A DNA stretch of 64,000 nucleotides. Source: Synechococcus sp. WH 7805 (GTDB taxonomy: Bacteria > Cyanobacteriota > Cyanobacteriia > PCC-6307 > Cyanobiaceae). The stretch is taken from positions 1,269,008-1,333,007 of the forward strand of contig NZ_CH724168.1 in assembly GCF_000153285.1 (NCBI RefSeq), in the 5' to 3' direction. Below the pieces are notes generated by a model. That model did not search any database. It saw only the letters and a list, made by a program, of their open reading frames with translations, and had not been told where the DNA came from. How positions within the stretch are numbered: the first letter of the stretch is position 1; every line of letters starts with the position of its first letter. A program made the position numbers and the translations under genes. Positions 1 to 64,000 of the stretch are shown one piece after another.

Positions 1-285
1 GGCGCTCAGCGGTGCCACGATCACCAAATCGGCCCATTCCGCGAGCTCGATGTGCAGAGGTCGCGAGCGGGACGGATCCCATTGATCAGCGTCCTGAAGA
101 CAGGAATGACGACTGAGACAAGCCAGAGCGACAGGACTGACAAGCTGGGCACCACTGCTGGTCACTAAGCAACGGACCTGCGCACCCTCCTTAACAAGAG
201 CACTCACCAGCAGTGGTGTCTTCACAGCGGCGATGCTTCCGCAGGCCGCAACAACCACTCGCCGTCCCTGCAGCAGCCCGTCCAT
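1..285 (-). CDS. coaBC: CoaBC (Dfp) flavoprotein, N-terminal part only; gene runs off the left edge
   Basis: The 95 codons visible start at an ATG on the minus strand and read as the flavin-binding N-terminus of phosphopantothenoylcysteine decarboxylase / phosphopantothenate-cysteine ligase. That enzyme carries out two steps of coenzyme A synthesis in the cytoplasm. The segment contains the family's opening beta strand and glycine turn (VVVAACGSIAAVKTP), a VRCLVTSSGAQLV stretch typical of the HFCD flavoprotein fold, and a later ADLVIVAPLSA strand. The ligase half is outside the window, so the two-domain form is assumed from the cyanobacterial family. A DUF2555 gene lies 3 bases upstream on the same strand, which suggests co-transcription. 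Confidence 0.85.
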   Translation of the reverse strand, partial: MDGLLQGRRVVVAACGSIAAVKTPLLVSALVKEGAQVRCLVTSSGAQLVSPVALACLSRHSCLQDADQWDPSRSRPLHIELAEWADLVIVAPLSA

Positions 286-288
286 CGG

Positions 289-534
289 TCAGTCCTCGTC
301 GAAGGGTTCCTGATCGATCAGGTGCACATAGGGACGCGTGAGCTCAGGGCGATGAATCGCCAGAGCACGAAGCAGGTGCCAGTCGCTAAGGCCCTCAAAC
401 GGGGTTGGGTAGTCGTCGTCTTCAAGACGACGGGCCAGGGAGGCCACCGAGGCTTCATCGAAGGAAGCCAGACGCTCCGGCGTGATCGTCATGCAGAGCG
501 TGGACGCTTCCTTCATTGTGCCTGGCGTCTTCAA
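289..534 (-). CDS. DUF2555 family protein, cyanobacterial, function unknown
   Basis: This 81-residue soluble acidic protein resembles DUF2555, a short family of cyanobacteria with no assigned role. The recognisable core is the run RRLEDDDYPTPFEGLSDWHL followed by a second helix with RPELTRPYVHLID. The stop codon is 3 bases before the coaBC start, so the two genes probably share a transcript. Three in-frame ATGs are possible (534, 516, 492); the conserved part begins near the third (MTITPERL), so the true protein may be about 67 residues. Recognition is from memory of the family. Confidence 0.75.
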   Translation of the reverse strand: MKTPGTMKEASTLCMTITPERLASFDEASVASLARRLEDDDYPTPFEGLSDWHLLRALAIHRPELTRPYVHLIDQEPFDED

Positions 535-562
535 CGAAAGACAGACGCTAGGTTTCGGTTAA

Positions 563-635
563 GGGGGGTTAGCTCAGCTGGTAGAGCGCTGCGATCGCAC
601 CGCAGAGGTCAGGGGTTCGAATCCCCTATCCTCCA
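563..635 (+). tRNA. tRNA-Ala (anticodon CGC)
   Basis: A full cloverleaf can be drawn: a 7-bp acceptor stem (563-569 with 628-634), D stem 572-575/584-587, anticodon stem 589-593/601-605 with loop ATCGCAC and anticodon CGC at 596-598, and T stem 611-615/623-627 with loop TTCGAAT. Position 3:70 is G:U, the alanine identity pair. The discriminator is A635; CCA is not encoded. The last base coincides with the A of a downstream ATG. Confidence 0.95.
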
Positions 636-649
636 TGAGTCATTCTAGA

Positions 650-823
650 ATGGACGTTATGAATTGGACGTCCGACGCCGAAGAAGCGCTTCGCGAAGTT
701 CCCTTCTTTGTTCGTCCAGCGGTCCGTCGCAGGATCGAATCAATAGCAATTGAGCAGAAGCGTGATCTGATCGACAGCACGTTCTACGGAGAGGCGAGAT
801 CCCAGTTCGCCCGCCGTTCGTGA
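650..823 (+). CDS. Standalone PCP_red-domain protein (protochlorophyllide reductase C-terminal-like)
   Basis: The product of about 57 residues consists almost entirely of the small helical domain otherwise found at the C-terminus of the light-independent protochlorophyllide reductase subunit ChlB (PCP_red family). The signature is WTSDAEEALREVPFFVR, then a conserved acidic helix, then a short helix ending in YGEARSQF. The family suggests a link to chlorophyll synthesis, but a catalytic role for the isolated domain is not known to me. ATGs exist at 635, 650 and 659; the one at 635 is the last base of the upstream tRNA-Ala, so 650 or 659 is preferred. The stop overlaps the next ATG (TGATG). Confidence 0.7.
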   Translation: MDVMNWTSDAEEALREVPFFVRPAVRRRIESIAIEQKRDLIDSTFYGEARSQFARRS

Positions 824-972
824 TGAATCTTCGGATGGTCACACGCCGAAGCTTTCGACCGCTTCTCATGACCGTTCTGGGATGTGCCGTGTTCGCTTCA
901 ATTCCGGTGCGCCCGTCCGCACTGCTGACTTACCTGCTGATTCTCATGGCCGGCGGCCTGGCCCGCCGCTGA
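823..972 (+). CDS. Possible 49-residue hydrophobic peptide, coupled to the PCP_red gene
   Basis: An ATG at 823 overlaps the preceding stop as TGATG, the usual arrangement for translational coupling. The 49-codon frame encodes a basic N-terminus (MNLRMVTRRSFRPLLM), a hydrophobic stretch with VLGCAVFASIPV, then a second one with LLTYLLILMAGGLA, ending in two arginines. Together these look like a small membrane peptide with one or two spans. I recognise no family. The support is the start overlap and the hydrophobic pattern only. Confidence 0.4.
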   Translation: MNLRMVTRRSFRPLLMTVLGCAVFASIPVRPSALLTYLLILMAGGLARR

Positions 973-1038
973 AGACACCCCAAGAATGCAGTGCTGCGGG
1001 GTCATGCGGTAAAAGAGACGTTGAGAAGATCTCGGTAA

Positions 1039-1239
1039 ATGTCTCAGTCAAAACGCGAACAGGTGGTGAGTCATCTGCGTTATATCCGTCAGGAATTGCG
1101 CGAAATGCACCAAGGCGTCATGGAAGACGGCCTCCTACCAGAAGCCGGCGAAGTGCGTGGTGTGATGGCGCAGATGGAAGCCCTGCTTGAACTGCTCGAA
1201 GGCAAGAGCTCTCGCAAGGCCAAAGCTGAATCCGACTGA
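1039..1239 (+). CDS. Small conserved-looking helical protein, function unknown
   Basis: A 66-residue frame encodes a soluble, charged, probably all-helical protein with a basic C-terminal tail (GKSSRKAKAESD). The middle shows regular spacing of hydrophobic residues (LRYIRQELREM, VMAQMEALLELLE) that would suit a helical hairpin. I recognise no family. It is followed 65 bases later by a strong terminator hairpin, which supports a real transcription unit. No membrane segment or signal peptide is visible. Confidence 0.55.
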   Translation: MSQSKREQVVSHLRYIRQELREMHQGVMEDGLLPEAGEVRGVMAQMEALLELLEGKSSRKAKAESD

Positions 1240-1288
1240 TTTCGACGGCCCTCTTGCCAAATTGCGAGGAACAAGCTTTCCTTCGCCA

Positions 1289-1419
1289 GTCCCCATCATC
1301 CGACCCAGGCCGTGCCTGGGTTTTTTATTTTCAGTCCAAGATGTAGCGCTTGATAAAGGCAAAAGCACTAGGAATGGTGTAAACATCGTTCGGCAGGGTC
1401 TGGGTCGGGTGATGGGGAT
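1289..1419. repeat. 23-bp inverted repeat with 81-base spacer, upstream of ycf20
   Basis: Bases 1289-1311 pair with 1397-1419 along their whole length as RNA, with three G-U wobbles and no mismatch. The left arm contains the 5' arm of the terminator at 1304-1326, so the two hairpins exclude each other. The right arm lies 43 bases before the ycf20 start. Its function is unknown; it could be a leader structure, a remnant of a duplicated inverted terminator, or a small RNA scaffold. Confidence 0.65.
1304..1326 (+). terminator. Rho-independent terminator after the 66-residue gene
   Basis: A 7-bp perfect stem (CCCAGGC / GCCTGGG) with a 3-base loop is followed directly by six T at 1321-1326. It lies 65 bases after the stop of the small gene on the plus strand. 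Its left arm is also half of a longer inverted repeat described separately. Confidence 0.85.
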
Positions 1420-1461
1420 CACCAGTGCACCTCCCTGCCTCTTCTCTGAGCGGCTTCCCTC

Positions 1462-1803
1462 ATGACCGCCCGTCTTCAGTCAACCCAGCTTCAACAAAGC
1501 CTTGGAGAAGCCTCGACTCGGCTCGACCGTTGGGCGAAGAATCCCTGGCGTCGTGCCTCCCTCCTCCTGATCGCCCTGACGGGAAGCTTCATGCTCGGAA
1601 ACGGTATTCCTGCCATTTCCGGTTCCCTCAATCTGATGGATCCGCTGGCATCCATGTTGAGCGTTGGGGTTCTAGAGGTGATGGTGCGCGTGAGGCGTCA
1701 CTGGGCCAGGGATCACAACAATCATCTGGGCCGTCAGCTTCTGGACATGATCCGTATCGGTCTGTTGTATGGGCTCCTGCTGGAGGGTTTCAAGCTTCTC
1801 TGA
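1462..1803 (+). CDS. ycf20: Ycf20-like DUF565 membrane protein
   Basis: This 113-residue protein matches the cyanobacterial and plastid Ycf20/DUF565 family. An N-terminal soluble helix is followed by hydrophobic spans around residues 33-60 (LLLIALTGSFMLGNGIPAISG) and 95-113 (GLLYGLLLEGFKLL), with a charged VRRHWARDH loop between them. In algae and plants Ycf20-like proteins have been linked to photoprotective energy dissipation; the cyanobacterial role is not settled. The gene is preceded by the unusual inverted repeat and followed 80 bases later by a type II NADH dehydrogenase on the same strand. Confidence 0.8.
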   Translation: MTARLQSTQLQQSLGEASTRLDRWAKNPWRRASLLLIALTGSFMLGNGIPAISGSLNLMDPLASMLSVGVLEVMVRVRRHWARDHNNHLGRQLLDMIRIGLLYGLLLEGFKLL

Positions 1804-1883
1804 CGCTCCTGACTGCACTGCAGAGCACGGACAAAACTTCTGTCGATTCATACCCTACGGACAGACCTGCTGAAGTTCTGGCC

Positions 1884-3377
1884 ATGGCTGGTGAGCGTTT
1901 CTACCTCGAGCTTGAGCCCCCAGAGGAACGCCTTCGTCATGCCCCCCACGTGGTGATCGTTGGCGGTGGATTCGCTGGTGTCAGAGCCTGCAAAGCCTTG
2001 GCCAATGCCGACGTTCGCATCAGCCTGATCGACAAACGAAATTTCAACTTGTTTCAGCCACTTCTGTACCAGGTGGCCACTGGTCTGGTCTCCCGCGGCG
2101 ATGTAGCAACGCCTCTGCGACAAATGGTTGGACGCCAGCGCAATGTGCAGGTGCTGCTGGGTGAAGTAACCCAGATCAACCCTGAAGGCCAGCAGATCGT
2201 TTTCAACGGCAAGGCTTATGGCTACGACTATCTCGTTCTTGCCACCGGTTCAGGCAGCACATTCTTCGGGCATGAAAACTGGCGCACCTTTGCGCCACCG
2301 ATGAAGATCCTCGAACACGCTGAAGAGATCCGCCGCCGCCTGCTGATGGCGATGGAGCAAGCAGAGCAGACCCCTGACCCAGAAGCGCGTCGATTCCTTC
2401 AAACGGTCGTGATTGTGGGCGGCGGACCCACAGGCTGCGAAATGGCGGGCGCCACTTCTGAATTGATGCGCAATGCCATGCGCCGTGAGTTCCGCCAGCT
2501 CAACCCATCAGATACCCGCATCGTTCTGGTGGATCCGGGCGATCGTGTTTTGAGGGCCATGCCGGAGTCGCTATCTCAAGCTGCCCAGGAAACCCTTGAG
2601 GCCCTTGGCGTGGAAATGCTCTTCAAGGGGCGGGTGCAGACAATGCAGCCCGGCGAGGTGACCGTGGGCACTCCCGATGGAGACCGACGCCTTCAGGCCG
2701 CCACTGTGATCTGGACAGCCGGTGTCCGCCCTTCCCATCTCGGGAAGAAACTGGCTGACGCCATCGGCTGCGAAACCGACAGGAGCGGACGCGTGATCGT
2801 GGCACCGGACTTCTCGGTGCCAGGCCACCCGGAAATCCGCGTGGTCGGGGACCTCTGCTCCTACAAGCACACCCGGGACGGCAATCCTCTGCCTGGAATG
2901 GCGGGACCCGCCACCCAGGCCGGCGGCTTCGTGGGCAAAGACATTGCCGCCGTGGTGAGTGGACGATCACGTCCAACGTTCAGCTGGTTTGACTTCGGCA
3001 GCATGGCCGTGCTCGACCGGGTGGACGCTGTCGCCGATCTGCGCGGTTTCAAGTTCAAAGGGGGCATCGGTTGGCTGCTCTGGGCTGCCGCCCACCTCGC
3101 CTTCATGCCCGATCGGGAAAACCGCTACACCTTGCTGATCAAATGGATCTTTGCAGTGGTGTCGCAGTCGAGAGCATCGATGCTGCTCACGGGGATGCCC
3201 AGTCAGCACATGGGACTGGATGCCCCAGATGCTGCATTTCCAATGCAGTCTGGCTCCGGCCCCTCGATCGCCGAACCCGGTGCTGCACTAAGGGCCGCAA
3301 TGGATTACTACTCCAATCAGGTGTCTGGGCTGCCCACTCAGAGCGGAAGCGGAGACTCAGCAGCCGCCATCAAATAA
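1884..3377 (+). CDS. ndbB: Type II NAD(P)H dehydrogenase (NDH-2), FAD-dependent
   Basis: The 497-residue flavoprotein has two dinucleotide-binding folds: [13 protein letters not shown] near residues 24-35 (FAD) and [15 protein letters not shown] near 178-192 (NAD(P)H). NDH-2 enzymes pass electrons from NADH or NADPH to plastoquinone without pumping protons. The motif [12 protein letters not shown] near the first fold and a C-terminal segment with [14 protein letters not shown], the likely membrane-contact region, are typical. The frame is open upstream to 1425, but that part overlaps ycf20 and does not resemble the family; the ATG at 1884 gives the normal length. The 3' end overlaps convergent pyrB by 40 bases. 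The gene symbol is by similarity; paralogue assignment (ndbA/B/C) is uncertain. Confidence 0.85.
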
Positions 3378-4366
3378 AGCAGCGCCATGCGGATCGGGAT
3401 GCCGTTGCGCACCTGATCCTCCACGCGATTGGCGCTCAGATCATCGAGAAGGGCACCGCTCATCTCCACACCCCGGTTCACCGGGCCAGGGTGAAGCACG
3501 GGAATCGCAACCTGGCAGGCCTGTAGCCGCTCATGGCTGAGCCCGAAGTCGCGGTGATAGCGATCCAGACTGGTGAGCATGTGCTGACGCATGCGCTCCT
3601 TCTGCAAACGCAAGGTCATCACCGCATCGGCTCCGGCCAGCGCATCATCAAGGTTGCGCACCACGGTCAACGAGCCCCGATCGGCAACGGGGTCTGTGGC
3701 TTGTCCCGGCGGCGGCTGGGCCACGAACTGCGCAAAGGCCTCAGGCACCAGGCTTGGCGGACCGCAGAGAATCACATCCGCGCCACAGGCGGTGAGGGCC
3801 CAGAGATTGGAGCGCGCCACCCGGGAGTGGAGAACATCGCCCACGATCACAATGCGGCGTCCGCGCAGAGCCTCCGGCAACGGGTGACTGGGGTTGAAAT
3901 GCTGCGCCAGGGTGTAGAGATCGAGCAGCCCCTGGCTTGGATGGCTGTGCAGGCCATCGCCGCCATTGAGCACCACGGTGCGCTCACCCGTGCGTTCGAG
4001 GGCTTCGGCCAACTGCCTGGGCACGCCTGTGCAGCGGTGTCGCACCACCAGCACATCCGCGCCCATGGCCACATACGTGCGTGCTGTGTCGAGCAGGGAC
4101 TCTCCCTTGCTGAGCGAGCTGCTGGAAGGCGAGAAGCTGGAGACGTCGGCAGACAACCGCTTAGCCGCCAGCTCAAAGCTGCTGCGGGTGCGGGTGCTTG
4201 GTTCGAAGAAGAGTGTGGCCACCAGCCGCCCCTGAAGCGCCGGCAGCCTCCGCGCGCCAGTGACCGGCATTGCGCTGAACCGATGAGCCAGCTCCAGAAC
4301 AGCCGCGTAATCCTCCCTGGAGAAGGTGGAGAGATCGAGGATGTGGCGGTGGGTCCACGCGCTCAA
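3338..4366 (-). CDS. pyrB: Aspartate carbamoyltransferase catalytic subunit
   Basis: The 342-residue protein catalyses condensation of carbamoyl phosphate and aspartate, the first committed step of pyrimidine synthesis. Visible signatures are [13 protein letters not shown] (carbamoyl phosphate binding), [12 protein letters not shown], and near the end [11 protein letters not shown]. It is slightly longer than the usual roughly 310 residues because of a loop around [17 protein letters not shown]. The start ATG overlaps the stop of the upstream glycosylase gene by 4 bases, so the two are probably one operon. pyrE, another enzyme of the pathway, is at the far right of the window. Confidence 0.95.
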
Positions 4367-5040
4367 CTGGGCGTCCGCTCACTCTCTTTAACTTTAAAGG
4401 GAGGTGATCCATTCGCACAGGATGCACTGGGTTTGTAGGCATCCTCCAGCTGCGGCTTTCGGTCTCCCTTGGCCCTTTTGCTCACGCTGCGACTCGCCTG
4501 GAGATACCAGCGCCACGGCAGCTCCTGGCCTCTGGCAATTCCAATGCGGGTGGTCGTGAACAGCGCTGGCTCCCGCAGATTTGAAGGACGCGGGGCGATC
4601 CAGAGATCCTTCCCAGTGCAGGCTGCACAACCATCCATCTGCCGATCAATCCCGAAGCGACGGGCCAGCAGCCCGGGTCCCGCTGCCACACGCTCTGGCT
4701 CACCAGGCAGCGCCACGGCCCTGAGCAACACACCATTGGCCCAGTCCGCCCGATCGGTAACCACATTCACGCAGTGGTGAATGCCGTAGCTCACATACAC
4801 ATAGAAGCGACCTGGCTCACCAAAGAGCGTTTCGTTTTGAGGGCTCCTGCGCCGATAGCCATGACAGGCAGGCTCCTCCTGGGAATACGCCTCCGTTTCC
4901 ACAATCACGCCCCAAAGCAGGCTGCCGTCCTCTTGGCGTTTCACCAACCTGCAGCCAATCAGGTGGGGGCCCACCTCCTCGGCAGAGCGGGAGAAAAAGG
5001 ATGGGGGCAGAGGAGAGAAGTCAAACAAGGCGATGACCAT
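4363..5040 (-). CDS. 3-methyladenine (alkylpurine) DNA glycosylase, AAG/MPG family
   Basis: The 225-residue protein matches the eukaryotic-type alkyladenine glycosylase family, which flips out and excises alkylated or deaminated purines. Evidence is the N-terminal [18 protein letters not shown], the catalytic glutamate motif [17 protein letters not shown], then [17 protein letters not shown] and the [12 protein letters not shown] strand. The frame is open further upstream to 5250, but family similarity begins just after the ATG at 5040, so that start was chosen. The gene shares a 4-base overlap with pyrB downstream. About 25 C-terminal residues are polar and outside the usual domain. Confidence 0.88.
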
Positions 5041-5116
5041 CCCTCCATCGGATCGTTTCCAGTCTTCTGGAGTGGTGACAGGAGAGCAAACTGCCGCCAG
5101 GCTGCAATCAATCCCA

Positions 5117-5899
5117 ATGCTCGCAGCGATGGACGCCTCAATCCAGGCACGCCGCGACTTTGTCTTTCTGGTTCTGGCGGGGCTGTTTCTCGGCACCTTG
5201 GGGATGCTCAACATCCTCGGGCTCACTCGCTTCCTCGAACTGGGACACATCGGGTCGTGGCCGATCGTGGTGGCCGTTGGCGCCTTGCCCTATCCGATCA
5301 CATTTCTGTGCACGGATCTGATCAGTGAGTTGTGGGGTGAGAAGAGAGCCGGCCAGGTGGTGTGGGTTGGTCTGCTTCTCAACGGCTGGGTCGTGCTGAT
5401 CCTCTGGCTGGGCGGCTTGCTCCCCGGTGTTGAAGGAGCCCCGGATTCCACATTCTTTGAAATCCAGAGGCTGGCCTTTGGCTCGGTGTTCGCCTCCATG
5501 GCGGCATATCTCACTGCACAGTTCGTGGACGTGCGCCTCTTCCACTTCTGGAAACAGTTCAGCGGTGGACGGGCGCTCTGGCTGCGCAACAACGGCTCAA
5601 CACTGGTGAGTCAGCTGGTGGATACCAGCGCTGTGGTGCTGATCAGCCACTACGCCTCCGGCGTTCTGCCCGTTCGCCCCGGTGAACCCGTGGCTCCGCA
5701 GCTGGTGTCGTTCATCGCCAGTGGGTACCTCTTTAAGGCCATGGCCGCACTGATCGACACCATGCCTTTCATCTGGCTCACCGGCTGGCTGCGCCAGTGG
5801 TTGGCCGTGCCTCGCACGGGCAGTGAGATCGGCGGAGATCACGATCCCACCATGCAGGGCATGACACCTCGCTCATCCCTGGCAGGCTTACAGAAATAA
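5117..5899 (+). CDS. Queuosine-precursor transporter-like membrane protein (VUT/YhhQ family)
   Basis: About 260 residues with roughly six membrane spans match the VUT family (YhhQ/COG1738), whose studied members import queuosine precursors such as preQ0 and preQ1. Family hallmarks are [17 protein letters not shown] in the first span, the [19 protein letters not shown] motif, and [13 protein letters not shown] with conserved polar residues inside a span. ATGs at 5033, 5117 and 5129 are possible; the first overlaps the divergent glycosylase start, so 5117 is preferred. tgt, which inserts the queuosine base into tRNA, is at 54462, consistent with that role. The exact substrate is inferred. Confidence 0.85.
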
Positions 5900-5909
5900 A
5901 TGTGATCAG

Positions 5910-6053
5910 ATGGACGCCGCCCTCTCCGGATTCAACCTGGGCACGGTTCTGCTTTTTGGCAGTGGTTTGTTCGTGCTGGCCACGCTCTTCTTCGGAACGA
6001 GAGGTGGCTACTACAACACCGATCAATACGACGGCAACGGCACCGCCCACTGA
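5910..6053 (+). CDS. 47-residue single-span membrane protein, unknown
   Basis: An ATG 10 bases after the transporter stop opens a 47-codon frame: a short polar start (MDAALSGFNLG), one clear membrane span (TVLLFGSGLFVLATLFFG), then a polar tail with RGGYYNTDQYDGNG. Size and layout resemble the small subunits of photosynthetic and NDH-1 complexes, but I cannot match it to a named one. Good hydrophobicity, tight spacing to the upstream gene and a clean stop support it being real. Confidence 0.65.
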   Translation: MDAALSGFNLGTVLLFGSGLFVLATLFFGTRGGYYNTDQYDGNGTAH

Positions 6054-6085
6054 GCGCCAAGATCAACCTCAGTCGTTAGGAAGGC

Positions 6086-6874
6086 ATGAACCCATCGCTC
6101 CCCGGCCCGGCGGACAGTACCGATGCCATTCGCCTGGCTCTGCAGAGCTGGCCGGACGTGGATCGCTACCTACAGACCTGCAAGGGCGTGATCATCCCCC
6201 TGGGTTCCACAGAGCAGCATGGGCCCACCGGCGCCATCGGCACCGATGCTCTCACCGCTGAAGCAGTGGCTCTCGAACTGGGACGACGCAGCGGTGTGTT
6301 GGTCACGCCGGTTCAAGCCTTCGGCATGGCTGAGCACCACCTCGGCTTTGCCGGCACCATGAGCCTTCAACCCGCCACGCTCCTGGCGGTGCTCCACGAT
6401 CTGGTGCTCTCTCTGGCCACCCATGGATTCGAGCGGATCCTGGTGGTGAATGGGCACGGAGGCAACATCGCCACCACAAGGGCCGCCTTTGCCCAGGCCT
6501 ACGGCACGGCTGCCAGCCGTGGCCTCGAGGTGGCCCCCAGGCTCCGCTGCAAGCTTTCCAACTGGTTCATGGCCGGGCCTGTGATGCGCCGCGCCAGGGA
6601 GCTCTACGGAGAGCGTGAAGGGCAACACGCCACCCCCAGCGAAATCGCCGTCACCTTGCATCTGCACCGCTGCCTGCAGGAGAAGCAACGCCCCCTGCCC
6701 GAAGCCGCAGCCTGCGGGGCCATTCATGGTCCGCAGGACTTCCGCCGCCGCCACCCCGATGGCCGCATGGGATCCGACCCCTATCTGGCCAAGCCTGAGC
6801 ATGGCCAGGAGCTGCTGAATACAGCCGCGGAGACGTTGCGCGAGGATCTCAGTACTTTCCTCACTGCCGAATGA
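6086..6874 (+). CDS. Creatininase-family amidohydrolase
   Basis: The 262-residue protein belongs to the creatininase superfamily of metal-dependent amidohydrolases. Metal and active-site motifs are visible in order: [20 protein letters not shown] near residues 33-52, [16 protein letters not shown] near 86-101 and LVVNGHGGN near 121-129. The substrate in cyanobacteria is not known to me; family members act on creatinine, formamidopyrimidine nucleotides or modified peptides. The stop overlaps the gatC start by 4 bases (ATGA), so they are co-transcribed and probably translationally coupled. Confidence 0.88.
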
Positions 6875-7164
6875 GCGACATCACGGCCGACGACGTGCGC
6901 AAGGTGGCCCATCTGGCCCGTCTCGATCTCCCTGAGGAGACCATCGCCACCTACACCGGTCAGCTGGAGAGAATCCTTGATTACGTCGACCAGCTGCAGG
7001 CCGTTGATACGGAAGGAGTGCCGGCAACCACCCGCGCCGTGGAAGTTGTCAACGTCACTCGTGAAGACACCGTCGAAGCGACCGAAGTGAGAGAAGCACT
7101 GCTGGATCAAGCCCCACTTCGGGAAGGGGACTTCTTCCGAGTCCCGAAGATCCTGGCCGATTAG
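6871..7164 (+). CDS. gatC: Aspartyl/glutamyl-tRNA amidotransferase subunit C
   Basis: The 97-residue protein is the small GatC subunit that stabilises the GatCAB amidotransferase, which converts Glu-tRNA(Gln) to Gln-tRNA(Gln). The diagnostic N-terminus [13 protein letters not shown] and the central [18 protein letters not shown] helix-loop match, and the C-terminus ends in the usual [11 protein letters not shown]. The start overlaps the creatininase-family gene by 4 bases. Its stop abuts the stop of convergent crtR with no gap. Confidence 0.95.
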
Positions 7165-8193
7165 TCAGTGTGAGTGCGGCCGGCGTGGCTGGGTTTTGAT
7201 GGCGATGCGGTCCACAAAACCCAGCCAGCTGCGCTGCAAAGCGCGGCCGGGAATAAAGCGGGCAGCTCTGCGCATTTTGCCTCTGCGGTGATTGTGACTG
7301 CGCACGCCCACAAGAATGTCGTAGAGGAAATTGGCACCATCAGCACGGGTCTCAAAAATCCCGAGACGTTGCGGTGAACCTTTGGCGTCCAGAAGGGGTT
7401 TGGTGGCCTCATAGGCAGGCTTGTACTCAAACCAAGGCACCGATGGCCAGAGATGGTGCACAAGGTGATAGTTCTGTCCCATGATCAGCCAGTTCATCAG
7501 CCTGCCTGGGTAGATCCGAGCATTCGTCCAGCGATTCCTGGACGTGAATGGACGATGGGGCAGGTAGTCAAAGAAGAGCCCGAGGGTGACGCCCACCATC
7601 AGGGCCGGTGCAAACCAGCAGTTGAAGATGAACGGCAGAAAATCAAAGGTGACCGCAGCGGCAACGATCGTGAAGAACACGGCACGCTCGAATCCCCACT
7701 GCATCAGCTCCCAGCGCTTCCAGAGTTTGCGCTGAAAGAAAAAGACCTCGTGATAAAAAAATCGTGGGGCGATCAGCCAGAGCGGGCCGAAGGTGCTCAC
7801 AATATGGTCCGGATCGTTCTTCGGATCGTTGACGTGGGCGTGGTGTTCGAGGTGCACCCGCGTGAAAACCGGAAAACTGAAACCCAGCAAGAGAGCCGAC
7901 CCATGGCCCATCAATTGGTTCACCCACGGCACGGGATGAGCCGATTTGTGGCAAGCGTCATGTACGACGGTTCCCTCAAGGTGCAGCGCCAGAAACCCCG
8001 TGATCAACATCACAGGCAACGGCCAACCGGCTGAAAACCAGCCCCAGATCGTGAGAGCAGCCAGGGCATAACCGCCCAAAAACAAGCCCACCGTGGGATT
8101 CCAGGCTGCGGGTGGATCAACGAACTGTTTCGGAACAGAACGCAAACGAACCTCCGCGGCCGGCATTTCAGGTTGGACGAAAGCCTGGGTCAT
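7165..8193 (-). CDS. crtR: Beta-carotene hydroxylase CrtR, membrane di-iron type
   Basis: The 342-residue protein is of the fatty-acid-desaturase superfamily and matches cyanobacterial CrtR, which adds 3-hydroxyl groups to beta-carotene to make zeaxanthin. The histidine boxes are visible: HDACHKSAH, then HLEHHAHVNDPKNDPDH, then NYHLVHHLWPSVPW, with hydrophobic spans between. The DYLPHRPF stretch before the last box is typical of CrtR rather than of lipid desaturases. A C-terminal tail of about 45 residues rich in arginine and histidine extends beyond the usual end. It is convergent with gatC without spacing. Confidence 0.9.
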   Translation of the reverse strand: MTQAFVQPEMPAAEVRLRSVPKQFVDPPAAWNPTVGLFLGGYALAALTIWGWFSAGWPLPVMLITGFLALHLEGTVVHDACHKSAHPVPWVNQLMGHGSALLLGFSFPVFTRVHLEHHAHVNDPKNDPDHIVSTFGPLWLIAPRFFYHEVFFFQRKLWKRWELMQWGFERAVFFTIVAAAVTFDFLPFIFNCWFAPALMVGVTLGLFFDYLPHRPFTSRNRWTNARIYPGRLMNWLIMGQNYHLVHHLWPSVPWFEYKPAYEATKPLLDAKGSPQRLGIFETRADGANFLYDILVGVRSHNHRRGKMRRAARFIPGRALQRSWLGFVDRIAIKTQPRRPHSH

Positions 8194-8246
8194 TCAGCGA
8201 AGGTGCGACAGCCGACTGCTACGAGCCACCAAATTAGGGAAAGGGA

Positions 8247-8328
8247 TGCCCACCGGGGGACTTGAACCCCCACGACCGAAGCCACTGGTACCTAAAACCA
8301 GCGCGTCTACCAATTCCGCCAGATGGGC
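8247..8328 (-). tRNA. tRNA-Leu (anticodon TAG)
   Basis: On the minus strand the 82-base sequence folds with acceptor GCCCATC paired to GGTGGGC and an A discriminator. It has the long variable arm of class II tRNAs and anticodon stem CTGGT/ACCAG around loop TTTAGGT, which gives anticodon TAG. The D-arm GGCGGAATTGGTAGACGCG is the usual leucine form. CCA is not encoded. Confidence 0.95.
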
Positions 8329-8357
8329 AAGGTTGCAATTTTAGGCAGCCACCCAGA

Positions 8358-8906
8358 ATGGGTTCATCTGTGGATCCCGCGATGCTGGCCACCCTTGCAG
8401 GAGATCTCTGTCTGGTGGTGGGGCTGGCGGTTCTGCTGCTTCCGCTTCTGGTGACGGAACTGAGCCGTCCTCGCGATGGACTCTGGGGTGCCGTGGTTCT
8501 GCTGCTCGGACTGGTGCTGGTGACCAGCAGCGACCGCCTCCGGGGAGCACCGATGCTGGCGGTGGCTTGCGCAGGGCTGCTGATCAGTCGCCTTGGAAGC
8601 GAAGTGGCTCAGTCCCGCTGGAATCAGCTGAACCCTGAGGAGCAGCAGCGATTGAAATCCAGTGAGCGCTGGTCCACCAGCCTGCAGCAGCTCAGTACAA
8701 CATTCAGCACATTGCTGAGCAACGCCGGCCAGGCCCTGGGCAGCCTCAAGCCCAAAGCCCCTGCCGCTGAACGCCCTGAAGGCAGCAGCCGCACCGGCAA
8801 GCGCTGGGTCAGACCCGAACCGGAGACTGAAGCCGACAAAGCCAAAGCACCTGAACCGACAGAGCCTGATCCAAAAGCCACACCCCCAACCAGCGAAGAC
8901 GGATAA
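8358..8906 (+). CDS. Ycf66-like membrane protein
   Basis: About 182 residues: three closely spaced hydrophobic segments in the first 90 residues ([42 protein letters not shown]), then a charged linker and a low-complexity Pro/Glu/Lys-rich tail. This layout agrees with cyanobacterial Ycf66-family proteins, whose function is not known. ATGs at 8358 and 8382 are both plausible; similarity seems to begin near MLATLAGD, so 8382 may be correct. It lies 22 bases upstream of ileS on the same strand. Family assignment is from memory and moderately firm. Confidence 0.65.
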
Positions 8907-8928
8907 TTCCGGTTGCAGCTGCCCCAAC

Positions 8929-11835
8929 GTGAGCAAGGAGACCCGCGACGCCGCCGAGGGACGTCCCTCCTACAAGGACACGCTCAACCTGCTGCAAACA
9001 GGCTTTGGCATGCGCGCCAATGCCGTGAAGCGGGAACCGGAACTGCAGGCCTTCTGGAATGAGAACGGCATCGATGGACAGCTGGGTCTCAAAAACAGCG
9101 GCCCCCCATTCACCCTCCACGACGGGCCGCCCTATGCCAACGGTGCCCTGCACATGGGCCATGCCCTGAACAAGGTGCTCAAGGATGTGATCAACAAATA
9201 CCAAGTGCTGCAAGGCCGCAGGGTGCGCTATGTGCCGGGATGGGACTGCCACGGCCTGCCGATCGAACTCAAGGTGCTGCAGTCGATGGACCCGGAACAG
9301 CGCCAGGCGCTAACGCCGATCAAGCTCCGCAAGAAAGCCGCTGCCTACGCCCGCAAGCAGGTGGATGGCCAGATGAAGGGCTTCCAACGCTGGGGCATTT
9401 GGGCCGACTGGGAACAGCCTTATCTCACGCTGCAAAAGGAGTACGAAGCCGCCCAGATCAAGGTCTTCGGCGAGATGGTGCTCAAGGGGCACATCTACAG
9501 GGGCTTGAAGCCGGTGCACTGGAGCCCCAGTTCCCGCACTGCCCTGGCCGAAGCCGAACTGGAATATCCCGACGGCCACACCAGCCCCAGCGTGTATGTG
9601 GCTTTTCCAGTGGAGGAGCTCCCCAAAGCCCTGCGGGACACCCTCAAGGGCGATGGGATTGACCTTCCCACTGAGGCTGCTCCCCTAGGCGACGCCTTGC
9701 AGGTGGCGATCTGGACCACCACTCCTTGGACGCTTCCGGCCAACCTGGCGGTATCGGTGAATGAACGTCTCGACTACGCCCTGGTCGACGATGGCGAGGG
9801 CCGGATGCTTGTGGTGGCAGCCGATCTGATCGAGTCGCTCTCCAAAACCCTGGAGCGCCCCCTCAAGCGTCGCGCCACAGTGAAAGGGGCTCAGCTTGCC
9901 GGACTCACCTACCGGCATCCGCTGCTGGATCGCACCAGCGCAGTGGTAATCGGCGGCGAGTACATCACCACCGAATCCGGCACAGGCCTTGTGCACACCG
10001 CCCCAGGCCACGGCGTCGACGACTTCCACACCGGCCAGAAGTACGGCCTGCCCGTGCTCTGTCCGGTGGATGAAGCCGGCACCCTCACCGCAGAGGCAGG
10101 CCCCTTCAAGGGTCTGAACGTCCTCAAGGACGCCAACCCAGTGATCATCGAAGCCCTCGAGCAAGCCGGAGCACTGCTCAAGCAGGAGGCCTACGGCCAC
10201 CGCTACCCCTACGACTGGCGCACCAAGAAACCCACGATCTTCCGCGCCACTGAACAATGGTTCGCCTCGGTGGAGGGCTTTCGCCAGCAGGCTTTGGAAG
10301 CCATCGATCATGTGCAATGGACCCCCGCCTCGGGCCGCAACCGGATCGAAGCGATGGTGAAAGAGCGGGGGGATTGGTGCATCTCCCGCCAGCGCACCTG
10401 GGGAGTGCCGATCCCCGTTTTTTACCACCGCAGCAACGGCGAGGTGTTGCTCAATGCCGACACCCTGGCCCACATCGAAACGCTGATCGCCGCCCACGGC
10501 GGCGATGTTTGGTGGGAAAAGGCCGAGGTTGATCTGCTGCCACCGGCCTATGCCGACCAGGCCGATCAATGGCGCAAAGGCACCGACACGATGGACGTGT
10601 GGTTCGACTCCGGGTCCAGTTGGGCGGCGGTTTCAAGCCAGCGTGAGGCACTCAGCTATCCAGCAGACCTCTACCTCGAGGGATCCGACCAGCATCGGGG
10701 CTGGTTCCAGAGTTCTCTGCTCACCTCCGTCGCCGTGAACGGCAAGGCGCCTTACAAGCGGGTGCTCACCCATGGGTTCGCGCTCGATGAGAAAGGCCGC
10801 AAAATGAGCAAATCCCTCGGCAATGTGGTCGACCCGATGGTGATCATCGAGGGGGGCAAGAACCAGAAGCAGGAGCCTCCCTTCGGCGCTGATGTGCTGC
10901 GGCTTTGGGTGAGCTCAGTGGACTATTCAGCCGATGTACCCATCGGCGCTGGAATCCTGCGTCAAATCGCGGACGTGTACCGAAAGGTGCGCAACACCAG
11001 CCGATACCTGCTCGGCAACCTGCACGACTTCTCCCCGGAAAGAGACGCCATTGCCGTGGCGGACCTGCCGCTGCTGGACCGCTGGATGCTGCAGCGAACG
11101 GCTGAAGTAATGGATGAAATCACAGAGTCCTTCGAAAACTACGAATTTTTCCGTTTCTTCCAACTACTGCAGAACTTCTGCGTCACCGACCTCTCGAACT
11201 TCTACCTCGACATCGCCAAAGACCGTCTTTACGTGAGCGCCCCATCCGACCAGCGCCGGCGTAGCTGTCAGACCGTAATGGCCTTGATCATCGAACGCTT
11301 GGCCGGCTTGATTGCGCCTGTGCTCTGCCACATGGCCGAAGACATCTGGCAAAACCTTCCCTACCCAGTGGAGGAAACCTCGGTCTTCCAACGCGGTTGG
11401 CCAACCGCTCCGGACAGTTGGCGCGACGCTTCCGTGCAGGAACCGATGCAGCAACTGCGCGAGCTGCGGGCATCCGTGAACAAAGTGCTGGAGGACTGCC
11501 GCAGCCGTCAGGAGCTGGGCGCCTCTCTAGAGGCATCGGTTCGCCTTGAGGCCCACAGTCCCAGCTTGCAATCTGCTCTGCACTGGCTCAACGAGAACGG
11601 CCAGCCCGAGGTGGATGGCCTACGCGATTGGCTTCTGGTGTCGCAATTGCAAATTGGCGGTGAACCCTGGGCGGAACTGCTCGCCAACCATGACGACAGC
11701 GTCGCGCTTATCGAGGTTGCCCGTGCCCGCGGCACCAAATGCGAGCGCTGCTGGCATTACGAAAGTGATGTGGGCCAACATGCCGACCATCCTCATCTCT
11801 GCGGGCGTTGCGTCAGCGTGCTGGAGAGGCTTTGA
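8929..11835 (+). CDS. ileS: Isoleucyl-tRNA synthetase, GTG start
   Basis: The 968-residue class I synthetase charges tRNA-Ile. The HIGH motif is HMGH at residues 75-78 and the KMSKS loop is at 625-629. The editing (CP1) domain lies between, including [11 protein letters not shown] and the [12 protein letters not shown] stretch. The C-terminus carries a zinc-binding cluster with CERCW and CGRC. The length is normal for a bacterial IleRS. The only suitable start is GTG at 8929, followed by the expected N-terminus (YKDTLNL). The last 23 bases overlap a convergent small gene. Confidence 0.97.
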
Positions 11836-12133
11836 CCCAGTGCGCTTCATTCAGAAGAGCAACGGGCTCCATTGGCCCTGCCAGCACGATCTCCTCTGCT
11901 GGCGATAAGGGGCCTTTCAACAGGTCAACCTGACTCAACAGCGTGCCGTTAGGCAGAACGGAGGCATCCGGATCAAACGACGTGGGATGGGTGGTGCTGC
12001 TGCTGAAGCCACGAAAAATCAGCAATTCGAAGGGCTCTTCATCGACCCGTCCCCGCAATCGCACAACACGGTCGGGGTGTTGGCGGGTGCGTTCCTCAAA
12101 CGCTTGCACCAAATCAGCATCCACCGGCATCAA
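11813..12133 (-). CDS. Conserved small protein of unknown function
   Basis: A 106-residue soluble protein with an N-terminal helix ([21 protein letters not shown]) and then beta-rich sequence including [18 protein letters not shown] do not recognise a family with confidence; a DUF7734-like protein is possible. Its start overlaps the stop of the DUF3177 gene by 4 bases, so the two genes form an operon. Its 3' end runs 23 bases into the end of ileS on the other strand. Confidence 0.7.
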
Positions 12134-12741
12134 AATTCACCAGCCACCCGACCCTGGCGCGGGAAGCGCACCAAGAGCCACTGCAACAGGCCCACGGCAT
12201 AAGCCACAAGCGCCACGTAGCCGATGAAGGCGGCAACAGCTTCCGTCCACTGGCCGCCGAACACGAAATCAAATAAGCGTTCCGCAACCCGGTGCAGTCC
12301 CTGGGGAGCTTCCAGCCAGACCTTGCACTCGGCTGCCTCAAGAGCGCGTGCACAGCCCAGTGCCGACCCCGACATCCCGACGGCGAAAACCGCAAACACC
12401 GTCAGAGACCAACGCCAGATGCGAACGGTCATCGGCAGAGCCCGGCCCGGGGGACTGTCGGCCAGTTCCTCATTGAGATCCACCCAGAACCACACCGATC
12501 CAGCCATGAGCAGGGGAGCCAGAAGGGCCGTGACGTAGCCGATCGGCCGTTGATCGGTGAGTAGCAACACGCTGATGGCAAGCAGGCTGGCAACCTTCCA
12601 GTAAATGCTCAGCAGGCGCACGAGGGCAGGATCACGGCGAACTCCAGCCCAGATCAACAGGATCAATGGCAGACCGAGAGCAATCGTGGCGCCGAGGCGG
12701 TAGGTCAGCCACACCAGGGTTCGGGTCGTGAGATCAGGCAC
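12130..12741 (-). CDS. DUF3177 family membrane protein
   Basis: The 203-residue protein has about five membrane spans: near residues 12-33, 46-62, 67-90, 108-130 and 170-190. The N-terminal stretch TTRTLVWLTYRLGATIALGLPL and IYWKVASLLAISVLLLTDQRP match the cyanobacterial DUF3177 family as I remember it. No function is established. It is the first gene of a two-gene operon with the 106-residue protein and diverges from the FIST-domain gene, leaving about 70 bases for both promoters. Confidence 0.75.
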   Translation of the reverse strand: MPDLTTRTLVWLTYRLGATIALGLPLILLIWAGVRRDPALVRLLSIYWKVASLLAISVLLLTDQRPIGYVTALLAPLLMAGSVWFWVDLNEELADSPPGRALPMTVRIWRWSLTVFAVFAVGMSGSALGCARALEAAECKVWLEAPQGLHRVAERLFDFVFGGQWTEAVAAFIGYVALVAYAVGLLQWLLVRFPRQGRVAGEF

Positions 12742-12811
12742 CAGCCAGGCACATCAGCGCTTCATTATCAGTGCCATCCATCAAGACCACAGGATTGGTA
12801 AGGTCCAATTC

Positions 12812-14137
12812 ATGGTTCCGTTTAATCCTCTCGACTGGTTCCGGAGTTCGGGTTCCCAAGCGCGTTGCCGCCATGCCCTCTCCCATCAGCCATCCATGGA
12901 GGAGGCCGTTCGGGATGTGTCCACCACCCTTGGGGCCAACGGCGCTGACATCGCCCTGGTGTTCGTGTCCAGTCACTTCGCCAGTGATCTCCCTCGCTTG
13001 CTGCCCCTGCTTCAGCAGCGTCTGCACTCCAGCCACTGGTTGGGATGTCTCGGTGGAGGTGTCGTGGGCACGACGGCGGCCGGTGATGCCCATGAAGTGG
13101 AGCAGAGCCCGGCGTTGAGCGTCATGTTGCTCAACCTCCCCGGAGTCGAACTGCAGAGCGTACAACTCAACGGCAACGACCTTCCAGACCTTGACGGTGC
13201 TGCGCAGCACTGGCACGAGTGGGTGGGCCTGAAGCCGGGATCCAGTCGATCTCTGCTGCTTTTGATCGATCCCACGTGTAGCGGAATCAATGATCTGATC
13301 AGCGGTCTGGATTACGCCTACCCCTCGGTGGACAAGATCGGTGGAATCGCCATCCCCCACAACGCCGCTCATGGCTCCCTGCTCTGCGGCGATGGCGTCG
13401 TAGCCGGAGCCGTAGGGCTCAGTATTGGTGGAGATTGGACTCTCGATCCTGTAGTGGCGCAGGGGTGCAGGCCGATCGGTCCGGTGTTCGCGATCGAGCA
13501 GGCCCAGCGCAACGTGCTCTTGGAACTCAGTGATGGAGACCGGCGCGACAGCCCCGTGGCTTGCCTGCAGCGGGTGCTTGCAGGACTGAGCGCTGAAGAT
13601 CGTGAATTGGTGCAGCACTCGCTGTTTCTGGGTGTTGAGCGACAGGAACTGTCTGCAGGAGCTGCAATGGCCAAGCTGCAACGCTTCGCATCCGACAGCG
13701 GACAGTCCGATCCACAACCCAACAACGAGAAGGAGCGAACTTTTCTAGTTCGCAACCTGATCGGGGTGGATCCCCGCAACGGAGCCGTCGCCGTCGCTGA
13801 GAGGGTTCGTGCGGGGCAGAACGTTCAATTTCAGCTGCGAGAAGCTCAGGCCTCCCGCCAGGAAGCACGCCAACTGCTGCAAACCAGCCGCACAACCTCA
13901 GCCGCAAAGGATCCGCTCTGTGGACTGCTGTTCGCCTGCCTGGGCCGAGGCAGCGGCCTGTTCGGAACAGCTAATGGCGACGTGACCATCGCCCGTGAGG
14001 TAATGCCGAGTCTCCCCATTGCCGGAAGCTTCTGCAACGGCGAGATCGGCCCTCTTGGCGGGGCGACGCACCTCCATGGTTACACCGCTTGCTGGGGCCT
14101 TCTCCGCCATGCACCGCTCGATTCCTCGCCGTCCTGA
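12812..14137 (+). CDS. FIST-domain sensory protein
   Basis: About 441 residues with the FIST N domain followed by FIST C. FIST proteins are thought to sense small ligands such as amino acids and usually sit in signalling proteins; here there is no kinase or methyl-accepting domain, only the sensor. Typical features are [21 protein letters not shown] early on, the ligand-domain segment [12 protein letters not shown], and the C-terminal [10 protein letters not shown] followed by [13 protein letters not shown] with its conserved cysteine. The start at 12812 ([10 protein letters not shown]) was chosen because family-like sequence begins there. The stop overlaps the trmB ATG by one base (TGATG). 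Confidence 0.88.
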
Positions 14138-14850
14138 TGCGTCAGCACGTCAATCCCCTCAGCCGGTTCTTTCAACTGCCCCTGGAGCTGCCTGCGCCGG
14201 ATTGCTTGTTTGATGACCCCAGCCGTCCCATTCATCTGGACATCGGCTGCGCCCGGGGCCTGTGCCTACTGGAGCTGGCCGCCCTGAGGCCGGATCGCAA
14301 TCACCTGGGTGTGGAAATCAGACGGCCCCTGGTGCGTTCCGCCCAACGGGACCGGGACCGGCTTGAACGCCTCAACCTGCACTATCTGTTCTGCAACGCC
14401 AATGTGAGCCTGGAGGGATGGATGGCCGCCCTTCCACACGATCACCTGCAGCTGGTGAGCATTCAGTTTCCGGATCCGTGGTTTAAGCGGCGTCACCGTA
14501 AGAGGCGCGTGCTGCAACCGTCCCTGTTGCTGGCCATTGCAGCAACATTGCAACCGGGTCGGGAGCTGTTTGTTCAGAGTGACGTACTGGCCGTGATCGA
14601 ACCGATGGTGGCGCTGGTTGAGCTGAGCGGATGCTTCGATCGCCCCGCCGAGGACGACCGCCCCTGGAGAGCCGACAACCCTCTGCAGGTGCCAACGGAA
14701 CGTGAACGCTATGTGCAGGACCTGGGTCTCCCGGCCTATCGGGTTCTCTACCGGCGCAATCGGCAGCCATTGCCAGATCGTCAAGATCTAGAGATTGCTT
14801 GGCAACGGGTCGATAATCCCGCCAACGATGCATTCTCCCCGGATGGCTGA
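14137..14850 (+). CDS. trmB: tRNA (guanine-N7-)-methyltransferase
   Basis: The 237-residue SAM-dependent enzyme forms m7G46 in tRNA variable loops. Evidence is the SAM-binding motif [16 protein letters not shown] near residues 29-44, the following [12 protein letters not shown], and the diagnostic [15 protein letters not shown] motif. The start ATG overlaps the FIST gene stop; an ATG at 14089 exists but lies inside the FIST gene. The 3' end overlaps the next gene. It is the second gene of a four-gene overlapping operon. Confidence 0.93.
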
Positions 14851-16141
14851 GGCTTCAGAACCGTCGCCGTGGTTGCTCCGCTGGCAGGGATGTCTCCCCG
14901 GTTCGGCAGCGCAGCAGAAGCGCCTCGGTGATCTGGCCGGCATCCTTCTGATCCTGCTGCTCGCAGGACTTCCCCTGGTCACGCGCACGGGGCTGGGATT
15001 GATCGTGCTGGCCTGTGGTGCTCTCTGGCTGCTGTGGTCGCTCACCAAGCCTCCCGAGCGACTGGGTGGAATCAGCGGCTGGTTGCTGCTGTTTCTGGGT
15101 GTCGCCGTGCTGGCCACAGGCTTCTCGCCAGTCCCCGCCGCGGCCCTCAAGGGGCTGGTGAAACTGCTGAGCTACCTGGGGGTCTACGCCTTGATGCGCC
15201 AGCTTCTCGCCGTCCGACCTGAATGGTGGGATCGTCTGATGGCGGCTCTCCTCGGAGGATCGCTTCTGACCGATGTGCTGGCCCTGCGCCAGCTCTATGC
15301 CCCCACCGAAGAGCTGGCCCGCTGGGCCGATCCGAATTCAGTCGCCGAAGGAACGATCCGGATCTATGGGCCGCTGGGCAACCCCAATCTGCTGGCGGGC
15401 TACCTAGTGCCGATCCTGCCGCTAGCACTGGTGGCCTGCGTCCGCTGGCGCGGATGGGGGAGCCGGATGTTTGCCGCAAGTGCCTTCATCCTCGGATGTG
15501 CGTCGGTGCTCTTCAGCTACAGCCGGGGGGGGTGGCTTGCTCTTGTGGCAGCCCTCGGCAGCTTGGTGCTGCTTCTGGTGCTTCGCGCCATTCGCCACTG
15601 GCCCCCACTCTGGAAGCGATTGGTGCCCCTGGCCCTGCTGGCAGCCGGGGGGGTGCTGCTGGCGCTAGCCGTCACCCAGGTGGACCCGATCCGCACGCGG
15701 GTGATGAGTCTGCTTGCCGGGCGCGGCGACAGCTCCAACAACTTCAGGATCAATGTGTGGCTGGCTGCGATCGACATGATCCAAGACCGCCCCTGGTTAG
15801 GAATCGGCCCAGGAAACGCTGCGTTCAACAGCGTCTATCCCTTGTATCAGCAACCGAAATTCAATGCCCTGAGCGCCTACTCCGTACCTCTGGAACTGCT
15901 TGTGGAGACAGGCCTTCCGGGCCTGATCGCCTGCATAGGGCTTGCGTTTGCCAGCGTGCGCAGAGGCTTGAAAGCGCTGGCGTCCGATGCTGATCTGGCC
16001 CTTCCCTGCATCGGCTGCCTGGCAGCGATCACCGGGCTGCTCGTGCATGGAGCCGCCGACACGATCTTCTTCCGCCCTGAAGTGCAGATCAGTGGATGGT
16101 TCTGCCTGGCCACTCTGAGCCAATGCCGTCCAAGGGCATGA
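14828..16141 (+). CDS. ictB: IctB-type / O-antigen-ligase-family membrane protein
   Basis: About 437 residues with ten or more membrane spans match the IctB family of cyanobacteria. That family was first described as an inorganic carbon transporter but is related to O-antigen ligases and polymerases (Wzy_C fold), so its true role is uncertain. Key segments are [33 protein letters not shown], and the large-loop motif [15 protein letters not shown] with conserved arginine and glycine residues. Starts at 14828 and 14843 are possible; both overlap the trmB end. The stop overlaps the kinase gene start by 4 bases. Confidence 0.85.
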
Positions 16142-17106
16142 CTGAAACCTACGCGAATACATCACAAGTCCTGGCCGGATTCGATGCTGGTCAGACCCAT
16201 TGCCGCTGCCGGCTCAGTCGCTGGACGCAGGAGGGCTGGCATGTTTTGGGAGAGGGCACGGGCACCGGTGTCAGCCACCTGGATGCCTCAGGCGGAGAGG
16301 AGCGCTTCCGTGAAGCCATCCGCTCTAGCTTGCAGGCTGCTTGGCCCAATGGCTGCCAGGCTCCCCTCGGAGCGGCGGCCGTGGGAGCCAGTGGCGTTGA
16401 AGCCGGAACAAGCCTGCAGCCCCGTGCGACCTCATTGCTGCATGAGGTGTTGAATCTCCCCTTGGAACGCTGCTACGCGACTGGCGATGAACGCACCGCC
16501 CTTCGAGGCGCCTTCGGCGATCAACCCGGCATCGTGCTGATCAGTGGAACGGGAATGATCGTGGTGGGGCGCAACACCAAGGGTGAGGAACATCGCTGCG
16601 GTGGCTGGGGTTGGCGACTCGATGGCGCAGGCTCGGCGTTCGATCTCGGACACCAGGCCCTACAGGTCAGCCTGCGCATGGCCGATGGGCGACTCGCGGA
16701 TGGGCCACTGCGCCAAATGCTTTGGCAGAGCCTTGGCTGCGATACCGCCTACGACCTCAAAACCCTGGTGGTGCAGCCTGATCATCAGCCCGCAGATCTG
16801 GCACGTCTGGCACCCCTGGTGGATGAAGCCGCCGCCCAGGGGGATCGCCAAGCCCTGAAAATCCTTGATCAATCAGCATTCGCTCTCGCCGAAGCCGCCA
16901 GCGCAGTAGCCAAGCAGCTGCGCCTGCATCAACCGAACCTCTGCGCCCACGGAGGCGCAATCCAGAATCTGACGAAATTCAACAGCGCCGTGAATCAGGC
17001 GATCCAGCAACACTTACCAGGTGCTTGCTGGATCATTCCCCAGGGGGATGCCTGTGATGGAGCCCTGGCCTTGGCCCGCGATTGCTGGCAGCTCAAGCGG
17101 CATTGA
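16138..17106 (+). CDS. BadF/BadG-family ATPase, N-acetylglucosamine kinase-like
   Basis: The 322-residue protein has the actin-like ATPase fold of the BadF/BadG/BcrA/BcrD family, which includes N-acetylglucosamine kinases. The phosphate-binding loop FDAGQTHCRCRL lies near residues 14-25. GIVLISGTGMIVVGRN near 130-145 and CGGWGWRLDGAGSAFDLG are the usual GlcNAc-kinase-like signatures. The start (ATGA overlap with ictB) places it as the last gene of the operon. It converges on glmM with a 14-base overlap; both would act on amino-sugar phosphates if the kinase assignment holds. Confidence 0.82.
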   Translation: MTETYANTSQVLAGFDAGQTHCRCRLSRWTQEGWHVLGEGTGTGVSHLDASGGEERFREAIRSSLQAAWPNGCQAPLGAAAVGASGVEAGTSLQPRATSLLHEVLNLPLERCYATGDERTALRGAFGDQPGIVLISGTGMIVVGRNTKGEEHRCGGWGWRLDGAGSAFDLGHQALQVSLRMADGRLADGPLRQMLWQSLGCDTAYDLKTLVVQPDHQPADLARLAPLVDEAAAQGDRQALKILDQSAFALAEAASAVAKQLRLHQPNLCAHGGAIQNLTKFNSAVNQAIQQHLPGACWIIPQGDACDGALALARDCWQLKRH

Positions 17107-18481
17107 GGTAGAGGTCAGCCGCCTCAGCCAGGCGCTGGGTCCAATGCTCCACGGCACTGGAATCAGCCGCTTCCACCATCACACGCAGAAGGGGCTCGGT
17201 GCCACTGGCCCGCACCAGCACCCGCCCGTCGTCCGCCATGCTGCGCTCGGCCTGTTGCACTAAGTCAGAGAGAGGTTGGCAATCCGCCCAACCTTTGCGG
17301 CGAGCCCGATCAGGCACCCGCACATTCACCAATTTCTGGGGATAGGCCTTAAAGCTGTGATCAAGCCAATCGGCCAGCGTCATCCCTTGGGCATGGCAGA
17401 GAGTGGCCAGTTGCAAAGCCGTGAGCACCCCATCACCGGAGAGGCCGTGAGCTGAAGAAAGGATGTGACCGGATTGCTCACCACCGAGAGCCGCACCACT
17501 GCGGACCATGGCGGCATGCACATGCTGATCACCAACGGGGGTGCGATCAAGCAGTCCACCTCGGGCCTGCCAGGCTCGCTCAAATCCCAGGTTGGACATC
17601 ACTGTGGCCACAAGTCTCTGATCAGGAAGCGCACCGCTGTCCTGCAACGCTGAGCCCCAGAGGAAGAGCACATGGTCGCCATCGACGACGCGACCCTTGC
17701 CATCGACAGCCAACATCCTGTCGGCATCGCCGTCAAAAGCGAAGCCCATGGCAGCTCCACGATCCAACACGGCACGTCGCAGGGGCTCGAGATGGGTGGA
17801 GCCGCACCCCACATTGATCCGCTCCCCATCGGCTTCGCCATGGAGCACCGTGACATCGGCACCGAGCTCGGAGAACACCACGGCCCCGCAGGCTGTGGCC
17901 GAGCCCCAGCAGAGATCCAGAACAATCGGCACACCATCCAGCCGCTGATGGTGCACGCTGCTGAGAAGATCCTGTTTGTAGAGATCGAGAAGTTCAGAAC
18001 GCTGGCGTGACACCCCGAACGCAGGCGCTTGCGGTGACGTCGGCTCCTCACCGCGCAAACCGGCCTCAATTCGCGACTGAAGCGCAGAGCCGAGCTTGCT
18101 GCCATCGGCACCGAATACCTTGATGCCGTTGTCCTCCGGTGGGTTATGGCTGGCGGACACCATCAAGCCACCGGCCGCCCCAAACCGGCGGATCAGGCCC
18201 GGAACTGCCGGGGTGGGGCACAGCCCAAGGGTCCAAACCTCTCGCCCCGCTGCGGTCAGGCCGGCCGCAAGCGCGGACACGAGCATGGATCCGCTCGTGC
18301 GGGAATCCATCCCGATCAGCACAGGCCCATCAGAGGGGAGCACCCGTCCACACCAGAACCCCACCTGCAGAGCAAGGGTGGAGGTGATCGCCGTACCGAC
18401 ATGACCACGCAGGCCATCGGTGCCGAAACTCACCTGGGCAGGATCAGGACAATCCAGGGGATGGAATGCAGGTGAGGCCAT
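17093..18481 (-). CDS. glmM: Phosphoglucosamine mutase
   Basis: The 462-residue alpha-D-phosphohexomutase interconverts glucosamine-6-phosphate and glucosamine-1-phosphate on the way to UDP-GlcNAc for peptidoglycan and lipopolysaccharide. The N-terminal FGTDGLRG is typical of GlmM, the phosphoserine loop is MVSASHNPPEDNGIK, the metal loop is AFDGDADRMLAVD, and the C-terminal sugar-phosphate loop is VRASGTEPLLRVM. Length is normal. It overlaps the convergent kinase gene by 14 bases. Confidence 0.95.
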   Translation of the reverse strand: MASPAFHPLDCPDPAQVSFGTDGLRGHVGTAITSTLALQVGFWCGRVLPSDGPVLIGMDSRTSGSMLVSALAAGLTAAGREVWTLGLCPTPAVPGLIRRFGAAGGLMVSASHNPPEDNGIKVFGADGSKLGSALQSRIEAGLRGEEPTSPQAPAFGVSRQRSELLDLYKQDLLSSVHHQRLDGVPIVLDLCWGSATACGAVVFSELGADVTVLHGEADGERINVGCGSTHLEPLRRAVLDRGAAMGFAFDGDADRMLAVDGKGRVVDGDHVLFLWGSALQDSGALPDQRLVATVMSNLGFERAWQARGGLLDRTPVGDQHVHAAMVRSGAALGGEQSGHILSSAHGLSGDGVLTALQLATLCHAQGMTLADWLDHSFKAYPQKLVNVRVPDRARRKGWADCQPLSDLVQQAERSMADDGRVLVRASGTEPLLRVMVEAADSSAVEHWTQRLAEAADLYLNAA

Positions 18482-18569
18482 GGAGTCTCATTGATGGAAT
18501 GAACCTTAAAAGGCCCGACAGCATCAGAACTTCAGCGCAAGGACAGGCCAATAGCTGCACGCCAAGCGT

Positions 18570-18773
18570 TCAACGCCAGCGCTGCGGGATCAAGAGGATG
18601 GCCGCCAGTTCAAGCAACGCCCAGGCGCCCACCAGAAGCACCATCCATCCAGGCAGCCACTGCAACGGCCAGAGCCAGCGCATCCCCCACAACACAAGGG
18701 CCACCCCGCAGACAATCGCGCAACGCAGTCGCTGCCGCCGCCCGGGGCGGGGCTTGCGCTGATCCGCACCCAT
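18570..18773 (-). CDS. Small two-span membrane protein, unknown
   Basis: A 67-residue frame with a strongly basic N-terminus (RKPRPGRRQRLR), then two hydrophobic helices (CAIVCGVALVLWGMRWLW and WMVLLVGAWALLELAAILLI) and a short basic end. This follows the positive-inside pattern of a real hairpin membrane protein. I recognise no family. It lies between glmM (same strand, 88 bases downstream) and the divergent lytic transglycosylase gene. Confidence 0.55.
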   Translation of the reverse strand: MGADQRKPRPGRRQRLRCAIVCGVALVLWGMRWLWPLQWLPGWMVLLVGAWALLELAAILLIPQRWR

Positions 18774-18797
18774 CCATTGCCTGCTACTGGGAACAGA

Positions 18798-20885
18798 ATG
18801 GCAGCAGTTCAGAGACCGTGTGTGAGCGCTGGACCGACCCGCGGACTTCTGCTCCTCGGAGGCACGTCGATTCTCACGGTGATGGCGATCGTGGGAGGCC
18901 AGCGGCTGCTACGTCAGCGTCAAGTCCCTGTGACCGCTCGGATGGAGAGCCCGCAGGTGTGGGCGCGCTATCGCTGGTCGATTGACCCGCTGCAGCGCAG
19001 GGAAGCGGCCCTTCTCCTGGCCAGTCGCAGTCGGGACTCACCAGAGCGCCAGCGACGTTTGCTCGCTGGCCAGGGATGGGGACCGGCGCCCTTGGCAGCC
19101 GTGGCGCTCAAGCAGCAGGCCCTGGCAGCTCAGCGGGTCGGCCGGCCCCTCGAAGCAGAGCAGCGCTGGCAAAGCCTGCTCGGGCGCTTCCCAACCAGCG
19201 CCGCCAGCGCCGATGCCCGCTACTACCTCAAGGGCAACAACGCGCAACTGAAACAACAGTTGCTGTCTCAACAGCCTGGCCATCCCGCCACTCTCGCGGC
19301 GGCGGCAGAACTCCCCGATGATGCCAACCAGGACACCCTTCAGGCCAGCGCCGTGCACCTGGCACGCTGGGGCCCCCTCTGGCCTGGAGCCGCCAAGCTC
19401 ATTCGCCGCACCTGTGGGGATATCACCGGCACGGGACTGTCTCAAGAGCAACGGCTCAACCTGGCCTCTGCCCTGGCAGAGCTCGGGGATGGCACAGCCT
19501 CGGAGCTCTGCCTTCAGGGCACCCCGCTTCAACCGCCCCAGGCGCTGATCATCGGCCGCACCCTCCTGCGCGGAACCCCAGCCCAGAAACGTCGCGGGGA
19601 AGCGATGCTTTTGCAGCTGGCCAACGCCCATCCTCAATCCGAGGAAGCCTTGAAGGCAGCGGCTCTACTGAGTGAGCCGCTGAAGCCGAAGCAGGCGCTG
19701 TTGGATGCCTTGCCGCTACCGCTGCAAGAGCGTTCAGCGGATGTGGCCGCAGCCCGCGTACGCCTGAACGGAGACCAAAACGGACTGGAAGTCTTGAAAC
19801 GATGGCCGGATCACCCCGCGATCTGGCAGCTGCAATGGGATCTGGCCCGTGACGCGTTCCTGGGGGGCCAGTGGGACCAGGCCCTCAGCGTTCTGAAGAC
19901 CATCCCCGGGAACAAACTGCCGGATCCCCTGGCCACAAGGCAGCAGTTCTGGATCGGCTTCAGTTTGGCCAAGCTCGGGAAGCAAGAGCAGGCACAGCGC
20001 GTCTGGGAAGCCCTGATCAAGGCCTATCCGCCGGGGTACTACACCTGGCGTGCCGAAGCCCGGCTTGGAGGCGGCGAACTTCCCGCACTGAAGGGGGATG
20101 CGGCCGCCACGGCAACCCAGACCATCAATGCCAACAACGACGCCTGGGAGCGCCAAGGCTGGAGCCCTCTGAACAGCGGTGATCGCCTGGTGGATCAACT
20201 CTGGCGGCTGGGATTGCGTCAGGAAGCCTGGGACACCTGGCGCAGCAGCCACGCCACGGCCAAGCCATCCCCGCAGAGCCAACTCATCGAAGGTCGGCTG
20301 CGCCTGGGGGTGCAGGATTACTGGACGGGCCTGAATCGGTTGTGGAGGGCCAACCTTCGGCTTGTCTCTCCCGATCAGGACACACGGCTGCAGCTGCATC
20401 AGAGCCAGCATCCCCGCCCGCTTCTGCCTGAGTTCAGCGCAGCAGCGCAGCAGGAAGCGGTACGCCTGGAACTGCTCCTGGCGATCGCCCGTCAGGAATC
20501 TCGCTTTTCCCCAGGCGTGCAATCGCCAGTGGGAGCCGTGGGCCTGTTGCAGCTGATGCCGGCCACCGCAGCGGAGATGGAGGGAGCCCCCATCAGTGAT
20601 GCTGAACTCAGGCAACCCGCACGCAACGCAACCCTGGGAGCGCGCTACCTGGCCTGGCTACTCGAGGAATGGCAGGAAAACCCCTGGCTCACCGTCGCCA
20701 GCTATAACGCGGGGCCTGGCGCCGCCGGATCTTGGTTGAGTCAAGAACTCACGCAAGATCCGGAACTTTGGGTTGAACGGATTCCCTATCCGGAAACCAG
20801 GCTTTACACAAAAAAAGTGCTTGGCAACCTCTGGGCCTACCTCAGATCGGACTGGGCAAGTCATGACCAATCCAAATCCCGCTGA
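18798..20885 (+). CDS. Lytic murein transglycosylase, SLT family
   Basis: About 695 residues. An N-terminal hydrophobic segment (LLLLGGTSILTVMAIVGG) acts as signal or anchor, a long helical-repeat (superhelix) region rich in Leu/Ala/Gln covers residues 50-540, and the C-terminal SLT catalytic domain covers about 550-670. The catalytic glutamate is in AIARQESRFSPG near residue 566, followed by GAVGLLQLMPATA and SYNAGPGAAGSW. The domain order is that of Slt70-like enzymes, which cleave peptidoglycan glycan strands to 1,6-anhydro products in the periplasm. Its last 44 bases overlap a convergent membrane-protein gene. Confidence 0.92.
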   Translation: MAAVQRPCVSAGPTRGLLLLGGTSILTVMAIVGGQRLLRQRQVPVTARMESPQVWARYRWSIDPLQRREAALLLASRSRDSPERQRRLLAGQGWGPAPLAAVALKQQALAAQRVGRPLEAEQRWQSLLGRFPTSAASADARYYLKGNNAQLKQQLLSQQPGHPATLAAAAELPDDANQDTLQASAVHLARWGPLWPGAAKLIRRTCGDITGTGLSQEQRLNLASALAELGDGTASELCLQGTPLQPPQALIIGRTLLRGTPAQKRRGEAMLLQLANAHPQSEEALKAAALLSEPLKPKQALLDALPLPLQERSADVAAARVRLNGDQNGLEVLKRWPDHPAIWQLQWDLARDAFLGGQWDQALSVLKTIPGNKLPDPLATRQQFWIGFSLAKLGKQEQAQRVWEALIKAYPPGYYTWRAEARLGGGELPALKGDAAATATQTINANNDAWERQGWSPLNSGDRLVDQLWRLGLRQEAWDTWRSSHATAKPSPQSQLIEGRLRLGVQDYWTGLNRLWRANLRLVSPDQDTRLQLHQSQHPRPLLPEFSAAAQQEAVRLELLLAIARQESRFSPGVQSPVGAVGLLQLMPATAAEMEGAPISDAELRQPARNATLGARYLAWLLEEWQENPWLTVASYNAGPGAAGSWLSQELTQDPELWVERIPYPETRLYTKKVLGNLWAYLRSDWASHDQSKSR

Positions 20886-21312
20886 TCACAATCACTGCCA
20901 ACCAGAAAGCTGTGATCTGGGGAGCTGGTACCACTCTGATCCTGGTGAGATCCAACCGAGCCAAAAGTGTGGCTGATGCAAGGATCAACACATCGGAGAG
21001 CAGGCTAAGGCTCAACATATAAAGGCCCACAGTGATCACCAACGCGAGGGTGACCACCAGGCTGAGTACCCGGCTAGAAGCCATGAGCAAGGACAACTGA
21101 CGCAGCAACAGATCCGGCATGGTGCAGATCACTACAACAACTAGGGCCTGAATCAGTTCAATCGTCCAGAACATATTGACACTCATCTGATGGGCCTTCG
21201 CAAGCCAGGTTTCCTGTATGGCCCAGTGATGACCAAGAAACAGAGAGACACCGAAAAGCACCAAAAGCAGGGGTGCTCTCAAGGGCAACAACAGGAAGCG
21301 AAGAAGAGGCAT
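20842..21312 (-). CDS. Integral membrane protein, unknown
   Basis: About 156 residues with four or so membrane spans: FLLLPLRAPLLLVLFGVSLFL at the start, TIELIQALVVVVICTM, LVVTLALVITVGLYMLSLSLL, and ITAFWLAVIVISGIWIG at the end. A longer frame starting at 21360 exists, but the ATG at 21312 sits directly before the first span. A conserved-looking DLLLRQLSLLMA stretch separates spans two and three. I recognise no family; a YqhA-type protein is one possibility. Confidence 0.65.
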   Translation of the reverse strand: MPLLRFLLLPLRAPLLLVLFGVSLFLGHHWAIQETWLAKAHQMSVNMFWTIELIQALVVVVICTMPDLLLRQLSLLMASSRVLSLVVTLALVITVGLYMLSLSLLSDVLILASATLLARLDLTRIRVVPAPQITAFWLAVIVISGIWIGHDLPSPI

Positions 21313-21428
21313 CAACGTGGTGGGTTCCCCTGGATGACAGACACCGGGTGCGATAACCACTCCACTTGAAACGCTAGCAACAGCAGGTGGTTTGTCCTGT
21401 CAGGATGGATGTCGAATCCTTCTCAAGG

Positions 21429-21977
21429 ATGACCGGCACACCCGACAGCACAAGCCTTACATCACTGCAGAAAGGCCTTCTGCTCGTCTCGGCCATTGCA
21501 TTGGCCGTCAGTCTGTTTTTGGTGCGCAATGGCGGGATAGCGGAATCACCCCTCGACCAACTGGCCCGACGATCTCTGGCCCCGGAAATTGCACTCAGCA
21601 ATGGACGTCCCACGATCCTGGAGTTTTACGCCGACTGGTGTGAGGTCTGCCAAGAAATGGCTCCCGCCATGATGACGATGGAAGAAGCTCATTCGGACGA
21701 GCTCGACGTGGTGCTGGTGAATATCGACAATCCTCGCTGGCTGGACCTCACGGATCGCTATGACGTGACTGGCATCCCCCAGCTCAACCTCTTCGCTGCC
21801 GATGGAGAACTGCGTGGCCGGTCTCTCGGCGGCCGCAGTGAAAGCGAGCTGAACGCGCTGGCTGCTGCGCTTGTCACCAACACCTCGTTGCCCACATTGA
21901 CCGGGGTAGGCAGCGCAAGTCCATTACCAGAGCCGACCATGCTGGAAACTGCGGCCGGTCCACGCAGCCATTCCTAG
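21429..21977 (+). CDS. txlA: Membrane-anchored thioredoxin-like protein (TxlA/HCF164-like)
   Basis: About 182 residues. A membrane anchor at residues 15-33 is followed by a thioredoxin fold with active site ADWCEVCQEMAP at 68-79, the cis-proline motif VTGIPQLNLF, and a Pro/Ser-rich tail. The layout matches TxlA/HCF164, which delivers reducing power across the thylakoid membrane for cytochrome maturation and photosynthesis. Starts at 21387, 21405 and 21429 are possible; the last leaves a short cytoplasmic head before the anchor. Confidence 0.85.
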   Translation: MTGTPDSTSLTSLQKGLLLVSAIALAVSLFLVRNGGIAESPLDQLARRSLAPEIALSNGRPTILEFYADWCEVCQEMAPAMMTMEEAHSDELDVVLVNIDNPRWLDLTDRYDVTGIPQLNLFAADGELRGRSLGGRSESELNALAAALVTNTSLPTLTGVGSASPLPEPTMLETAAGPRSHS

Positions 21978-22026
21978 ACAGACCGGTCATGATCTGACAA
22001 CGCTTGTTCTCCGACCTGACGTGACC

Positions 22027-22752
22027 ATGGATTCCCGCTTTCGGGTCGACCTGATCGCTGCAACCCCTAACCCGCAGCAATGCGTGTATGCCGGCATGCA
22101 TCAGGACTACAGCGAAGGTTTCGTAGCCGCCGACCGCGACGATTGGCCCGATGAAACCCGTGCCGGCGAAATCTGTGTGAAGCGCTTGCTCTCAGGCGAG
22201 CGAGGCCACTACGGCCCGCTTGAACATGCCCAGATCGTTCTGAATGTGGGCTGGTTCCCTCACTCGGTGATGCAGCAAGCTCGCACCCACCGAGTGGGCG
22301 TGAGCTTCGATGTCCAGTCGATGCGTTACACAGGCGAGCGGATTGCCCGGGCTGCCGACGGTGAGCTGGATCTGGAGGACGTGTTTTACCTCAGACCAGT
22401 TGGAGATTACAGCGATCGTCAGGGCAAGAAATACACTTACAGCCAGGCGCTGCGGTCGCAGGATCTGCAGCTCTGCAAGCAAGCTTCAGAGCGCTATCGG
22501 GATCTACTGCGAGCCGGTTTCGCAGAGGAACATGCCCGCGGGATTCTTCCCTTTGATTACCGACAGCACTTCGTGGTGAGCTTCAGTCTTCGGGCGTTCC
22601 TGCACTTCATGGATTTGCGCGCCAAGCTCGATGCACAGAAGGAAATCCGCGAGCTCTGCGACCTCATGTGGCCACACCTCCAGGATTGGGCGCCTGAATT
22701 CGCAGCCTGGTATGAAAAAAGCCGGCTTCATAAAGCAAGACTGGCGCCCTGA
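22027..22752 (+). CDS. thyX: FAD-dependent thymidylate synthase
   Basis: About 241 residues. ThyX makes dTMP from dUMP with methylene-tetrahydrofolate, NADPH and FAD and replaces ThyA in many picocyanobacteria. The ThyX signature around the flavin is visible as QQARTHRVGVSFDVQSMRY, with the early segment SGERGHYGPLEHAQ and the C-terminal substrate helix FLHFMDLRAKLDAQKE. A GTG two codons earlier (22021) is an alternative start. It is convergent with dcd, which supplies dUTP, with a 20-base gap. Confidence 0.94.
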   Translation: MDSRFRVDLIAATPNPQQCVYAGMHQDYSEGFVAADRDDWPDETRAGEICVKRLLSGERGHYGPLEHAQIVLNVGWFPHSVMQQARTHRVGVSFDVQSMRYTGERIARAADGELDLEDVFYLRPVGDYSDRQGKKYTYSQALRSQDLQLCKQASERYRDLLRAGFAEEHARGILPFDYRQHFVVSFSLRAFLHFMDLRAKLDAQKEIRELCDLMWPHLQDWAPEFAAWYEKSRLHKARLAP

Positions 22753-22772
22753 GGTCAGGCCCCCACAAGCGT

Positions 22773-23366
22773 TCAAACCTTGGCGAGGGTGACCCGCTCA
22801 GGCTGGTGCTGATATTTGCCCTGGCGATCGCTGTAGGTGGTGTCGCATGGGTCACCTTCAAAAAACAACAACTGACAGATGCCTTCATTGGCATAAATAC
22901 GGCAATCAGCACCTGAGCTGTTGCTGAATTCAAGAGTGAGATGACCTTCCCAGCTAGCTTCCGCGGGCGTGGTGTTCACGATGATGCCGAGGCGCGCATA
23001 GGTGCTCTTGCCCAGGCAGATCACCGTGATATTGGGCGGCACCTTCATTTTTTCAAGGGCAACACCAAGCCCATAGGAGTGAGCTGGAAGGATAAAATAG
23101 TCTCCATCTTCATCATGATGGAGCTCGGTGGGCTCCAGGTTGGCTGGATTAAATCGCTTGGGGTTCATCACCGTGCCAGGCACGTGTTTGAAAATCAGAA
23201 ACTCCTGCGGTGAAAGGCGCAGGTCATAGCCATACGACGAACAACCAAAACTCAACACCGGGCGCAGTTTCTGATCCGGTTCGAGATGACGCACAAGACC
23301 CGCTTGAAATGGATCGAGCATCCCTGCAGCAGCTTGCTCGGTGATCCAGCGATCGTTTTTCAGCAT
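22773..23366 (-). CDS. dcd: dCTP deaminase
   Basis: The 197-residue trimeric enzyme deaminates dCTP to dUTP, feeding thymidylate synthesis. Evidence is the N-terminal MLKNDRWI, FGCSSYGYDLRL, and the active-site run GKSTYARLG with TTPAEASWEGHLTLE, which holds the catalytic glutamate. Length is normal. Its start overlaps the stop of the upstream cobO-like gene by one base (TGATG), so they form an operon. Confidence 0.95.
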   Translation of the reverse strand: MLKNDRWITEQAAAGMLDPFQAGLVRHLEPDQKLRPVLSFGCSSYGYDLRLSPQEFLIFKHVPGTVMNPKRFNPANLEPTELHHDEDGDYFILPAHSYGLGVALEKMKVPPNITVICLGKSTYARLGIIVNTTPAEASWEGHLTLEFSNSSGADCRIYANEGICQLLFFEGDPCDTTYSDRQGKYQHQPERVTLAKV

Positions 23367-23974
23367 CAGAGGCCCCTACGCAATTCCGTGACTTGATCAG
23401 CCAAAGCCATCAGCGAGTCCGGGATGGATGGACCCGTGATGATCACATCCATTGACGCGGGACGCTGCTCCAGGCGACACAACACCTCCCGCTCATCGAG
23501 GTAGCCGAATGCAATTGCCAGGCCAAGCTCATCCAGCACCAACTGATCAAGGTCCCCGCTGATTAATTGCTTTGCGCAGGCGTTCCAGACCGATTGCACA
23601 GCATCAATCACCTCCGGCTCAGCATTGGCCGCAGGTTGGGACAAACACTCGAGAACAGCAGGACGCATCCAGCTGAGACGGTCGCAGAGAGTGACCGCAG
23701 CATCAGGCCCCTGCACCACACCACCTTTAAGAAATTGAGCGACCAGCACCCTGCTGCCAAGACCCGCAGCACGCAGTGCTTGGCTCATCACCGTCCCGAA
23801 ACTCCCTCGATACGGGGCCGTGTGAACCTGAAGCTGGCCCTCCTGAGCCACCAGATGCAGCGGTGGCCTCGGCTCAAAAACCGGCAATCTCCTCAGACCA
23901 GCTTGCTCAAGCGTCCGGTGATCCGCACTGCGGACGTCTCGGGATCGATGGCTGGAACTCAAGCTTGTTGTCAT
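23366..23974 (-). CDS. CobO/BtuR-like corrinoid adenosyltransferase homologue with altered P-loop
   Basis: About 202 residues matching the CobO/CobA family, which transfers adenosyl to cob(I)yrinic acid a,c-diamide. Conserved parts are ALRAAGLGSRVLVAQFLKGG near residues 66-85, the acidic VLDELGLAIAFGYLDE near 146-161, and VIITGPSIPDSLM near the end. The family P-loop, normally rich in Gly-Lys-Gly-Lys-Thr, reads HTAPYRGSFGTVM at 51-63: the Gly-Lys-Thr/Ser core is gone. Either a divergent nucleotide site or a changed function is possible. The ATG at 23974 was chosen because the frame upstream (to 24070) shows no family-like sequence. A one-base overlap joins it to dcd. Confidence 0.75.
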   Translation of the reverse strand: MTTSLSSSHRSRDVRSADHRTLEQAGLRRLPVFEPRPPLHLVAQEGQLQVHTAPYRGSFGTVMSQALRAAGLGSRVLVAQFLKGGVVQGPDAAVTLCDRLSWMRPAVLECLSQPAANAEPEVIDAVQSVWNACAKQLISGDLDQLVLDELGLAIAFGYLDEREVLCRLEQRPASMDVIITGPSIPDSLMALADQVTELRRGL

Positions 23975-24097
23975 CTCGGTCGCTGGCATCAGGGCTGGTG
24001 TCCAGACGGCCCAGCAGAATTTGAATCTAGCGCTGCGGATCCGATCCACAAGCCCTTGGACACCACCCATGGTGTCTCAGTCCAACTGCCAGGCTCA

Positions 24098-24844
24098 ATG
24101 AAGCCATCGTCGCCAGGCATGAACACCATCTCCCGCAAGGACGGACGTCAAGCGTCCGAACTGAGGCCCTTCGCCGTCGAATGGGATCCCATGGGCTTCG
24201 CCCTCAGCTCCGTGATCGTTCGCACCGGCCGAACCGCTGTGCTCTGCAGCGTCTGCCACGAGCAAGGCGTGCCGCGCTGGCGCCGTGACCAGGGCCTCGG
24301 CTGGCTGAGCGCGGAATACCGGCTGCTCCCTGGTTCCACCCCCGAACGTCAACGACGGGAATGGCTGAAGCTCTCCGGACGCACCCAGGAGATTCAGCGT
24401 TTAATCGGTCGCAGTCTGCGCGCTGCGCTCTCCATGGAGGCGTTAGGCGAGAACACTCTGCTTGTGGACTGCGATGTGATTCAGGCCGATGCAGGCACTC
24501 GCACCGCCTCCATCACTGGAGCCTGGCTGGCACTCCATCACGCCTGCGCATCACTGGTGTCGCAGGGACTCATCCCGGCCAATCCAGTCAGAGCCCAGGT
24601 GGCAGCCGTATCGGTGGGACTACTCCAGGGCGAAGCCCTACTTGATCTGGATTACAGCGAGGACTCTCAGGCGGATGTGGATCTGAATGTGGTGATGAAC
24701 GCCAGCGGTGAACTCCTTGAACTCCAGGGAACAGCAGAGGGAGCCACCTTCAGCCGGCAGCAGCTGAACCTGCTCCTCGATCGAGCGGAACCTGGGCTCA
24801 AGCAGCTGATGCGCGCCCAGAACGAGGCTCTGAGAACGCAGTGA
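24098..24844 (+). CDS. rph: Ribonuclease PH
   Basis: About 248 residues. RNase PH trims the 3' ends of tRNA precursors using phosphate. Family features are the early RKDGRQASELRPF, the GFALSSVIVRTGRTAVLC strand, GWLSAEYRLLPGST, EIQRLIGRSLRAA, and the VDCDVIQADAGTRTASITGA active region. The frame is open far upstream, but that part is antisense to the cobO-like gene. ATGs at 24098 and 24119 both fit; the second gives a length nearer to the usual 240. Confidence 0.93.
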   Translation: MKPSSPGMNTISRKDGRQASELRPFAVEWDPMGFALSSVIVRTGRTAVLCSVCHEQGVPRWRRDQGLGWLSAEYRLLPGSTPERQRREWLKLSGRTQEIQRLIGRSLRAALSMEALGENTLLVDCDVIQADAGTRTASITGAWLALHHACASLVSQGLIPANPVRAQVAAVSVGLLQGEALLDLDYSEDSQADVDLNVVMNASGELLELQGTAEGATFSRQQLNLLLDRAEPGLKQLMRAQNEALRTQ

Positions 24845-24857
24845 TCACTTTGGAATC

Positions 24858-24899
24858 GTGTGCGTTGCTACAGGGTGAGAGTCAATCGCTCCTTAACTT
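24858..24899 (+). promoter_or_regulatory. NtcA-activated type promoter in front of ntcA
   Basis: A GTG-N8-TAC element at 24858-24871, one base off the GTA-N8-TAC consensus, is followed after exactly 22 bases by TAACTT at 24894-24899, which fits the TAN3T -10 box. Box, spacing and -10 match the class II NtcA promoter described for cyanobacteria. Position and spacing are seen directly; autoregulation of ntcA is known in other cyanobacteria and inferred here. Confidence 0.8.
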
Positions 24900-24920
24900 C
24901 CTAAAACCGATGTGCCGGCC

Positions 24921-25655
24921 ATGCCCGAAGTGATCCGCGGCTTTAGCCGCACAGCCTCTCATCAAGGACGCACATCGGAAGTGAGCCTGGCCAACGCGCC
25001 CGCACCAACTAGCAAGACTCTGCTTGAAGTCATTCGGGACCTCGAGGGTGCCAACACGGAGCTGATCGAACGCAGCAAAACCATTTTCTTCCCGGGTGAT
25101 CCCGCCGAACGCGTCTATCTCATTAGGCGCGGTGCCGTGCGCCTCTCTCGCGTCTACGAGTCAGGGGAGGAGATCACCGTGGCTCTGCTGCGAGAGAACA
25201 GTCTTTTCGGTGTGCTCTCCCTCCTCACCGGCCATCGTTCCGATCGTTTCTACCACTCAGTGGCCTTCACCAGGGTTGAAATGGTCACAGCTCCCGCCAC
25301 CTCGGTGCGTAAGGCCATCGAAGCTGACACCTCGGTGGGGCTGCTGCTGCTGCAGGGACTCTCAAGCCGAATTCTTCAGACGGAGACGATGATCGAAACA
25401 TTGACCCACCGCGACATGTCGTCACGCCTGGTGAGTTTTCTGCTGGTGCTCTGCCGCGACTTCGGCATCCCTGGGAACCAGGGGATCACGATCGATCTGC
25501 GGCTGTCGCATCAAGCCATCGCCGAAGCCATTGGATCAACCCGGGTCACCATCACCCGCCTCCTCGGAGACCTTCGCAACTCGGGTCTGGTAGAGATTGA
25601 CCGCAAAAAAATTACCGTTCTCGATCCCATCGCCCTCGCCAAACGGTTCAGCTGA
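24921..25655 (+). CDS. ntcA: Global nitrogen regulator NtcA (CRP family)
   Basis: About 244 residues. The cyclic-nucleotide-like sensory fold covers residues 45-150 ([38 protein letters not shown]), and the C-terminal helix-turn-helix is at 194-215 ([21 protein letters not shown]), nearly identical to known NtcA. NtcA binds 2-oxoglutarate and activates nitrogen assimilation genes under ammonium limitation. The ATG at 24921 lies 21 bases after the -10 box, so the 5' leader is short; a GTG at 24912 would leave almost no leader. The roughly 30-residue N-terminal extension before the fold is polar. Confidence 0.95.
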
Positions 25656-25712
25656 CGCACAGAAGAGTGAGGATGGCGGCGTTCGAGCTGCACTGCGTGC
25701 AATGAGTTCTCT

Positions 25713-26918
25713 GTGACTGGCTGGTTGCTTCTGCTGTCATTGCTTGTCCTCGGTGGCGTGCTCTCGACCTTGGGTGATCGACTCGGCTCCAGGGTCGGCA
25801 AGGCTCGTCTGAGCCTCTTCGGCCTGCGCCCCCGTCAGACAGCCGTGGTGATCACAGTGCTCACCGGCAGCCTGATCAGCGTCCTCTCCCTGGGCCTGAT
25901 GCTGCTCGTCAGTCGGCAGTTGCGCGTCGGCCTCTTCGAACTGAATGACCTTCAGGCCAGGCTGCGCAGCAGCCGGGCGGATCTGAAGACCAGCCGGTCA
26001 GCTCAGAAGCAATCCAAACAAGAACTGGACAAAGCTCGCAAGGATGAGATCGAGGTGCGCAGACGCCTTGAGGAAGCACGTAAACAAGCCAATGAGCTGA
26101 GAGAAACCCTTCAACCCCTGCAGGATCAGACCCGCCGACTCGAAGCAGAACGACAACGACTGAGCCAGGACGTTGGTAAACGCGACGACGAAATCCGCAG
26201 AACCGACCGCGAGCTCGCCGCTGTACGAGATCGCATCCGCTCCGGCGAAGCCGAATTGAAACTGCTAGAGGAGAATCTTCTAGCCCTGCGCCGCGGAAAC
26301 GTCGCGATCAGCAGTGGTCAGCCCTTAGCAACAGCCACACTCAGACTTGAACGCCCTGACCAGGCGCGCCAGGTGATCGATCAGGTGCTGAGAGAGGCCA
26401 ACCTCCAGGCTTACCAGCAAGTCCTGCCAGGACAGGCTCCCGACAAACAGATTCTGTTGGTGCCTCGTCAAGACATCAACCGCCTGGAACAAGCCATCCG
26501 CAAACCAGGAACCTGGGTTGTACTGCTGCGCTCTGCCGCCAACGTGCTTCAGGGTGAAACGGTTGTGTATGCCTTCCCGGAGGTCAGGCCCAACGTCACC
26601 ATTACCCGCGATGGAGAGGTGCTTGCAACGACCGCCCTGGCCAGCGAAGAAACATCCGCGGAGGATGTCCGCAACAGGTTGAACCTGCTTCTGGCATCAA
26701 CCCTGGCAGAAATTCAACGCCGCGGCTCCATCAGCAAGGGACTGCAATTCGACTCCCAGGCACTAAACGAGCTCGGAAAGATGCTGATTGATCGCAGCAC
26801 CGGACGGGTTGAGCTTGAGGCGGTGGCACTCAGGAACAGCGAGACAGCCGACCCCATTGCGATTCAGCTTCGACTTCAACGCAGCTTCAAACCCACCACT
26901 GCGGATGACACACCGTGA
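25713..26918 (+). CDS. DUF3084 protein: two membrane spans plus long coiled coil
   Basis: The 401-residue protein with a GTG start has two N-terminal membrane helices (LLLLSLLVLGGVLSTLG and VVITVLTGSLISVLSLGLMLL), a coiled coil of about 130 residues rich in Arg/Glu/Gln (about 70-195), and a C-terminal globular part. This is the cyanobacterial DUF3084 architecture. Its function is unknown; the layout suggests a membrane-anchored scaffold. The stop overlaps the next gene's GTG by 4 bases. Confidence 0.85.
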   Translation: MTGWLLLLSLLVLGGVLSTLGDRLGSRVGKARLSLFGLRPRQTAVVITVLTGSLISVLSLGLMLLVSRQLRVGLFELNDLQARLRSSRADLKTSRSAQKQSKQELDKARKDEIEVRRRLEEARKQANELRETLQPLQDQTRRLEAERQRLSQDVGKRDDEIRRTDRELAAVRDRIRSGEAELKLLEENLLALRRGNVAISSGQPLATATLRLERPDQARQVIDQVLREANLQAYQQVLPGQAPDKQILLVPRQDINRLEQAIRKPGTWVVLLRSAANVLQGETVVYAFPEVRPNVTITRDGEVLATTALASEETSAEDVRNRLNLLLASTLAEIQRRGSISKGLQFDSQALNELGKMLIDRSTGRVELEAVALRNSETADPIAIQLRLQRSFKPTTADDTP

Positions 26919-27352
26919 CTCGCATCGCCGCCCTGGATCCGGGCCGAAGCAAGTGCGGGCTCCTGCTCGTTGACACAGACTTGGGAATCGTCCTCGAAGG
27001 ACATGTCCTTGAGGGATGCTCTGTCCTGGAGACCCTGGAGCAATGGCGATCCAAGGAACCTCTTGATCGCGTGGTGATGGGCAACGGCACAGCCAGTAGG
27101 CACTGGCGCGACCAGCTACCGGCGGATCTGCAGCTCACCGTTGTCGACGAACGCGGCACCACCCTGCAGGCCAGGAGTCGATACTGGGAGCTCTGGCCTC
27201 CGAAAGGATGGCGGCGACTGCTGCCTGAGGGACTACGCATCCCCCCCTGTGATCTCGATGCTGTTGCCGCTCTGGTAATTCTCGAGACTGCGCTCAACTG
27301 CCGTTTCAACTGGCCTACACCGGAGCCCGTCAGAACTTGGCTCTCACGGTGA
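26915..27352 (+). CDS. YqgF/RuvX-like RNase H-fold protein, GTG start
   Basis: The 145-residue protein starts with RIAALDPGRSKCGLLLVD, the first strand and acidic residue of the YqgF/RuvX RNase H fold. Later it shows VVDERGTTLQARSRYW and DAVAALVILE, where further active-site acids are expected. RuvX-type proteins process the 5' end of pre-16S rRNA. This is a divergent member, so nuclease activity is inferred. GTG at 26915 overlaps the DUF3084 stop. The 3' end overlaps the convergent DUF3146 gene by 23 bases. Confidence 0.75.
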   Translation: MTRIAALDPGRSKCGLLLVDTDLGIVLEGHVLEGCSVLETLEQWRSKEPLDRVVMGNGTASRHWRDQLPADLQLTVVDERGTTLQARSRYWELWPPKGWRRLLPEGLRIPPCDLDAVAALVILETALNCRFNWPTPEPVRTWLSR

Positions 27353-27590
27353 AGCTGTAATCCCCTCCAGCCTCGAGCCGATAATCGGATCTCACCAAAA
27401 AGCGTTGCAACGCATCCTGGATCAGGGCGCGTCCGAGCGAAGGCTCAACGCTGAGCTCACCGCGCTTGAAGAACCACTGAAACTCCCAGATAAATCCACC
27501 GGCCTGAACTTCACCCTGAAGACACTGATCACTAAAACTCTGGTGATGAACCCTCAGATGAGCTGTGGTGGATGGCAGACGTGCCATCAA
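27330..27590 (-). CDS. DUF3146 family protein, cyanobacterial
   Basis: The 86-residue protein matches the DUF3146 family, found mainly in cyanobacteria and of unknown function. It is beta-rich, with TTAHLRVHHQSF, the FIWEFQWFFKRGELSVEPS run and the C-terminal GGDYSFTVRAKF. No membrane segment is visible. Its ATG overlaps the stop of pth by 4 bases, so it is co-transcribed with pth. Confidence 0.8.
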   Translation of the reverse strand: MMARLPSTTAHLRVHHQSFSDQCLQGEVQAGGFIWEFQWFFKRGELSVEPSLGRALIQDALQRFLVRSDYRLEAGGDYSFTVRAKF

Positions 27591-28216
27591 ACCGACTCAC
27601 TCTGAGAAGGGGCGAGATTCAAAGCATTGATGTGGTTACCAGCCCGTTCCAATCCCTGACGTTGGATGCGTTCCAGCCCGGAGAGAACTTCTTTCAACAC
27701 CTCGTTCAGCAGAGGCTCCTCCTCACGGCTGAACGCCCCCAACACATGCGACACGGTGCGAGCCCTTCGTTCCTCAGGCGAACGCCCCGGAGCACCAATC
27801 CCGATGCGAAGACGTGCAAAATCCTGGGTGCCGAGATGCTGAATCGTGCTTTTTAATCCGTTGTGACCGCCGGCACTGCCCCGGGCTCGCAAGCGCAGGC
27901 GTCCGAGGGGGAGATCCATGTCATCGACCAGAACGATGACTTGTCCCAGGCTCAAACCAAACCAGTCGAGGGTGGCACGGATCGATCGGCCGCTCTCATT
28001 CATGAAGGTCTTGGGCATCAACAAGCGCAAACGATCGGGTCCAGCGCCGATATTCGCAAGATCACCTTGGAGCTTGGCCATGGCTCGGAACCGAGCATGT
28101 TCCTGAGCAGCAAGCTGCTCTAAAACCCTGAACCCCACGTTGTGACGGGTCGAGGCATAACGGTCACCCGGATTGCCAAGACCTACCACCAATCGGAGGT
28201 CGCCGGAGTTGATCAC
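27587..28216 (-). CDS. pth: Peptidyl-tRNA hydrolase
   Basis: The 209-residue enzyme releases tRNA from stalled peptidyl-tRNA. The active-site region VGLGNPGDRYASTRHNVGF includes the catalytic histidine, with LMPKTFMNESG and the substrate loop RARGSAGGHNGLKS also present. Length is normal with a short polar tail. It is the middle gene of tatA-pth-DUF3146, 2 bases after the tatA stop and overlapping DUF3146 by 4. Confidence 0.95.
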   Translation of the reverse strand: MINSGDLRLVVGLGNPGDRYASTRHNVGFRVLEQLAAQEHARFRAMAKLQGDLANIGAGPDRLRLLMPKTFMNESGRSIRATLDWFGLSLGQVIVLVDDMDLPLGRLRLRARGSAGGHNGLKSTIQHLGTQDFARLRIGIGAPGRSPEERRARTVSHVLGAFSREEEPLLNEVLKEVLSGLERIQRQGLERAGNHINALNLAPSQSESV

Positions 28217-28218
28217 GA

Positions 28219-28464
28219 TCAGTCAGCGCTAGCGCCTTTCGACGGAGTGGTGTCCGTCGTTGGCTCTGAAACCTCAGGAAGAACTTCAGGCTCAGCCATG
28301 GCTTTGTTGATTTCCCGCTCAAATTCCTTAGAAGCGGATTGAAACCCCTTCAAAGTCTTCCCCAAAGTGCGGCCGAACTCAGGAAGACGCTTCGGACCGA
28401 AGACAAGCAATGCGACGGCACCAATGACGGCCATCTCAGGAAGGCCGATTCCAAACACGTTCAT
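28219..28464 (-). CDS. tatA: Twin-arginine translocase subunit TatA/E
   Basis: The 81-residue protein has the TatA layout: a short membrane helix (MNVFGIGLPEMAVIGAVALLVFG at residues 1-23, with the conserved polar PE), a hinge (FGPKRLPEFG), an amphipathic helix (RTLGKTLKGFQSASKEFE), and an acidic unstructured tail. TatA forms the pore of the folded-protein export system in plasma and thylakoid membranes. The ATG at 28464 was chosen because the family begins there, although the frame is open to 28629. It lies 35 bases downstream of psbH. Confidence 0.93.
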   Translation of the reverse strand: MNVFGIGLPEMAVIGAVALLVFGPKRLPEFGRTLGKTLKGFQSASKEFEREINKAMAEPEVLPEVSEPTTDTTPSKGASAD

Positions 28465-28499
28465 GAGCCTCGCCCGAGAGTGGGGTGAGCCGGCAAGAG

Positions 28500-28700
28500 T
28501 CAGCCGGCCCCGTTCCAGTTGACGTTGATCCCTTCCAGGATCAGAGACTGGTTGTACAGCTGCAGGATGACGAGAAGGAAGACCAGGAACAGCACCATGA
28601 AAATTCCCATCACAGGCGTGGTTCCCCAACCAGGCACAACCTTGCCGTACTCAGAATTAAGGGGACGGAGCAGATCGCCCAGACGAGTGCGTTGAGCCAT
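28500..28700 (-). CDS. psbH: Photosystem II protein PsbH
   Basis: The 66-residue single-span protein matches PsbH, a core subunit near CP47 that stabilises the secondary quinone region. It has the N-terminal [25 protein letters not shown], here shorter than in plants as in other cyanobacteria, and the membrane helix [20 protein letters not shown]. psbN lies divergently 85 bases away, the arrangement common in cyanobacteria, so promoters of both lie between 28701 and 28785. tatA follows on the same strand. Confidence 0.96.
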
Positions 28701-28785
28701 AACGGCGCTTGGGTCTCGGGTGGAGTTCAGTCCCGATACTCTAGGGGTCCCGGCCCGGAAGAGGCCGATCCTGTCGAGAGATGTG

Positions 28786-28926
28786 ATGGAAAGTTCTTCG
28801 CCGGCCCTGTCCGTCGCGATTGCCGTTCTGGCTGCCTTGCTTGGTCTCACTGGTTTCGGGGTCTATACAGCCTTTGGTCCGCCCTCGAAACGCCTCGACG
28901 ACCCCTTTGACGATCACGAGGACTGA
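28786..28926 (+). CDS. psbN: PsbN, photosystem II assembly factor
   Basis: The 46-residue protein has one span ([25 protein letters not shown]) and the diagnostic end [16 protein letters not shown]. PsbN is required for assembly and repair of photosystem II in plants but is not a stable subunit. The ATG at 28786 is preceded by in-frame sequence without family similarity. It is divergent from psbH and overlaps the end of the convergent GH38 gene by 13 bases. Confidence 0.95.
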
Positions 28927-31901
28927 CGGACCAACCGAACCTCCCTGAGTTCACCGGGCATCATTTGGATGCTGGTCTCTCCCGTTGGCATCGCCCAGCC
29001 ACCATCGAGGAGCCAACGCAATCGCTGGGCCCCGGGGTTCAGCAGCTGAATCATCAACGCCGAGGCTGCTGAACACGTCGTTCCGTCAGCTGCCATCAAG
29101 GGCTTGATGGCCAAGGGGATCAGTCCATCGGGGACAGCGGGAAGCCCCTCCCAGACGGCCTCTAGGTCCACAGGACCAAGCCACCCCGGTTCTCGGAATC
29201 GAATGGCCGCTTGAGGCACACCGTTGCGCATCCATCCCTCCGCCAACGGCATCAATGCGACACGCTGCCGATGCCAACCGGCATCGGCGGAGGGGTCCGG
29301 CCAGGTGGGACCTCTGAGCAGGGATACCCCGAGGTGATCTGGCCCTGCATCAACGCCCTGAGGTCCATCGAGCAAGATCGCCAGCCCACCTCCTGGAGCG
29401 GCAGAGGCGCTAGCCAGCCAGGAGATCACAGGCACCTCCCATCGAGCTTTCTCCATGGGCGTGCGCGGCACAGCAGGTCGCTCGATCACACCACCGCTGG
29501 TGTCGGAAGCCCAGCGCACCGCAGGCCTTTCCAAAGGACACTCAAGGCGCAACACCTCATGGGACTGGCGCCACTGAACACTGAGGCGCAGCTCCACATG
29601 TGGAGAGTCAGCACAGAGAAGCACATCCATTCGAAGTGCACTGACACCGAACTGGCCGCGAAGTGTCACGCGGGCCATCAAGGGGCCAGAGTCCTGCAGC
29701 TCCACCTGCCAACGCTCTGGCATGGGCAACGGATGCTTCCGGTACTCAGCGGCAAGATCCCAGGCATCCCAGAATTCACCGTGATCGCGGTAGCGGTTCA
29801 GGCGCAGCGGGGCCGCCAGACAGTCGGCCCCCCCAGCATCCCGCAGACCGATCAGCCCCTGGGGCCCAACGTCGATTGAGAGTCGTGCGTTGGACAGCCT
29901 CCAACCTCCGCTTTCAAGGGCTGTCACCCGGACGGGGTCGCGCACAGTTTCGTCGCTCTGGCAAGGCTCGGAACGATGGTCAGAGCGCTCGAGCGGCAGC
30001 GCACTCACGCCATCGACCATGGGCAGCTGCACCCAGACGCCGCCGGCAGCTGCCGCCTGCACCGGCAGACGCCGACCGGCACTGGACCATTGCCCTCGCG
30101 GAAGCCGTACCAGCGGCGACCAGCGCGGCAAGGGCTGCAGCGCACACCAGGCCCAGCGGCCTGAAGCGAAGCTTTCACCTCCAGGACCTGGACCGTTGCC
30201 AGAAAGGAGATGCTTCAGGCCTGCATCACGGGCAGCCGCAGCTGCGCGACGGGCGGCGCGCCACTGCGGTTCGGCTTGATCAAACACCTCTGGGATGGCC
30301 GTGCCGGGAAGAATGTCGTGGAACTGATGAAAGAGCAGGACCGACCAGGCCCAGTCCTGCCCCTCCTGGCCTAGCAGTGCTGCCACCAAATCGGCTTCCC
30401 GCAGCAGTCGCTCCAGGGTTCGGTTGTGGCGTTTCTGATCGGGGCGCGAGGTTGCACAACCCCGATGCAGCTCGAGATAAAGCTCATCACGCCAGACCGG
30501 TAACTCCGTGCGCAGAGGCTCCAGGTGCTGCAGAAAGCCACGCACGGTGCCGCCTTCACGGGCCGGAGACTGTGGATGGTCTTGCCAGAGCTGCAGCTGC
30601 TCCAGCATCTCGGCCGTTGGGCCACCACCGTGGTCTCCCACACCGGGAAGCCACAACGCCCGATCGATGCCAGTGCTCTGTTGAAACTTGCGCTGCTCAG
30701 CCCCCATCGCCACGGGGTCGGCATCGGTGCCAATCCCAGGAAGCATCAAGGCCAGCACTTCGGCGGAGCCGCGGCCTCGCCAGCGGAACAACCTGTGGGG
30801 GAATGGATTGGTGGCGTTCCAAGCCAGTTTGTGGGTGCAGAACCACTGCACGCCGGTGGCGTTGGCGACCGCTGGAAGCCCTGCACCAAAGCCGAAGCTG
30901 TCAGGCAGCCAGGCCAGGTCATGCCTCCATTCAGGGAAATGCTGGCGACTGAACTGCTGACCGCAATCGAACTGTCTCCACAGGGAGGCTGTACTGATCA
31001 GAACACAGTCGGTTTCGACCCAGGGACCATTGATGGGCTCCCAGCGCCCCTTGCGACTGGCCTCTTGAATCCGGGCGAACAGCGCAGGCCGATGCTGAGC
31101 CATCCAGGCATAGAGAGCCGGAGTGGAATGGGCAAAATGCAGATCCGGCCAGCGCTCCATCAACGCCAAGGCCGAGCGGAACGTCCGCTCGGCCGCCTGC
31201 CAGGTGTCGGCCACAGGCCAGAGCCAGGCCAGATCAAGGTGAGCATGGCCAACCCAGTGCAAGACACCGTTCGCGGGGGGCTGGTCGGCCAGATGGGTGA
31301 GCACGAGTAGAGCCGCCTCGTCTGAGCTGGGCTCGCAATCGAGCCATGACTCAGGGAATTGCTGATGACTGAGCTGCAGAAGATCCAGCGCTTCCGGCAG
31401 GAGGCAACCGTCAGGGTCCACCTGAGGGTTGCGAGGCTCCTTGATCAAGGTGCTGCTGATCAAAGCGCCATCGTCATGGCATGGGCTGCGGAGCTCAAGC
31501 CGAACCCGCAATCCTGAACCACTACGCCATCGCTTTGGCAGCACCCAGCGGCAGCGGGTCTCGAAAAGATCACCACTGTGGACCAACTCGTCATCAACCC
31601 AGACCCGGACCTCATCCGCCCACCAACTGAGCACCAGCCGTTCCTGGCTGTCTTCACTTCGAAGCCAGTGCGACGGCCAGCGAATCACCTGCTCAATCTC
31701 CAGCCACACGCCACCTCTGGGCCAGATCAGCAACCCCCGCTCAGCCCAGTCAGGTCGGTGGATTGCACCCCAGGCTTCCGCCAGCACAGACCGTTGCTCA
31801 TGGTCACCGCAGCGGTGCCACCCAGACAGGAGATCCAGGCGACTGCGACACCGAAACGTTTCAATCCACGCCAATCGACGGGCCTGCAGAGGGTCCTGCA
31901 T
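28914..31901 (-). CDS. Alpha-mannosidase, glycoside hydrolase family 38
   Basis: About 995 residues. The GH38 catalytic domain (about 215-480) contains the zinc motif [12 protein letters not shown] at 218-229, the nucleophile motif [13 protein letters not shown] with Asp at 334, and [11 protein letters not shown] helical middle domain and a long beta-rich C-terminal part follow, as in the bacterial and class II mannosidases; an extra N-terminal region of about 200 residues includes [16 protein letters not shown]. These enzymes remove alpha-linked mannose. The substrate here is unknown and may be the cell's own envelope or storage glycans. The start at 31901 (MQDPLQAR) is preferred; 31925 is possible. 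Confidence 0.9.
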
Positions 31902-31962
31902 CGTGAACTCACAACCTTGACCCATAAGATGATGACGCTGTCCCAGACGCCGGTCGGTCCCC

Positions 31963-32082
31963 ATGCTCGCCCTCAAGATTTCCGTTTACTCGGTCGTCTT
32001 CTTTTTCCTCGGGATCTTTGTGTTCGGCTTTCTTGCCAGCGATCCCAGCCGCACGCCTAGCCGCAAGGACCTCGAAGACTGA
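31963..32082 (+). CDS. psbI: Photosystem II protein PsbI
   Basis: A 39-codon frame reads as Psb[21 protein letters not shown] then [19 protein letters not shown]. The single span and the FGFL.SDP.R.P.RKD end are diagnostic. PsbI sits next to D1 and CP43 and takes part in early assembly of the reaction centre. The gene stands alone, divergent from the GH38 gene by about 60 bases, and ends about 110 bases before the LptD-like gene. Confidence 0.95.
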
Positions 32083-32193
32083 TCACGATTGCTCTCTGAA
32101 CTGATTCAGGTCAGGACCACGCTGACCACTGGTCATTAACAGGTTCACAAAGCTCTCCTCCATGTGAGGATCGCCGCCCAACGCTGATCGGGT

Positions 32194-35100
32194 TTGAGAG
32201 CCTTCCGGGGGCCAATCACCATCACTGGTCTCCTGGCCATCGCATCTGCTTTGTGCGTACCTGTTGGAGCGCAATCAGCAGAAGGAGTTGTCAACTCCGG
32301 GATGCCTGCCGATTCGGGTTCACTGCCACGGGTGAATGATTCACCGAAAGTTGATTCAGTTCCATTCCCTTCGAGCAACGACACGCAGGATCGAGCTTCA
32401 GCCAGTCCTCAACCTCCGGCTGAACTTCTGCTGAAGTCCAACAGTCAGGTGTTCGACGCACGTCGAAATCTGTTCATTGCTTCAGGTGATGTTCAAGTCA
32501 CCCTTAACGGTGGCGTGTTGCAGGCCGATCGGATCGAATTCGACTCTGAGTTCAACACGCTCTTCGCCCGAGGCAGCGTGCGTTTCCGCAAGGGATCTCA
32601 GTACTTTCAAGCCAGCACGCTGCGCCTCAGCCTGATCCAAGGCAGTGGAGAGATGGAAGACGTTTATGGCGTCCTCGATCTCGACACAGCAGCGCTTGAT
32701 CTCAATCCCTTCCCCTCCAAAAGCAATTCCGACCGAGTTCGACCAGGTCAGTCCTCGGATGCGCCAGAACAAACGCTCCCGGTTCGGGAGAGCAGTGGCC
32801 TGGGATTCCCGACAGCCCTCGACATTGAGCTTGATGCAAATACTTCAGAACGACTGAGTCCGCAAGGGGATAACAGCACCTTCTGGGATCTGGAGCTCCC
32901 CCCCTCGCCGGAATGGATGGGCCCTGAGGTTTCGGAGCCACAATCTTCCGAAGATCGCCAGGGCATGGCATGTCCAGCGGAACTGCCTCCGATTCCCGAC
33001 TGGCACCCCTATCCCTGGGCTGTCACCGTCTGGGGTGGACAGATGATCGACGCGAATTTCGGTGACACCTTTATCGCTAAAGGTCGCTTGCGTGCCGAAT
33101 ACCTGCTGGGCGTCAGCATGCAAAAGCGCATCTGGCGCGCAGGGCCCGTGGCCTTCGAGCTGGAAGCCGATCTCTTTGGCCACCAGGCCTACCAACAACA
33201 AGGTGGCGCCTTCAACCAGAGCGTCCCCAATGCCAGCACCCCTGACCAGGCCTACCTAGAGGGCATCCTCGGTCTTGGTGTCCGTCTCTGGGTCCAGCCC
33301 TGGCTGAGCTTTGGATTCGTCGAGGGCATCAGTTACAACTCCTCCGTCAGCAACTACGAACGCACCTTCCGAGAGAACTTCTCCCAGCTGCTGAACTACC
33401 TCGGCTTCGAAGTTGAAGCCGCTGTCTCTCCCCAGCTGTCCATGGTCGGACGCATCCACCACCGATCTGGCGCGTTCGGCACTTACAACGGCGTCAAAGA
33501 GGGAAGCAACGCTTACCTACTCGGCGTCCGTTATCGCTGGGGAGAAGACAAACCCGAAGCCCTATCACCTGAGGCACCACCGCCTCTGGGTTGTCCAGAC
33601 CCTGGACGCATCGCACGCCTCGCGCCCCAGACGATGAGCGAGCAACTCGAAGACATCACACTCGGCAACCCAGTGCGTCAAGCGCAGACGCCATCAGCCA
33701 ACGCAGCATCCTCCACTGTCCTGTCCCAGACACAAGACTCCAAGCTTTCTCTGCCTGAACAGGAGCGACTGCGAGCAGAAGCCATCGCTGCCATCGATCA
33801 GCGCATCAGCAGCATTCAGCTGCAGCAGCGCCTCGTGATTCAGCGCAGCCGTGGATCCGAAAATCTCCGGAACAACGAAGTTTTGGCCGCCAATCGCTTC
33901 GGCGGCGTACGGCCTTCCCAGCTCAACACCCAGGGACAAACCCAGTTCATCACTGGTGAAATCAGCCGTTGGCGCGTTCAGGCCGCCAGGGTCCGAATCA
34001 CTCCGGATGGGTGGAGTGCCGATCGCATGGGTTTCACCAACGATCCCTATACCCCGGCGCAGACGCGCATCGATGCCGAAAACGTTGTGGCAACGGAAGA
34101 GGAAAATGGCGACATCTTGATTAAGAGTGAACGCAATCGCCTGATCGTTGAGGAGCGACTGCCGATTCCCGTATCGCGAACACAGAGAATCCAGAAACAG
34201 GAAGAAGTGGAGAATCGCTGGGTTTTCGGTATCGACAACGACGATCGCGATGGATTCTTCATCGGCCGGAATCTGCGGCCAATCGAATTGGCCGACGACC
34301 TCGTTCTCCAGATTCAGCCGCAGTTCCTACTGCAGCGTGCCATCAATGGTGACAACAACAGCTACGTGGCGCCTGGTGCATCCATCGACAGTGGAGACGT
34401 CACTCAAGACAACACCGTCAGCGACCTTTTCGGGGTGGACGCGGAACTCAGTAGTCAGTTCCTGGGGTTAACAACCAACGTAGAAGCCGAAATCAGTACT
34501 TTCAATCCAAGCAACTTCCTGAACGGCAGCCGTTTCTCGGGCTCAACCAGGCGCACAGTCACCCTTCCATGGCTCGGAGACGTGAGCGCACGCGTTTTCG
34601 GTGCCTATCGCTTCCGAGCATTTAATGGGTCACTGGGGGAAACGGATGTCTACAGCGCCTATGGGGTCCTCGCGGAACAAAAAGGCGATTGGAACTGGGG
34701 GAAACTCAAGAACGACTACATCTGGCGCATCGGGGTCGGCAATTACCAAGCTGAAAGTTTCACCAGCACCAACCTGATCGACACCCTGAGGGCCAACTTC
34801 TATGGCTCACTGAACAGTCGATACCAACTGTGGCGTGGCAAGCCAGCAGAGCTGACACCGGAAGCGGCCTATCGCTACAGCCCCGTTGCGATTGTGCCTG
34901 GGCTGGAGCTGCGGACGAATCTGAACACAGCGCTGGCAGCTTTTGGAGACGGAACGCGCCAGAACACCATCAGCCTTACTGGAGGCCCCACACTTACCCT
35001 TGGCAACTTCAGCAAGACATTCCTGGATTACACCCAACTCTCGATCGCTGGTGGAGGCACGTTGAAGCAGGGGTCCAGTCCTTTCGAATTCGACCAAGCG

Positions 35101-35403
35101 GTTGACTTAGGCACCCTTGGGCTCGGCCTGACACAGCAAATTGCAGGGCCTCTCCTTCTGAATGCAGGTGTAGGCGTGAATATTGATCCAGCATCCGAGT
35201 TCTTCGGCAATGTGATCAATTCGAACATCGAGCTGCGCTGGCAGCGAAGGTCCTATGACCTTGGTTTTTACTACAACCCTTATGAGGGCGTCGGTGGATT
35301 CCGCTTCCGTCTCAACGACTTCAACTTCACCGGAACTGGCCGACCTTTCATTCCCTATTCGCCAGACCCTCTCCGCAACCCGCTCGATAGTCGCCCCTTC
35401 TAA
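32194..35403 (+). CDS. LptD-like outer-membrane protein (DUF3769) with an embedded PagL-like barrel domain
   Basis: 1069 residues. A signal peptide (MRAFRGPITITGLLAIASAL ending at a GAQSA site) precedes an OstA/LptA-like periplasmic domain (about 75-170). A Pro/Ser-rich linker leads to a domain at about 270-450 that begins PWAVTVWGGQMID and ends in GRIHHRSGAFG and GSNAYLLGVRYRW. After a second linker the DUF3769 region (about 580-1069) makes the LptD-type barrel ending in FRFRLNDFNF. LptD inserts lipopolysaccharide into the outer leaflet. The 270-450 part resembles PagL/acyloxyacyl-hydrolase barrels: His423-Arg-Ser425 fits the His-x-Ser motif, with Glu436 as possible third residue. The start is TTG, chosen because it alone gives the signal peptide; the next in-frame ATG (32302) would remove it. 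Enzyme activity is inference. Confidence 0.8.
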   Translation: MRAFRGPITITGLLAIASALCVPVGAQSAEGVVNSGMPADSGSLPRVNDSPKVDSVPFPSSNDTQDRASASPQPPAELLLKSNSQVFDARRNLFIASGDVQVTLNGGVLQADRIEFDSEFNTLFARGSVRFRKGSQYFQASTLRLSLIQGSGEMEDVYGVLDLDTAALDLNPFPSKSNSDRVRPGQSSDAPEQTLPVRESSGLGFPTALDIELDANTSERLSPQGDNSTFWDLELPPSPEWMGPEVSEPQSSEDRQGMACPAELPPIPDWHPYPWAVTVWGGQMIDANFGDTFIAKGRLRAEYLLGVSMQKRIWRAGPVAFELEADLFGHQAYQQQGGAFNQSVPNASTPDQAYLEGILGLGVRLWVQPWLSFGFVEGISYNSSVSNYERTFRENFSQLLNYLGFEVEAAVSPQLSMVGRIHHRSGAFGTYNGVKEGSNAYLLGVRYRWGEDKPEALSPEAPPPLGCPDPGRIARLAPQTMSEQLEDITLGNPVRQAQTPSANAASSTVLSQTQDSKLSLPEQERLRAEAIAAIDQRISSIQLQQRLVIQRSRGSENLRNNEVLAANRFGGVRPSQLNTQGQTQFITGEISRWRVQAARVRITPDGWSADRMGFTNDPYTPAQTRIDAENVVATEEENGDILIKSERNRLIVEERLPIPVSRTQRIQKQEEVENRWVFGIDNDDRDGFFIGRNLRPIELADDLVLQIQPQFLLQRAINGDNNSYVAPGASIDSGDVTQDNTVSDLFGVDAELSSQFLGLTTNVEAEISTFNPSNFLNGSRFSGSTRRTVTLPWLGDVSARVFGAYRFRAFNGSLGETDVYSAYGVLAEQKGDWNWGKLKNDYIWRIGVGNYQAESFTSTNLIDTLRANFYGSLNSRYQLWRGKPAELTPEAAYRYSPVAIVPGLELRTNLNTALAAFGDGTRQNTISLTGGPTLTLGNFSKTFLDYTQLSIAGGGTLKQGSSPFEFDQAVDLGTLGLGLTQQIAGPLLLNAGVGVNIDPASEFFGNVINSNIELRWQRRSYDLGFYYNPYEGVGGFRFRLNDFNFTGTGRPFIPYSPDPLRNPLDSRPF

Positions 35404-35415
35404 GGCGCTTCAGAT

Positions 35416-35886
35416 CTAATCGGGACCGCCGCCATAAATCAGATGGCTCCCAGTGAGATCGGCCCCGGCAAAACGCATGCCGTCCGTTCGCACATTCGGG
35501 GCATAGGCATTGATCACCACCGCATCGCGCAGGTCAGCCCGTCGAAGGTCTGTATCTGTGAGGTCGGCATTGCTGAGCCGTGCTCCGCGCAGATCAGCTC
35601 CATCGAGCTGAGCACCGCTGAGGTCGGCTCCTTCAAGATTGGCCTCCCGAAGATCCACTCCTCGCAGATCGGCATCGCGCAGATCAACACCAATCAGATG
35701 CGCCCCCTGAAGGCTTAGCCCACGCAGATCGCATCCAGCACAGGCTCCAAGATGAAGCAATCGCTCCTGCGGTGTTGCATAGGGAACAACCTCAATGGAT
35801 TGCGGCGTTCCCGCTTGTAGAGCCATGGGTGCCAGCAGTGCTGACATCAACATGGCTGCCAAGGAATATGACGTCGAATTCACCAT
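35416..35886 (-). CDS. Secreted pentapeptide-repeat protein
   Basis: 156 residues. A signal peptide (SLAAMLMSALLAPMALQA) and a short mature N-terminus containing LLHLGACAGCDLRG are followed by about 18 pentapeptide repeats of the A(D/N)LXX type (for example VDLRDADLRGVDLREANLEG), which build a right-handed beta helix. Such proteins are abundant in cyanobacterial lumen and periplasm and mostly uncharacterised. The two cysteines near the repeat start could form a disulfide. The gene is convergent with the LptD-like gene, 12 bases apart. Confidence 0.88.
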   Translation of the reverse strand: MVNSTSYSLAAMLMSALLAPMALQAGTPQSIEVVPYATPQERLLHLGACAGCDLRGLSLQGAHLIGVDLRDADLRGVDLREANLEGADLSGAQLDGADLRGARLSNADLTDTDLRRADLRDAVVINAYAPNVRTDGMRFAGADLTGSHLIYGGGPD

Positions 35887-35937
35887 GACCTGAGATCATC
35901 TGTCTCATTCATAGACAATTCTGCAGGCGGATGCCGT

Positions 35938-36552
35938 TCAGAACCCGCGAAGGTAAGGAAGATTATCCATCGTGCGCGTGAGTTCGTCATCTCGATCCAC
36001 CAGTTGACCTGTGGCATCCCACTGACCACTGCGCAGCATGTCGAGAGCACCCGAGGCAACCTGGATCGGCTCGGAGACGGAACCGCCCGAGAATGTAAGA
36101 CCGTTGAGATCCAGCAGCCAGTTCTCGGAGGGATCAGCAGCCACAGCATCCTGAAGAAGGCTGATCTGTTGCGAGGCGGCCGTGGCACAAGGAATCCCGA
36201 GTGCGAGGCAGTTGCCATAAAAGATCTCGGCAAAGCTCACACCCACCAGCGCCCTGATCCCCCAGCGCATCAGCGCCTGGGGAGCATGCTCACGGCTGGA
36301 CCCGCAGCCGAAATTGTCATTGACCACCAGGATCGAGGCCCCGGCGTGCACGGACTGATCAAAGGGATGGCGACCAGCCAGCTCCTGGCGATCATCCGCA
36401 AAGGCCTGTGCTCCGAGAGCCTCGAAACTGACGCATTTGAGGAAGCGGGCCGGAATGATCCGATCGGTGTCGATGTCATCACCGCGCAACACAAGTGCAC
36501 GCCCCCTCACCATCGGGATCCGACCTTGCGGGAAAGGAGTGGTCTCAGTCAT
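35938..36552 (-). CDS. leuD: 3-isopropylmalate dehydratase small subunit
   Basis: The 204-residue protein is the swivelling small subunit of isopropylmalate isomerase in leucine synthesis. It carries [22 protein letters not shown] and the key loop [20 protein letters not shown], and later [18 protein letters not shown]. It overlaps the end of leuC by 8 bases, so both subunits are made from one message, leuC first. Confidence 0.96.
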
Positions 36553-37966
36553 CGGAAGTCATGCAGTTCAGCTGCCGCACATCACGAACCTGACCAGTGA
36601 TGGCGGCGGCAGCAACCATCGCGGGACTCATCAGCAGGGTTCGGCCACTGGCCGAACCCTGCCGGCCCTTGAAATTGCGATTGCTTGAGCTGGCGCTGAT
36701 CTGGCGCCCCTCCAGACGATCAGGATTCATGGCCAGACACATGGAACAGCCAGGTTCGCGCCATTCAAATCCGGCCTCGCGGAACACGGCATCAAGACCC
36801 TCAGCCTCCGCAGCCCGGGCCACTTGTTCCGATCCAGGGACAACAAAAGCCCGAATACCCGAGGCCACATGACGTCCCTTAGCCACCGCAGCCGCAGCCT
36901 GCAGATCACTGAGCCGTCCATTGGTGCAACTGCCGATGAAGCACACATCCACAGGCACCCCTGCGATCGCCTGACCGGGCGCCAGATCCATATAGCGATA
37001 AGCCTCCTCCGCGATGGGGCGATCGGCCGGGTCCAGCTGCTCAGGCGTGGGCACCGTCTCATCAACACCGATTCCCTGACCGGGTGTGATGCCCCAGGTC
37101 ACCGTGGGAGCGATGGTGGCGGCGTCAAAGCGCACCTCATCATCGAAGCGGGCATCAGCACCGGAGGCCAGAGATCGCCACCAGGTCAGCGCACGGTCCC
37201 AGGCCTCTGCCGTAGGCGCCTCAGCACGACCATGGAGGTAGTCGAAGGTGGTCTGATCAGGGTTCACGTACCCGCAGCGCGCACCTCCTTCAATCGCCAT
37301 GTTGCAGAGGGTCATGCGCTCTTCCATCGACAGCGCCTCGATAGCTGGACCGGCAAATTCATAGGCATGTCCCACCCCTGCTTTCACGCCCAGTGAGCGA
37401 ATCACGTGCAGGATCAAATCCTTGGCGAACACCCCTGGGCTGAGCTTGTTTTCCACCCAGATCCGACGCACCTTGAGCTTGTTCATCGCCAGGCTCTGGC
37501 TGGCGAGGACATCGCGCACCTGACTGGTCCCGATCCCGAAGGCGATGGCCCCGAAGGCCCCATGCGTGGACGTGTGCGAGTCACCACAGGCCACCGTCAT
37601 TCCGGGCTGCGTGAGACCGAGCTCCGGCGCAATCACGTGCACGATTCCCTGGCGACCACTGCCGAGACCATGCAGGGTGATGCCGTGATTGGAACAGTTG
37701 CGCTCCAATGTGCTCAGCATCTCCTCTGCGAGTGGATCCGCAAACGGCCTGGCCTGACTGGTGGTTGGAACAATGTGATCCACCGTGGCCACGGTGCGCT
37801 GCGGGCAGCGCACCGCAAGTCCCTTGTCTTCGAGGGCCGCAAAAGCCTGAGGACTGGTCACCTCATGAATCAGGTGCAGGCCGATGAACAACTGGGTGGA
37901 TCCACCAGGAAGATCAGCAACGCGATGCAGATCCCAAACCTTGTCGTAAAGGGTCCCGCTGCTCAT
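36545..37966 (-). CDS. leuC: 3-isopropylmalate dehydratase large subunit
   Basis: The 473-residue aconitase-family subunit binds a 4Fe-4S cluster. The three ligand cysteines are in [18 protein letters not shown] (first) and [10 protein letters not shown] (the other two), and the early [15 protein letters not shown] loop is typical of the family. Length is normal. It is the promoter-proximal gene of the leuCD pair; the 54 bases to cinA on its upstream side hold its promoter. Confidence 0.97.
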
Positions 37967-38020
37967 TCCAGGTCAGCTGTGAACATCCAACCCTAATGGC
38001 TTGTCGCCTGACTCATTGCC

Positions 38021-39298
38021 TCACCCCGACTCGGTTGCCATCAACCGCAACCGCAGGCGGTTCAGTGCCTCCCCAGCACTCACCAGCCGGATCCAGTCCC
38101 GTCCTCGGGACGAGCCAAGCCGGATGGGGTGACTTTCGCAACCGTCCGGTCCTGCCACAGCGATGTGCACCAGCCCGACCGGTTTCTCATCGCTACCACC
38201 TCCCGGACCGGCAATTCCCGTGAGTGCGAGGGCCCAATCGCTGCCTGTCAGCCGTCGCACACCCTCAGCCATCGCCTGGGCGACCGGAGCACTGACAGCG
38301 CCGACTTCCTCCAGGAGAGAAGAGGGAACACCCAGCAACTCACACTTCACTGCATTGGCATAGGCGATCACACCGCCGAGCAACACCTCCGAGGAACCAG
38401 GAACGGCTGTGAGCTCGGAACCCAGCCCGCCACCCGTACAGGATTCCGCCACAGCCAGGGTCTCCCCACGCACGCGCAGATGCTTCAGCACCACAGAGGC
38501 GAGTGAATCATCGTCGGCACCGAAACAGAGATCGCCTGTTCGGTCGCGGAGATTTCGTTCGGTCTCATCCACGAGCTCAAGGGCTTCGGGCTCCGAAGAC
38601 GCGCAGGCAGTGATGCGCAGCTTCACCTCGCCGCGGCCGGCGTAGGGAGCCACCGTGGGGTTGGCCTGATCCAACAGATCACTGACCTGCTCAGCCAGGG
38701 TTGATTCGCCGATTCCCCAGAAGCGAAGCAACCGGCTGACAAAAACGCCATTGGAGAGTCCCGACTGGCTAAACCAAGGAGCCGCAGTGGCTTGCCACAT
38801 GGCACGCATCTCACTCGGAACCCCCGGGAAGGTGAGCACCGTGAAGTCTTCAGTGGGTGACCAGATCATCCCCGGCGCCGTTCCCGTGGGATTGGGAAGC
38901 AATGTCGCGCCGACAGGCAGGAGGGCCTGCCGCCTGGTCTCAGGGCCGGGCTCCCTTCCACGGCTGCGTGACTTGGCCGTGATGTCAGCCCAGACGTCGG
39001 CCCGCTCCTCGAGGGGAGTCGCGAAGGCCGCAGCGATCGCTTCGGTGGTGAGGTCATCGGGGGTCGGGCCCAAACCACCCGTGGTGATCAACACCCTGGA
39101 ACGACAGGAAATCTCCCGCACCTGCGCAATCAAACGATCCCGGTTGTCTCCCACAACGGTTTGCCGGAAGTGAGGCAGACCCAGAGCAGCCAGCTCCTCA
39201 GCAAGCCAGCGAGCATTCCCATTCACAATATTCCCGAGCAAAAGCTCCGTACCGATGCAGAGAATCTCCACGCCAGTACGGCCGGCACCGTTAGCCAT
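38021..39298 (-). CDS. cinA: CinA-family protein (competence/damage-inducible, NMN amidohydrolase type)
   Basis: About 425 residues with two domains: an N-terminal MoCF-like domain ([14 protein letters not shown]-type start, here [17 protein letters not shown], and [18 protein letters not shown]) and a C-terminal CinA domain with [22 protein letters not shown] and [17 protein letters not shown]. The C-terminal domain is known in some bacteria to deamidate NMN, and the N-terminal one to act on ADP-ribose. The ATG at 39298 is preferred to 39340 because the family starts there; it overlaps the upstream wecA-like gene by 8 bases. Confidence 0.92.
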
Positions 39299-40436
39299 GG
39301 TGATCGCAGGAGCAGGATTGCCGATTCTCCGGGAGGGCATCCTCTGCCGCCGCGTCCTGAGCCAGCTCTGCCTGTTTCTGTCTCTGCATCACCACCACAG
39401 TGCCAACGAGGATGGCCGTCGCCAGACCTAACCAGAGAAAGCGCATTTCCACATTGGCCACCACCATGGCCAAGGCAGCAAGCCACTGGGTGAAGACATA
39501 GATCAGCAGCACGGTGCGACGGTGGCTGAACCCCGCTCTCAGAAGCCGGTGATGCAGATGGCGACGATCCGGATAGAAGGGGGAATGTCCGGAACTCAAG
39601 CGCCCCATGATCACGGCCGACATGTCGGCTAGTGGCAAAGAAAGAATGAGCAAAGGCAGCAGCAAACTCACCGTGGTGAGGCCCTTCGCTGGGCCAACGA
39701 TGCTGATAGCAGCGAGGCTGAAACCGAGGAAGTATGACCCGCCATCACCCATGAAAATCCGTGCAGGATTGAAATTGTGCCGGAGAAAACCAAGACAACT
39801 TCCAGCCAACGCTGCCGCCAGGAACGCAGCAGCGACTTGATGCAGTGAGAAACTCACGGATACCAGTCCGATGGCCGCGATCCCAGCGACTCCGGCCGCT
39901 AGGCCATCGAGTCCGTCGAGCCAATTAATCGCGTTGGTGATGCCTACAAGCCAGATCACCGTGGCGATCAGGCTCACCAAGCCCGGAAGCACAACAGCGT
40001 CAGCGGTGCTGGAAGCCCAAGGCAAATCGATGGCGCCGATCCTCACGCCCTGGGACCAGACCACCATGGCGATCGCCACCTGGCCTGCCAGACGAGGCCA
40101 AGGTGACAGAGAAAAAAGATCATCGGCCAAGCCGATGATGAAAAAACACAGAGACCCCGCAAGCGTGGTCCAGATCAACTGATCCCTCGCGGGGATGAGC
40201 ATGCCGAAACCACCGGCCATCCACGTGAGACCGAGCGCAACACTGAACCCGAGCACCATGGCCACGCCACCGAGACGGACCATCGGCACGCTGTGCTGCT
40301 TGCGTGAGTCAGGAGCATCGGTGAAGCCGTGGCGAAGGCCAAGCCTGCGTATCAGGGGCACGGTCACCATGGTGACCAGAGCCGCCGCCAGGAAAATCAC
40401 CACAGCGACTGCGAGAGGAGTGCTCGCAACGGTCAC
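39291..40436 (-). CDS. Polyprenyl-phosphate N-acetylhexosamine-1-phosphate transferase (WecA/TagO type), GTG start
   Basis: The 381-residue protein has about eleven membrane spans and belongs to the MraY/WecA family. It transfers a sugar-1-phosphate to undecaprenyl phosphate at the inner face of the plasma membrane, starting polysaccharide or O-antigen chains. Motifs in order are [59 protein letters not shown] and [13 protein letters not shown]. The last one separates WecA-type from MraY. The start is GTG. The gene follows glyA by 90 bases with an inverted repeat in between and overlaps cinA. Confidence 0.92.
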
Positions 40437-40488
40437 GCAAAACTCCGAAGAGGACGACCCAACAAGGGTTTGATACCGCCCAATTTAG

Positions 40489-40517
40489 GCAGACCTGAAT
40501 TCGCAATCCAGGTCTGC
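40489..40517. repeat. 9-bp inverted repeat between glyA and the wecA-like gene
   Basis: Arms GCAGACCTG (40489-40497) and CAGGTCTGC (40509-40517) are perfect with an 11-base loop. No T-run follows on either strand, so it does not look like a plain terminator. It starts 53 bases upstream of the wecA-like GTG and ends 9 bases from the glyA stop; an operator or RNA-stabilising hairpin at the end of glyA is possible. Confidence 0.5.
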
Positions 40518-40526
40518 ATGGTCCAG

Positions 40527-41816
40527 TCAGACAAGCGCCGGCTCCGTCGCCTGTGCGTAAAGGGGGAAGCGACGGCAGAGATTCGCCACTCGCTCAAGAC
40601 AGCGCGACTGAACCGCGTCGTCTGCGGGATTCAAGAGGCGATCGGCAATCACCTCCGCCACCTCAGCAAATGCATCGGTATCAAAGCCTCGGGTGGTGAG
40701 AGCAGCGGTCCCTAAGCGCAGCCCGCTGGTCACGAAGGGGGATTCTGGATCAAAAGGAACCGTGTTCTTGTTGGCCGTGATGTGCACATCGCTCACCAGG
40801 AGATCAGCCACCTTGCCGGTCATACCGATGCTGCGCAGATCAAGCAGCACCACATGGTTATCAGTCCCCCCACTCACCACGTCAATGCCGCGGGCCATCA
40901 ATCGGTCGGCCAACGCTTGAGCGTTAGCCACAACCTGCTGGCTGTAGACCTTGAATGATGGCCGGAGAGCCTCACCGAAGGCCACGGCCTTTGCCGCGAT
41001 CACATGTTCGAGAGGCCCGCCTTGCGTGCCAGGGAACACGGCCTTGTCGAACTTCTTGGCGAAATCTGCATCCCGGCAGAGAATCAGACCACCGCGAGGA
41101 CCGCGCAGCGTCTTATGCGTTGTTGTGGTGACCACATCGCAGTACGGAACAGGGCTGGGATGGACGCCTGCTGCCACGAGTCCAGCGATATGAGCCATGT
41201 CGGCAAGCAAGTAAGCGCCAACTTCATCGGCAATCGAACGAAAAGCCGCAAAATCAATCGTGCGAGGGTAGGCCGAGTAACCACAGATGATCAGCTTGGG
41301 CTTGTGCTCGAGAGCCAGCTGACGGATCGCCTCCATATCCAATCGCTGGGTCTCTTGATCGACCCCGTATTGGACAACGTTGAACCATTTCCCACTCACA
41401 TTCACCGGTGAGCCATGGGTCAGGTGACCGCCATGGGACAGATCCAGACCCATGATCGTGTCGCCAGGCTGAAGCAGGGCCAGGAAAACAGCGAAATTGG
41501 CCTGGGCACCACTGTGAGGCTGAACGTTGGCCCAGGCTGCACCAAAGAGTTCCTTGGCCCGCTCAATCGCCAGTTCCTCGATGGCATCTACGTGCTCACA
41601 ACCGCCGTAGTAGCGCTTGTTTGGAAGGCCTTCCGCGTATTTGTTGGTCAAAACGGACCCCTGGGCCGCCATCACGGCGCTCGAAGCAAAGTTCTCCGAC
41701 GCGATCAGCTCAAGATGGGTTTCCTGACGCTCGCGCTCCTGATCGATCAGGCGGGCAATCGCAGGATCAGAGTCTGCCAGGGGTGCATTGATCGGAGCGG
41801 TTGCGAAATCCACCAT
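40527..41816 (-). CDS. glyA: Serine hydroxymethyltransferase
   Basis: The 429-residue PLP enzyme converts serine and tetrahydrofolate to glycine and methylene-tetrahydrofolate. Evidence is the N-terminal [40 protein letters not shown], and the PLP-lysine motif [15 protein letters not shown]. The frame is open upstream to 41906, but those residues are encoded across the end of the tRNA terminator region and are not family-like, so the ATG at 41816 was chosen. Confidence 0.97.
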
Positions 41817-41874
41817 GCGTTGCCTCGATGCATTGTTTTGATGGTAAGCAACGGTCAACAGCAGCAGCGTTAGA

Positions 41875-41900
41875 CAAAAAAAAACTGCCCGAAGGCAGTT
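41875..41900 (-). terminator. Terminator of tRNA-Arg (minus strand)
   Basis: Read on the minus strand, a 7-bp stem AACTGCC/GGCAGTT with a TTCG tetraloop is followed by a run of T (poly-A on the plus strand). It lies 6 bases after the tRNA-Arg 3' end and 59 bases before the glyA ATG, so it should separate tRNA transcription from glyA. Confidence 0.9.
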
Positions 41901-41906
41901 GAACAA

Positions 41907-41980
41907 CGCGCCTGGAGAGATTCGAACTCCCGACCCTCTGATCCGTAGTCAGATGCTCTAATCCGCTGAGCTACAAGCGC
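41907..41980 (-). tRNA. tRNA-Arg (anticodon ACG)
   Basis: On the minus strand, acceptor GCGCTTG pairs with CAGGCGC, the anticodon stem is TCTGA/TCAGA with loop CTACGGA (anticodon ACG), and the T loop is TTCGAAT. The discriminator is G. The A34 of this anticodon is normally edited to inosine by TadA. CCA is not encoded. Confidence 0.95.
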
Positions 41981-42074
41981 TGGCGTTTCACTATCTGACC
42001 CCACGAAGGGGCCCTTCGTCAACTGGCGCACATCCTCACGCGAGAATCGTTTGCATTCCATTCGGTCTCCCTCC

Positions 42075-42329
42075 ATGCCGATCCGCTGGTACGGGCCTGC
42101 TGACCCCGCTGATCCCACTTACAGGCATTTCAACCGGGTGGTGAATCTCACGCTTCACGCCATGGTGTTCGCCGCCGTGAACAGTGGGCTCTGGTTCCTG
42201 CAAGAGATCCGCCATCCCTGGAACCATCTCAGTGTTCTCACGGGCCTGTGGCTTGTCGGACTGGCTGTGCATCTCTCGATGGTGCTGAAACTGCGGCCAG
42301 AAGTGGATACAGACAACATGGCGTCCTAA
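42075..42329 (+). CDS. Small two-span (2TM) membrane protein
   Basis: 84 residues. A polar N-terminus with RWYGPADPADPTYRHFNRVVN is followed by a span LTLHAMVFAAVNSGLWFL, a short loop with RHPWNH, and a second span LTGLWLVGLAVHLSMVL. The spacing matches the 2TM-domain family found in varied bacteria, of unknown function. An ATG at 42051 is an alternative start, but 42075 is closer to what I expect. It begins 95 bases after the tRNA-Arg, on the other strand. Confidence 0.7.
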   Translation: MPIRWYGPADPADPTYRHFNRVVNLTLHAMVFAAVNSGLWFLQEIRHPWNHLSVLTGLWLVGLAVHLSMVLKLRPEVDTDNMAS

Positions 42330-42365
42330 AGCCAGCATGCGCCTGTTTGAACGTCTGCCATGACC

Positions 42366-42650
42366 ATGGATGCCGCTGATCTGCATGATCTGAGCTCGGC
42401 CATCGGCGATCGTCTGTACTTGCAGGTCGCCGGCTGGCATCTTTATCTCAAAGATGCGGGCCTTGCCGAGTCCCTCGCGATCGAATGCAGCGCACTCGTC
42501 GATCAGGGAGCGGCGATCGCCGCTCGACATGCTCTTGAGCGTGTCCAGGTCCCGATCGGAGGCGGAAGCAGTCGATTGCCTCTCGCCAGGTTGTTGCCGT
42601 CCTCCCAACTTTCCGACCTCGAACAGATTCTTGAGGACCACGGCCGATAA
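42366..42650 (+). CDS. DUF3181 family protein
   Basis: About 94 residues, soluble. The segment LSSAIGDRLYLQVAGWHLYLKDAGLAE and the end LSDLEQILEDHG agree with the cyanobacterial DUF3181 family, which has no known role. ATGs at 42360 and 42366 are adjacent and either may serve. It is the second of three small co-oriented genes between tRNA-Arg and murJ. Confidence 0.7.
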   Translation: MDAADLHDLSSAIGDRLYLQVAGWHLYLKDAGLAESLAIECSALVDQGAAIAARHALERVQVPIGGGSSRLPLARLLPSSQLSDLEQILEDHGR

Positions 42651-42674
42651 GGTTGCTCTGATCTGGGAAAACGC

Positions 42675-42938
42675 GTGCTGATTATCGAGGTCACCAACGC
42701 ACGTGAGGTGGTGCGTCAGCGCATCGGCCGCCTTGGGGAGCGCCTGATTGGCAAGGTCGTGGACCCCGAAGCCCAGGTGGAGAAGGCCCTGATTCAGGAA
42801 CTTGATACAGCCTTCCGTGAGTTTGGAATTGAAGCTCGCATCGTGTCGGTGCAAGGGCCACAGCTCGTAGGCCGGCAGCAGCTCGAGTTGCCGATTCAGG
42901 TGCGCGATGACAGGACAGTGACGCTCAGCGACGGCTGA
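42675..42938 (+). CDS. Small conserved-looking protein, unknown, GTG start
   Basis: The 87-residue soluble protein shows an alpha/beta pattern: IIEVTNAREVVRQRIGRLGERLIGK, then KALIQELDTAFREFGIEARIVSV, and the C-terminal ELPIQVRDDRTVTLSDG. It could be a small ferredoxin-like or KH-like fold, but I recognise no family. The start is GTG, 24 bases after the DUF3181 stop. The last 14 bases overlap the convergent murJ gene. Confidence 0.7.
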   Translation: MLIIEVTNAREVVRQRIGRLGERLIGKVVDPEAQVEKALIQELDTAFREFGIEARIVSVQGPQLVGRQQLELPIQVRDDRTVTLSDG

Positions 42939-44532
42939 AACGCCGTGCAATCCCTTGATTGATCTCAACAACTTCAACGATTCCGAACGCCTGGCCGCAC
43001 AACGCAAACAGAACCCCTCCGAAGCCACCGGAGAAAGCCACCTGAATCCCGCGGCCGATCAGATCAGGAGGCCATCGCACCATTGTGCTGAGCCCCCAGG
43101 CGGCACAACCGGCTAGTGCTGCCGATGCTGAGAGTCGTAGGACGTCATATCCCCAGCTACGCAGAGGCAGACCTCCCAAGCGTTGCTGGAGCACTAAGAG
43201 AAGAGCGAGACAGGTCAGGGCATTGATCAGCACCGTGGCCAGCACCAGCCCAGGCGCCCCGAAATCAAAGGGCAGCTGAGGGCCCCAGGGGGAGGGCCCC
43301 CCAACCAAGGCCCAGTCGAACAGAACATTCAGACCGATACCCGCCAACGACAGTCGGAAGGGAGTTGAGCCATCTCCAAGGGCGTAGAACACGCGCACGA
43401 GCACATCGCGGCCGAGATAGGCCGGCATCCCGATTCCATAAGCCATCAACAGTCCGGTGACCAACTGCGCCGCCTGAGCATCAAAGGCACCGCGCTCATA
43501 AACGAGCGCAACGATCGGAGCAGCCAATGCCAGGAAAAGGGCCCCCAGCGGCAGCATCGAAGCAGTGGAGAGCATCAGGCCCTGACGGATCCTGGCGATG
43601 AGCTGAGGCCGATCCTCCGGAGCCGTGAGCCGGGAGAACGTGGGTAGAAGCGGCACCAACAAGGCATTGGAAATCAGTCCGAGTGGTGTCTGCACCAGCA
43701 AGTTCGCGTAACCAAGCCCTGCGGCTGCGCCGAGGATGCCCGACGCGAAGAACAGATCCGTAAAAACATTGATCTGAAGCATTCCGGACGACAGGGTGGC
43801 TGGGCCCATCACCTGCCAAACCTCCCGCACCCCGGGGTGCCCCCAATCCCAGGACAGTTTGAACCGGGCCAGTCGCTGCCGAATCAAGGCTGGCAACTGC
43901 AACAACCACTGCAAGACGGCTCCAGAGAGCGTGGCCAGAGCCAGCACCACCCCTCCCCAGAGGGCATGCTCTGGCAAAGCGATGGCAGACCCGAGCTGCC
44001 ACCAGAGCAAGCCGACTCCAAATATCAGCGCCAAGCTCGACATCAGCGGGGAAATCGCTGGGATCCAGAATTCGTCCGCGGCATTGAGCGATCCAAAGCC
44101 AAGACCGATCAGACCAGCGAGCAGGGCCATCGGGGCCATCACCTGCAACTGCGCGACAGCAATGCGATGAAGCTCGGGCGGCAGGCCTGGCCCAACCAGG
44201 GTGATTAATGGACCGGCAGCCATCACCAGCACCACCGTGACAGCCAGAAGCAGGGCACTCACCGTGGTGTTCAGCGTGGCCAGGATGTGGGCGCCTTCGT
44301 CTCTGGGCCTACGGCTGAGCACACTCACCATGGCGCTGTGGAAGGGACCGTTGATGCCCCCCAGAAGGATGAGGAGAAAACCCGGAAGCACATAGGCGTA
44401 GTTGTAGGCGTCGTAAGCAGCGCCAACGCCAAACGCTGCAGCGATCACCAATTGCCGGACAAGGCCTCCGAATTTGCTGAAGAGAGTCCCAACGGTGACC
44501 ACGAGGGCAATGCGCTTGAGAGATCTCGCCAT
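42925..44532 (-). CDS. murJ: Lipid II flippase MurJ (MviN)
   Basis: About 535 residues with 13-14 membrane spans. MurJ carries lipid II across the plasma membrane for peptidoglycan synthesis. Family features are the start LVVTVGTLFSKFGGLVRQLVIAAAFG, AYDAYNYAYVLPGFLLILLGG, GPFHSAMV and, in the middle, GMPAYLGRDVLVRVFYALGDGSTPF. The frame is open to 44643, but the ATG at 44532 (MARSLKRIA) begins where the family does. It diverges from sfsA with 77 bases between them. Confidence 0.94.
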   Translation of the reverse strand: MARSLKRIALVVTVGTLFSKFGGLVRQLVIAAAFGVGAAYDAYNYAYVLPGFLLILLGGINGPFHSAMVSVLSRRPRDEGAHILATLNTTVSALLLAVTVVLVMAAGPLITLVGPGLPPELHRIAVAQLQVMAPMALLAGLIGLGFGSLNAADEFWIPAISPLMSSLALIFGVGLLWWQLGSAIALPEHALWGGVVLALATLSGAVLQWLLQLPALIRQRLARFKLSWDWGHPGVREVWQVMGPATLSSGMLQINVFTDLFFASGILGAAAGLGYANLLVQTPLGLISNALLVPLLPTFSRLTAPEDRPQLIARIRQGLMLSTASMLPLGALFLALAAPIVALVYERGAFDAQAAQLVTGLLMAYGIGMPAYLGRDVLVRVFYALGDGSTPFRLSLAGIGLNVLFDWALVGGPSPWGPQLPFDFGAPGLVLATVLINALTCLALLLVLQQRLGGLPLRSWGYDVLRLSASAALAGCAAWGLSTMVRWPPDLIGRGIQVAFSGGFGGVLFALCGQAFGIVEVVEINQGIARRFSRR

Positions 44533-44609
44533 CAGCGCTGCCAACCCGCCGTTACTGCACTCATTCTCGGTCGATTCCCAGGCACCATGGCCCCAACTTG
44601 CCCGCCCCC

Positions 44610-45374
44610 ATGACCGGCACCCCTCTCCTCTCATTTGAACCACTCACGGAGGGGATTTTGATCAAGCGCTACAAGCGCTTTCTGGCTGACATCGAGCTGA
44701 AGGATGGATCCTGCGTGACCGCCCACTGCGCCAACACCGGACCGATGACCGGTGTGCTGATTCCAGGGCAGCGAGTACGCCTTCGCCATGCCCCATCCCC
44801 AACCCGCAAGCTGGCCTGGACCTGGGAACAGGCGGAAGTACCCGGCGCTGATGGGAATCCTTGTTGGGTTGGCATCAACACCGCCTTACCCAACCGCTTA
44901 ATCAGGGCGGCAATTGAAGCCGGATACCTGAACGAGATCGTTGGTCCGATCAGTGAGATCAGACCCGAGGTGGCCTATGGCGAGAACAAGCGCAGTCGCA
45001 TTGATCTGTTGCTCACGCCAATGGCTAATGCGGCAGATCCAAGGCCGATTTATGTGGAAGTCAAAAACACAACCTGGTGCGAGGGATCACTGGCACTGTT
45101 CCCGGACACCGTCACCGAACGTGGCCAGAAGCATCTTCGGGAACTCATGAGCGTGCTGCCGAACGCGAGAGCCCTTCTGGTGCCTTGCCTCAGCCGTGAT
45201 GACCTCAGTGCGTTCGCACCGGGAGACAACGCAGATGCCCACTACGGAGAACTGTTCCGAGAAGCCTTGTCGAAAGGGGTGGAAGTCTTCCCCAGCGCAT
45301 TCCGATTTGAACGCGAGAAGATTCTCTGGCGAGGCAAGCGCGCCGTTCAGGAGAGGCAATCGCCGGTTTGGTAA
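44610..45374 (+). CDS. sfsA: SfsA family protein (DNA-binding / nuclease-like)
   Basis: About 254 residues. SfsA proteins have an N-terminal OB-like domain (RYKRFLADIELKDG, HCANTGPMTGVLIPG) and a C-terminal nuclease-like domain (RSRIDLLLT, YVEVKNTTWCEGSLALFPDTVTERG). In E. coli the protein was called sugar fermentation stimulation protein, but its exact activity is unclear. The ATG at 44610 was chosen over TTG at 44598. The stop is 19 bases before the NtcA box of amt. Confidence 0.92.
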   Translation: MTGTPLLSFEPLTEGILIKRYKRFLADIELKDGSCVTAHCANTGPMTGVLIPGQRVRLRHAPSPTRKLAWTWEQAEVPGADGNPCWVGINTALPNRLIRAAIEAGYLNEIVGPISEIRPEVAYGENKRSRIDLLLTPMANAADPRPIYVEVKNTTWCEGSLALFPDTVTERGQKHLRELMSVLPNARALLVPCLSRDDLSAFAPGDNADAHYGELFREALSKGVEVFPSAFRFEREKILWRGKRAVQERQSPVW

Positions 45375-45393
45375 CAACGGCGACTTGAAAGGT

Positions 45394-45407
45394 GTACCTG
45401 CAAGTAC
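45394..45407 (+). promoter_or_regulatory. Perfect NtcA-binding box upstream of amt
   Basis: GTA (45394-45396), eight bases, TAC (45405-45407): exactly the consensus GTA-N8-TAC. It ends 59 bases before the amt ATG. About 22 bases downstream, near 45430, I do not see a convincing TAN3T box, so the -10 is uncertain. NtcA activation of amt genes is known in other cyanobacteria. Confidence 0.8.
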
Positions 45408-45466
45408 ATCTTAGGTCAGTGAGACGGTCATCACGACAGTCCGACCTGCAGTTCCGCTTTCTTTTC

Positions 45467-46936
45467 ATGACAACTGCTCTGAACACTCCATCAGGGAGGC
45501 GAAAAGCTCTCCAGGAGGCAAGCCTGCTTGAGGGGCCAATGCTCCTTCTGCAAAGCATCCGAGGTTTCAGAACGAACCGAGCACTCCTTTGGCTTGCTTG
45601 TGTGCCAGTCGCTCTCTTCGGCCTTGGCATCTTCAATCTCTCCGCACACGCCGAAGAACTTCCCGAACTCAACGCAGCTTTCCTTGCAAACAATCTCTGG
45701 CTGCTGGTCGCGACAATTCTCGTGATCTTCATGAACGCCGGCTTCGCAATGGTGGAAGCTGGAATGTGTCGTCAAAAAAACGCTGTCAATATTCTCGCCA
45801 AGAACCTGTTTGTTTTCGCTCTTGCGGTCACAGCCTATTGGTTCATTGGTTATTCATTGATGTACGGCGGCTCAGTTGTTGATGGCTGGCTGTATTTCAA
45901 GGGCTTGTTCTTCGACCCAGCTGTTTCGGCAGAAACCATCAGCGAAGCTGGCTTGGTTCCAACTGTTGATTTCCTCTTCCAAGCAGCGTTTGCTGGTACA
46001 GCTGCAACCATCGTGTCCGGCCTTGTCGCCGAGAGAGTGAAATTTGGCGAATTTGTTGTTTTCGCTCTCGTTCTCACTGCAGTGATTTACCCGATTGCTG
46101 GTAGCTGGGAATGGAATGGTGGCTGGCTTAACAGCGTCGGCAACAAAGAATTCATTGACTTCGCAGGTTCATCCATCGTTCACTCCGTTGGAGCTTGGGC
46201 TGGACTGGTAGGCGCCATGTTGCTTGGCCCACGTATCGGCAAATACGTTGACGGACGAACGCAAGCCATTCCAGGCCACAACATGGCCATTGCGACACTC
46301 GGCGCACTCATTCTCTGGATCGGCTGGTACGGGTTTAACCCTGGCTCCCAGTTGGCCATGGACCAATGGGTTCCTTACGTTGCAGTCACAACAACACTTG
46401 CTGCCGCAGGCGGAGCCATCGGCGCAACAATCATTTCAACGATGACATCTGGCAAGCCTGACTTGACCATGATCATCAATGGAATTCTCGCCGGCCTTGT
46501 GAGCATCACAGCAGGTTGCGGGAACCTCACCCTGGTGGGGTCCTGGGTTGCTGGACTCATCGGTGGTGTGATTGTCGTGTTCTCAGTTTCTGCACTCGAT
46601 TCAGCAGGAATTGATGATCCCGTTGGAGCTTTCTCTGTCCACGGTGTCTGTGGAGTTTGGGGAACGTTGGTCGTTGGACTCTGGGGTTTTGACATCCAGG
46701 GTGATGGCTCACCTCTTGGACTCCTTGTCGGTGGTGGAGTTGAGCAGCTCGGCATTCAAGCTCTCGGTTGTGCTGCCTATGCCATCTGGGCACTGGTGAC
46801 CTGCTGGATTGCCTGGAGCATCATTGGTGCACTCTTCGGAGGCATCCGTGTCACCGAGGAAGAAGAGACCATCGGTCTCGATATCGGTGAGCACGGCATG
46901 GAGGCCTATCCGGACTTCGCTTCTGCAGGAAACTGA
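45467..46936 (+). CDS. amt: Ammonium transporter (Amt/Rh family)
   Basis: About 489 residues. An N-terminal leader with a hydrophobic segment (LLWLACVPVALFGLGIFNLSAHA) is probably cleaved, then eleven spans follow. Family motifs are NAGFAMVEAGMCRQKNAVN, GSSIVHSVGAWAGLVGA with one pore histidine, and DDPVGAFSVHGVCGVWGTL with the other. The ATG at 45467 fits the leader; sequence between it and the NtcA box is the 5' leader. A strong terminator lies 20 bases after the stop, so this is a single-gene unit under nitrogen control. Confidence 0.96.
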   Translation: MTTALNTPSGRRKALQEASLLEGPMLLLQSIRGFRTNRALLWLACVPVALFGLGIFNLSAHAEELPELNAAFLANNLWLLVATILVIFMNAGFAMVEAGMCRQKNAVNILAKNLFVFALAVTAYWFIGYSLMYGGSVVDGWLYFKGLFFDPAVSAETISEAGLVPTVDFLFQAAFAGTAATIVSGLVAERVKFGEFVVFALVLTAVIYPIAGSWEWNGGWLNSVGNKEFIDFAGSSIVHSVGAWAGLVGAMLLGPRIGKYVDGRTQAIPGHNMAIATLGALILWIGWYGFNPGSQLAMDQWVPYVAVTTTLAAAGGAIGATIISTMTSGKPDLTMIINGILAGLVSITAGCGNLTLVGSWVAGLIGGVIVVFSVSALDSAGIDDPVGAFSVHGVCGVWGTLVVGLWGFDIQGDGSPLGLLVGGGVEQLGIQALGCAAYAIWALVTCWIAWSIIGALFGGIRVTEEEETIGLDIGEHGMEAYPDFASAGN

Positions 46937-46955
46937 TCACCAGTTTTTGTCTTAG

Positions 46956-46986
46956 AGCCCCGGCCACAATGCCGGGGCTTTTTTAT
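46956..46986 (+). terminator. Rho-independent terminator after amt
   Basis: A 9-bp GC-rich stem AGCCCCGGC/GCCGGGGCT with a 6-base loop is followed directly by a T-run at 46980-46985. It begins 20 bases after the amt stop. Confidence 0.92.
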
Positions 46987-47065
46987 GGAAAGGGTTGCCC
47001 TGTCTCAAGCAGATGAGCCAAGCCTGACCCACAGCCCATAGAGTCATCGCATCGTCGCCGCGGCT

Positions 47066-48265
47066 ATGGATACCCACGCCTTCAAGCGCTCCCTGCACCA
47101 TTCAGATCGCTACAACCGCCGAGGTTTCGGACGTGCCGATGAGGTAGCAGGAAGCCTTGAGCAGGCCTACCAAAGCAGCCTGATCGGATCCATCCGAGAC
47201 AACGGCTACCAACTCAATCATGGTCGGCTTCAGGTACGCCTGGCCAAGGATTTCGGCTTCTGCTGGGGGGTGGAGCGCGCTGTCGCCATGGCCTACGAAA
47301 CACGCAAGCACTACCCCGGTGAGCGTTTGTGGATCACCAACGAAATTATCCACAACCCCTCAGTGAATGACCATCTCCGTGAGATGAACGTTCAGTTCAT
47401 CCCTGTTGAGCAGGGTGTGAAGGACTTCTCAGGTGTTACGTCCGGAGATGTGGTGATCCTTCCGGCCTTCGGCGCAACGGTTCAGGAAATGCAACTGCTC
47501 AACGAACGGGGCTGCCACATCGTTGACACCACCTGCCCCTGGGTCTCCAAGGTTTGGAACACTGTGGAGAAGCACAAGAAGCAGACCTTCACCTCAATCA
47601 TTCATGGCAAGGTGAAGCATGAGGAGACCTTGGCCACCAGCTCCTTCGCTGGTACCTACCTCGTGGTTCTTGATCTGGAAGAGGCACAGATCGTTGCGGA
47701 TTACATCCTCGGTGAAGGGGACCGAGACAGCTTCATGGCTCGCTTTTCCAAAGCCTGCTCTCCAGGCTTCGACCCAGATCAGGATCTAAAGAGACTCGGC
47801 GTTGCCAACCAAACCACGATGCTCAAACGGGAAACCGAAGAGATCGGTCGCCTGTTTGAACGCACCATGCTCAGCAAATTCGGCCCAACGCAACTCAATG
47901 AGCACTTCCTGGCGTTCAACACCATCTGCGATGCCACCCAGGAACGCCAGGACGCAATGTTTTCTCTTGTGGATGAACCCCTCGACCTGATGGTGGTCAT
48001 TGGCGGCTACAACTCCTCTAACACAACGCATCTTCAGGAAATCGCCATCAACCGCGGCATCCGTTCGTTCCACATCGACACACCGGAGCGAATCAGCGCC
48101 GACAACAGCATTGAACACAAGCCTCTCGGTCAAGAACTCATCCGCGAACAAAATTTCCTGCCAGGCGGAACAGTCACGGTGGGCATCACATCCGGCGCCT
48201 CCACCCCGGATCGTGTGGTGGAACACGTGATCCAGCAATTGATCAGTCTCAGCGAGGAAAACTGA
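47066..48265 (+). CDS. ispH: 4-hydroxy-3-methylbut-2-enyl diphosphate reductase
   Basis: The 399-residue iron-sulfur enzyme makes IPP and DMAPP in the last step of the MEP pathway, feeding carotenoid and phytol synthesis. Three cluster cysteines are visible: [15 protein letters not shown] near residue 66, [13 protein letters not shown] near 157, and [15 protein letters not shown] near 290. The chain is longer than in E. coli because of an N-terminal extension and an internal insert ([16 protein letters not shown]), as is usual in cyanobacteria. Confidence 0.96.
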
Positions 48266-48325
48266 AGGACCCGCTCGCTTTACATTGGTTGATCTTGGGG
48301 ATCACCCCTCCAGGGACGCTCATCC

Positions 48326-48952
48326 GTGCTGCTCGTGTCGAGACCACCAGCCGATTCCCTTCGCTCTCGCCATGGCCAGGATCCACAGGTGCGCTGTTAC
48401 CGCAGCCACTTCAGCGACTGCATGGAGATGCGCGCCAGCCCTGCGGTGGTGGCTAGCTACCTCGATCGACATGACGATTGGTTCCGCCGCAGCGCCGCTC
48501 CGATGGAGGTGGAGGCACTGGACGCCCAGACTTATGTCCTCACTCTCGGGAGGTTCGGGAATTTTGGCTTTGAGGTAGAGCCGACCATTGCGTTGCGCCT
48601 GCTGCCTGGCCATGAAGGCACCTATGCCATCGAAACGGTAAAGCTGCCGGCGGTGGATCCAGCATTGGCTGCGCTCTACGACGTTGATTTTCAGGCTGAT
48701 CTCAACCTGATCAACGACGTTGACCAGGGTCTCCCTGCAACTTGTGTGCGCTGGGAGCTTGATCTCAGCATCTGGATCTCACTTCCCAAAGTGATCACCA
48801 TGCTTCCCGATGGCCTGGTGCAATCCAGCGGTGATCGACTGCTGCGTCAGATCGTGAGACAGATTTCACGACGACTCACTTGGAAGGTGCAGGAAGATTT
48901 TCATGGAACCCATGGGCTGGCTTGCCCGCCACGCAGGCGGGCCACCTTCTGA
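48326..48952 (+). CDS. DUF1997 family protein, GTG start
   Basis: The 208-residue soluble protein resembles DUF1997, a family of cyanobacteria and plant plastids with a START/SRPBCC-like beta-rich look. Segments include MRASPAVVASYLDRHDDWFRR, VLTLGRFGNFGFEVEPTIALRL and the C-terminal LLRQIVRQISRRLTWKVQEDFH helix. No function is established. GTG at 48326 starts the frame; it follows ispH by 60 bases on the same strand. Confidence 0.75.
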   Translation: MLLVSRPPADSLRSRHGQDPQVRCYRSHFSDCMEMRASPAVVASYLDRHDDWFRRSAAPMEVEALDAQTYVLTLGRFGNFGFEVEPTIALRLLPGHEGTYAIETVKLPAVDPALAALYDVDFQADLNLINDVDQGLPATCVRWELDLSIWISLPKVITMLPDGLVQSSGDRLLRQIVRQISRRLTWKVQEDFHGTHGLACPPRRRATF

Positions 48953-48967
48953 TCAGCCCAGGAGCAG

Positions 48968-49429
48968 TCAGCGACTCGACCAGATCTTGTTGACAATTTG
49001 CATTCCACTGACCGCCTGCCAGAGGAAGAGAGTCATCATCCCCATGTTGAGACCCACATGAGCTTTACGGGCAATCAGATTGCCTTGCTGCATGAACGGA
49101 GTCAGGGACGCCGCCACCGCGATCATGGCGGTCATGGCGAGACCGGCTAGGAGGTGAGGGCCAACGAACAGCTTGTCGTTATTCAGATAGGTGACCGCCA
49201 TGCCGCCAATGCTGCCCAGAACGATCAGTCCAAGCAGCACTCCACCCCAACGGAAATGACGCTGGGCGAACTTTCCAGGGATCAAAGCCTTGCGCTCTTC
49301 AGGCGTTCCCGTGCGGGTCTTCTTGGCTTTAATTCCCAGATACATCGCATAGGCAGATGCCAAAAGCAACATCCACATCATCAGTGGGTGAACAAAACTC
49401 AAGGCGAAAGGCAGCGCGGCAAGCGTCAT
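48968..49429 (-). CDS. DUF4079 family membrane protein
   Basis: About 153 residues with four membrane spans: FALSFVHPLMMWMLLLASAYAMYLG, WGGVLLGLIVLGSIGGMAV, HLLAGLAMTAMIAVAASL, and AHVGLNMGMMTLFLWQAVSG. Conserved histidines in spans (HPLMMW, GPHLLAG, KAHVGLNMG) suggest a cytochrome b561-like arrangement that might bind heme; this is inference. It matches DUF4079, common in cyanobacteria. GTG at 49432 is an alternative start one codon earlier. Confidence 0.8.
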   Translation of the reverse strand: MTLAALPFALSFVHPLMMWMLLLASAYAMYLGIKAKKTRTGTPEERKALIPGKFAQRHFRWGGVLLGLIVLGSIGGMAVTYLNNDKLFVGPHLLAGLAMTAMIAVAASLTPFMQQGNLIARKAHVGLNMGMMTLFLWQAVSGMQIVNKIWSSR

Positions 49430-49498
49430 CACAGGTCATCCCGTGGAGGTTGGCGCGAGGTTAGGACTCCGTGGTCATCAAAAGCGGTACTGAAAAAC

Positions 49499-51085
49499 TC
49501 AGTGCAGAAAATGTCGCCGGCCTGTTAGCAGCATCGCCAGCCCCAATTCGTTGCAGGCTTTGACGGAATCCTCGTCACGTTTGCTGCCACCAGGGTGAAT
49601 CACAGCCGTGATGCCGTGCTGCGCAGCCAGTCGCACCGTGTCATCGAATGGGAAGAAGCCATCACTGGCAAGGACGGCACCGCGGACACGATCCCCTGAA
49701 GCCTCGAGGGCGATTCGGGCTGATCCAACCCGATTCATCTGGCCTGCGCCGATTCCGAGGCTCTGACCGTCTCTGGCCACGACGATGGCATTAGAGCGGA
49801 CATGACGGACCAACTGCCAGGCGAAGCACAGGTCATCGTGCTCAGCCTGACTAGGAGCCCGCTCGGTGGCCACCGTCCACCCGTCCGCCGCGACCGGATG
49901 GTCATCGAGATCCTGAACCAGCAGACCACCCAGGATGCTGCGCACATGGTCATGCCCGGCAGCATCGATGGCAGTGGGTGGAAGCTCCAAAACCCTGAGA
50001 TTGCCCTTCGACGCGAGAATCTCTCTGGCCTCAGGCGCATACTCCGGCGCCACCACGCACTCCAGGAACAAGCTGGTGAGTTCACGGGCAGCGTGGGCAT
50101 CCACGCGACCATTGACCGCCACAATGCCTCCGAAGGCACTGACCCGATCGCCATCCAGGGCTCGGGTGAGAGCGGCTGCTTCGCCATCGGCGACCGCCAC
50201 TCCGCAGGGATTGGTGTGTTTGACCACAACAGCCGCCGGACGCAAAGCCGGGTAGGCCCCACCCTTGCCGTAGCCAAATTCCCGCACCGTGGCGAGGGCT
50301 GCTTCAAGATCGAGAAGGTTATTGGTGCTCAGCTCCTTTCCCTGCAACTGGATGGCACCTCCCCAGCCAGTCTTGGGTGCGCTGTACCAGGCCGCACGTT
50401 GGTGAGGATTCTCTCCATAACGCAGCCGCTGACGCAGGGGCAGTGCTTGCAAAAATGGGAGCGCAGTTGCTGAAGGGTCATCGACTTGCTGCAGCTCAGA
50501 CCTGCTCTGCATCCAGCGCGTGATCGCAGCGTCATAGGCCGCTGTGTGAGCAAACGCCTCCAGGGCAAGCCGCCGCCGCAGCCCAGAACTCACGGTTCCT
50601 CCTGATTGAGCCAGATCCTGGAGAAAGCGGTCGTATTGGTCCGGATCCGTCAGTACAGCCACGTGTTCATGGTTCTTGGCTGCGGAACGCACCATCGTGG
50701 GCCCTCCGATGTCGATGTTCTCAATCGCACGCTCCCAATCCACAGCGGGATCAGCGACGGTCTCACGGAAGGGATACAGATTGACCACCACCACATCAAT
50801 CGGTGTGATCTGCTGAGCCAGAAGATCCGCTTCATGCTCTGGATCACCACGACGAGCCAGGATTCCGCCATGGATGCGGGGGTGGAGCGTCTTCACACGA
50901 CCACCAAGGATCTCGGGGGCACCGGTGTGCTCTGCCACTGGCGTGACCGGCAGGCCGGCCTCCTTCAACACCTTGGCCGTGCCGCCACTGGAAAGAAGCT
51001 GATACCCACAACGTTCATGCAGGGTCTTGGCCAGTGGCACCAGACCACTCTTGTCAGACACACTGAGCAGCGCTGTGGGAGCCAT
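49499..51085 (-). CDS. purH: Bifunctional AICAR transformylase / IMP cyclohydrolase
   Basis: The 528-residue protein does the last two steps of IMP synthesis. The N-terminal cyclohydrolase domain (MGS-like) has [18 protein letters not shown] and [15 protein letters not shown]; the C-terminal transformylase has [27 protein letters not shown] with the catalytic Lys-His, and [14 protein letters not shown]. Length is normal. It diverges from the esterase gene with 59 bases between starts. Confidence 0.97.
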
Positions 51086-51144
51086 GGGAGCAGGACACAG
51101 GGGACACCATTCGCCAACCTACGCAGCAGTCGATCAAGTCATCC

Positions 51145-51768
51145 ATGGGCGACCTCCTGATCCATTGCGGCGAGGAACACCCCCAGACACGTCTGGTGCT
51201 TCTGCACGGCTGGGGGGCTGATGCAAATGATCTGATTCCTTTAGGAGATTCGCTCGTTGCAGGCTCTGGACTAGCCATGGAGCGCATGGCCTTACATGCC
51301 CCTGAACCTCATCCGGCGGGTTTTGGGCGCCAGTGGTATGGGTTATTTCCACCTCAGTGGGCCGATGTTCCCAAGGCTGTGAGCCAGTTAAGAGAGCGCC
51401 TGGAGGGGGGCGATCAACGGCAAATTCCGCTTTCAAGAACAGTCCTGCTGGGGTTTTCCCAAGGCGGCGCCATGGCCATCGATGTGGGATGCCAACTCCC
51501 TTTGGCGGGAATCATCGCCTGCAGTGCCTATCCGCACCCCGGCTGGCAACCGAGAACAGAACGACCGCCTGTCTTGCTTATCCACGGCCGGAACGATGAC
51601 ATCGTGCCCTTCGAAGCACAAAAGAGATTGTCAGAACAACTGGGGGGCGAGAGCCAGACTTGCCAGCTGATTACTTTCTCAGGAGGGCACACCATTCCTG
51701 AGAGCACTCAGCCTCAGATGATTCAGGCCATGCAGTCCTGGCTGAAGCCAATCAGCCAGGACTCCTAG
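51145..51768 (+). CDS. Alpha/beta-hydrolase, phospholipase/carboxylesterase family
   Basis: The 207-residue protein has the small carboxylesterase fold: the HGWGADANDLIPLG oxyanion-hole region near residues 19-32, the nucleophile elbow LLGFSQGGAMAIDVG near 97-111, and IHGRNDDIVPFEA and FSGGHTIPEST for the acid and the histidine. It lacks a signal peptide, so it acts in the cytoplasm. The substrate is unknown; relatives hydrolyse short acyl esters. Confidence 0.87.
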   Translation: MGDLLIHCGEEHPQTRLVLLHGWGADANDLIPLGDSLVAGSGLAMERMALHAPEPHPAGFGRQWYGLFPPQWADVPKAVSQLRERLEGGDQRQIPLSRTVLLGFSQGGAMAIDVGCQLPLAGIIACSAYPHPGWQPRTERPPVLLIHGRNDDIVPFEAQKRLSEQLGGESQTCQLITFSGGHTIPESTQPQMIQAMQSWLKPISQDS

Positions 51769-51777
51769 GCAGTCAGC

Positions 51778-52146
51778 TCAAACGAACGCGTATTCGTACT
51801 CTTCCATCTCTTCCCAATCGTCGGAGGCAAGCTCGAGGCCCTCGAAGATCACCTCTTCGCCGACCTTGTCGACAATCAAGCGCAAGGATGGAAACAGAAA
51901 ATGGTTCTCTTCGGCGTACTGAGCGCTAAACAGGCCCTTTTCACCCCAGAAGAAACGGTCGGTGGTGTGCTCGTTGCGCCGAACGTTCAGAAGGGCAGGA
52001 GGCACCAGTCCGCCTTCCGCAATGAAGCGACGGGCTGCTGTGACAGGCTTGTGCTCACCGGTTTCCAGATGGAACGTCGGAACATGGGCAAGAACCCTCT
52101 GGCCGGCAAGACGACGGCGGCTGATCCGCTTGCGCTTCTTTGACAT
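51778..52146 (-). CDS. DUF3155 family protein, cyanobacterial
   Basis: The 122-residue protein has a very basic head (MSKKRKRISRRRLAGQRVL), then SGEHKPVTAARRF-type sequence (here TGEHKPVTAARRFIAE), RRNEHTTDRFFWGEKGLF, YAEENHFLFPSLR and a strongly acidic tail with DDWEEMEEYEY. This order matches the cyanobacterial DUF3155 family. The basic head suggests RNA or ribosome contact, but that is a guess. The ATG at 52146 was chosen over 52290 because the family starts with the basic head. Confidence 0.82.
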   Translation of the reverse strand: MSKKRKRISRRRLAGQRVLAHVPTFHLETGEHKPVTAARRFIAEGGLVPPALLNVRRNEHTTDRFFWGEKGLFSAQYAEENHFLFPSLRLIVDKVGEEVIFEGLELASDDWEEMEEYEYAFV

Positions 52147-52531
52147 GGAAATCGTCGACCCGAAGTGGGGAGAAAGGAAAGGACAGTGAAAGAGCGGGGA
52201 GAGCCGTGAATTCAGCGCATACCGCAGGTGGCTCATCACGAGCACCCAAAATCTGCGTTCCTTCTGCCAATGCGGTTCGTTAAACCGCATCGGCCATGAG
52301 GAGACGCACCGTTGAAATCTTCGACAGTGATGACGAAGACAGCAGAGGATTCATCAACCTCTGCTGTAGCCTTGGTCGTGCTGAAAGCGCAACCTCGATC
52401 AAACAATCGACTGAGTCCGATCTCCACGAGATCGAGCCCTTTGGTCGTTCATCTGATCTTAAGACTTTTTTCCGAATTGGCAAGCTGACGATGTCTGTCG
52501 CCCTTTTGACCGTCTGAGCGTTTCCTCGCTG
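52147..52531. other. 385-bp intergenic region with three perfect inverted repeats
   Basis: This is the only gap over 300 bases without a firm gene. It separates divergent DUF3155 and the histidine kinase. It holds stem-loops at 52271-52289 (7 bp, TGCGGTT/AACCGCA), 52339-52367 (10 bp, ACAGCAGAGG/CCTCTGCTGT) and 52418-52434 (7 bp, CGATCTC/GAGATCG), and a six-T run at 52466-52471. Promoters for both genes must lie here; a small RNA is possible. The 73-codon frame described separately runs through the last two hairpins. Confidence 0.6.
52296..52517 (+). CDS. Doubtful 73-codon frame upstream of the histidine kinase
   Basis: An open frame starts MRRRTVEIFDSDDEDSRGF and ends 14 bases before the kinase ATG. 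It has no membrane segment and I recognise no family. It covers two of the perfect inverted repeats in the gap, which argues for structured RNA rather than protein. Only its position directly before the kinase supports it. Confidence 0.25.
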   Translation: MRRRTVEIFDSDDEDSRGFINLCCSLGRAESATSIKQSTESDLHEIEPFGRSSDLKTFFRIGKLTMSVALLTV

Positions 52532-53668
52532 ATGCATCTCTCTGATCGGTTTCTGGCTCTGGCACAACAGCATTTGAGCCTTCTGATCACCGACGGAGTC
52601 GCCGATCGCTTGGCCTTATACCTCACCGAACGCAACGGAGAGAACACACCAAGCCTCACTTTGGTTGCCCAGGCACCGCAGGATGCCGCTCTACCTGCAT
52701 CAATTGCGCAAGATCCAAATATGCGCAGTTCAGCACCAGAACGACGCTGGTACCCCCTACGTCATGGCTCCTTGCTGCTGGGGGTGCTGCGGTCTGAACA
52801 GCACGCAGACGATGGACAGCCTGTGGCCCCTGCTCCCCGCCTGCAGACCTGCGCCGAAACACTGGCCTGCATCCTCGGACTGGAACTCGAGCAGGAACGG
52901 CTAAACGGGCAACTGAACGGGCAACGCCAACAGCTCTCCGTGATGGTCCATCAGCTGCGCAACCCGCTGACTGCTCTCCGGACCTATGCCCAGTTGTTGT
53001 TGCGACGCCTGGGTCCTGACGACCAACAGCGACCGCTGGTGGAAAACCTGATCCGCGAACAAGTGCAGCTCGATCGCTACGTGAGCTCTCTTGACCAGAT
53101 CGGCCGGGAGGACCTGCGGCTTGAGCCAGAGAACTCCACCCCACTGCTGCTACCACCGGTGCCTTCCAATGCACCCGATCTCACAATTGCCGACCTGTTG
53201 AGCCCTCTGGTGGAACGCGCTGCTGCGACGGCCGCACTGCAGGGAAGGTTGTGGCAAGAACCAAAGCAATGGCCGAACTGGACGCACAGACAACGTCCGG
53301 CGGCCGATGCCGTGACGGCAGAGATCGTGGCCAACTTGCTTGACAATGCCTTTCGCTACAGCCCCAATGGCTGTGACCTAGGCCTGCACCTGCACGACCA
53401 TGGGGTGTGCGTGTGGGATGCCGGCCCCCCGATCCCTGCGGATGAACGAAAGCGAATTTTTCTCAAGGGGGTGCGTGGAAGTACAAGCCGCGAACGAGCC
53501 GGCTCAGGTCTCGGTCTGGCCCTGGCGCAGTCACTGGCCGAGCAACGGGGAGGACAGCTCGAACTCTTGCATTCACCGGCGGAACTTGATCCGTGTCTAC
53601 CGACTGAGGGCAATGCCTTTCTGCTCAGCCTGCCCCCCACAGAACAGGAAACAGCAGCGCTGAACTGA
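52532..53668 (+). CDS. Soluble sensor histidine kinase
   Basis: 378 residues with no membrane span. Residues 1-115 resemble a GAF-like sensory region. The dimerisation/phosphoacceptor motif is MVHQLRNPLTALRTYAQLLL with His140, and the ATPase domain has EIVANLLDNAFRYSPNG (N box), VWDAGPPIPADERKRIF (G1 box, with DxGPP instead of DxGxG) and GSGLGLALAQSLAEQ (G2). No response regulator is adjacent, so the partner is elsewhere. It is not SasA, since there is no KaiB-like head. It overlaps convergent cobS by 44 bases. Confidence 0.88.
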   Translation: MHLSDRFLALAQQHLSLLITDGVADRLALYLTERNGENTPSLTLVAQAPQDAALPASIAQDPNMRSSAPERRWYPLRHGSLLLGVLRSEQHADDGQPVAPAPRLQTCAETLACILGLELEQERLNGQLNGQRQQLSVMVHQLRNPLTALRTYAQLLLRRLGPDDQQRPLVENLIREQVQLDRYVSSLDQIGREDLRLEPENSTPLLLPPVPSNAPDLTIADLLSPLVERAAATAALQGRLWQEPKQWPNWTHRQRPAADAVTAEIVANLLDNAFRYSPNGCDLGLHLHDHGVCVWDAGPPIPADERKRIFLKGVRGSTSRERAGSGLGLALAQSLAEQRGGQLELLHSPAELDPCLPTEGNAFLLSLPPTEQETAALN

Positions 53669-54437
53669 AAAGAGTGAACGTCTCCCCCCACACGAGACAG
53701 GCTCCGTAGGTATCGCCGGTGTGACCACCCAGGCGCTTTCCCAAACACTCCACCATCAGCAGTGCCGCCGCCAGTCCCAGCACAAGCACCAAAGACACGG
53801 CCACAAAGGAATTGGGCACTGCGCAAGCCACTCCAATGGTCAGGAGGAGAACCAGCACCAGGGCCGGAAACCAGTCCCAGAACCCGCGCCAATGCCGGCG
53901 ATGAAAGGCCGCAGTCCCGCCTTGGCGAAGGTAGGGAAACCGTGCCATTGCAGCGAGAGGAGCGATCCTGCCGATCACAGCAGCCATCACCAGCGCGAGC
54001 GGGCCCCATGTCCCCAGCCTGATCAAGGCCCCCGCTTGCAGAAGCACAACAAGCAGCAGGGCCAGAACACCGCTGGCTCCGACACGACTGTCGTCCATGG
54101 CTTCAAGGCATCGCTCTTGCCCTGCAGCCAGACCGTCGGCCGTGTCCATCAGGCCGTCGACATGCAATCCTCCCGTGAGCCAGGCTCCCAGGGCAATAAC
54201 CATCAAGGCACAGCTCTCAGCCGACCAGTTCATGGCACTGAGCAGTAGCCAGAGCAACGCCTGAAGGCTACCGATCACCAGACCGATCCAGGGAGCAAAG
54301 CGGGCAATGCGCTCGAACCGTGGTGAAGGCCAAGGCCAGGCGGGGAGTACTGAATAGAAAATCCAGGCACCGGCAAGATCCCGAACCCAGAACAGAGAAG
54401 CGATTCTCAGGGGGCAGCATCGGCGATCTGACCTCAC
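53625..54437 (-). CDS. cobS: Adenosylcobinamide-GDP ribazoletransferase, probable GTG start
   Basis: About 270 residues with several spans. CobS joins the lower ligand to the corrin ring, the penultimate step of cobalamin synthesis in the membrane. Motifs are [36 protein letters not shown] and [19 protein letters not shown]. No ATG lies between the family start and the region upstream, so GTG at 54437 ([17 protein letters not shown]) was chosen; the longer frame overlaps the divergent tgt gene. Its end overlaps the kinase by 44 bases. The low-confidence point is the start. Confidence 0.9.
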
Positions 54438-54461
54438 CGTAGGGTCAAGACCTGGGCGGAG

Positions 54462-55586
54462 ATGCGGGTGTTCGACTTCCAGATCAACGCAACATGCCGG
54501 CACACCGCTGCACGCTGCGGTTGTTTTGAGACTCCCCATGGACCGGTGAGTACGCCGCGCTTCATGCCCGTAGGAACGCTGGCCACCGTGAAGGGCGTCA
54601 CAGCCGATCAACTCGCCACCACGGGAGCACAGATGGTGCTCTCAAACACTTACCACCTGCATCTCCAACCCGGTGAAGCCGTGGTGGAGGCCGCCGGCGG
54701 GCTGCATCGCTTCATGGGCTGGCAGGGCCCGATGCTCACCGATTCAGGGGGATTCCAGGTGTTCAGCCTGGGGGACCTCAATCGCATCGACGACCATGGC
54801 GTTGATTTCCGCAATCCCCGGGACGGCAGCCGCATCCTGCTGACGCCGGAACGGTCGATGGAGATCCAGATGGCCCTGGGAGCGGATGTGGCCATGGCGT
54901 TTGACCAGTGCCCCCCCTACCCAGCCACGGAAAATGATGTGGAGGAAGCAAGCCGGCGCACCCATGCCTGGCTCGAACGTTGCGTGGCCTCCCACTCGCG
55001 TACCGACCAGGCCCTGTTCGGGATCGTGCAAGGAGGATGCTTCCCCCACCTGCGGGAAGCCAGCGCGAGAGCGGTCGCCGACTTCAACCTCCCAGGCATC
55101 GCCATCGGTGGCGTCAGCGTAGGAGAGCCGGTGGAGGACATGCACCGCATTGTTCGGCAGGTCACGCCCCTGCTTCCGCAAGACCGTCCGCGGTACCTGA
55201 TGGGCATCGGCACGCTGCAGGAAATGGCAGTCGCTGTCGCCAATGGAATCGATCTGTTCGACTGCGTGCTCCCCACCCGCCTAGGGCGACACGGCACAGC
55301 CATGGTGGCCGGGGAACGCTGGAACCTCCGCAACGCCCGCTTCCGGCACGACCACACACCGCTCGACCCCACATGCCCCTGCATCGCCTGCAAGCAGCAC
55401 ACCCGGGCCTATCTACACCACCTGATTCGTAGTGAAGAGCTGCTCGGACTGACCCTGCTGAGCCTGCACAACCTCACGCATCTGATCCGCTTCACCAGTG
55501 CCATGGAACGCGCCATTCGCGACGGCTGTTTTGCAGAGGATTTCCGTCCCTGGAACGAGGACTCACCGGCCCATCACACGTGGTAG
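54462..55586 (+). CDS. tgt: tRNA-guanine transglycosylase (queuine/preQ1)
   Basis: The 374-residue enzyme swaps guanine-34 of certain tRNAs for the queuosine precursor preQ1. The motif [14 protein letters not shown] carries a catalytic Asp (residue 94), [12 protein letters not shown] and [11 protein letters not shown] are also typical, the second catalytic Asp lies in [17 protein letters not shown], and the zinc site is [17 protein letters not shown]. Only 24 bases separate it from divergent cobS. The YhhQ-type transporter at 5117 could supply the precursor. Confidence 0.96.
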
Positions 55587-55617
55587 CGTCCGCTCACTGA
55601 CCGAACTGTTCGCCGGG

Positions 55618-55761
55618 ATGGCTGCCTTCTCCCTTGACCTGCTGGCCCAACTTCCCGAGGCCTACCAGGCATTCGGCCCACTGATCGACATCCTGCCGAT
55701 CATCCCAGTGTTTTTCCTGCTTCTGGCCTTCGTTTGGCAGGCCTCTGTGGGCTTTCGTTAA
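55618..55761 (+). CDS. psbK: Photosystem II protein PsbK
   Basis: The 47-residue precursor matches PsbK: a short cleaved head, then [20 protein letters not shown] and the single span [17 protein letters not shown]. PsbK sits beside CP43 and helps bind plastoquinone and carotenoids. It is 31 bases after tgt on the same strand and may share its transcript. Just after its stop are two short palindromes without a T-run. Confidence 0.95.
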
Positions 55762-55766
55762 GCGCG

Positions 55767-56513
55767 TTAACGCCGGCGACCGCCGGCTCGAAGCACAGCC
55801 CAAGCGAATTGGGGGAGCACCAGATAACGCCGCCAGCGTGATGGGTCCTGGAGCAGCCTGAACAGCCATTCCATCTGCAGACGACTGGTCCACTCCGGTG
55901 CGCGCTGCTTGAGACCGGACCAGACATCGAAGCTGCCGCCCACACCCATCCAGAGACCTGGAAGGGACTGACGCATGCTCTTCGCCCAGACTTCCTGACG
56001 GGGCACACCAAGAGCCACCAGCACGAGATCAGGCCGCAGACCACGCAGACGAGACTCCAAAGCTGGCCAAGCATCTGACGCTTGAAATCCGTGTTCTGCC
56101 ATCAGCAACCTCAAGCGGGGATGGCTCCGAGCCAGCGTGGTCTTCAAACACTCCATCACCTCGGGTGAACCACCCACCAGGGCGACGGACCAGTGATGGG
56201 CTTCGGCATAGCTGAGCAGTGACCAAGCCAGCTCAATTCCAGGGCTGCGACGCACCCTGACCCCCTGGCGACCTAAGGCCCAGACCACTCCCGCTCCATC
56301 CGGAACCACCAGGTCGGCCTGGGCGATCACCGCACCCAGTTCTGCGTCCTGACGGGCCCGCATCGTCATCTCAGCATTGAGCGTCACGATCTGACCGCCA
56401 CCCTCTCCATGCAGGCCGATGGCAGCAGCCGCCACGTCCCGGCAAGCGTCAACAGGAACCCCAAGAACGTGGCAGCGACGGCGATCTCGCGGGCCAGTGC
56501 TGATTGTTTCCAT
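55767..56513 (-). CDS. WecG/TagA/CpsF-family glycosyltransferase (GT26)
   Basis: 248 residues. Family motifs are IVTLNAEMTMRARQD, ADLVVPDGAGVVWALG, FRLLLV-type strands replaced by LRLLMAEHGFQ, LVALGVPRQEVW and GVGGSFDVWSGLKQRAPEW. GT26 enzymes add N-acetylmannosamine or ManNAc uronic acid to undecaprenyl-linked GlcNAc, so it may follow the WecA-type enzyme in one pathway. The ATG at 56513 begins the family; upstream frame is antisense to the divergent GH15 start region. It ends 5 bases from psbK. Confidence 0.9.
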   Translation of the reverse strand: METISTGPRDRRRCHVLGVPVDACRDVAAAAIGLHGEGGGQIVTLNAEMTMRARQDAELGAVIAQADLVVPDGAGVVWALGRQGVRVRRSPGIELAWSLLSYAEAHHWSVALVGGSPEVMECLKTTLARSHPRLRLLMAEHGFQASDAWPALESRLRGLRPDLVLVALGVPRQEVWAKSMRQSLPGLWMGVGGSFDVWSGLKQRAPEWTSRLQMEWLFRLLQDPSRWRRYLVLPQFAWAVLRAGGRRR

Positions 56514-56562
56514 CTCCGAAACGGCTCCGAGTGAGAATCTAAGTCCGGTCGAACGCGAGGCC

Positions 56563-59500
56563 ATGGTTCTGTCCCATCCGGTTGCCGGGAATGACCAAGA
56601 GAAGCTGGTCCAGTTGCAGCACCTGGACAGCGCCATTGAAGCCGTGGTCTTGCAACGGCAGAACCCTCTCAGCGGACTCCTTCCGGCGAGCACAGCTCAC
56701 ACCGTTCATGGCAACTACGGCGATGCCTGGGTTCGCGACTGCGTGTACTCGATCCAGTGCGTTTGGGGACTAGCCATTGCCCACCGCAAACTCCTAGGCC
56801 CATGCCAACGCAGTTGGGAACTGGAGCAGCGGGTGGTCGACCTTATGCGCGGACTGCTCAGCGCCATGATGCGACAAGCGGAAAAGGTTGAACGCTTCAA
56901 GCACAGCCTGGATCCGCTGGATGCACTCCATGCCAAGTACGACAGCCGCAATGGTGAACCGGTGGTGCCCGATGACGGCTGGGGGCACCTCCAGCTGGAT
57001 GCCACATCACTCTTTCTGCTCCAACTGGCCCAGTTGAGCCGCAGTGGCCTGGCCGTGATCCACAACCGCCATGAAGCGGCCTTCATTCAGAACCTGGTTT
57101 ATTACGTCGCCCGGGCTTACCAGACCCCCGATTACGGCATCTGGGAACGGGGAGATAAGGGCAACCACGGACTGCCAGAACGCAATGCCAGCTCGATCGG
57201 CATGGCGAAGGCGGCCCTAGAGGCTCTGGACGGCGTGGATCTCTTTGCCGCGCACGGCGATGGCAGCGTGACCGTCCTGATCCCCCATGGTGCGGTGGTG
57301 CGTCTCCGGCGAGCGCTGCAAGGGCTTCTCCCTCGCGAATCCGCCAGCAAAGAAGTGGACAGCGCCTGCCTTTCGGTGATCGGCTATCCCGCCTGGGCTC
57401 TCGAGGATCCTGAGCTCGTCGAACGCACGGCCCGACGCATCCGCAGGGAACTGGGCGGTCTCTATGGGTACAAGCGCTTCCGGCGCGACGGCCACCAGAC
57501 CGTGGTGGAAGACATCACCCGACTGCACTACGAATGCGATGAACTGGCCACGTTTGAGGGGGTCGAGTCGGAGTGGCCCCTGTTCTTGGCGTATGAACTG
57601 GTCACCGCCTGTTTTGAGGAGCGCTGGGATGAAGCCAGGCAGTGGCGCCATCGCCTGGAAGCTCTACGCGTGGAACGCAACGGCCAGATGCTTTACCCGG
57701 AGCTGTACCTCGTTCCTGCCGAAGCCCTGGAACGTGAACGCCAAGTCCCAGGGAGCCAGAAACGGGTCGCCAATGACAATGTCCCCCTGCTTTGGACGCA
57801 GAGCCTGGCCTGGCTTGGAGAGATGCTGATGGATGGGCTGATCGAGGCGGCAGACCTCGATCCCTGCGGCCGACGTCTGCCGTCCGTTCTTGGCGCCGAG
57901 TCGGTGCTGGTCTGCCTGGTACCCAACGATTCCACCGTGGCCTCGCGGCTGAAGGAGCTGGGCCTTCCGGTCTGCGATTTAGAGACTGCAGGGATCGAGG
58001 TTCTGAGCTCCGATGCACTGCGGCAACACCTGGGCGCTGTCGGCGTGGACGAGGCTCTCGGCCTGAGCGGTCATCCACCTCTGCGACCTGAGACTGCTGC
58101 CAGCGCAAGGCTCTACCGACTGGGTGAGAGGCAGCTGGCCTTCCTTCCCGCAGTCCTTGAGGAGGGAACGTTTTACCTCAGTCACGATCCCAGACACCTG
58201 GTGGACAGTGTGGTGAACGAGCTGCATCTGCTGCAGAGACACTGGCAGGGGCCTGGCTCACCCCTGCTCTTGATTCCGGTGCAAGCCTCCTTGCTGGAGC
58301 GGGGTGACACGCATCTGCTCGCCCTTACAGAGCGCCTCGGCAGTGGTTCCGTGGAGGAAGTGAGTGTGGAATTTGCAACCCTAGAAACCCTGGCGGCCAG
58401 CGCCCAGTGGCATGAACTGCCGGGTTCGCTGGGGACCGCCGGTCTACCCGCCGCCCCCAGTGCCAAACAACTGCTGCGGGCCTCAACAGATCTGAGTGAT
58501 CTCACCGCTGCCCAGGAACAGGAGCTGGACGACACATCCTTGGAGGAGCTGCGGCGCCGTCTCTGGTCCAGCAACTCCCTGCGAGAGCAGGCCGAAGTAC
58601 TGGAGTTACTCACGCGCAGGCTGGGAAGCGCATCGATCCTGAGCGGCCCCCAGGGTGCTCCGGTTGAGATCAAGACCCTGCTGGAAGAGATTTACAGACG
58701 GGGGCTGCAGCAGGAGGACTGGAACGTGGCCCGTCGCTGCGCCGGTGCCATGGGACTCGTTCACCCGCAGCTCGACGATGCACTCATCGACCTGCTCAGC
58801 CGGCAGAAGCAGGTGGTGGTTGGACGGAATTACACCAAGGTTTCACGACTGAGCACTCCCGTGTCCAGCCACGAGATTGCAGCCCTAATCGAGCAAACAT
58901 GCGGCAGTGACGGTCGCGAGTGGATGCTGCAGCAGGAACTCTTGCTGGCGCTCGACGGAATCGCTCGGCGCGAACCGGACATGATCCGAGGTTCTCTGAC
59001 CTTCCAGCTCGGACAGTTGCTGCTACTGCTCACGTCTGAGCTTGCTGCTGAACGACAACTCAGCCAGGACGAAGCCTTCGAAGCCGTGTGTGATGAACCG
59101 CCGCACCGCCTTGGCCAACGGCTACGTACGGTGTTGGAGGATGTCGATCATGCCCGCGACGCCTTGCAGCGGCGGGAGTTGCTGCATGTGCGCGGGACGG
59201 TGCAATGGAGTGTGCCGGCCCCCCTTGAAACGGGTCCCGGTGGAAATGACTGGCTCCAACATCGCATCCGTCTTGGCTCCCTCCAGCAAGTCCCCAAGGA
59301 GTTTTACGCAGGCATCTGGTCGCTTCTTCACCACTGCCGGGGCTTGGTGATTGGAGACAAACTTGAACGCCGCAATCGCCTGACCAGTGCCCTCCTGCTG
59401 GAGAAAACACCCGGCGAGCGCAACTTCGCGATCCAAGTTGAACATCTTCTGAGCCGAATCACCGCGCCCGAGTACCGGCAACTGTGCACGGAAAGTCTGC

Positions 59501-59748
59501 TCTCACTGATGGCTTTTACCACCGCCAATCCCAAGATCCAGATCGATGACGACATCGCGCTGGATGTGGTGATCGGTCATGCCGTTCGCGTTGGATGGCA
59601 CGCCACCCACCCCGACTTAACGGAAGCTGATTACGCCCAGCACAAAGCCAGTGCATGGGATCAGTTTTACCGGTCATCCCCTGCCCTCTGCCGTCACTGG
59701 CAGATCGAGGCCCTGCGTCAGCTCGCCGATCAGGACAATCTCACTTGA
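56563..59748 (+). CDS. GH15 / phosphorylase-kinase-alpha-like large protein
   Basis: About 1061 residues. The N-terminal half resembles the GH15 (glucoamylase-like) alpha/alpha-barrel found in phosphorylase kinase alpha subunits and cyanobacterial homologues: HGNYGDAWVRDCVYSIQ, PDDGWGHLQLDATSLFLL, YGIWERGDKGNHGLPERN and GYKRFRRDGHQTVVED. The C-terminal half is helical and calmodulin-binding-like only by analogy. Its role in cyanobacteria is unknown; glycogen control or hydrolysis is a guess. The ATG at 56563 is preferred over the frame start at 56419, which lies inside the divergent glycosyltransferase gene. Confidence 0.85.
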   Translation: MVLSHPVAGNDQEKLVQLQHLDSAIEAVVLQRQNPLSGLLPASTAHTVHGNYGDAWVRDCVYSIQCVWGLAIAHRKLLGPCQRSWELEQRVVDLMRGLLSAMMRQAEKVERFKHSLDPLDALHAKYDSRNGEPVVPDDGWGHLQLDATSLFLLQLAQLSRSGLAVIHNRHEAAFIQNLVYYVARAYQTPDYGIWERGDKGNHGLPERNASSIGMAKAALEALDGVDLFAAHGDGSVTVLIPHGAVVRLRRALQGLLPRESASKEVDSACLSVIGYPAWALEDPELVERTARRIRRELGGLYGYKRFRRDGHQTVVEDITRLHYECDELATFEGVESEWPLFLAYELVTACFEERWDEARQWRHRLEALRVERNGQMLYPELYLVPAEALERERQVPGSQKRVANDNVPLLWTQSLAWLGEMLMDGLIEAADLDPCGRRLPSVLGAESVLVCLVPNDSTVASRLKELGLPVCDLETAGIEVLSSDALRQHLGAVGVDEALGLSGHPPLRPETAASARLYRLGERQLAFLPAVLEEGTFYLSHDPRHLVDSVVNELHLLQRHWQGPGSPLLLIPVQASLLERGDTHLLALTERLGSGSVEEVSVEFATLETLAASAQWHELPGSLGTAGLPAAPSAKQLLRASTDLSDLTAAQEQELDDTSLEELRRRLWSSNSLREQAEVLELLTRRLGSASILSGPQGAPVEIKTLLEEIYRRGLQQEDWNVARRCAGAMGLVHPQLDDALIDLLSRQKQVVVGRNYTKVSRLSTPVSSHEIAALIEQTCGSDGREWMLQQELLLALDGIARREPDMIRGSLTFQLGQLLLLLTSELAAERQLSQDEAFEAVCDEPPHRLGQRLRTVLEDVDHARDALQRRELLHVRGTVQWSVPAPLETGPGGNDWLQHRIRLGSLQQVPKEFYAGIWSLLHHCRGLVIGDKLERRNRLTSALLLEKTPGERNFAIQVEHLLSRITAPEYRQLCTESLLSLMAFTTANPKIQIDDDIALDVVIGHAVRVGWHATHPDLTEADYAQHKASAWDQFYRSSPALCRHWQIEALRQLADQDNLT

Positions 59749-59778
59749 CCTGAGCCCCTGAGGCGAGGGAGACCCAAC

Positions 59779-60783
59779 TCAGATCGGCGCCTCAAGCGGA
59801 ATGCCAACACCAGGTTGTTCGACCGCCTGCTCGATCAAATCAGCCAATCGCAAGGCCCTTGAGGCCTGTTGCCCATCCACCGCTGGAGTTTCCTGGCCTC
59901 GCACGCACTGCAAGAAATGCTCGAGCTCGGCGTAGAGGGGTTCGATGGAGGTGGTGCTCACCTCCTCAATGAACCCGTCATTTCTGTAGAGCAGCTCACC
60001 ATGGTCAGCCGAATACCACTCGTGGGCGCGGCGGTGGATGTGCAAGTTGTGATTGAGAAAGTCCGTCTCCACCAGGCTGGAGCGGCAGTGGGCGCTAAGG
60101 CTTCTGATCTTGCGGTGGCTCATTTTGCTGGCGGTGAGACTGGCCACCACTCCGTTCTCGAACCCGAGCGTGGCATTGACGTAGTCGATCGGACCTGAAG
60201 AACTGCGACCACCGGCCGCGGACAGATGCACCACAGACGAACCGGCGAGTTCAAGAACGAGGTCGAGATCGTGAATCATCAGATCCAGAACCACGGAGAC
60301 ATCATTGGCGCGGTCTGCGTGGGGACTGTGCCGGCGTGCCTCCAACACAACAACCTCCTCATTGGCCACCACTTTGGTGAGCTCACAAAAGGCAGGATTG
60401 AACCGCTCAATATGACCAACCTGAAGCAGACGTCCGCCCTTACTCGCTGCATCAATCAGAGCGGCAGCCTCCTCCTGACTTGCAGCGATGGGCTTTTCGA
60501 TCAAAACGTGCAGACCGGCTTCAAGACAGGCCAGACCCACGGAGTGATGGAGCAGTGTCGGAACGGCAATGCAAACGGCCTCAACTTCACTCAACATGTC
60601 GCGGTAGTCAGCGAACCAGCGACATCCGAACTGCTCCCTGGCCAGCGCCCCTCTGGCCTCATCCGGATCGGCCACGCCGATCAGGTCAGCGTCTTTCAGC
60701 AGGCTGAGAACGCGAGCATGGTGCCAGCCCATGTTGCCGATGCCGATCACGCCGACCTTCACCGGAACCATGGTGTCGGTCAT
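59779..60783 (-). CDS. Gfo/Idh/MocA-family oxidoreductase
   Basis: 334 residues. An N-terminal Rossmann fold (VGVIGIGNMGWHHARVLSL, residues 10-28) binds NAD(P); HVLIEKPIAASQEEA holds the family Lys-Pro pair and VVLDLMIHDLDLVLEL the His-Asp pair. These enzymes oxidise or reduce sugars and sugar nucleotides; the closest named role would be UDP-GlcNAcA-type 3-dehydrogenase, but this is a guess. Starts at 60783 and 60771 are possible. Confidence 0.87.
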   Translation of the reverse strand: MTDTMVPVKVGVIGIGNMGWHHARVLSLLKDADLIGVADPDEARGALAREQFGCRWFADYRDMLSEVEAVCIAVPTLLHHSVGLACLEAGLHVLIEKPIAASQEEAAALIDAASKGGRLLQVGHIERFNPAFCELTKVVANEEVVVLEARRHSPHADRANDVSVVLDLMIHDLDLVLELAGSSVVHLSAAGGRSSSGPIDYVNATLGFENGVVASLTASKMSHRKIRSLSAHCRSSLVETDFLNHNLHIHRRAHEWYSADHGELLYRNDGFIEEVSTTSIEPLYAELEHFLQCVRGQETPAVDGQQASRALRLADLIEQAVEQPGVGIPLEAPI

Positions 60784-60844
60784 CAACGAGCCTGCGCGAA
60801 CGCGCTGATTATCGTTGATCGACTGAACGGTTAGTGAAACGGAA

Positions 60845-62152
60845 TTACAGCTCTTCTGGATTTGGAGAATCCTGGGTGGAAACCTCCTGGTCTGGAAGCA
60901 CCAAGCGCACCCGCACGATGCGGGGGCCCGCCATGGCGAAGATCTCAAACTGGAGCCCGTTATGACGCAGTGCTTCCCCTGGCGAGGGGATGTGCTGAAG
61001 CTTCTCCAGCAAAAAACCAGCCAGAGTGTGATGGTCGCTGGCCTCTGGCAAATCAAGTGCCAGCTGGCGGTTCAGCTCGAAGATCTCCAAGTCGCCTGCG
61101 ACGAGCCAGGTCCCCGGTTGACCTTCCACCGGTTGAAGATCGGGTTCATCGGTCTCCTCCGCTGGCTCATCGCCGACGATTTCGCCATTGAGATCAGCGG
61201 CGGTGACCAGGCCCTCCGTGCCGCCATGTTCATCCACAACGAGAAGAAGGGGATGGCCTGAACGGATGATCGCCAAGAGCTCAGCGAGGTTGCTGGTTTC
61301 CAGAACGGTCTCAGCAGGCATCAGGTAGGGCTCTAACGAAGAGTCTTCCTTCAGTTCTCCCCGGGCGATCGGTTCCGCAAGGCGCCTGAGATCGAGAACA
61401 CCACGCACGTCATCGAGCGATTGACCGATCACGGGAAAACGAGCATGACGGGTGCGATGCACTGCCTCCATCAACCCAGCGAAACGAACCTCAACCGGCA
61501 GGGTGACCATCCCTGAGCGGGGAACCATCACCTCTCTCACCTGGGTATCGCGCAGAGCAAACACACCCTCAAGGATGTTGCGTTCATCGGGCTTGAGTCC
61601 TGTCACACCGCCACTTTCGATCAAGGTCTCCAGCTCACTGGCCGACAGCGCGGAGACGGTGGCTCCCCAGCGCTGGCTGAGGCCGGCGAGTCGCAGAAGA
61701 AGTGTGGCCAGAGCATCGAGGATCGTGAGCAGTGGCTGCAGCGCCCGAATCGCTCCCTCCAGCACTGGCCCTAGCTGCAGCGCTGAGGATTCGGGACGAC
61801 TCAGCACCCAGGCCCGGGGCAACAGCCCCGCAAGCAAGGTGGCCATCACCACTAGTACGAGGAACCAGGCGAGATCCCACCAGCGACCGGCGGGCGTATC
61901 AAGCGGCCACCAGCGCTGACCGAAACCCCGCCCCGTCCAGCCAAGCGCCACCAGGGAGAGCGTCGTACCGAACTGGGTCATAAGCAGCGCTGTCGGCAGG
62001 CGACGCTGCAGCCTTTGCAGGGCTTGAGCACCGGGGCGACCTTGCTCGCTGAACTCATGCACCTGACTCGGTCTGAGCCTCAGCAGCGCCACCTCGGCTG
62101 CTGAAAACAGAGCCGGCAGAACCAGCAGCGCGATCAGCAGAAGGGGGCGCAT
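60845..62152 (-). CDS. CNNM/CorC-family membrane protein with CBS domains (hemolysin family)
   Basis: 435 residues. The DUF21 membrane domain (spans at LLLIALLVLPALFSAAEVALLRL, LLMTQFGTTLSLVALG and LAWFLVLVVMATLLAGLL) is followed by a CBS pair (about 200-330, with VREVMVPRSGMVTLP and HPLLLVVDEHGGTEGLVT) and a CorC_HlyC domain at the C-terminus (GTWLVAGDLEIFELNRQL). Relatives are metal-ion or Mg2+ efflux-related proteins; the old name hemolysin is misleading. It is 61 bases downstream of nothing but the oxidoreductase, on the same strand. Confidence 0.9.
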   Translation of the reverse strand: MRPLLLIALLVLPALFSAAEVALLRLRPSQVHEFSEQGRPGAQALQRLQRRLPTALLMTQFGTTLSLVALGWTGRGFGQRWWPLDTPAGRWWDLAWFLVLVVMATLLAGLLPRAWVLSRPESSALQLGPVLEGAIRALQPLLTILDALATLLLRLAGLSQRWGATVSALSASELETLIESGGVTGLKPDERNILEGVFALRDTQVREVMVPRSGMVTLPVEVRFAGLMEAVHRTRHARFPVIGQSLDDVRGVLDLRRLAEPIARGELKEDSSLEPYLMPAETVLETSNLAELLAIIRSGHPLLLVVDEHGGTEGLVTAADLNGEIVGDEPAEETDEPDLQPVEGQPGTWLVAGDLEIFELNRQLALDLPEASDHHTLAGFLLEKLQHIPSPGEALRHNGLQFEIFAMAGPRIVRVRLVLPDQEVSTQDSPNPEEL

Positions 62153-62165
62153 TCGGGAGAGGGGA

Positions 62166-62238
62166 TGGGGGTCGCGAGGATCGAACTCGCCTTAGGCGAA
62201 TTATGAGTTCGCTGCATTCACCAGATTGCTAGACCCCC
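62166..62238 (-). tRNA. tRNA with anticodon CAT (elongator Met, or Ile2)
   Basis: On the minus strand the acceptor GGGGGTC pairs perfectly with GACCCCC, the anticodon stem is GCGAA/TTCGC with loop CTCATAA (anticodon CAT), and the T loop is TTCGATC. The discriminator is A. The acceptor does not show the unpaired first base of initiator tRNA, so it is elongator Met or the lysidine-modified Ile tRNA; elongator Met is more likely from the sequence, but I cannot be certain. Confidence 0.92.
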
Positions 62239-62250
62239 ACAATTGAGGTC

Positions 62251-62775
62251 TTACCACAGAGCCCGAACAGCAGGAAAGGGGTTTGGTGACGGCTTGAGCA
62301 CGGACGGGGGCTGCTGCATCTCCTCCGCCAGACTGCTGCCAAATCCATTGGATAAATCAACCGTGCGCCAGGGAATCGGTGCGCTCTGCTCTTCAAGCAG
62401 GATTCGGGTGGTGTTCTGCAGTGCAGATCCATCCCAGATGATTGTCTGATCAGGGAACCCCAGGCCCATCAATCGCTGGCCATCGGACCCAGCTAGCGCG
62501 ATTCCGAACAAATCGGTGACCTGGTGTAGGAGGTCGACCCCTCGGGCATAAGACGACGTCCATGTGTAGAAACGACGCTCCACCAGGGCTTCGGTGGCCT
62601 CCACAGGGGCACATCGAGTCACCTCCACAGGCTGCTGGGCGACGGCCTCAGCCGAAGCCGAGATCCCTGCAGGTGCCTCCAAAGTTGTGGTGCAGACCAT
62701 GGGTCTGGCCATTCCTTTGGGACACAGGGCCAGAGGAATGAACAGAAGCAATGGGCTGGGGCGACGCCTGGCCAC
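62251..62775 (-). CDS. Secreted protein of unknown function, probable GTG start
   Basis: About 174 residues. With GTG at 62775 the product starts [22 protein letters not shown], a good signal peptide; the ATG at 62712 would remove it. The mature part is soluble with CTTTLEAP, a pair of cysteines (VCTTTL, VTRCAP), a [25 protein letters not shown] segment and a Pro-rich end. I recognise no family. It diverges from pyrE with about 60 bases between starts, and ends 12 bases from the tRNA. Confidence 0.65.
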
Positions 62776-62834
62776 GGAACGGAGGCAACTCTGCGCGCAA
62801 ACTAGGCAGAGGATTCGCCGTGCACCAGCCCCCC

Positions 62835-63416
62835 ATGACCGATCGTTCCGACCCATCCATGGATCGCGATGTTCTTCTCGACCGCCTGGCGCGGGAGGCC
62901 TATCGGTTTGGACACTTCACCTTGGCCTCCGGCCGCAGCAGCGACCATTACGTGAACTGCAAGCCCGTCGCTCTCAGTGGCAGCGGCCTGGCCCTGCTGA
63001 GTCCAGCGATGCTCGCGCTGGTGGACATAGAGGCCGTTGCAGTGGGGGGACTCACCCTCGGTGCTGATCCCCTGGTGAGCGGTGTGGCGATGGCAGCCGC
63101 GCAGCAAGGTCGTGCACTCGATGCCCTGATCGTGCGCAAACAGGCAAAGGGCCATGGCACTGGCGCCTGGCTCGAGGGGCCTCTGCCCGAGCCAGGCGCC
63201 CGCGTCACGGTGCTGGAAGATGTCGTCACCACCGGGGGCTCATCGATCAAAGCCGTGCAGCAACTGCGTGAGGCTGGGTACAACGTGAGTCGGGTTGTGA
63301 CGATCGTGGATCGTGAGGAAGGGGGCAGCGCCGCGATGGCCGCGACCGATCTCGAGCTGGTCAGCCTGTTCAAACTGCACCAGGTGGCAACCCGCGCCAA
63401 GGAGCTGACGGCTTGA
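62835..63416 (+). CDS. pyrE: Orotate phosphoribosyltransferase
   Basis: About 193 residues. PyrE makes OMP from orotate and PRPP. The start of the fold [35 protein letters not shown], and the PRPP-binding motif [21 protein letters not shown] are all present. ATGs at 62835 and 62859 are possible. The stop is 2 bases before the ygfZ-like ATG, so they probably form an operon. Confidence 0.95.
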
Positions 63417-63418
63417 CG

Positions 63419-64000
63419 ATGGATGGATCGAAACCACAAGCCCTCCTCTGGGACGCACACTTTGATGTCATCCGACTCGAGGGTTCGGGCTCCGCGGGAT
63501 TCCTGCATGGCCAGACAAGCGCCAGGGTGGACGGCGCAGCCTTAGGGCAGTTGCTTCAGGCGTGCTGGCTCAATGCCACGGGCCGGGTGCAGGCGCTGCT
63601 GGAGCTGCGCCTCGACGATCAAGGCGCCGACGTGCTTGTGCTCAACGGAAACTCTGACCATCTGGCCAAAGGCCTGGATCGTGTGATCTTCCCAGCGGAC
63701 CGCGTCAGGCTCGGTCCAGCGCGACAGCAAAGGCGCCTGCAGCACTTGAGTAGCGATCAAGCACCAGGCCCGGAGACCGTGCTGTGGCTGGATGACGCCG
63801 CCGTCCCTCCTCCGCCATGGGATCGAACGCAAGCGTGCGCCGCGGCCGACCTGGAGCGCTGGCGGCTTCGGCAGGGCTGGCCCCTCGGCGCCGAAGAGAT
63901 CAATGGCGACACCAATCCCTTTGAGCTGGGCCTGGCGGGGTGGGTGAACCTCGAGAAGGGGTGCTATTTGGGCCAAGAGACCCTGGCCAAACTGGGATCT
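63419..64000 (+). CDS. YgfZ/GcvT-like folate-binding protein, 5' part; gene runs off the right edge
   Basis: 194 codons are visible, starting at ATG 2 bases after pyrE. The sequence shows VIRLEGSGSAGFLHGQTSARV near residues 18-38, CWLNATGRVQALLELRL, and near the window end LEKGCYLGQETLAKLG, where the KGCYxGQE motif is the signature of YgfZ. These tetrahydrofolate-binding proteins assist iron-sulfur cluster repair or assembly. The C-terminus is not in the window. Confidence 0.87.
   Translation, partial: MDGSKPQALLWDAHFDVIRLEGSGSAGFLHGQTSARVDGAALGQLLQACWLNATGRVQALLELRLDDQGADVLVLNGNSDHLAKGLDRVIFPADRVRLGPARQQRRLQHLSSDQAPGPETVLWLDDAAVPPPPWDRTQACAAADLERWRLRQGWPLGAEEINGDTNPFELGLAGWVNLEKGCYLGQETLAKLGS

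Follow-up and report, generated by a model that had tools for sequence, protein, structure and literature searches.

Within the window, a 64,000-nucleotide stretch of the Synechococcus sp. WH 7805 genome, one gene encodes a cyanobacterial LptD, the outer-membrane end of LPS transport, that contains a second and smaller barrel of eight predicted strands in addition to its large one. This unusual architecture is real. The reading of the small barrel as an enzyme, proposed in the initial annotation with a different third active-site residue, is plausible after correction: we rate the chances as about even that it is a PagL/OMPLA-like His-Ser-Asn acyl-ester hydrolase within the LPS translocon, acting most likely on lipid A. 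The features of the gene are listed in Table 1.

Table 1. Features of the LptD gene, with positions counted from the first nucleotide of the window
Feature	Position	Strand	Basis or remark
LptD (DUF3769) gene with inserted barrel	32194..35403	+	1069 aa, TTG start
Putative signal peptide, residues about 1-26	32194..32271	+	sequence, by eye
LptA/OstA-like periplasmic jellyroll, first part, residues 79-162	32428..32679	+	AlphaFold and fold match
Linker 1, residues 165-259	32686..32970	+	low pLDDT; median identity 21% over 171-259
Cys260	32971..32973	+	invariant, 37/37 full-length rows
Inserted eight-stranded outer-membrane barrel (predicted), residues 275-449	33016..33540	+	AlphaFold and structure alignment
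His423, proposed catalytic base	33460..33462	+	alignments
Ser425, proposed nucleophile	33466..33468	+	alignments
Asn439, proposed third triad member, place of PagL Glu140	33508..33510	+	alignments, fold alignment ends
Cys467, possible disulfide with Cys260	33592..33594	+	invariant, 37/37 full-length rows
Linker 2, residues 468-589, short helices	33595..33960	+	pLDDT mostly low
Remaining jellyroll and large LptD barrel, residues 592-1040	33967..35313	+	AlphaFold, Foldseek; PF12600 588-1044

The 1069-residue protein is a cyanobacterial LptD. PF12600 (DUF3769), the only match in a Pfam search of the whole protein, covers residues 588–1044 with an E-value of 3.3e-141 (471.6 bits against a cut-off of 20.5), and a passage in PMC4365693 gives DUF3769 as the Pfam name for cyanobacterial LptD. 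Together with the jellyroll strands at 79–162, this bears out the OstA-like part (75–170) and DUF3769 barrel (580–1069) expected from the initial annotation. The TTG start is found at the same place in the Synechococcus WH7803 homologue, and the closest named match of the middle segment is from a Synechococcus metagenome-assembled genome (96% identical). Long minus-strand ORFs flank the gene in the window; the one just downstream (35416–35886, minus strand) looks pentapeptide-repeat-like by eye. In a whole-chain Foldseek search, rows 1–13 were all LptD chains, 12 by title and the other, 4q35, titled only 'a membrane protein', being presumably LptD as well. The TM-scores to these chains were low (0.10–0.19, rmsd over 30 A), probably reflecting the uncertain placement of the parts of the model.

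AlphaFold predicted eight strands for residues 262–456 (44 rows), with a mean pLDDT of 91.5 and a pTM of 0.86. For the full chain (37 rows) the mean pLDDT was 66.4 and the pTM 0.41, a value that supports the local folds but makes the relative placement of the parts unreliable; this model contains the same eight strands at 275–449, a jellyroll from residue 79, a large barrel reaching residue 1040 and low-confidence linkers on both sides of the small barrel. The segment 270–450 is thus predicted to be neither disordered nor part of the LptD barrel, and the earlier picture of a separate beta domain ending in HHRSG (422–426) and GSN (437–439), flanked by linkers and forming one of two barrels in a single chain, held. 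It had also been placed between two halves of LptD. The middle position is right, but since the LptA chains 2r1a and 2r19 align across model residues 72–618 and 71–617, the small barrel seems to interrupt the periplasmic jellyroll, lying in one of its loops, instead of separating two completed halves.

No other module of the protein is as well conserved as the small barrel. Among 38 long homologues, the barrel had a median identity to the window protein of 68%, compared with 58% for DUF3769 and 54% for the OstA part, and the two linkers had values of 21% and 35%. Since the barrel is encoded at 45 loci of the genome contigs searched and its median identity exceeds that of the other parts, it is far beyond chance. 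The best 30 LptDs of the phylum search, all from other families, share the OstA-like jellyroll and large barrel with the window protein but lack the small one; the gap between jellyroll and DUF3769 is 55–71 residues in 29 of them, a range that leaves out the split match of the 30th (L055).

PF12600 was found in 141 of 291 phylum genomes and in 265 of 271 family genomes, and the small barrel in 135 of the 271, nearly always fused. The domain order proposed for the window protein recurs in its relatives, as in 125 of the 135 genomes (counted by eye) the barrel-bearing frame has 947 aa or more, which leaves room for the fusion. In one other genome the barrel lies in a 787-aa frame, a length also given for the DUF3769 match on the same contig, and five have it in shorter frames, taken as cut by contig breaks. 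The last four all belong to the genus g138 (4 of its 10 genomes) and encode the barrel in frames of 321–518 aa, with the LptD gene on a different contig. Another cyanobacterial family also encodes stand-alone barrels, in 3 of 57 genomes (L115, L134 and L135), as do plasmids of the Alphaproteobacteria Skermanella, Chelativorans, Aminobacter and Agrobacterium (L121–L124). These stand-alone HHRSG barrels (the seven just named and the g138 proteins L125–L128) are the same domain and keep the His, Ser and Asn, but unlike the fused protein they have frames of about 196 to 518 aa without an LptD part; the searches made returned no family name for them. The four g138 proteins have two cysteines in the Ser-Asn loop (CIKAC or CITAC) that are absent from the aligned fused rows. 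Genome G528 contains, beside the fused L159, a second, divided barrel copy near two contig ends, with the C-terminal half including HHRSG and GSN in L131 (2004–2333, minus strand) and the N-terminal half in L132 (115–837, minus strand); this may be a stand-alone paralogue that the assembly split.

Because the relatives are separate proteins in a sister genus, in another cyanobacterial family and in Alphaproteobacteria, the barrel is probably an inserted module that passed from the stand-alone to the fused state. The barrel tree is poorly resolved (the fused rows group together in 8% of 200 bootstrap trees, and the alphaproteobacterial outgroup does not fall on one side of a branch), and the direction therefore rests on the DUF3769 tree (51 rows), built by a quick method and carrying open forks and long-branch warnings. 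In that tree g145 and g138 plus g10 branch before the fused group, which also includes ten LptDs without the barrel, from small genomes, adjoining the named Prochlorococcus rows. These data suggest one insertion between two cysteines, with later losses in Prochlorococcus-like genomes.

The two cysteines, C260 and C467, bracket the small barrel, and a spacing of 206–215 residues between their counterparts was seen in 43 of 46 rows; the three remaining rows are truncated proteins. All 11 LptDs read from g10, g129, g138 and g145 are barrel-less and have two cysteines 24 to 32 residues apart, located between the jellyroll and DUF3769 as in the fused proteins (in L162 and L163 the pair was assigned by position only). 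A short CP...GCP stretch is present at the barrel site of L129, L130, L151 and L160–L167, and is possibly the original disulfide hairpin. Since E. coli LptD requires a disulfide bond, as stated in a passage of PMC3526765, the pair may matter for folding here too; C260 and C467 perhaps form a disulfide closing the base of the barrel.

Comparison with solved folds agrees with PagL, yet does not single it out. With the model of the barrel alone, VIA-align placed PagL (2erv) first (Z 16.4, 1.9 A, 135 residues aligned), followed by OprF (Z 15.5) and a designed barrel (15.1), PagL and OprF being tied by the rule of the tool; when the full-chain model was used, PagL (16.7) came after OprF and the designed barrel (16.9 each). 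Foldseek with the barrel alone ranked OmpA first, and PagL was absent from the best 50 of 883 matches. At the sequence level, PF09411 (PagL) had no match in the window protein, matched 1 of 44 fused domains (E 0.62), and gave 15.0–15.3 bits with 3 of 4 alphaproteobacterial relatives against a gathering score of 23. Over 283 phylum genomes it yielded one protein above the cut-off and 29 at E up to 1; the former is L077 (1489–2406, minus strand) of genome G011. Pfam and NCBIfam searches with the barrel segment gave no useful match, and a PDB sequence search with it returned a single match, a ribosomal protein (E 0.73). Matches to DUF3187 (8 of 44 members, best E 0.028) and OMP_b-brl (2 of 44 members, best E 5.2e-5) were taken as general barrel similarity.

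In hhalign comparisons with PagL, alignment A1 gave E 0.16 over 10 columns, A2 0.045 over 96, and A6, which combines 5 fused rows with 11 stand-alone relatives from two phyla (16 rows), 0.003 over 120; the 5 fused rows alone gave 0.12 over 9 columns. As controls, A6 was compared with 12 DUF3769-barrel windows (best E 0.017 over 27 columns) and 60 column shuffles keeping the alternation were run, one of which was as good as the A6-PagL match. The sequence kinship with PagL is suggestive only. Of the initial description of this segment as PagL-like, what stands is that 2erv is among the closest solved folds; a Pfam match above the cut-off is not part of the evidence.

H423, S425 and N439 are present in all 45 cyanobacterial rows covering them (the 46th is gapped there) and in 16 of 16 A6 rows. 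The even register is the more hydrophobic one in all eight strands and was taken as lipid-facing. The only residues of this register invariant in both the 44 fused domains and the 16 A6 rows are H162, S164 and N178 in domain numbering, which correspond to H423, S425 and N439. By strand register, H423 and S425 would thus face the membrane, and the invariance and register analyses place a His-x-Ser on strand 7, facing lipid, as in PagL. Where PagL has an acid at Ser+12, the small barrel has Asn at Ser+14.

The residues H126, S128 and E140 of 2erv, which we take to be the PagL catalytic triad, stand 24, 22 and 10 residues before residue 150, with which the end of the VIA-align alignment pairs domain residue 188. 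H162, S164 and N178 stand 26, 24 and 10 residues before the latter, suggesting that the loop of the small barrel is two residues longer than that of PagL and, provided that the last strand aligns without gaps, that N439 would occupy the place of Glu140. The hhalign alignment pairs the three residues with the triad in the same way. The Ser-to-Asn spacing in A6 is 14 in 11 rows, 13 in Skermanella and 15 in the four g138 rows, whose loop reads CDNN; as it is off by one in 5 of the 16 rows, aligning N439 there needs a one-residue gap.

The third residue was initially taken to be Glu436. Among the 45 covering cyanobacterial rows, this position is Glu in 41 and Gly in 4, and Glu is missing from 9 of the 11 stand-alone relatives (L115, L121, L124–L128, L134 and L135), L122 and L123 having it. 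Glu436 was therefore rejected as the catalytic acid, being variable where N439 is invariant, while His423 and Ser425 were retained. In 11 PagL-type proteins (A5), the Glu140 place is occupied by Asp (5), Asn (4) or Glu (2), and three of the four with Asn have a Glu just before it, at Ser+11, the spacing of Glu436.

We propose that i) a once free-standing eight-stranded barrel was inserted into the periplasmic jellyroll of cyanobacterial LptD, ii) it would reside in the outer membrane, with long linkers connecting it to LptD, iii) strand 7 would carry H423 and S425 close to its outer end and strand 8 would carry N439 at its start, all three lipid-facing, iv) their side chains would be arranged as a Ser-His-Asn triad, comparable to the triads of OMPLA and the PagL-type enzymes, and v) an ester-linked acyl chain would be removed from an outer-leaflet lipid, most likely lipid A fresh from the attached LptD. 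The fuller form of this proposal is an LPS translocon with a built-in lipid A deacylase, in which the large barrel would insert LPS and the small one deacylate it on arrival, the latter belonging to a new enzyme family with a PagL-like barrel and an OMPLA-like triad that is also free-standing in Alphaproteobacteria; to this we give somewhat less credence than to the hydrolase as such. That half of the family genomes lack the barrel counts against the hydrolase reading.

The same triad and enzyme class could instead act on a glycerolipid, the small barrel then resembling OMPLA and, as a phospholipase or galactolipase, removing misplaced lipids from the outer leaflet at the LptD site. In the third position the barrel has the Asn of OMPLA, not the Glu of Pseudomonas aeruginosa PagL, and three of the alphaproteobacterial plasmid relatives lie among genes without LPS annotation; nevertheless, the attachment to LptD favours LPS as the substrate, the barrel has eight strands rather than the twelve of OMPLA, and PLA1 is not among the Pfam matches listed. 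We consider a glycerolipid substrate rather unlikely. On equal footing with it is a barrel without catalysis, which like OmpA or OprF would serve as a membrane anchor or docking site, positioning LptD or standing in for a partner such as LptE. OmpA, OprF and OmpW indeed fit the fold nearly as well as PagL, and 136 of 271 family genomes gave no match to the barrel, LptD being found in 265. What argues against such a role is that the sole membrane-facing residues invariant across two phyla are the His, Ser and Asn that match the PagL positions, and that free-standing relatives without LptD keep them. A degenerate enzyme, that is, an ancestral deacylase now merely a structural part of LptD, would fit the missing PagL-type HxSN and PN-G loop, but is very improbable given that all 45 covering cyanobacterial rows keep the triad and that the barrel is better conserved than the rest of LptD.

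For the preferred reading, a hydrolase acting on lipid A, the lipid A genes provide some context. The window genome encodes LpxC and has no PF03279 (late acyltransferase) match; as the primary lipid A pathway yields four acyl chains, a four-chain lipid A is expected. PF03279 is absent from 17 of the 21 genomes tested and present in four of g10 and g138 (G233, G268, G412 and G409). LpxC was uninformative as a marker for the barrel, 20 of the 21 genomes having it with or without the barrel. The primary paper on the lipid A of Synechococcus CC9311 and WH8102 reportedly describes three and four chains; a deacylase would explain three-chain forms, and four chains throughout would speak against constant deacylation. 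Table 1 of a review (PMC4113827) lists four acyl chains for the two strains, that is, no net loss from the four primary chains. A passage in PMC4515613 describes the lipid A of picocyanobacteria as phosphate-free.

Picocyanobacteria account for much of ocean photosynthesis. If the proposal is true, the fusion couples LPS delivery and remodelling at one site in these organisms, and the delivery and trimming of surface lipids may be the work of a single protein in the many cyanobacteria of oceans and lakes whose LptD bears the barrel. The fused barrel is also a natural tether for studying the neighbours of LptD, and the barrel family is now defined, with a testable candidate active site. A full-text search of open papers revealed, in the titles and abstract openings listed, no LptD-deacylase fusion and no cyanobacterial lipid A deacylase; the match in PMC6520794 lay in its reference list.

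To our knowledge, the known barrels that modify lipids (PagL, PagP, LpxR and OMPLA) all occur as separate proteins, whereas the small barrel is fused to LptD. It resembles PagL (PF09411, 2erv) in its eight-stranded barrel, with an HxS late in strand 7 and a polar residue opposite the His at the start of strand 8. It differs in having Asn439 instead of Glu140, at Ser+14 instead of Ser+12, in lacking the PN-G loop, and in the HxSG or HxSP of its family in place of HxSN: the residue after Ser is Asn in 11 of 11 PagL-type proteins (A5), and Gly in 15 and Pro in 1 of the 16 A6 rows. With OMPLA, a twelve-stranded enzyme controlled by dimerization, the eight-stranded small barrel would share the Ser-His-Asn triad with its HxS on the outside of the barrel.
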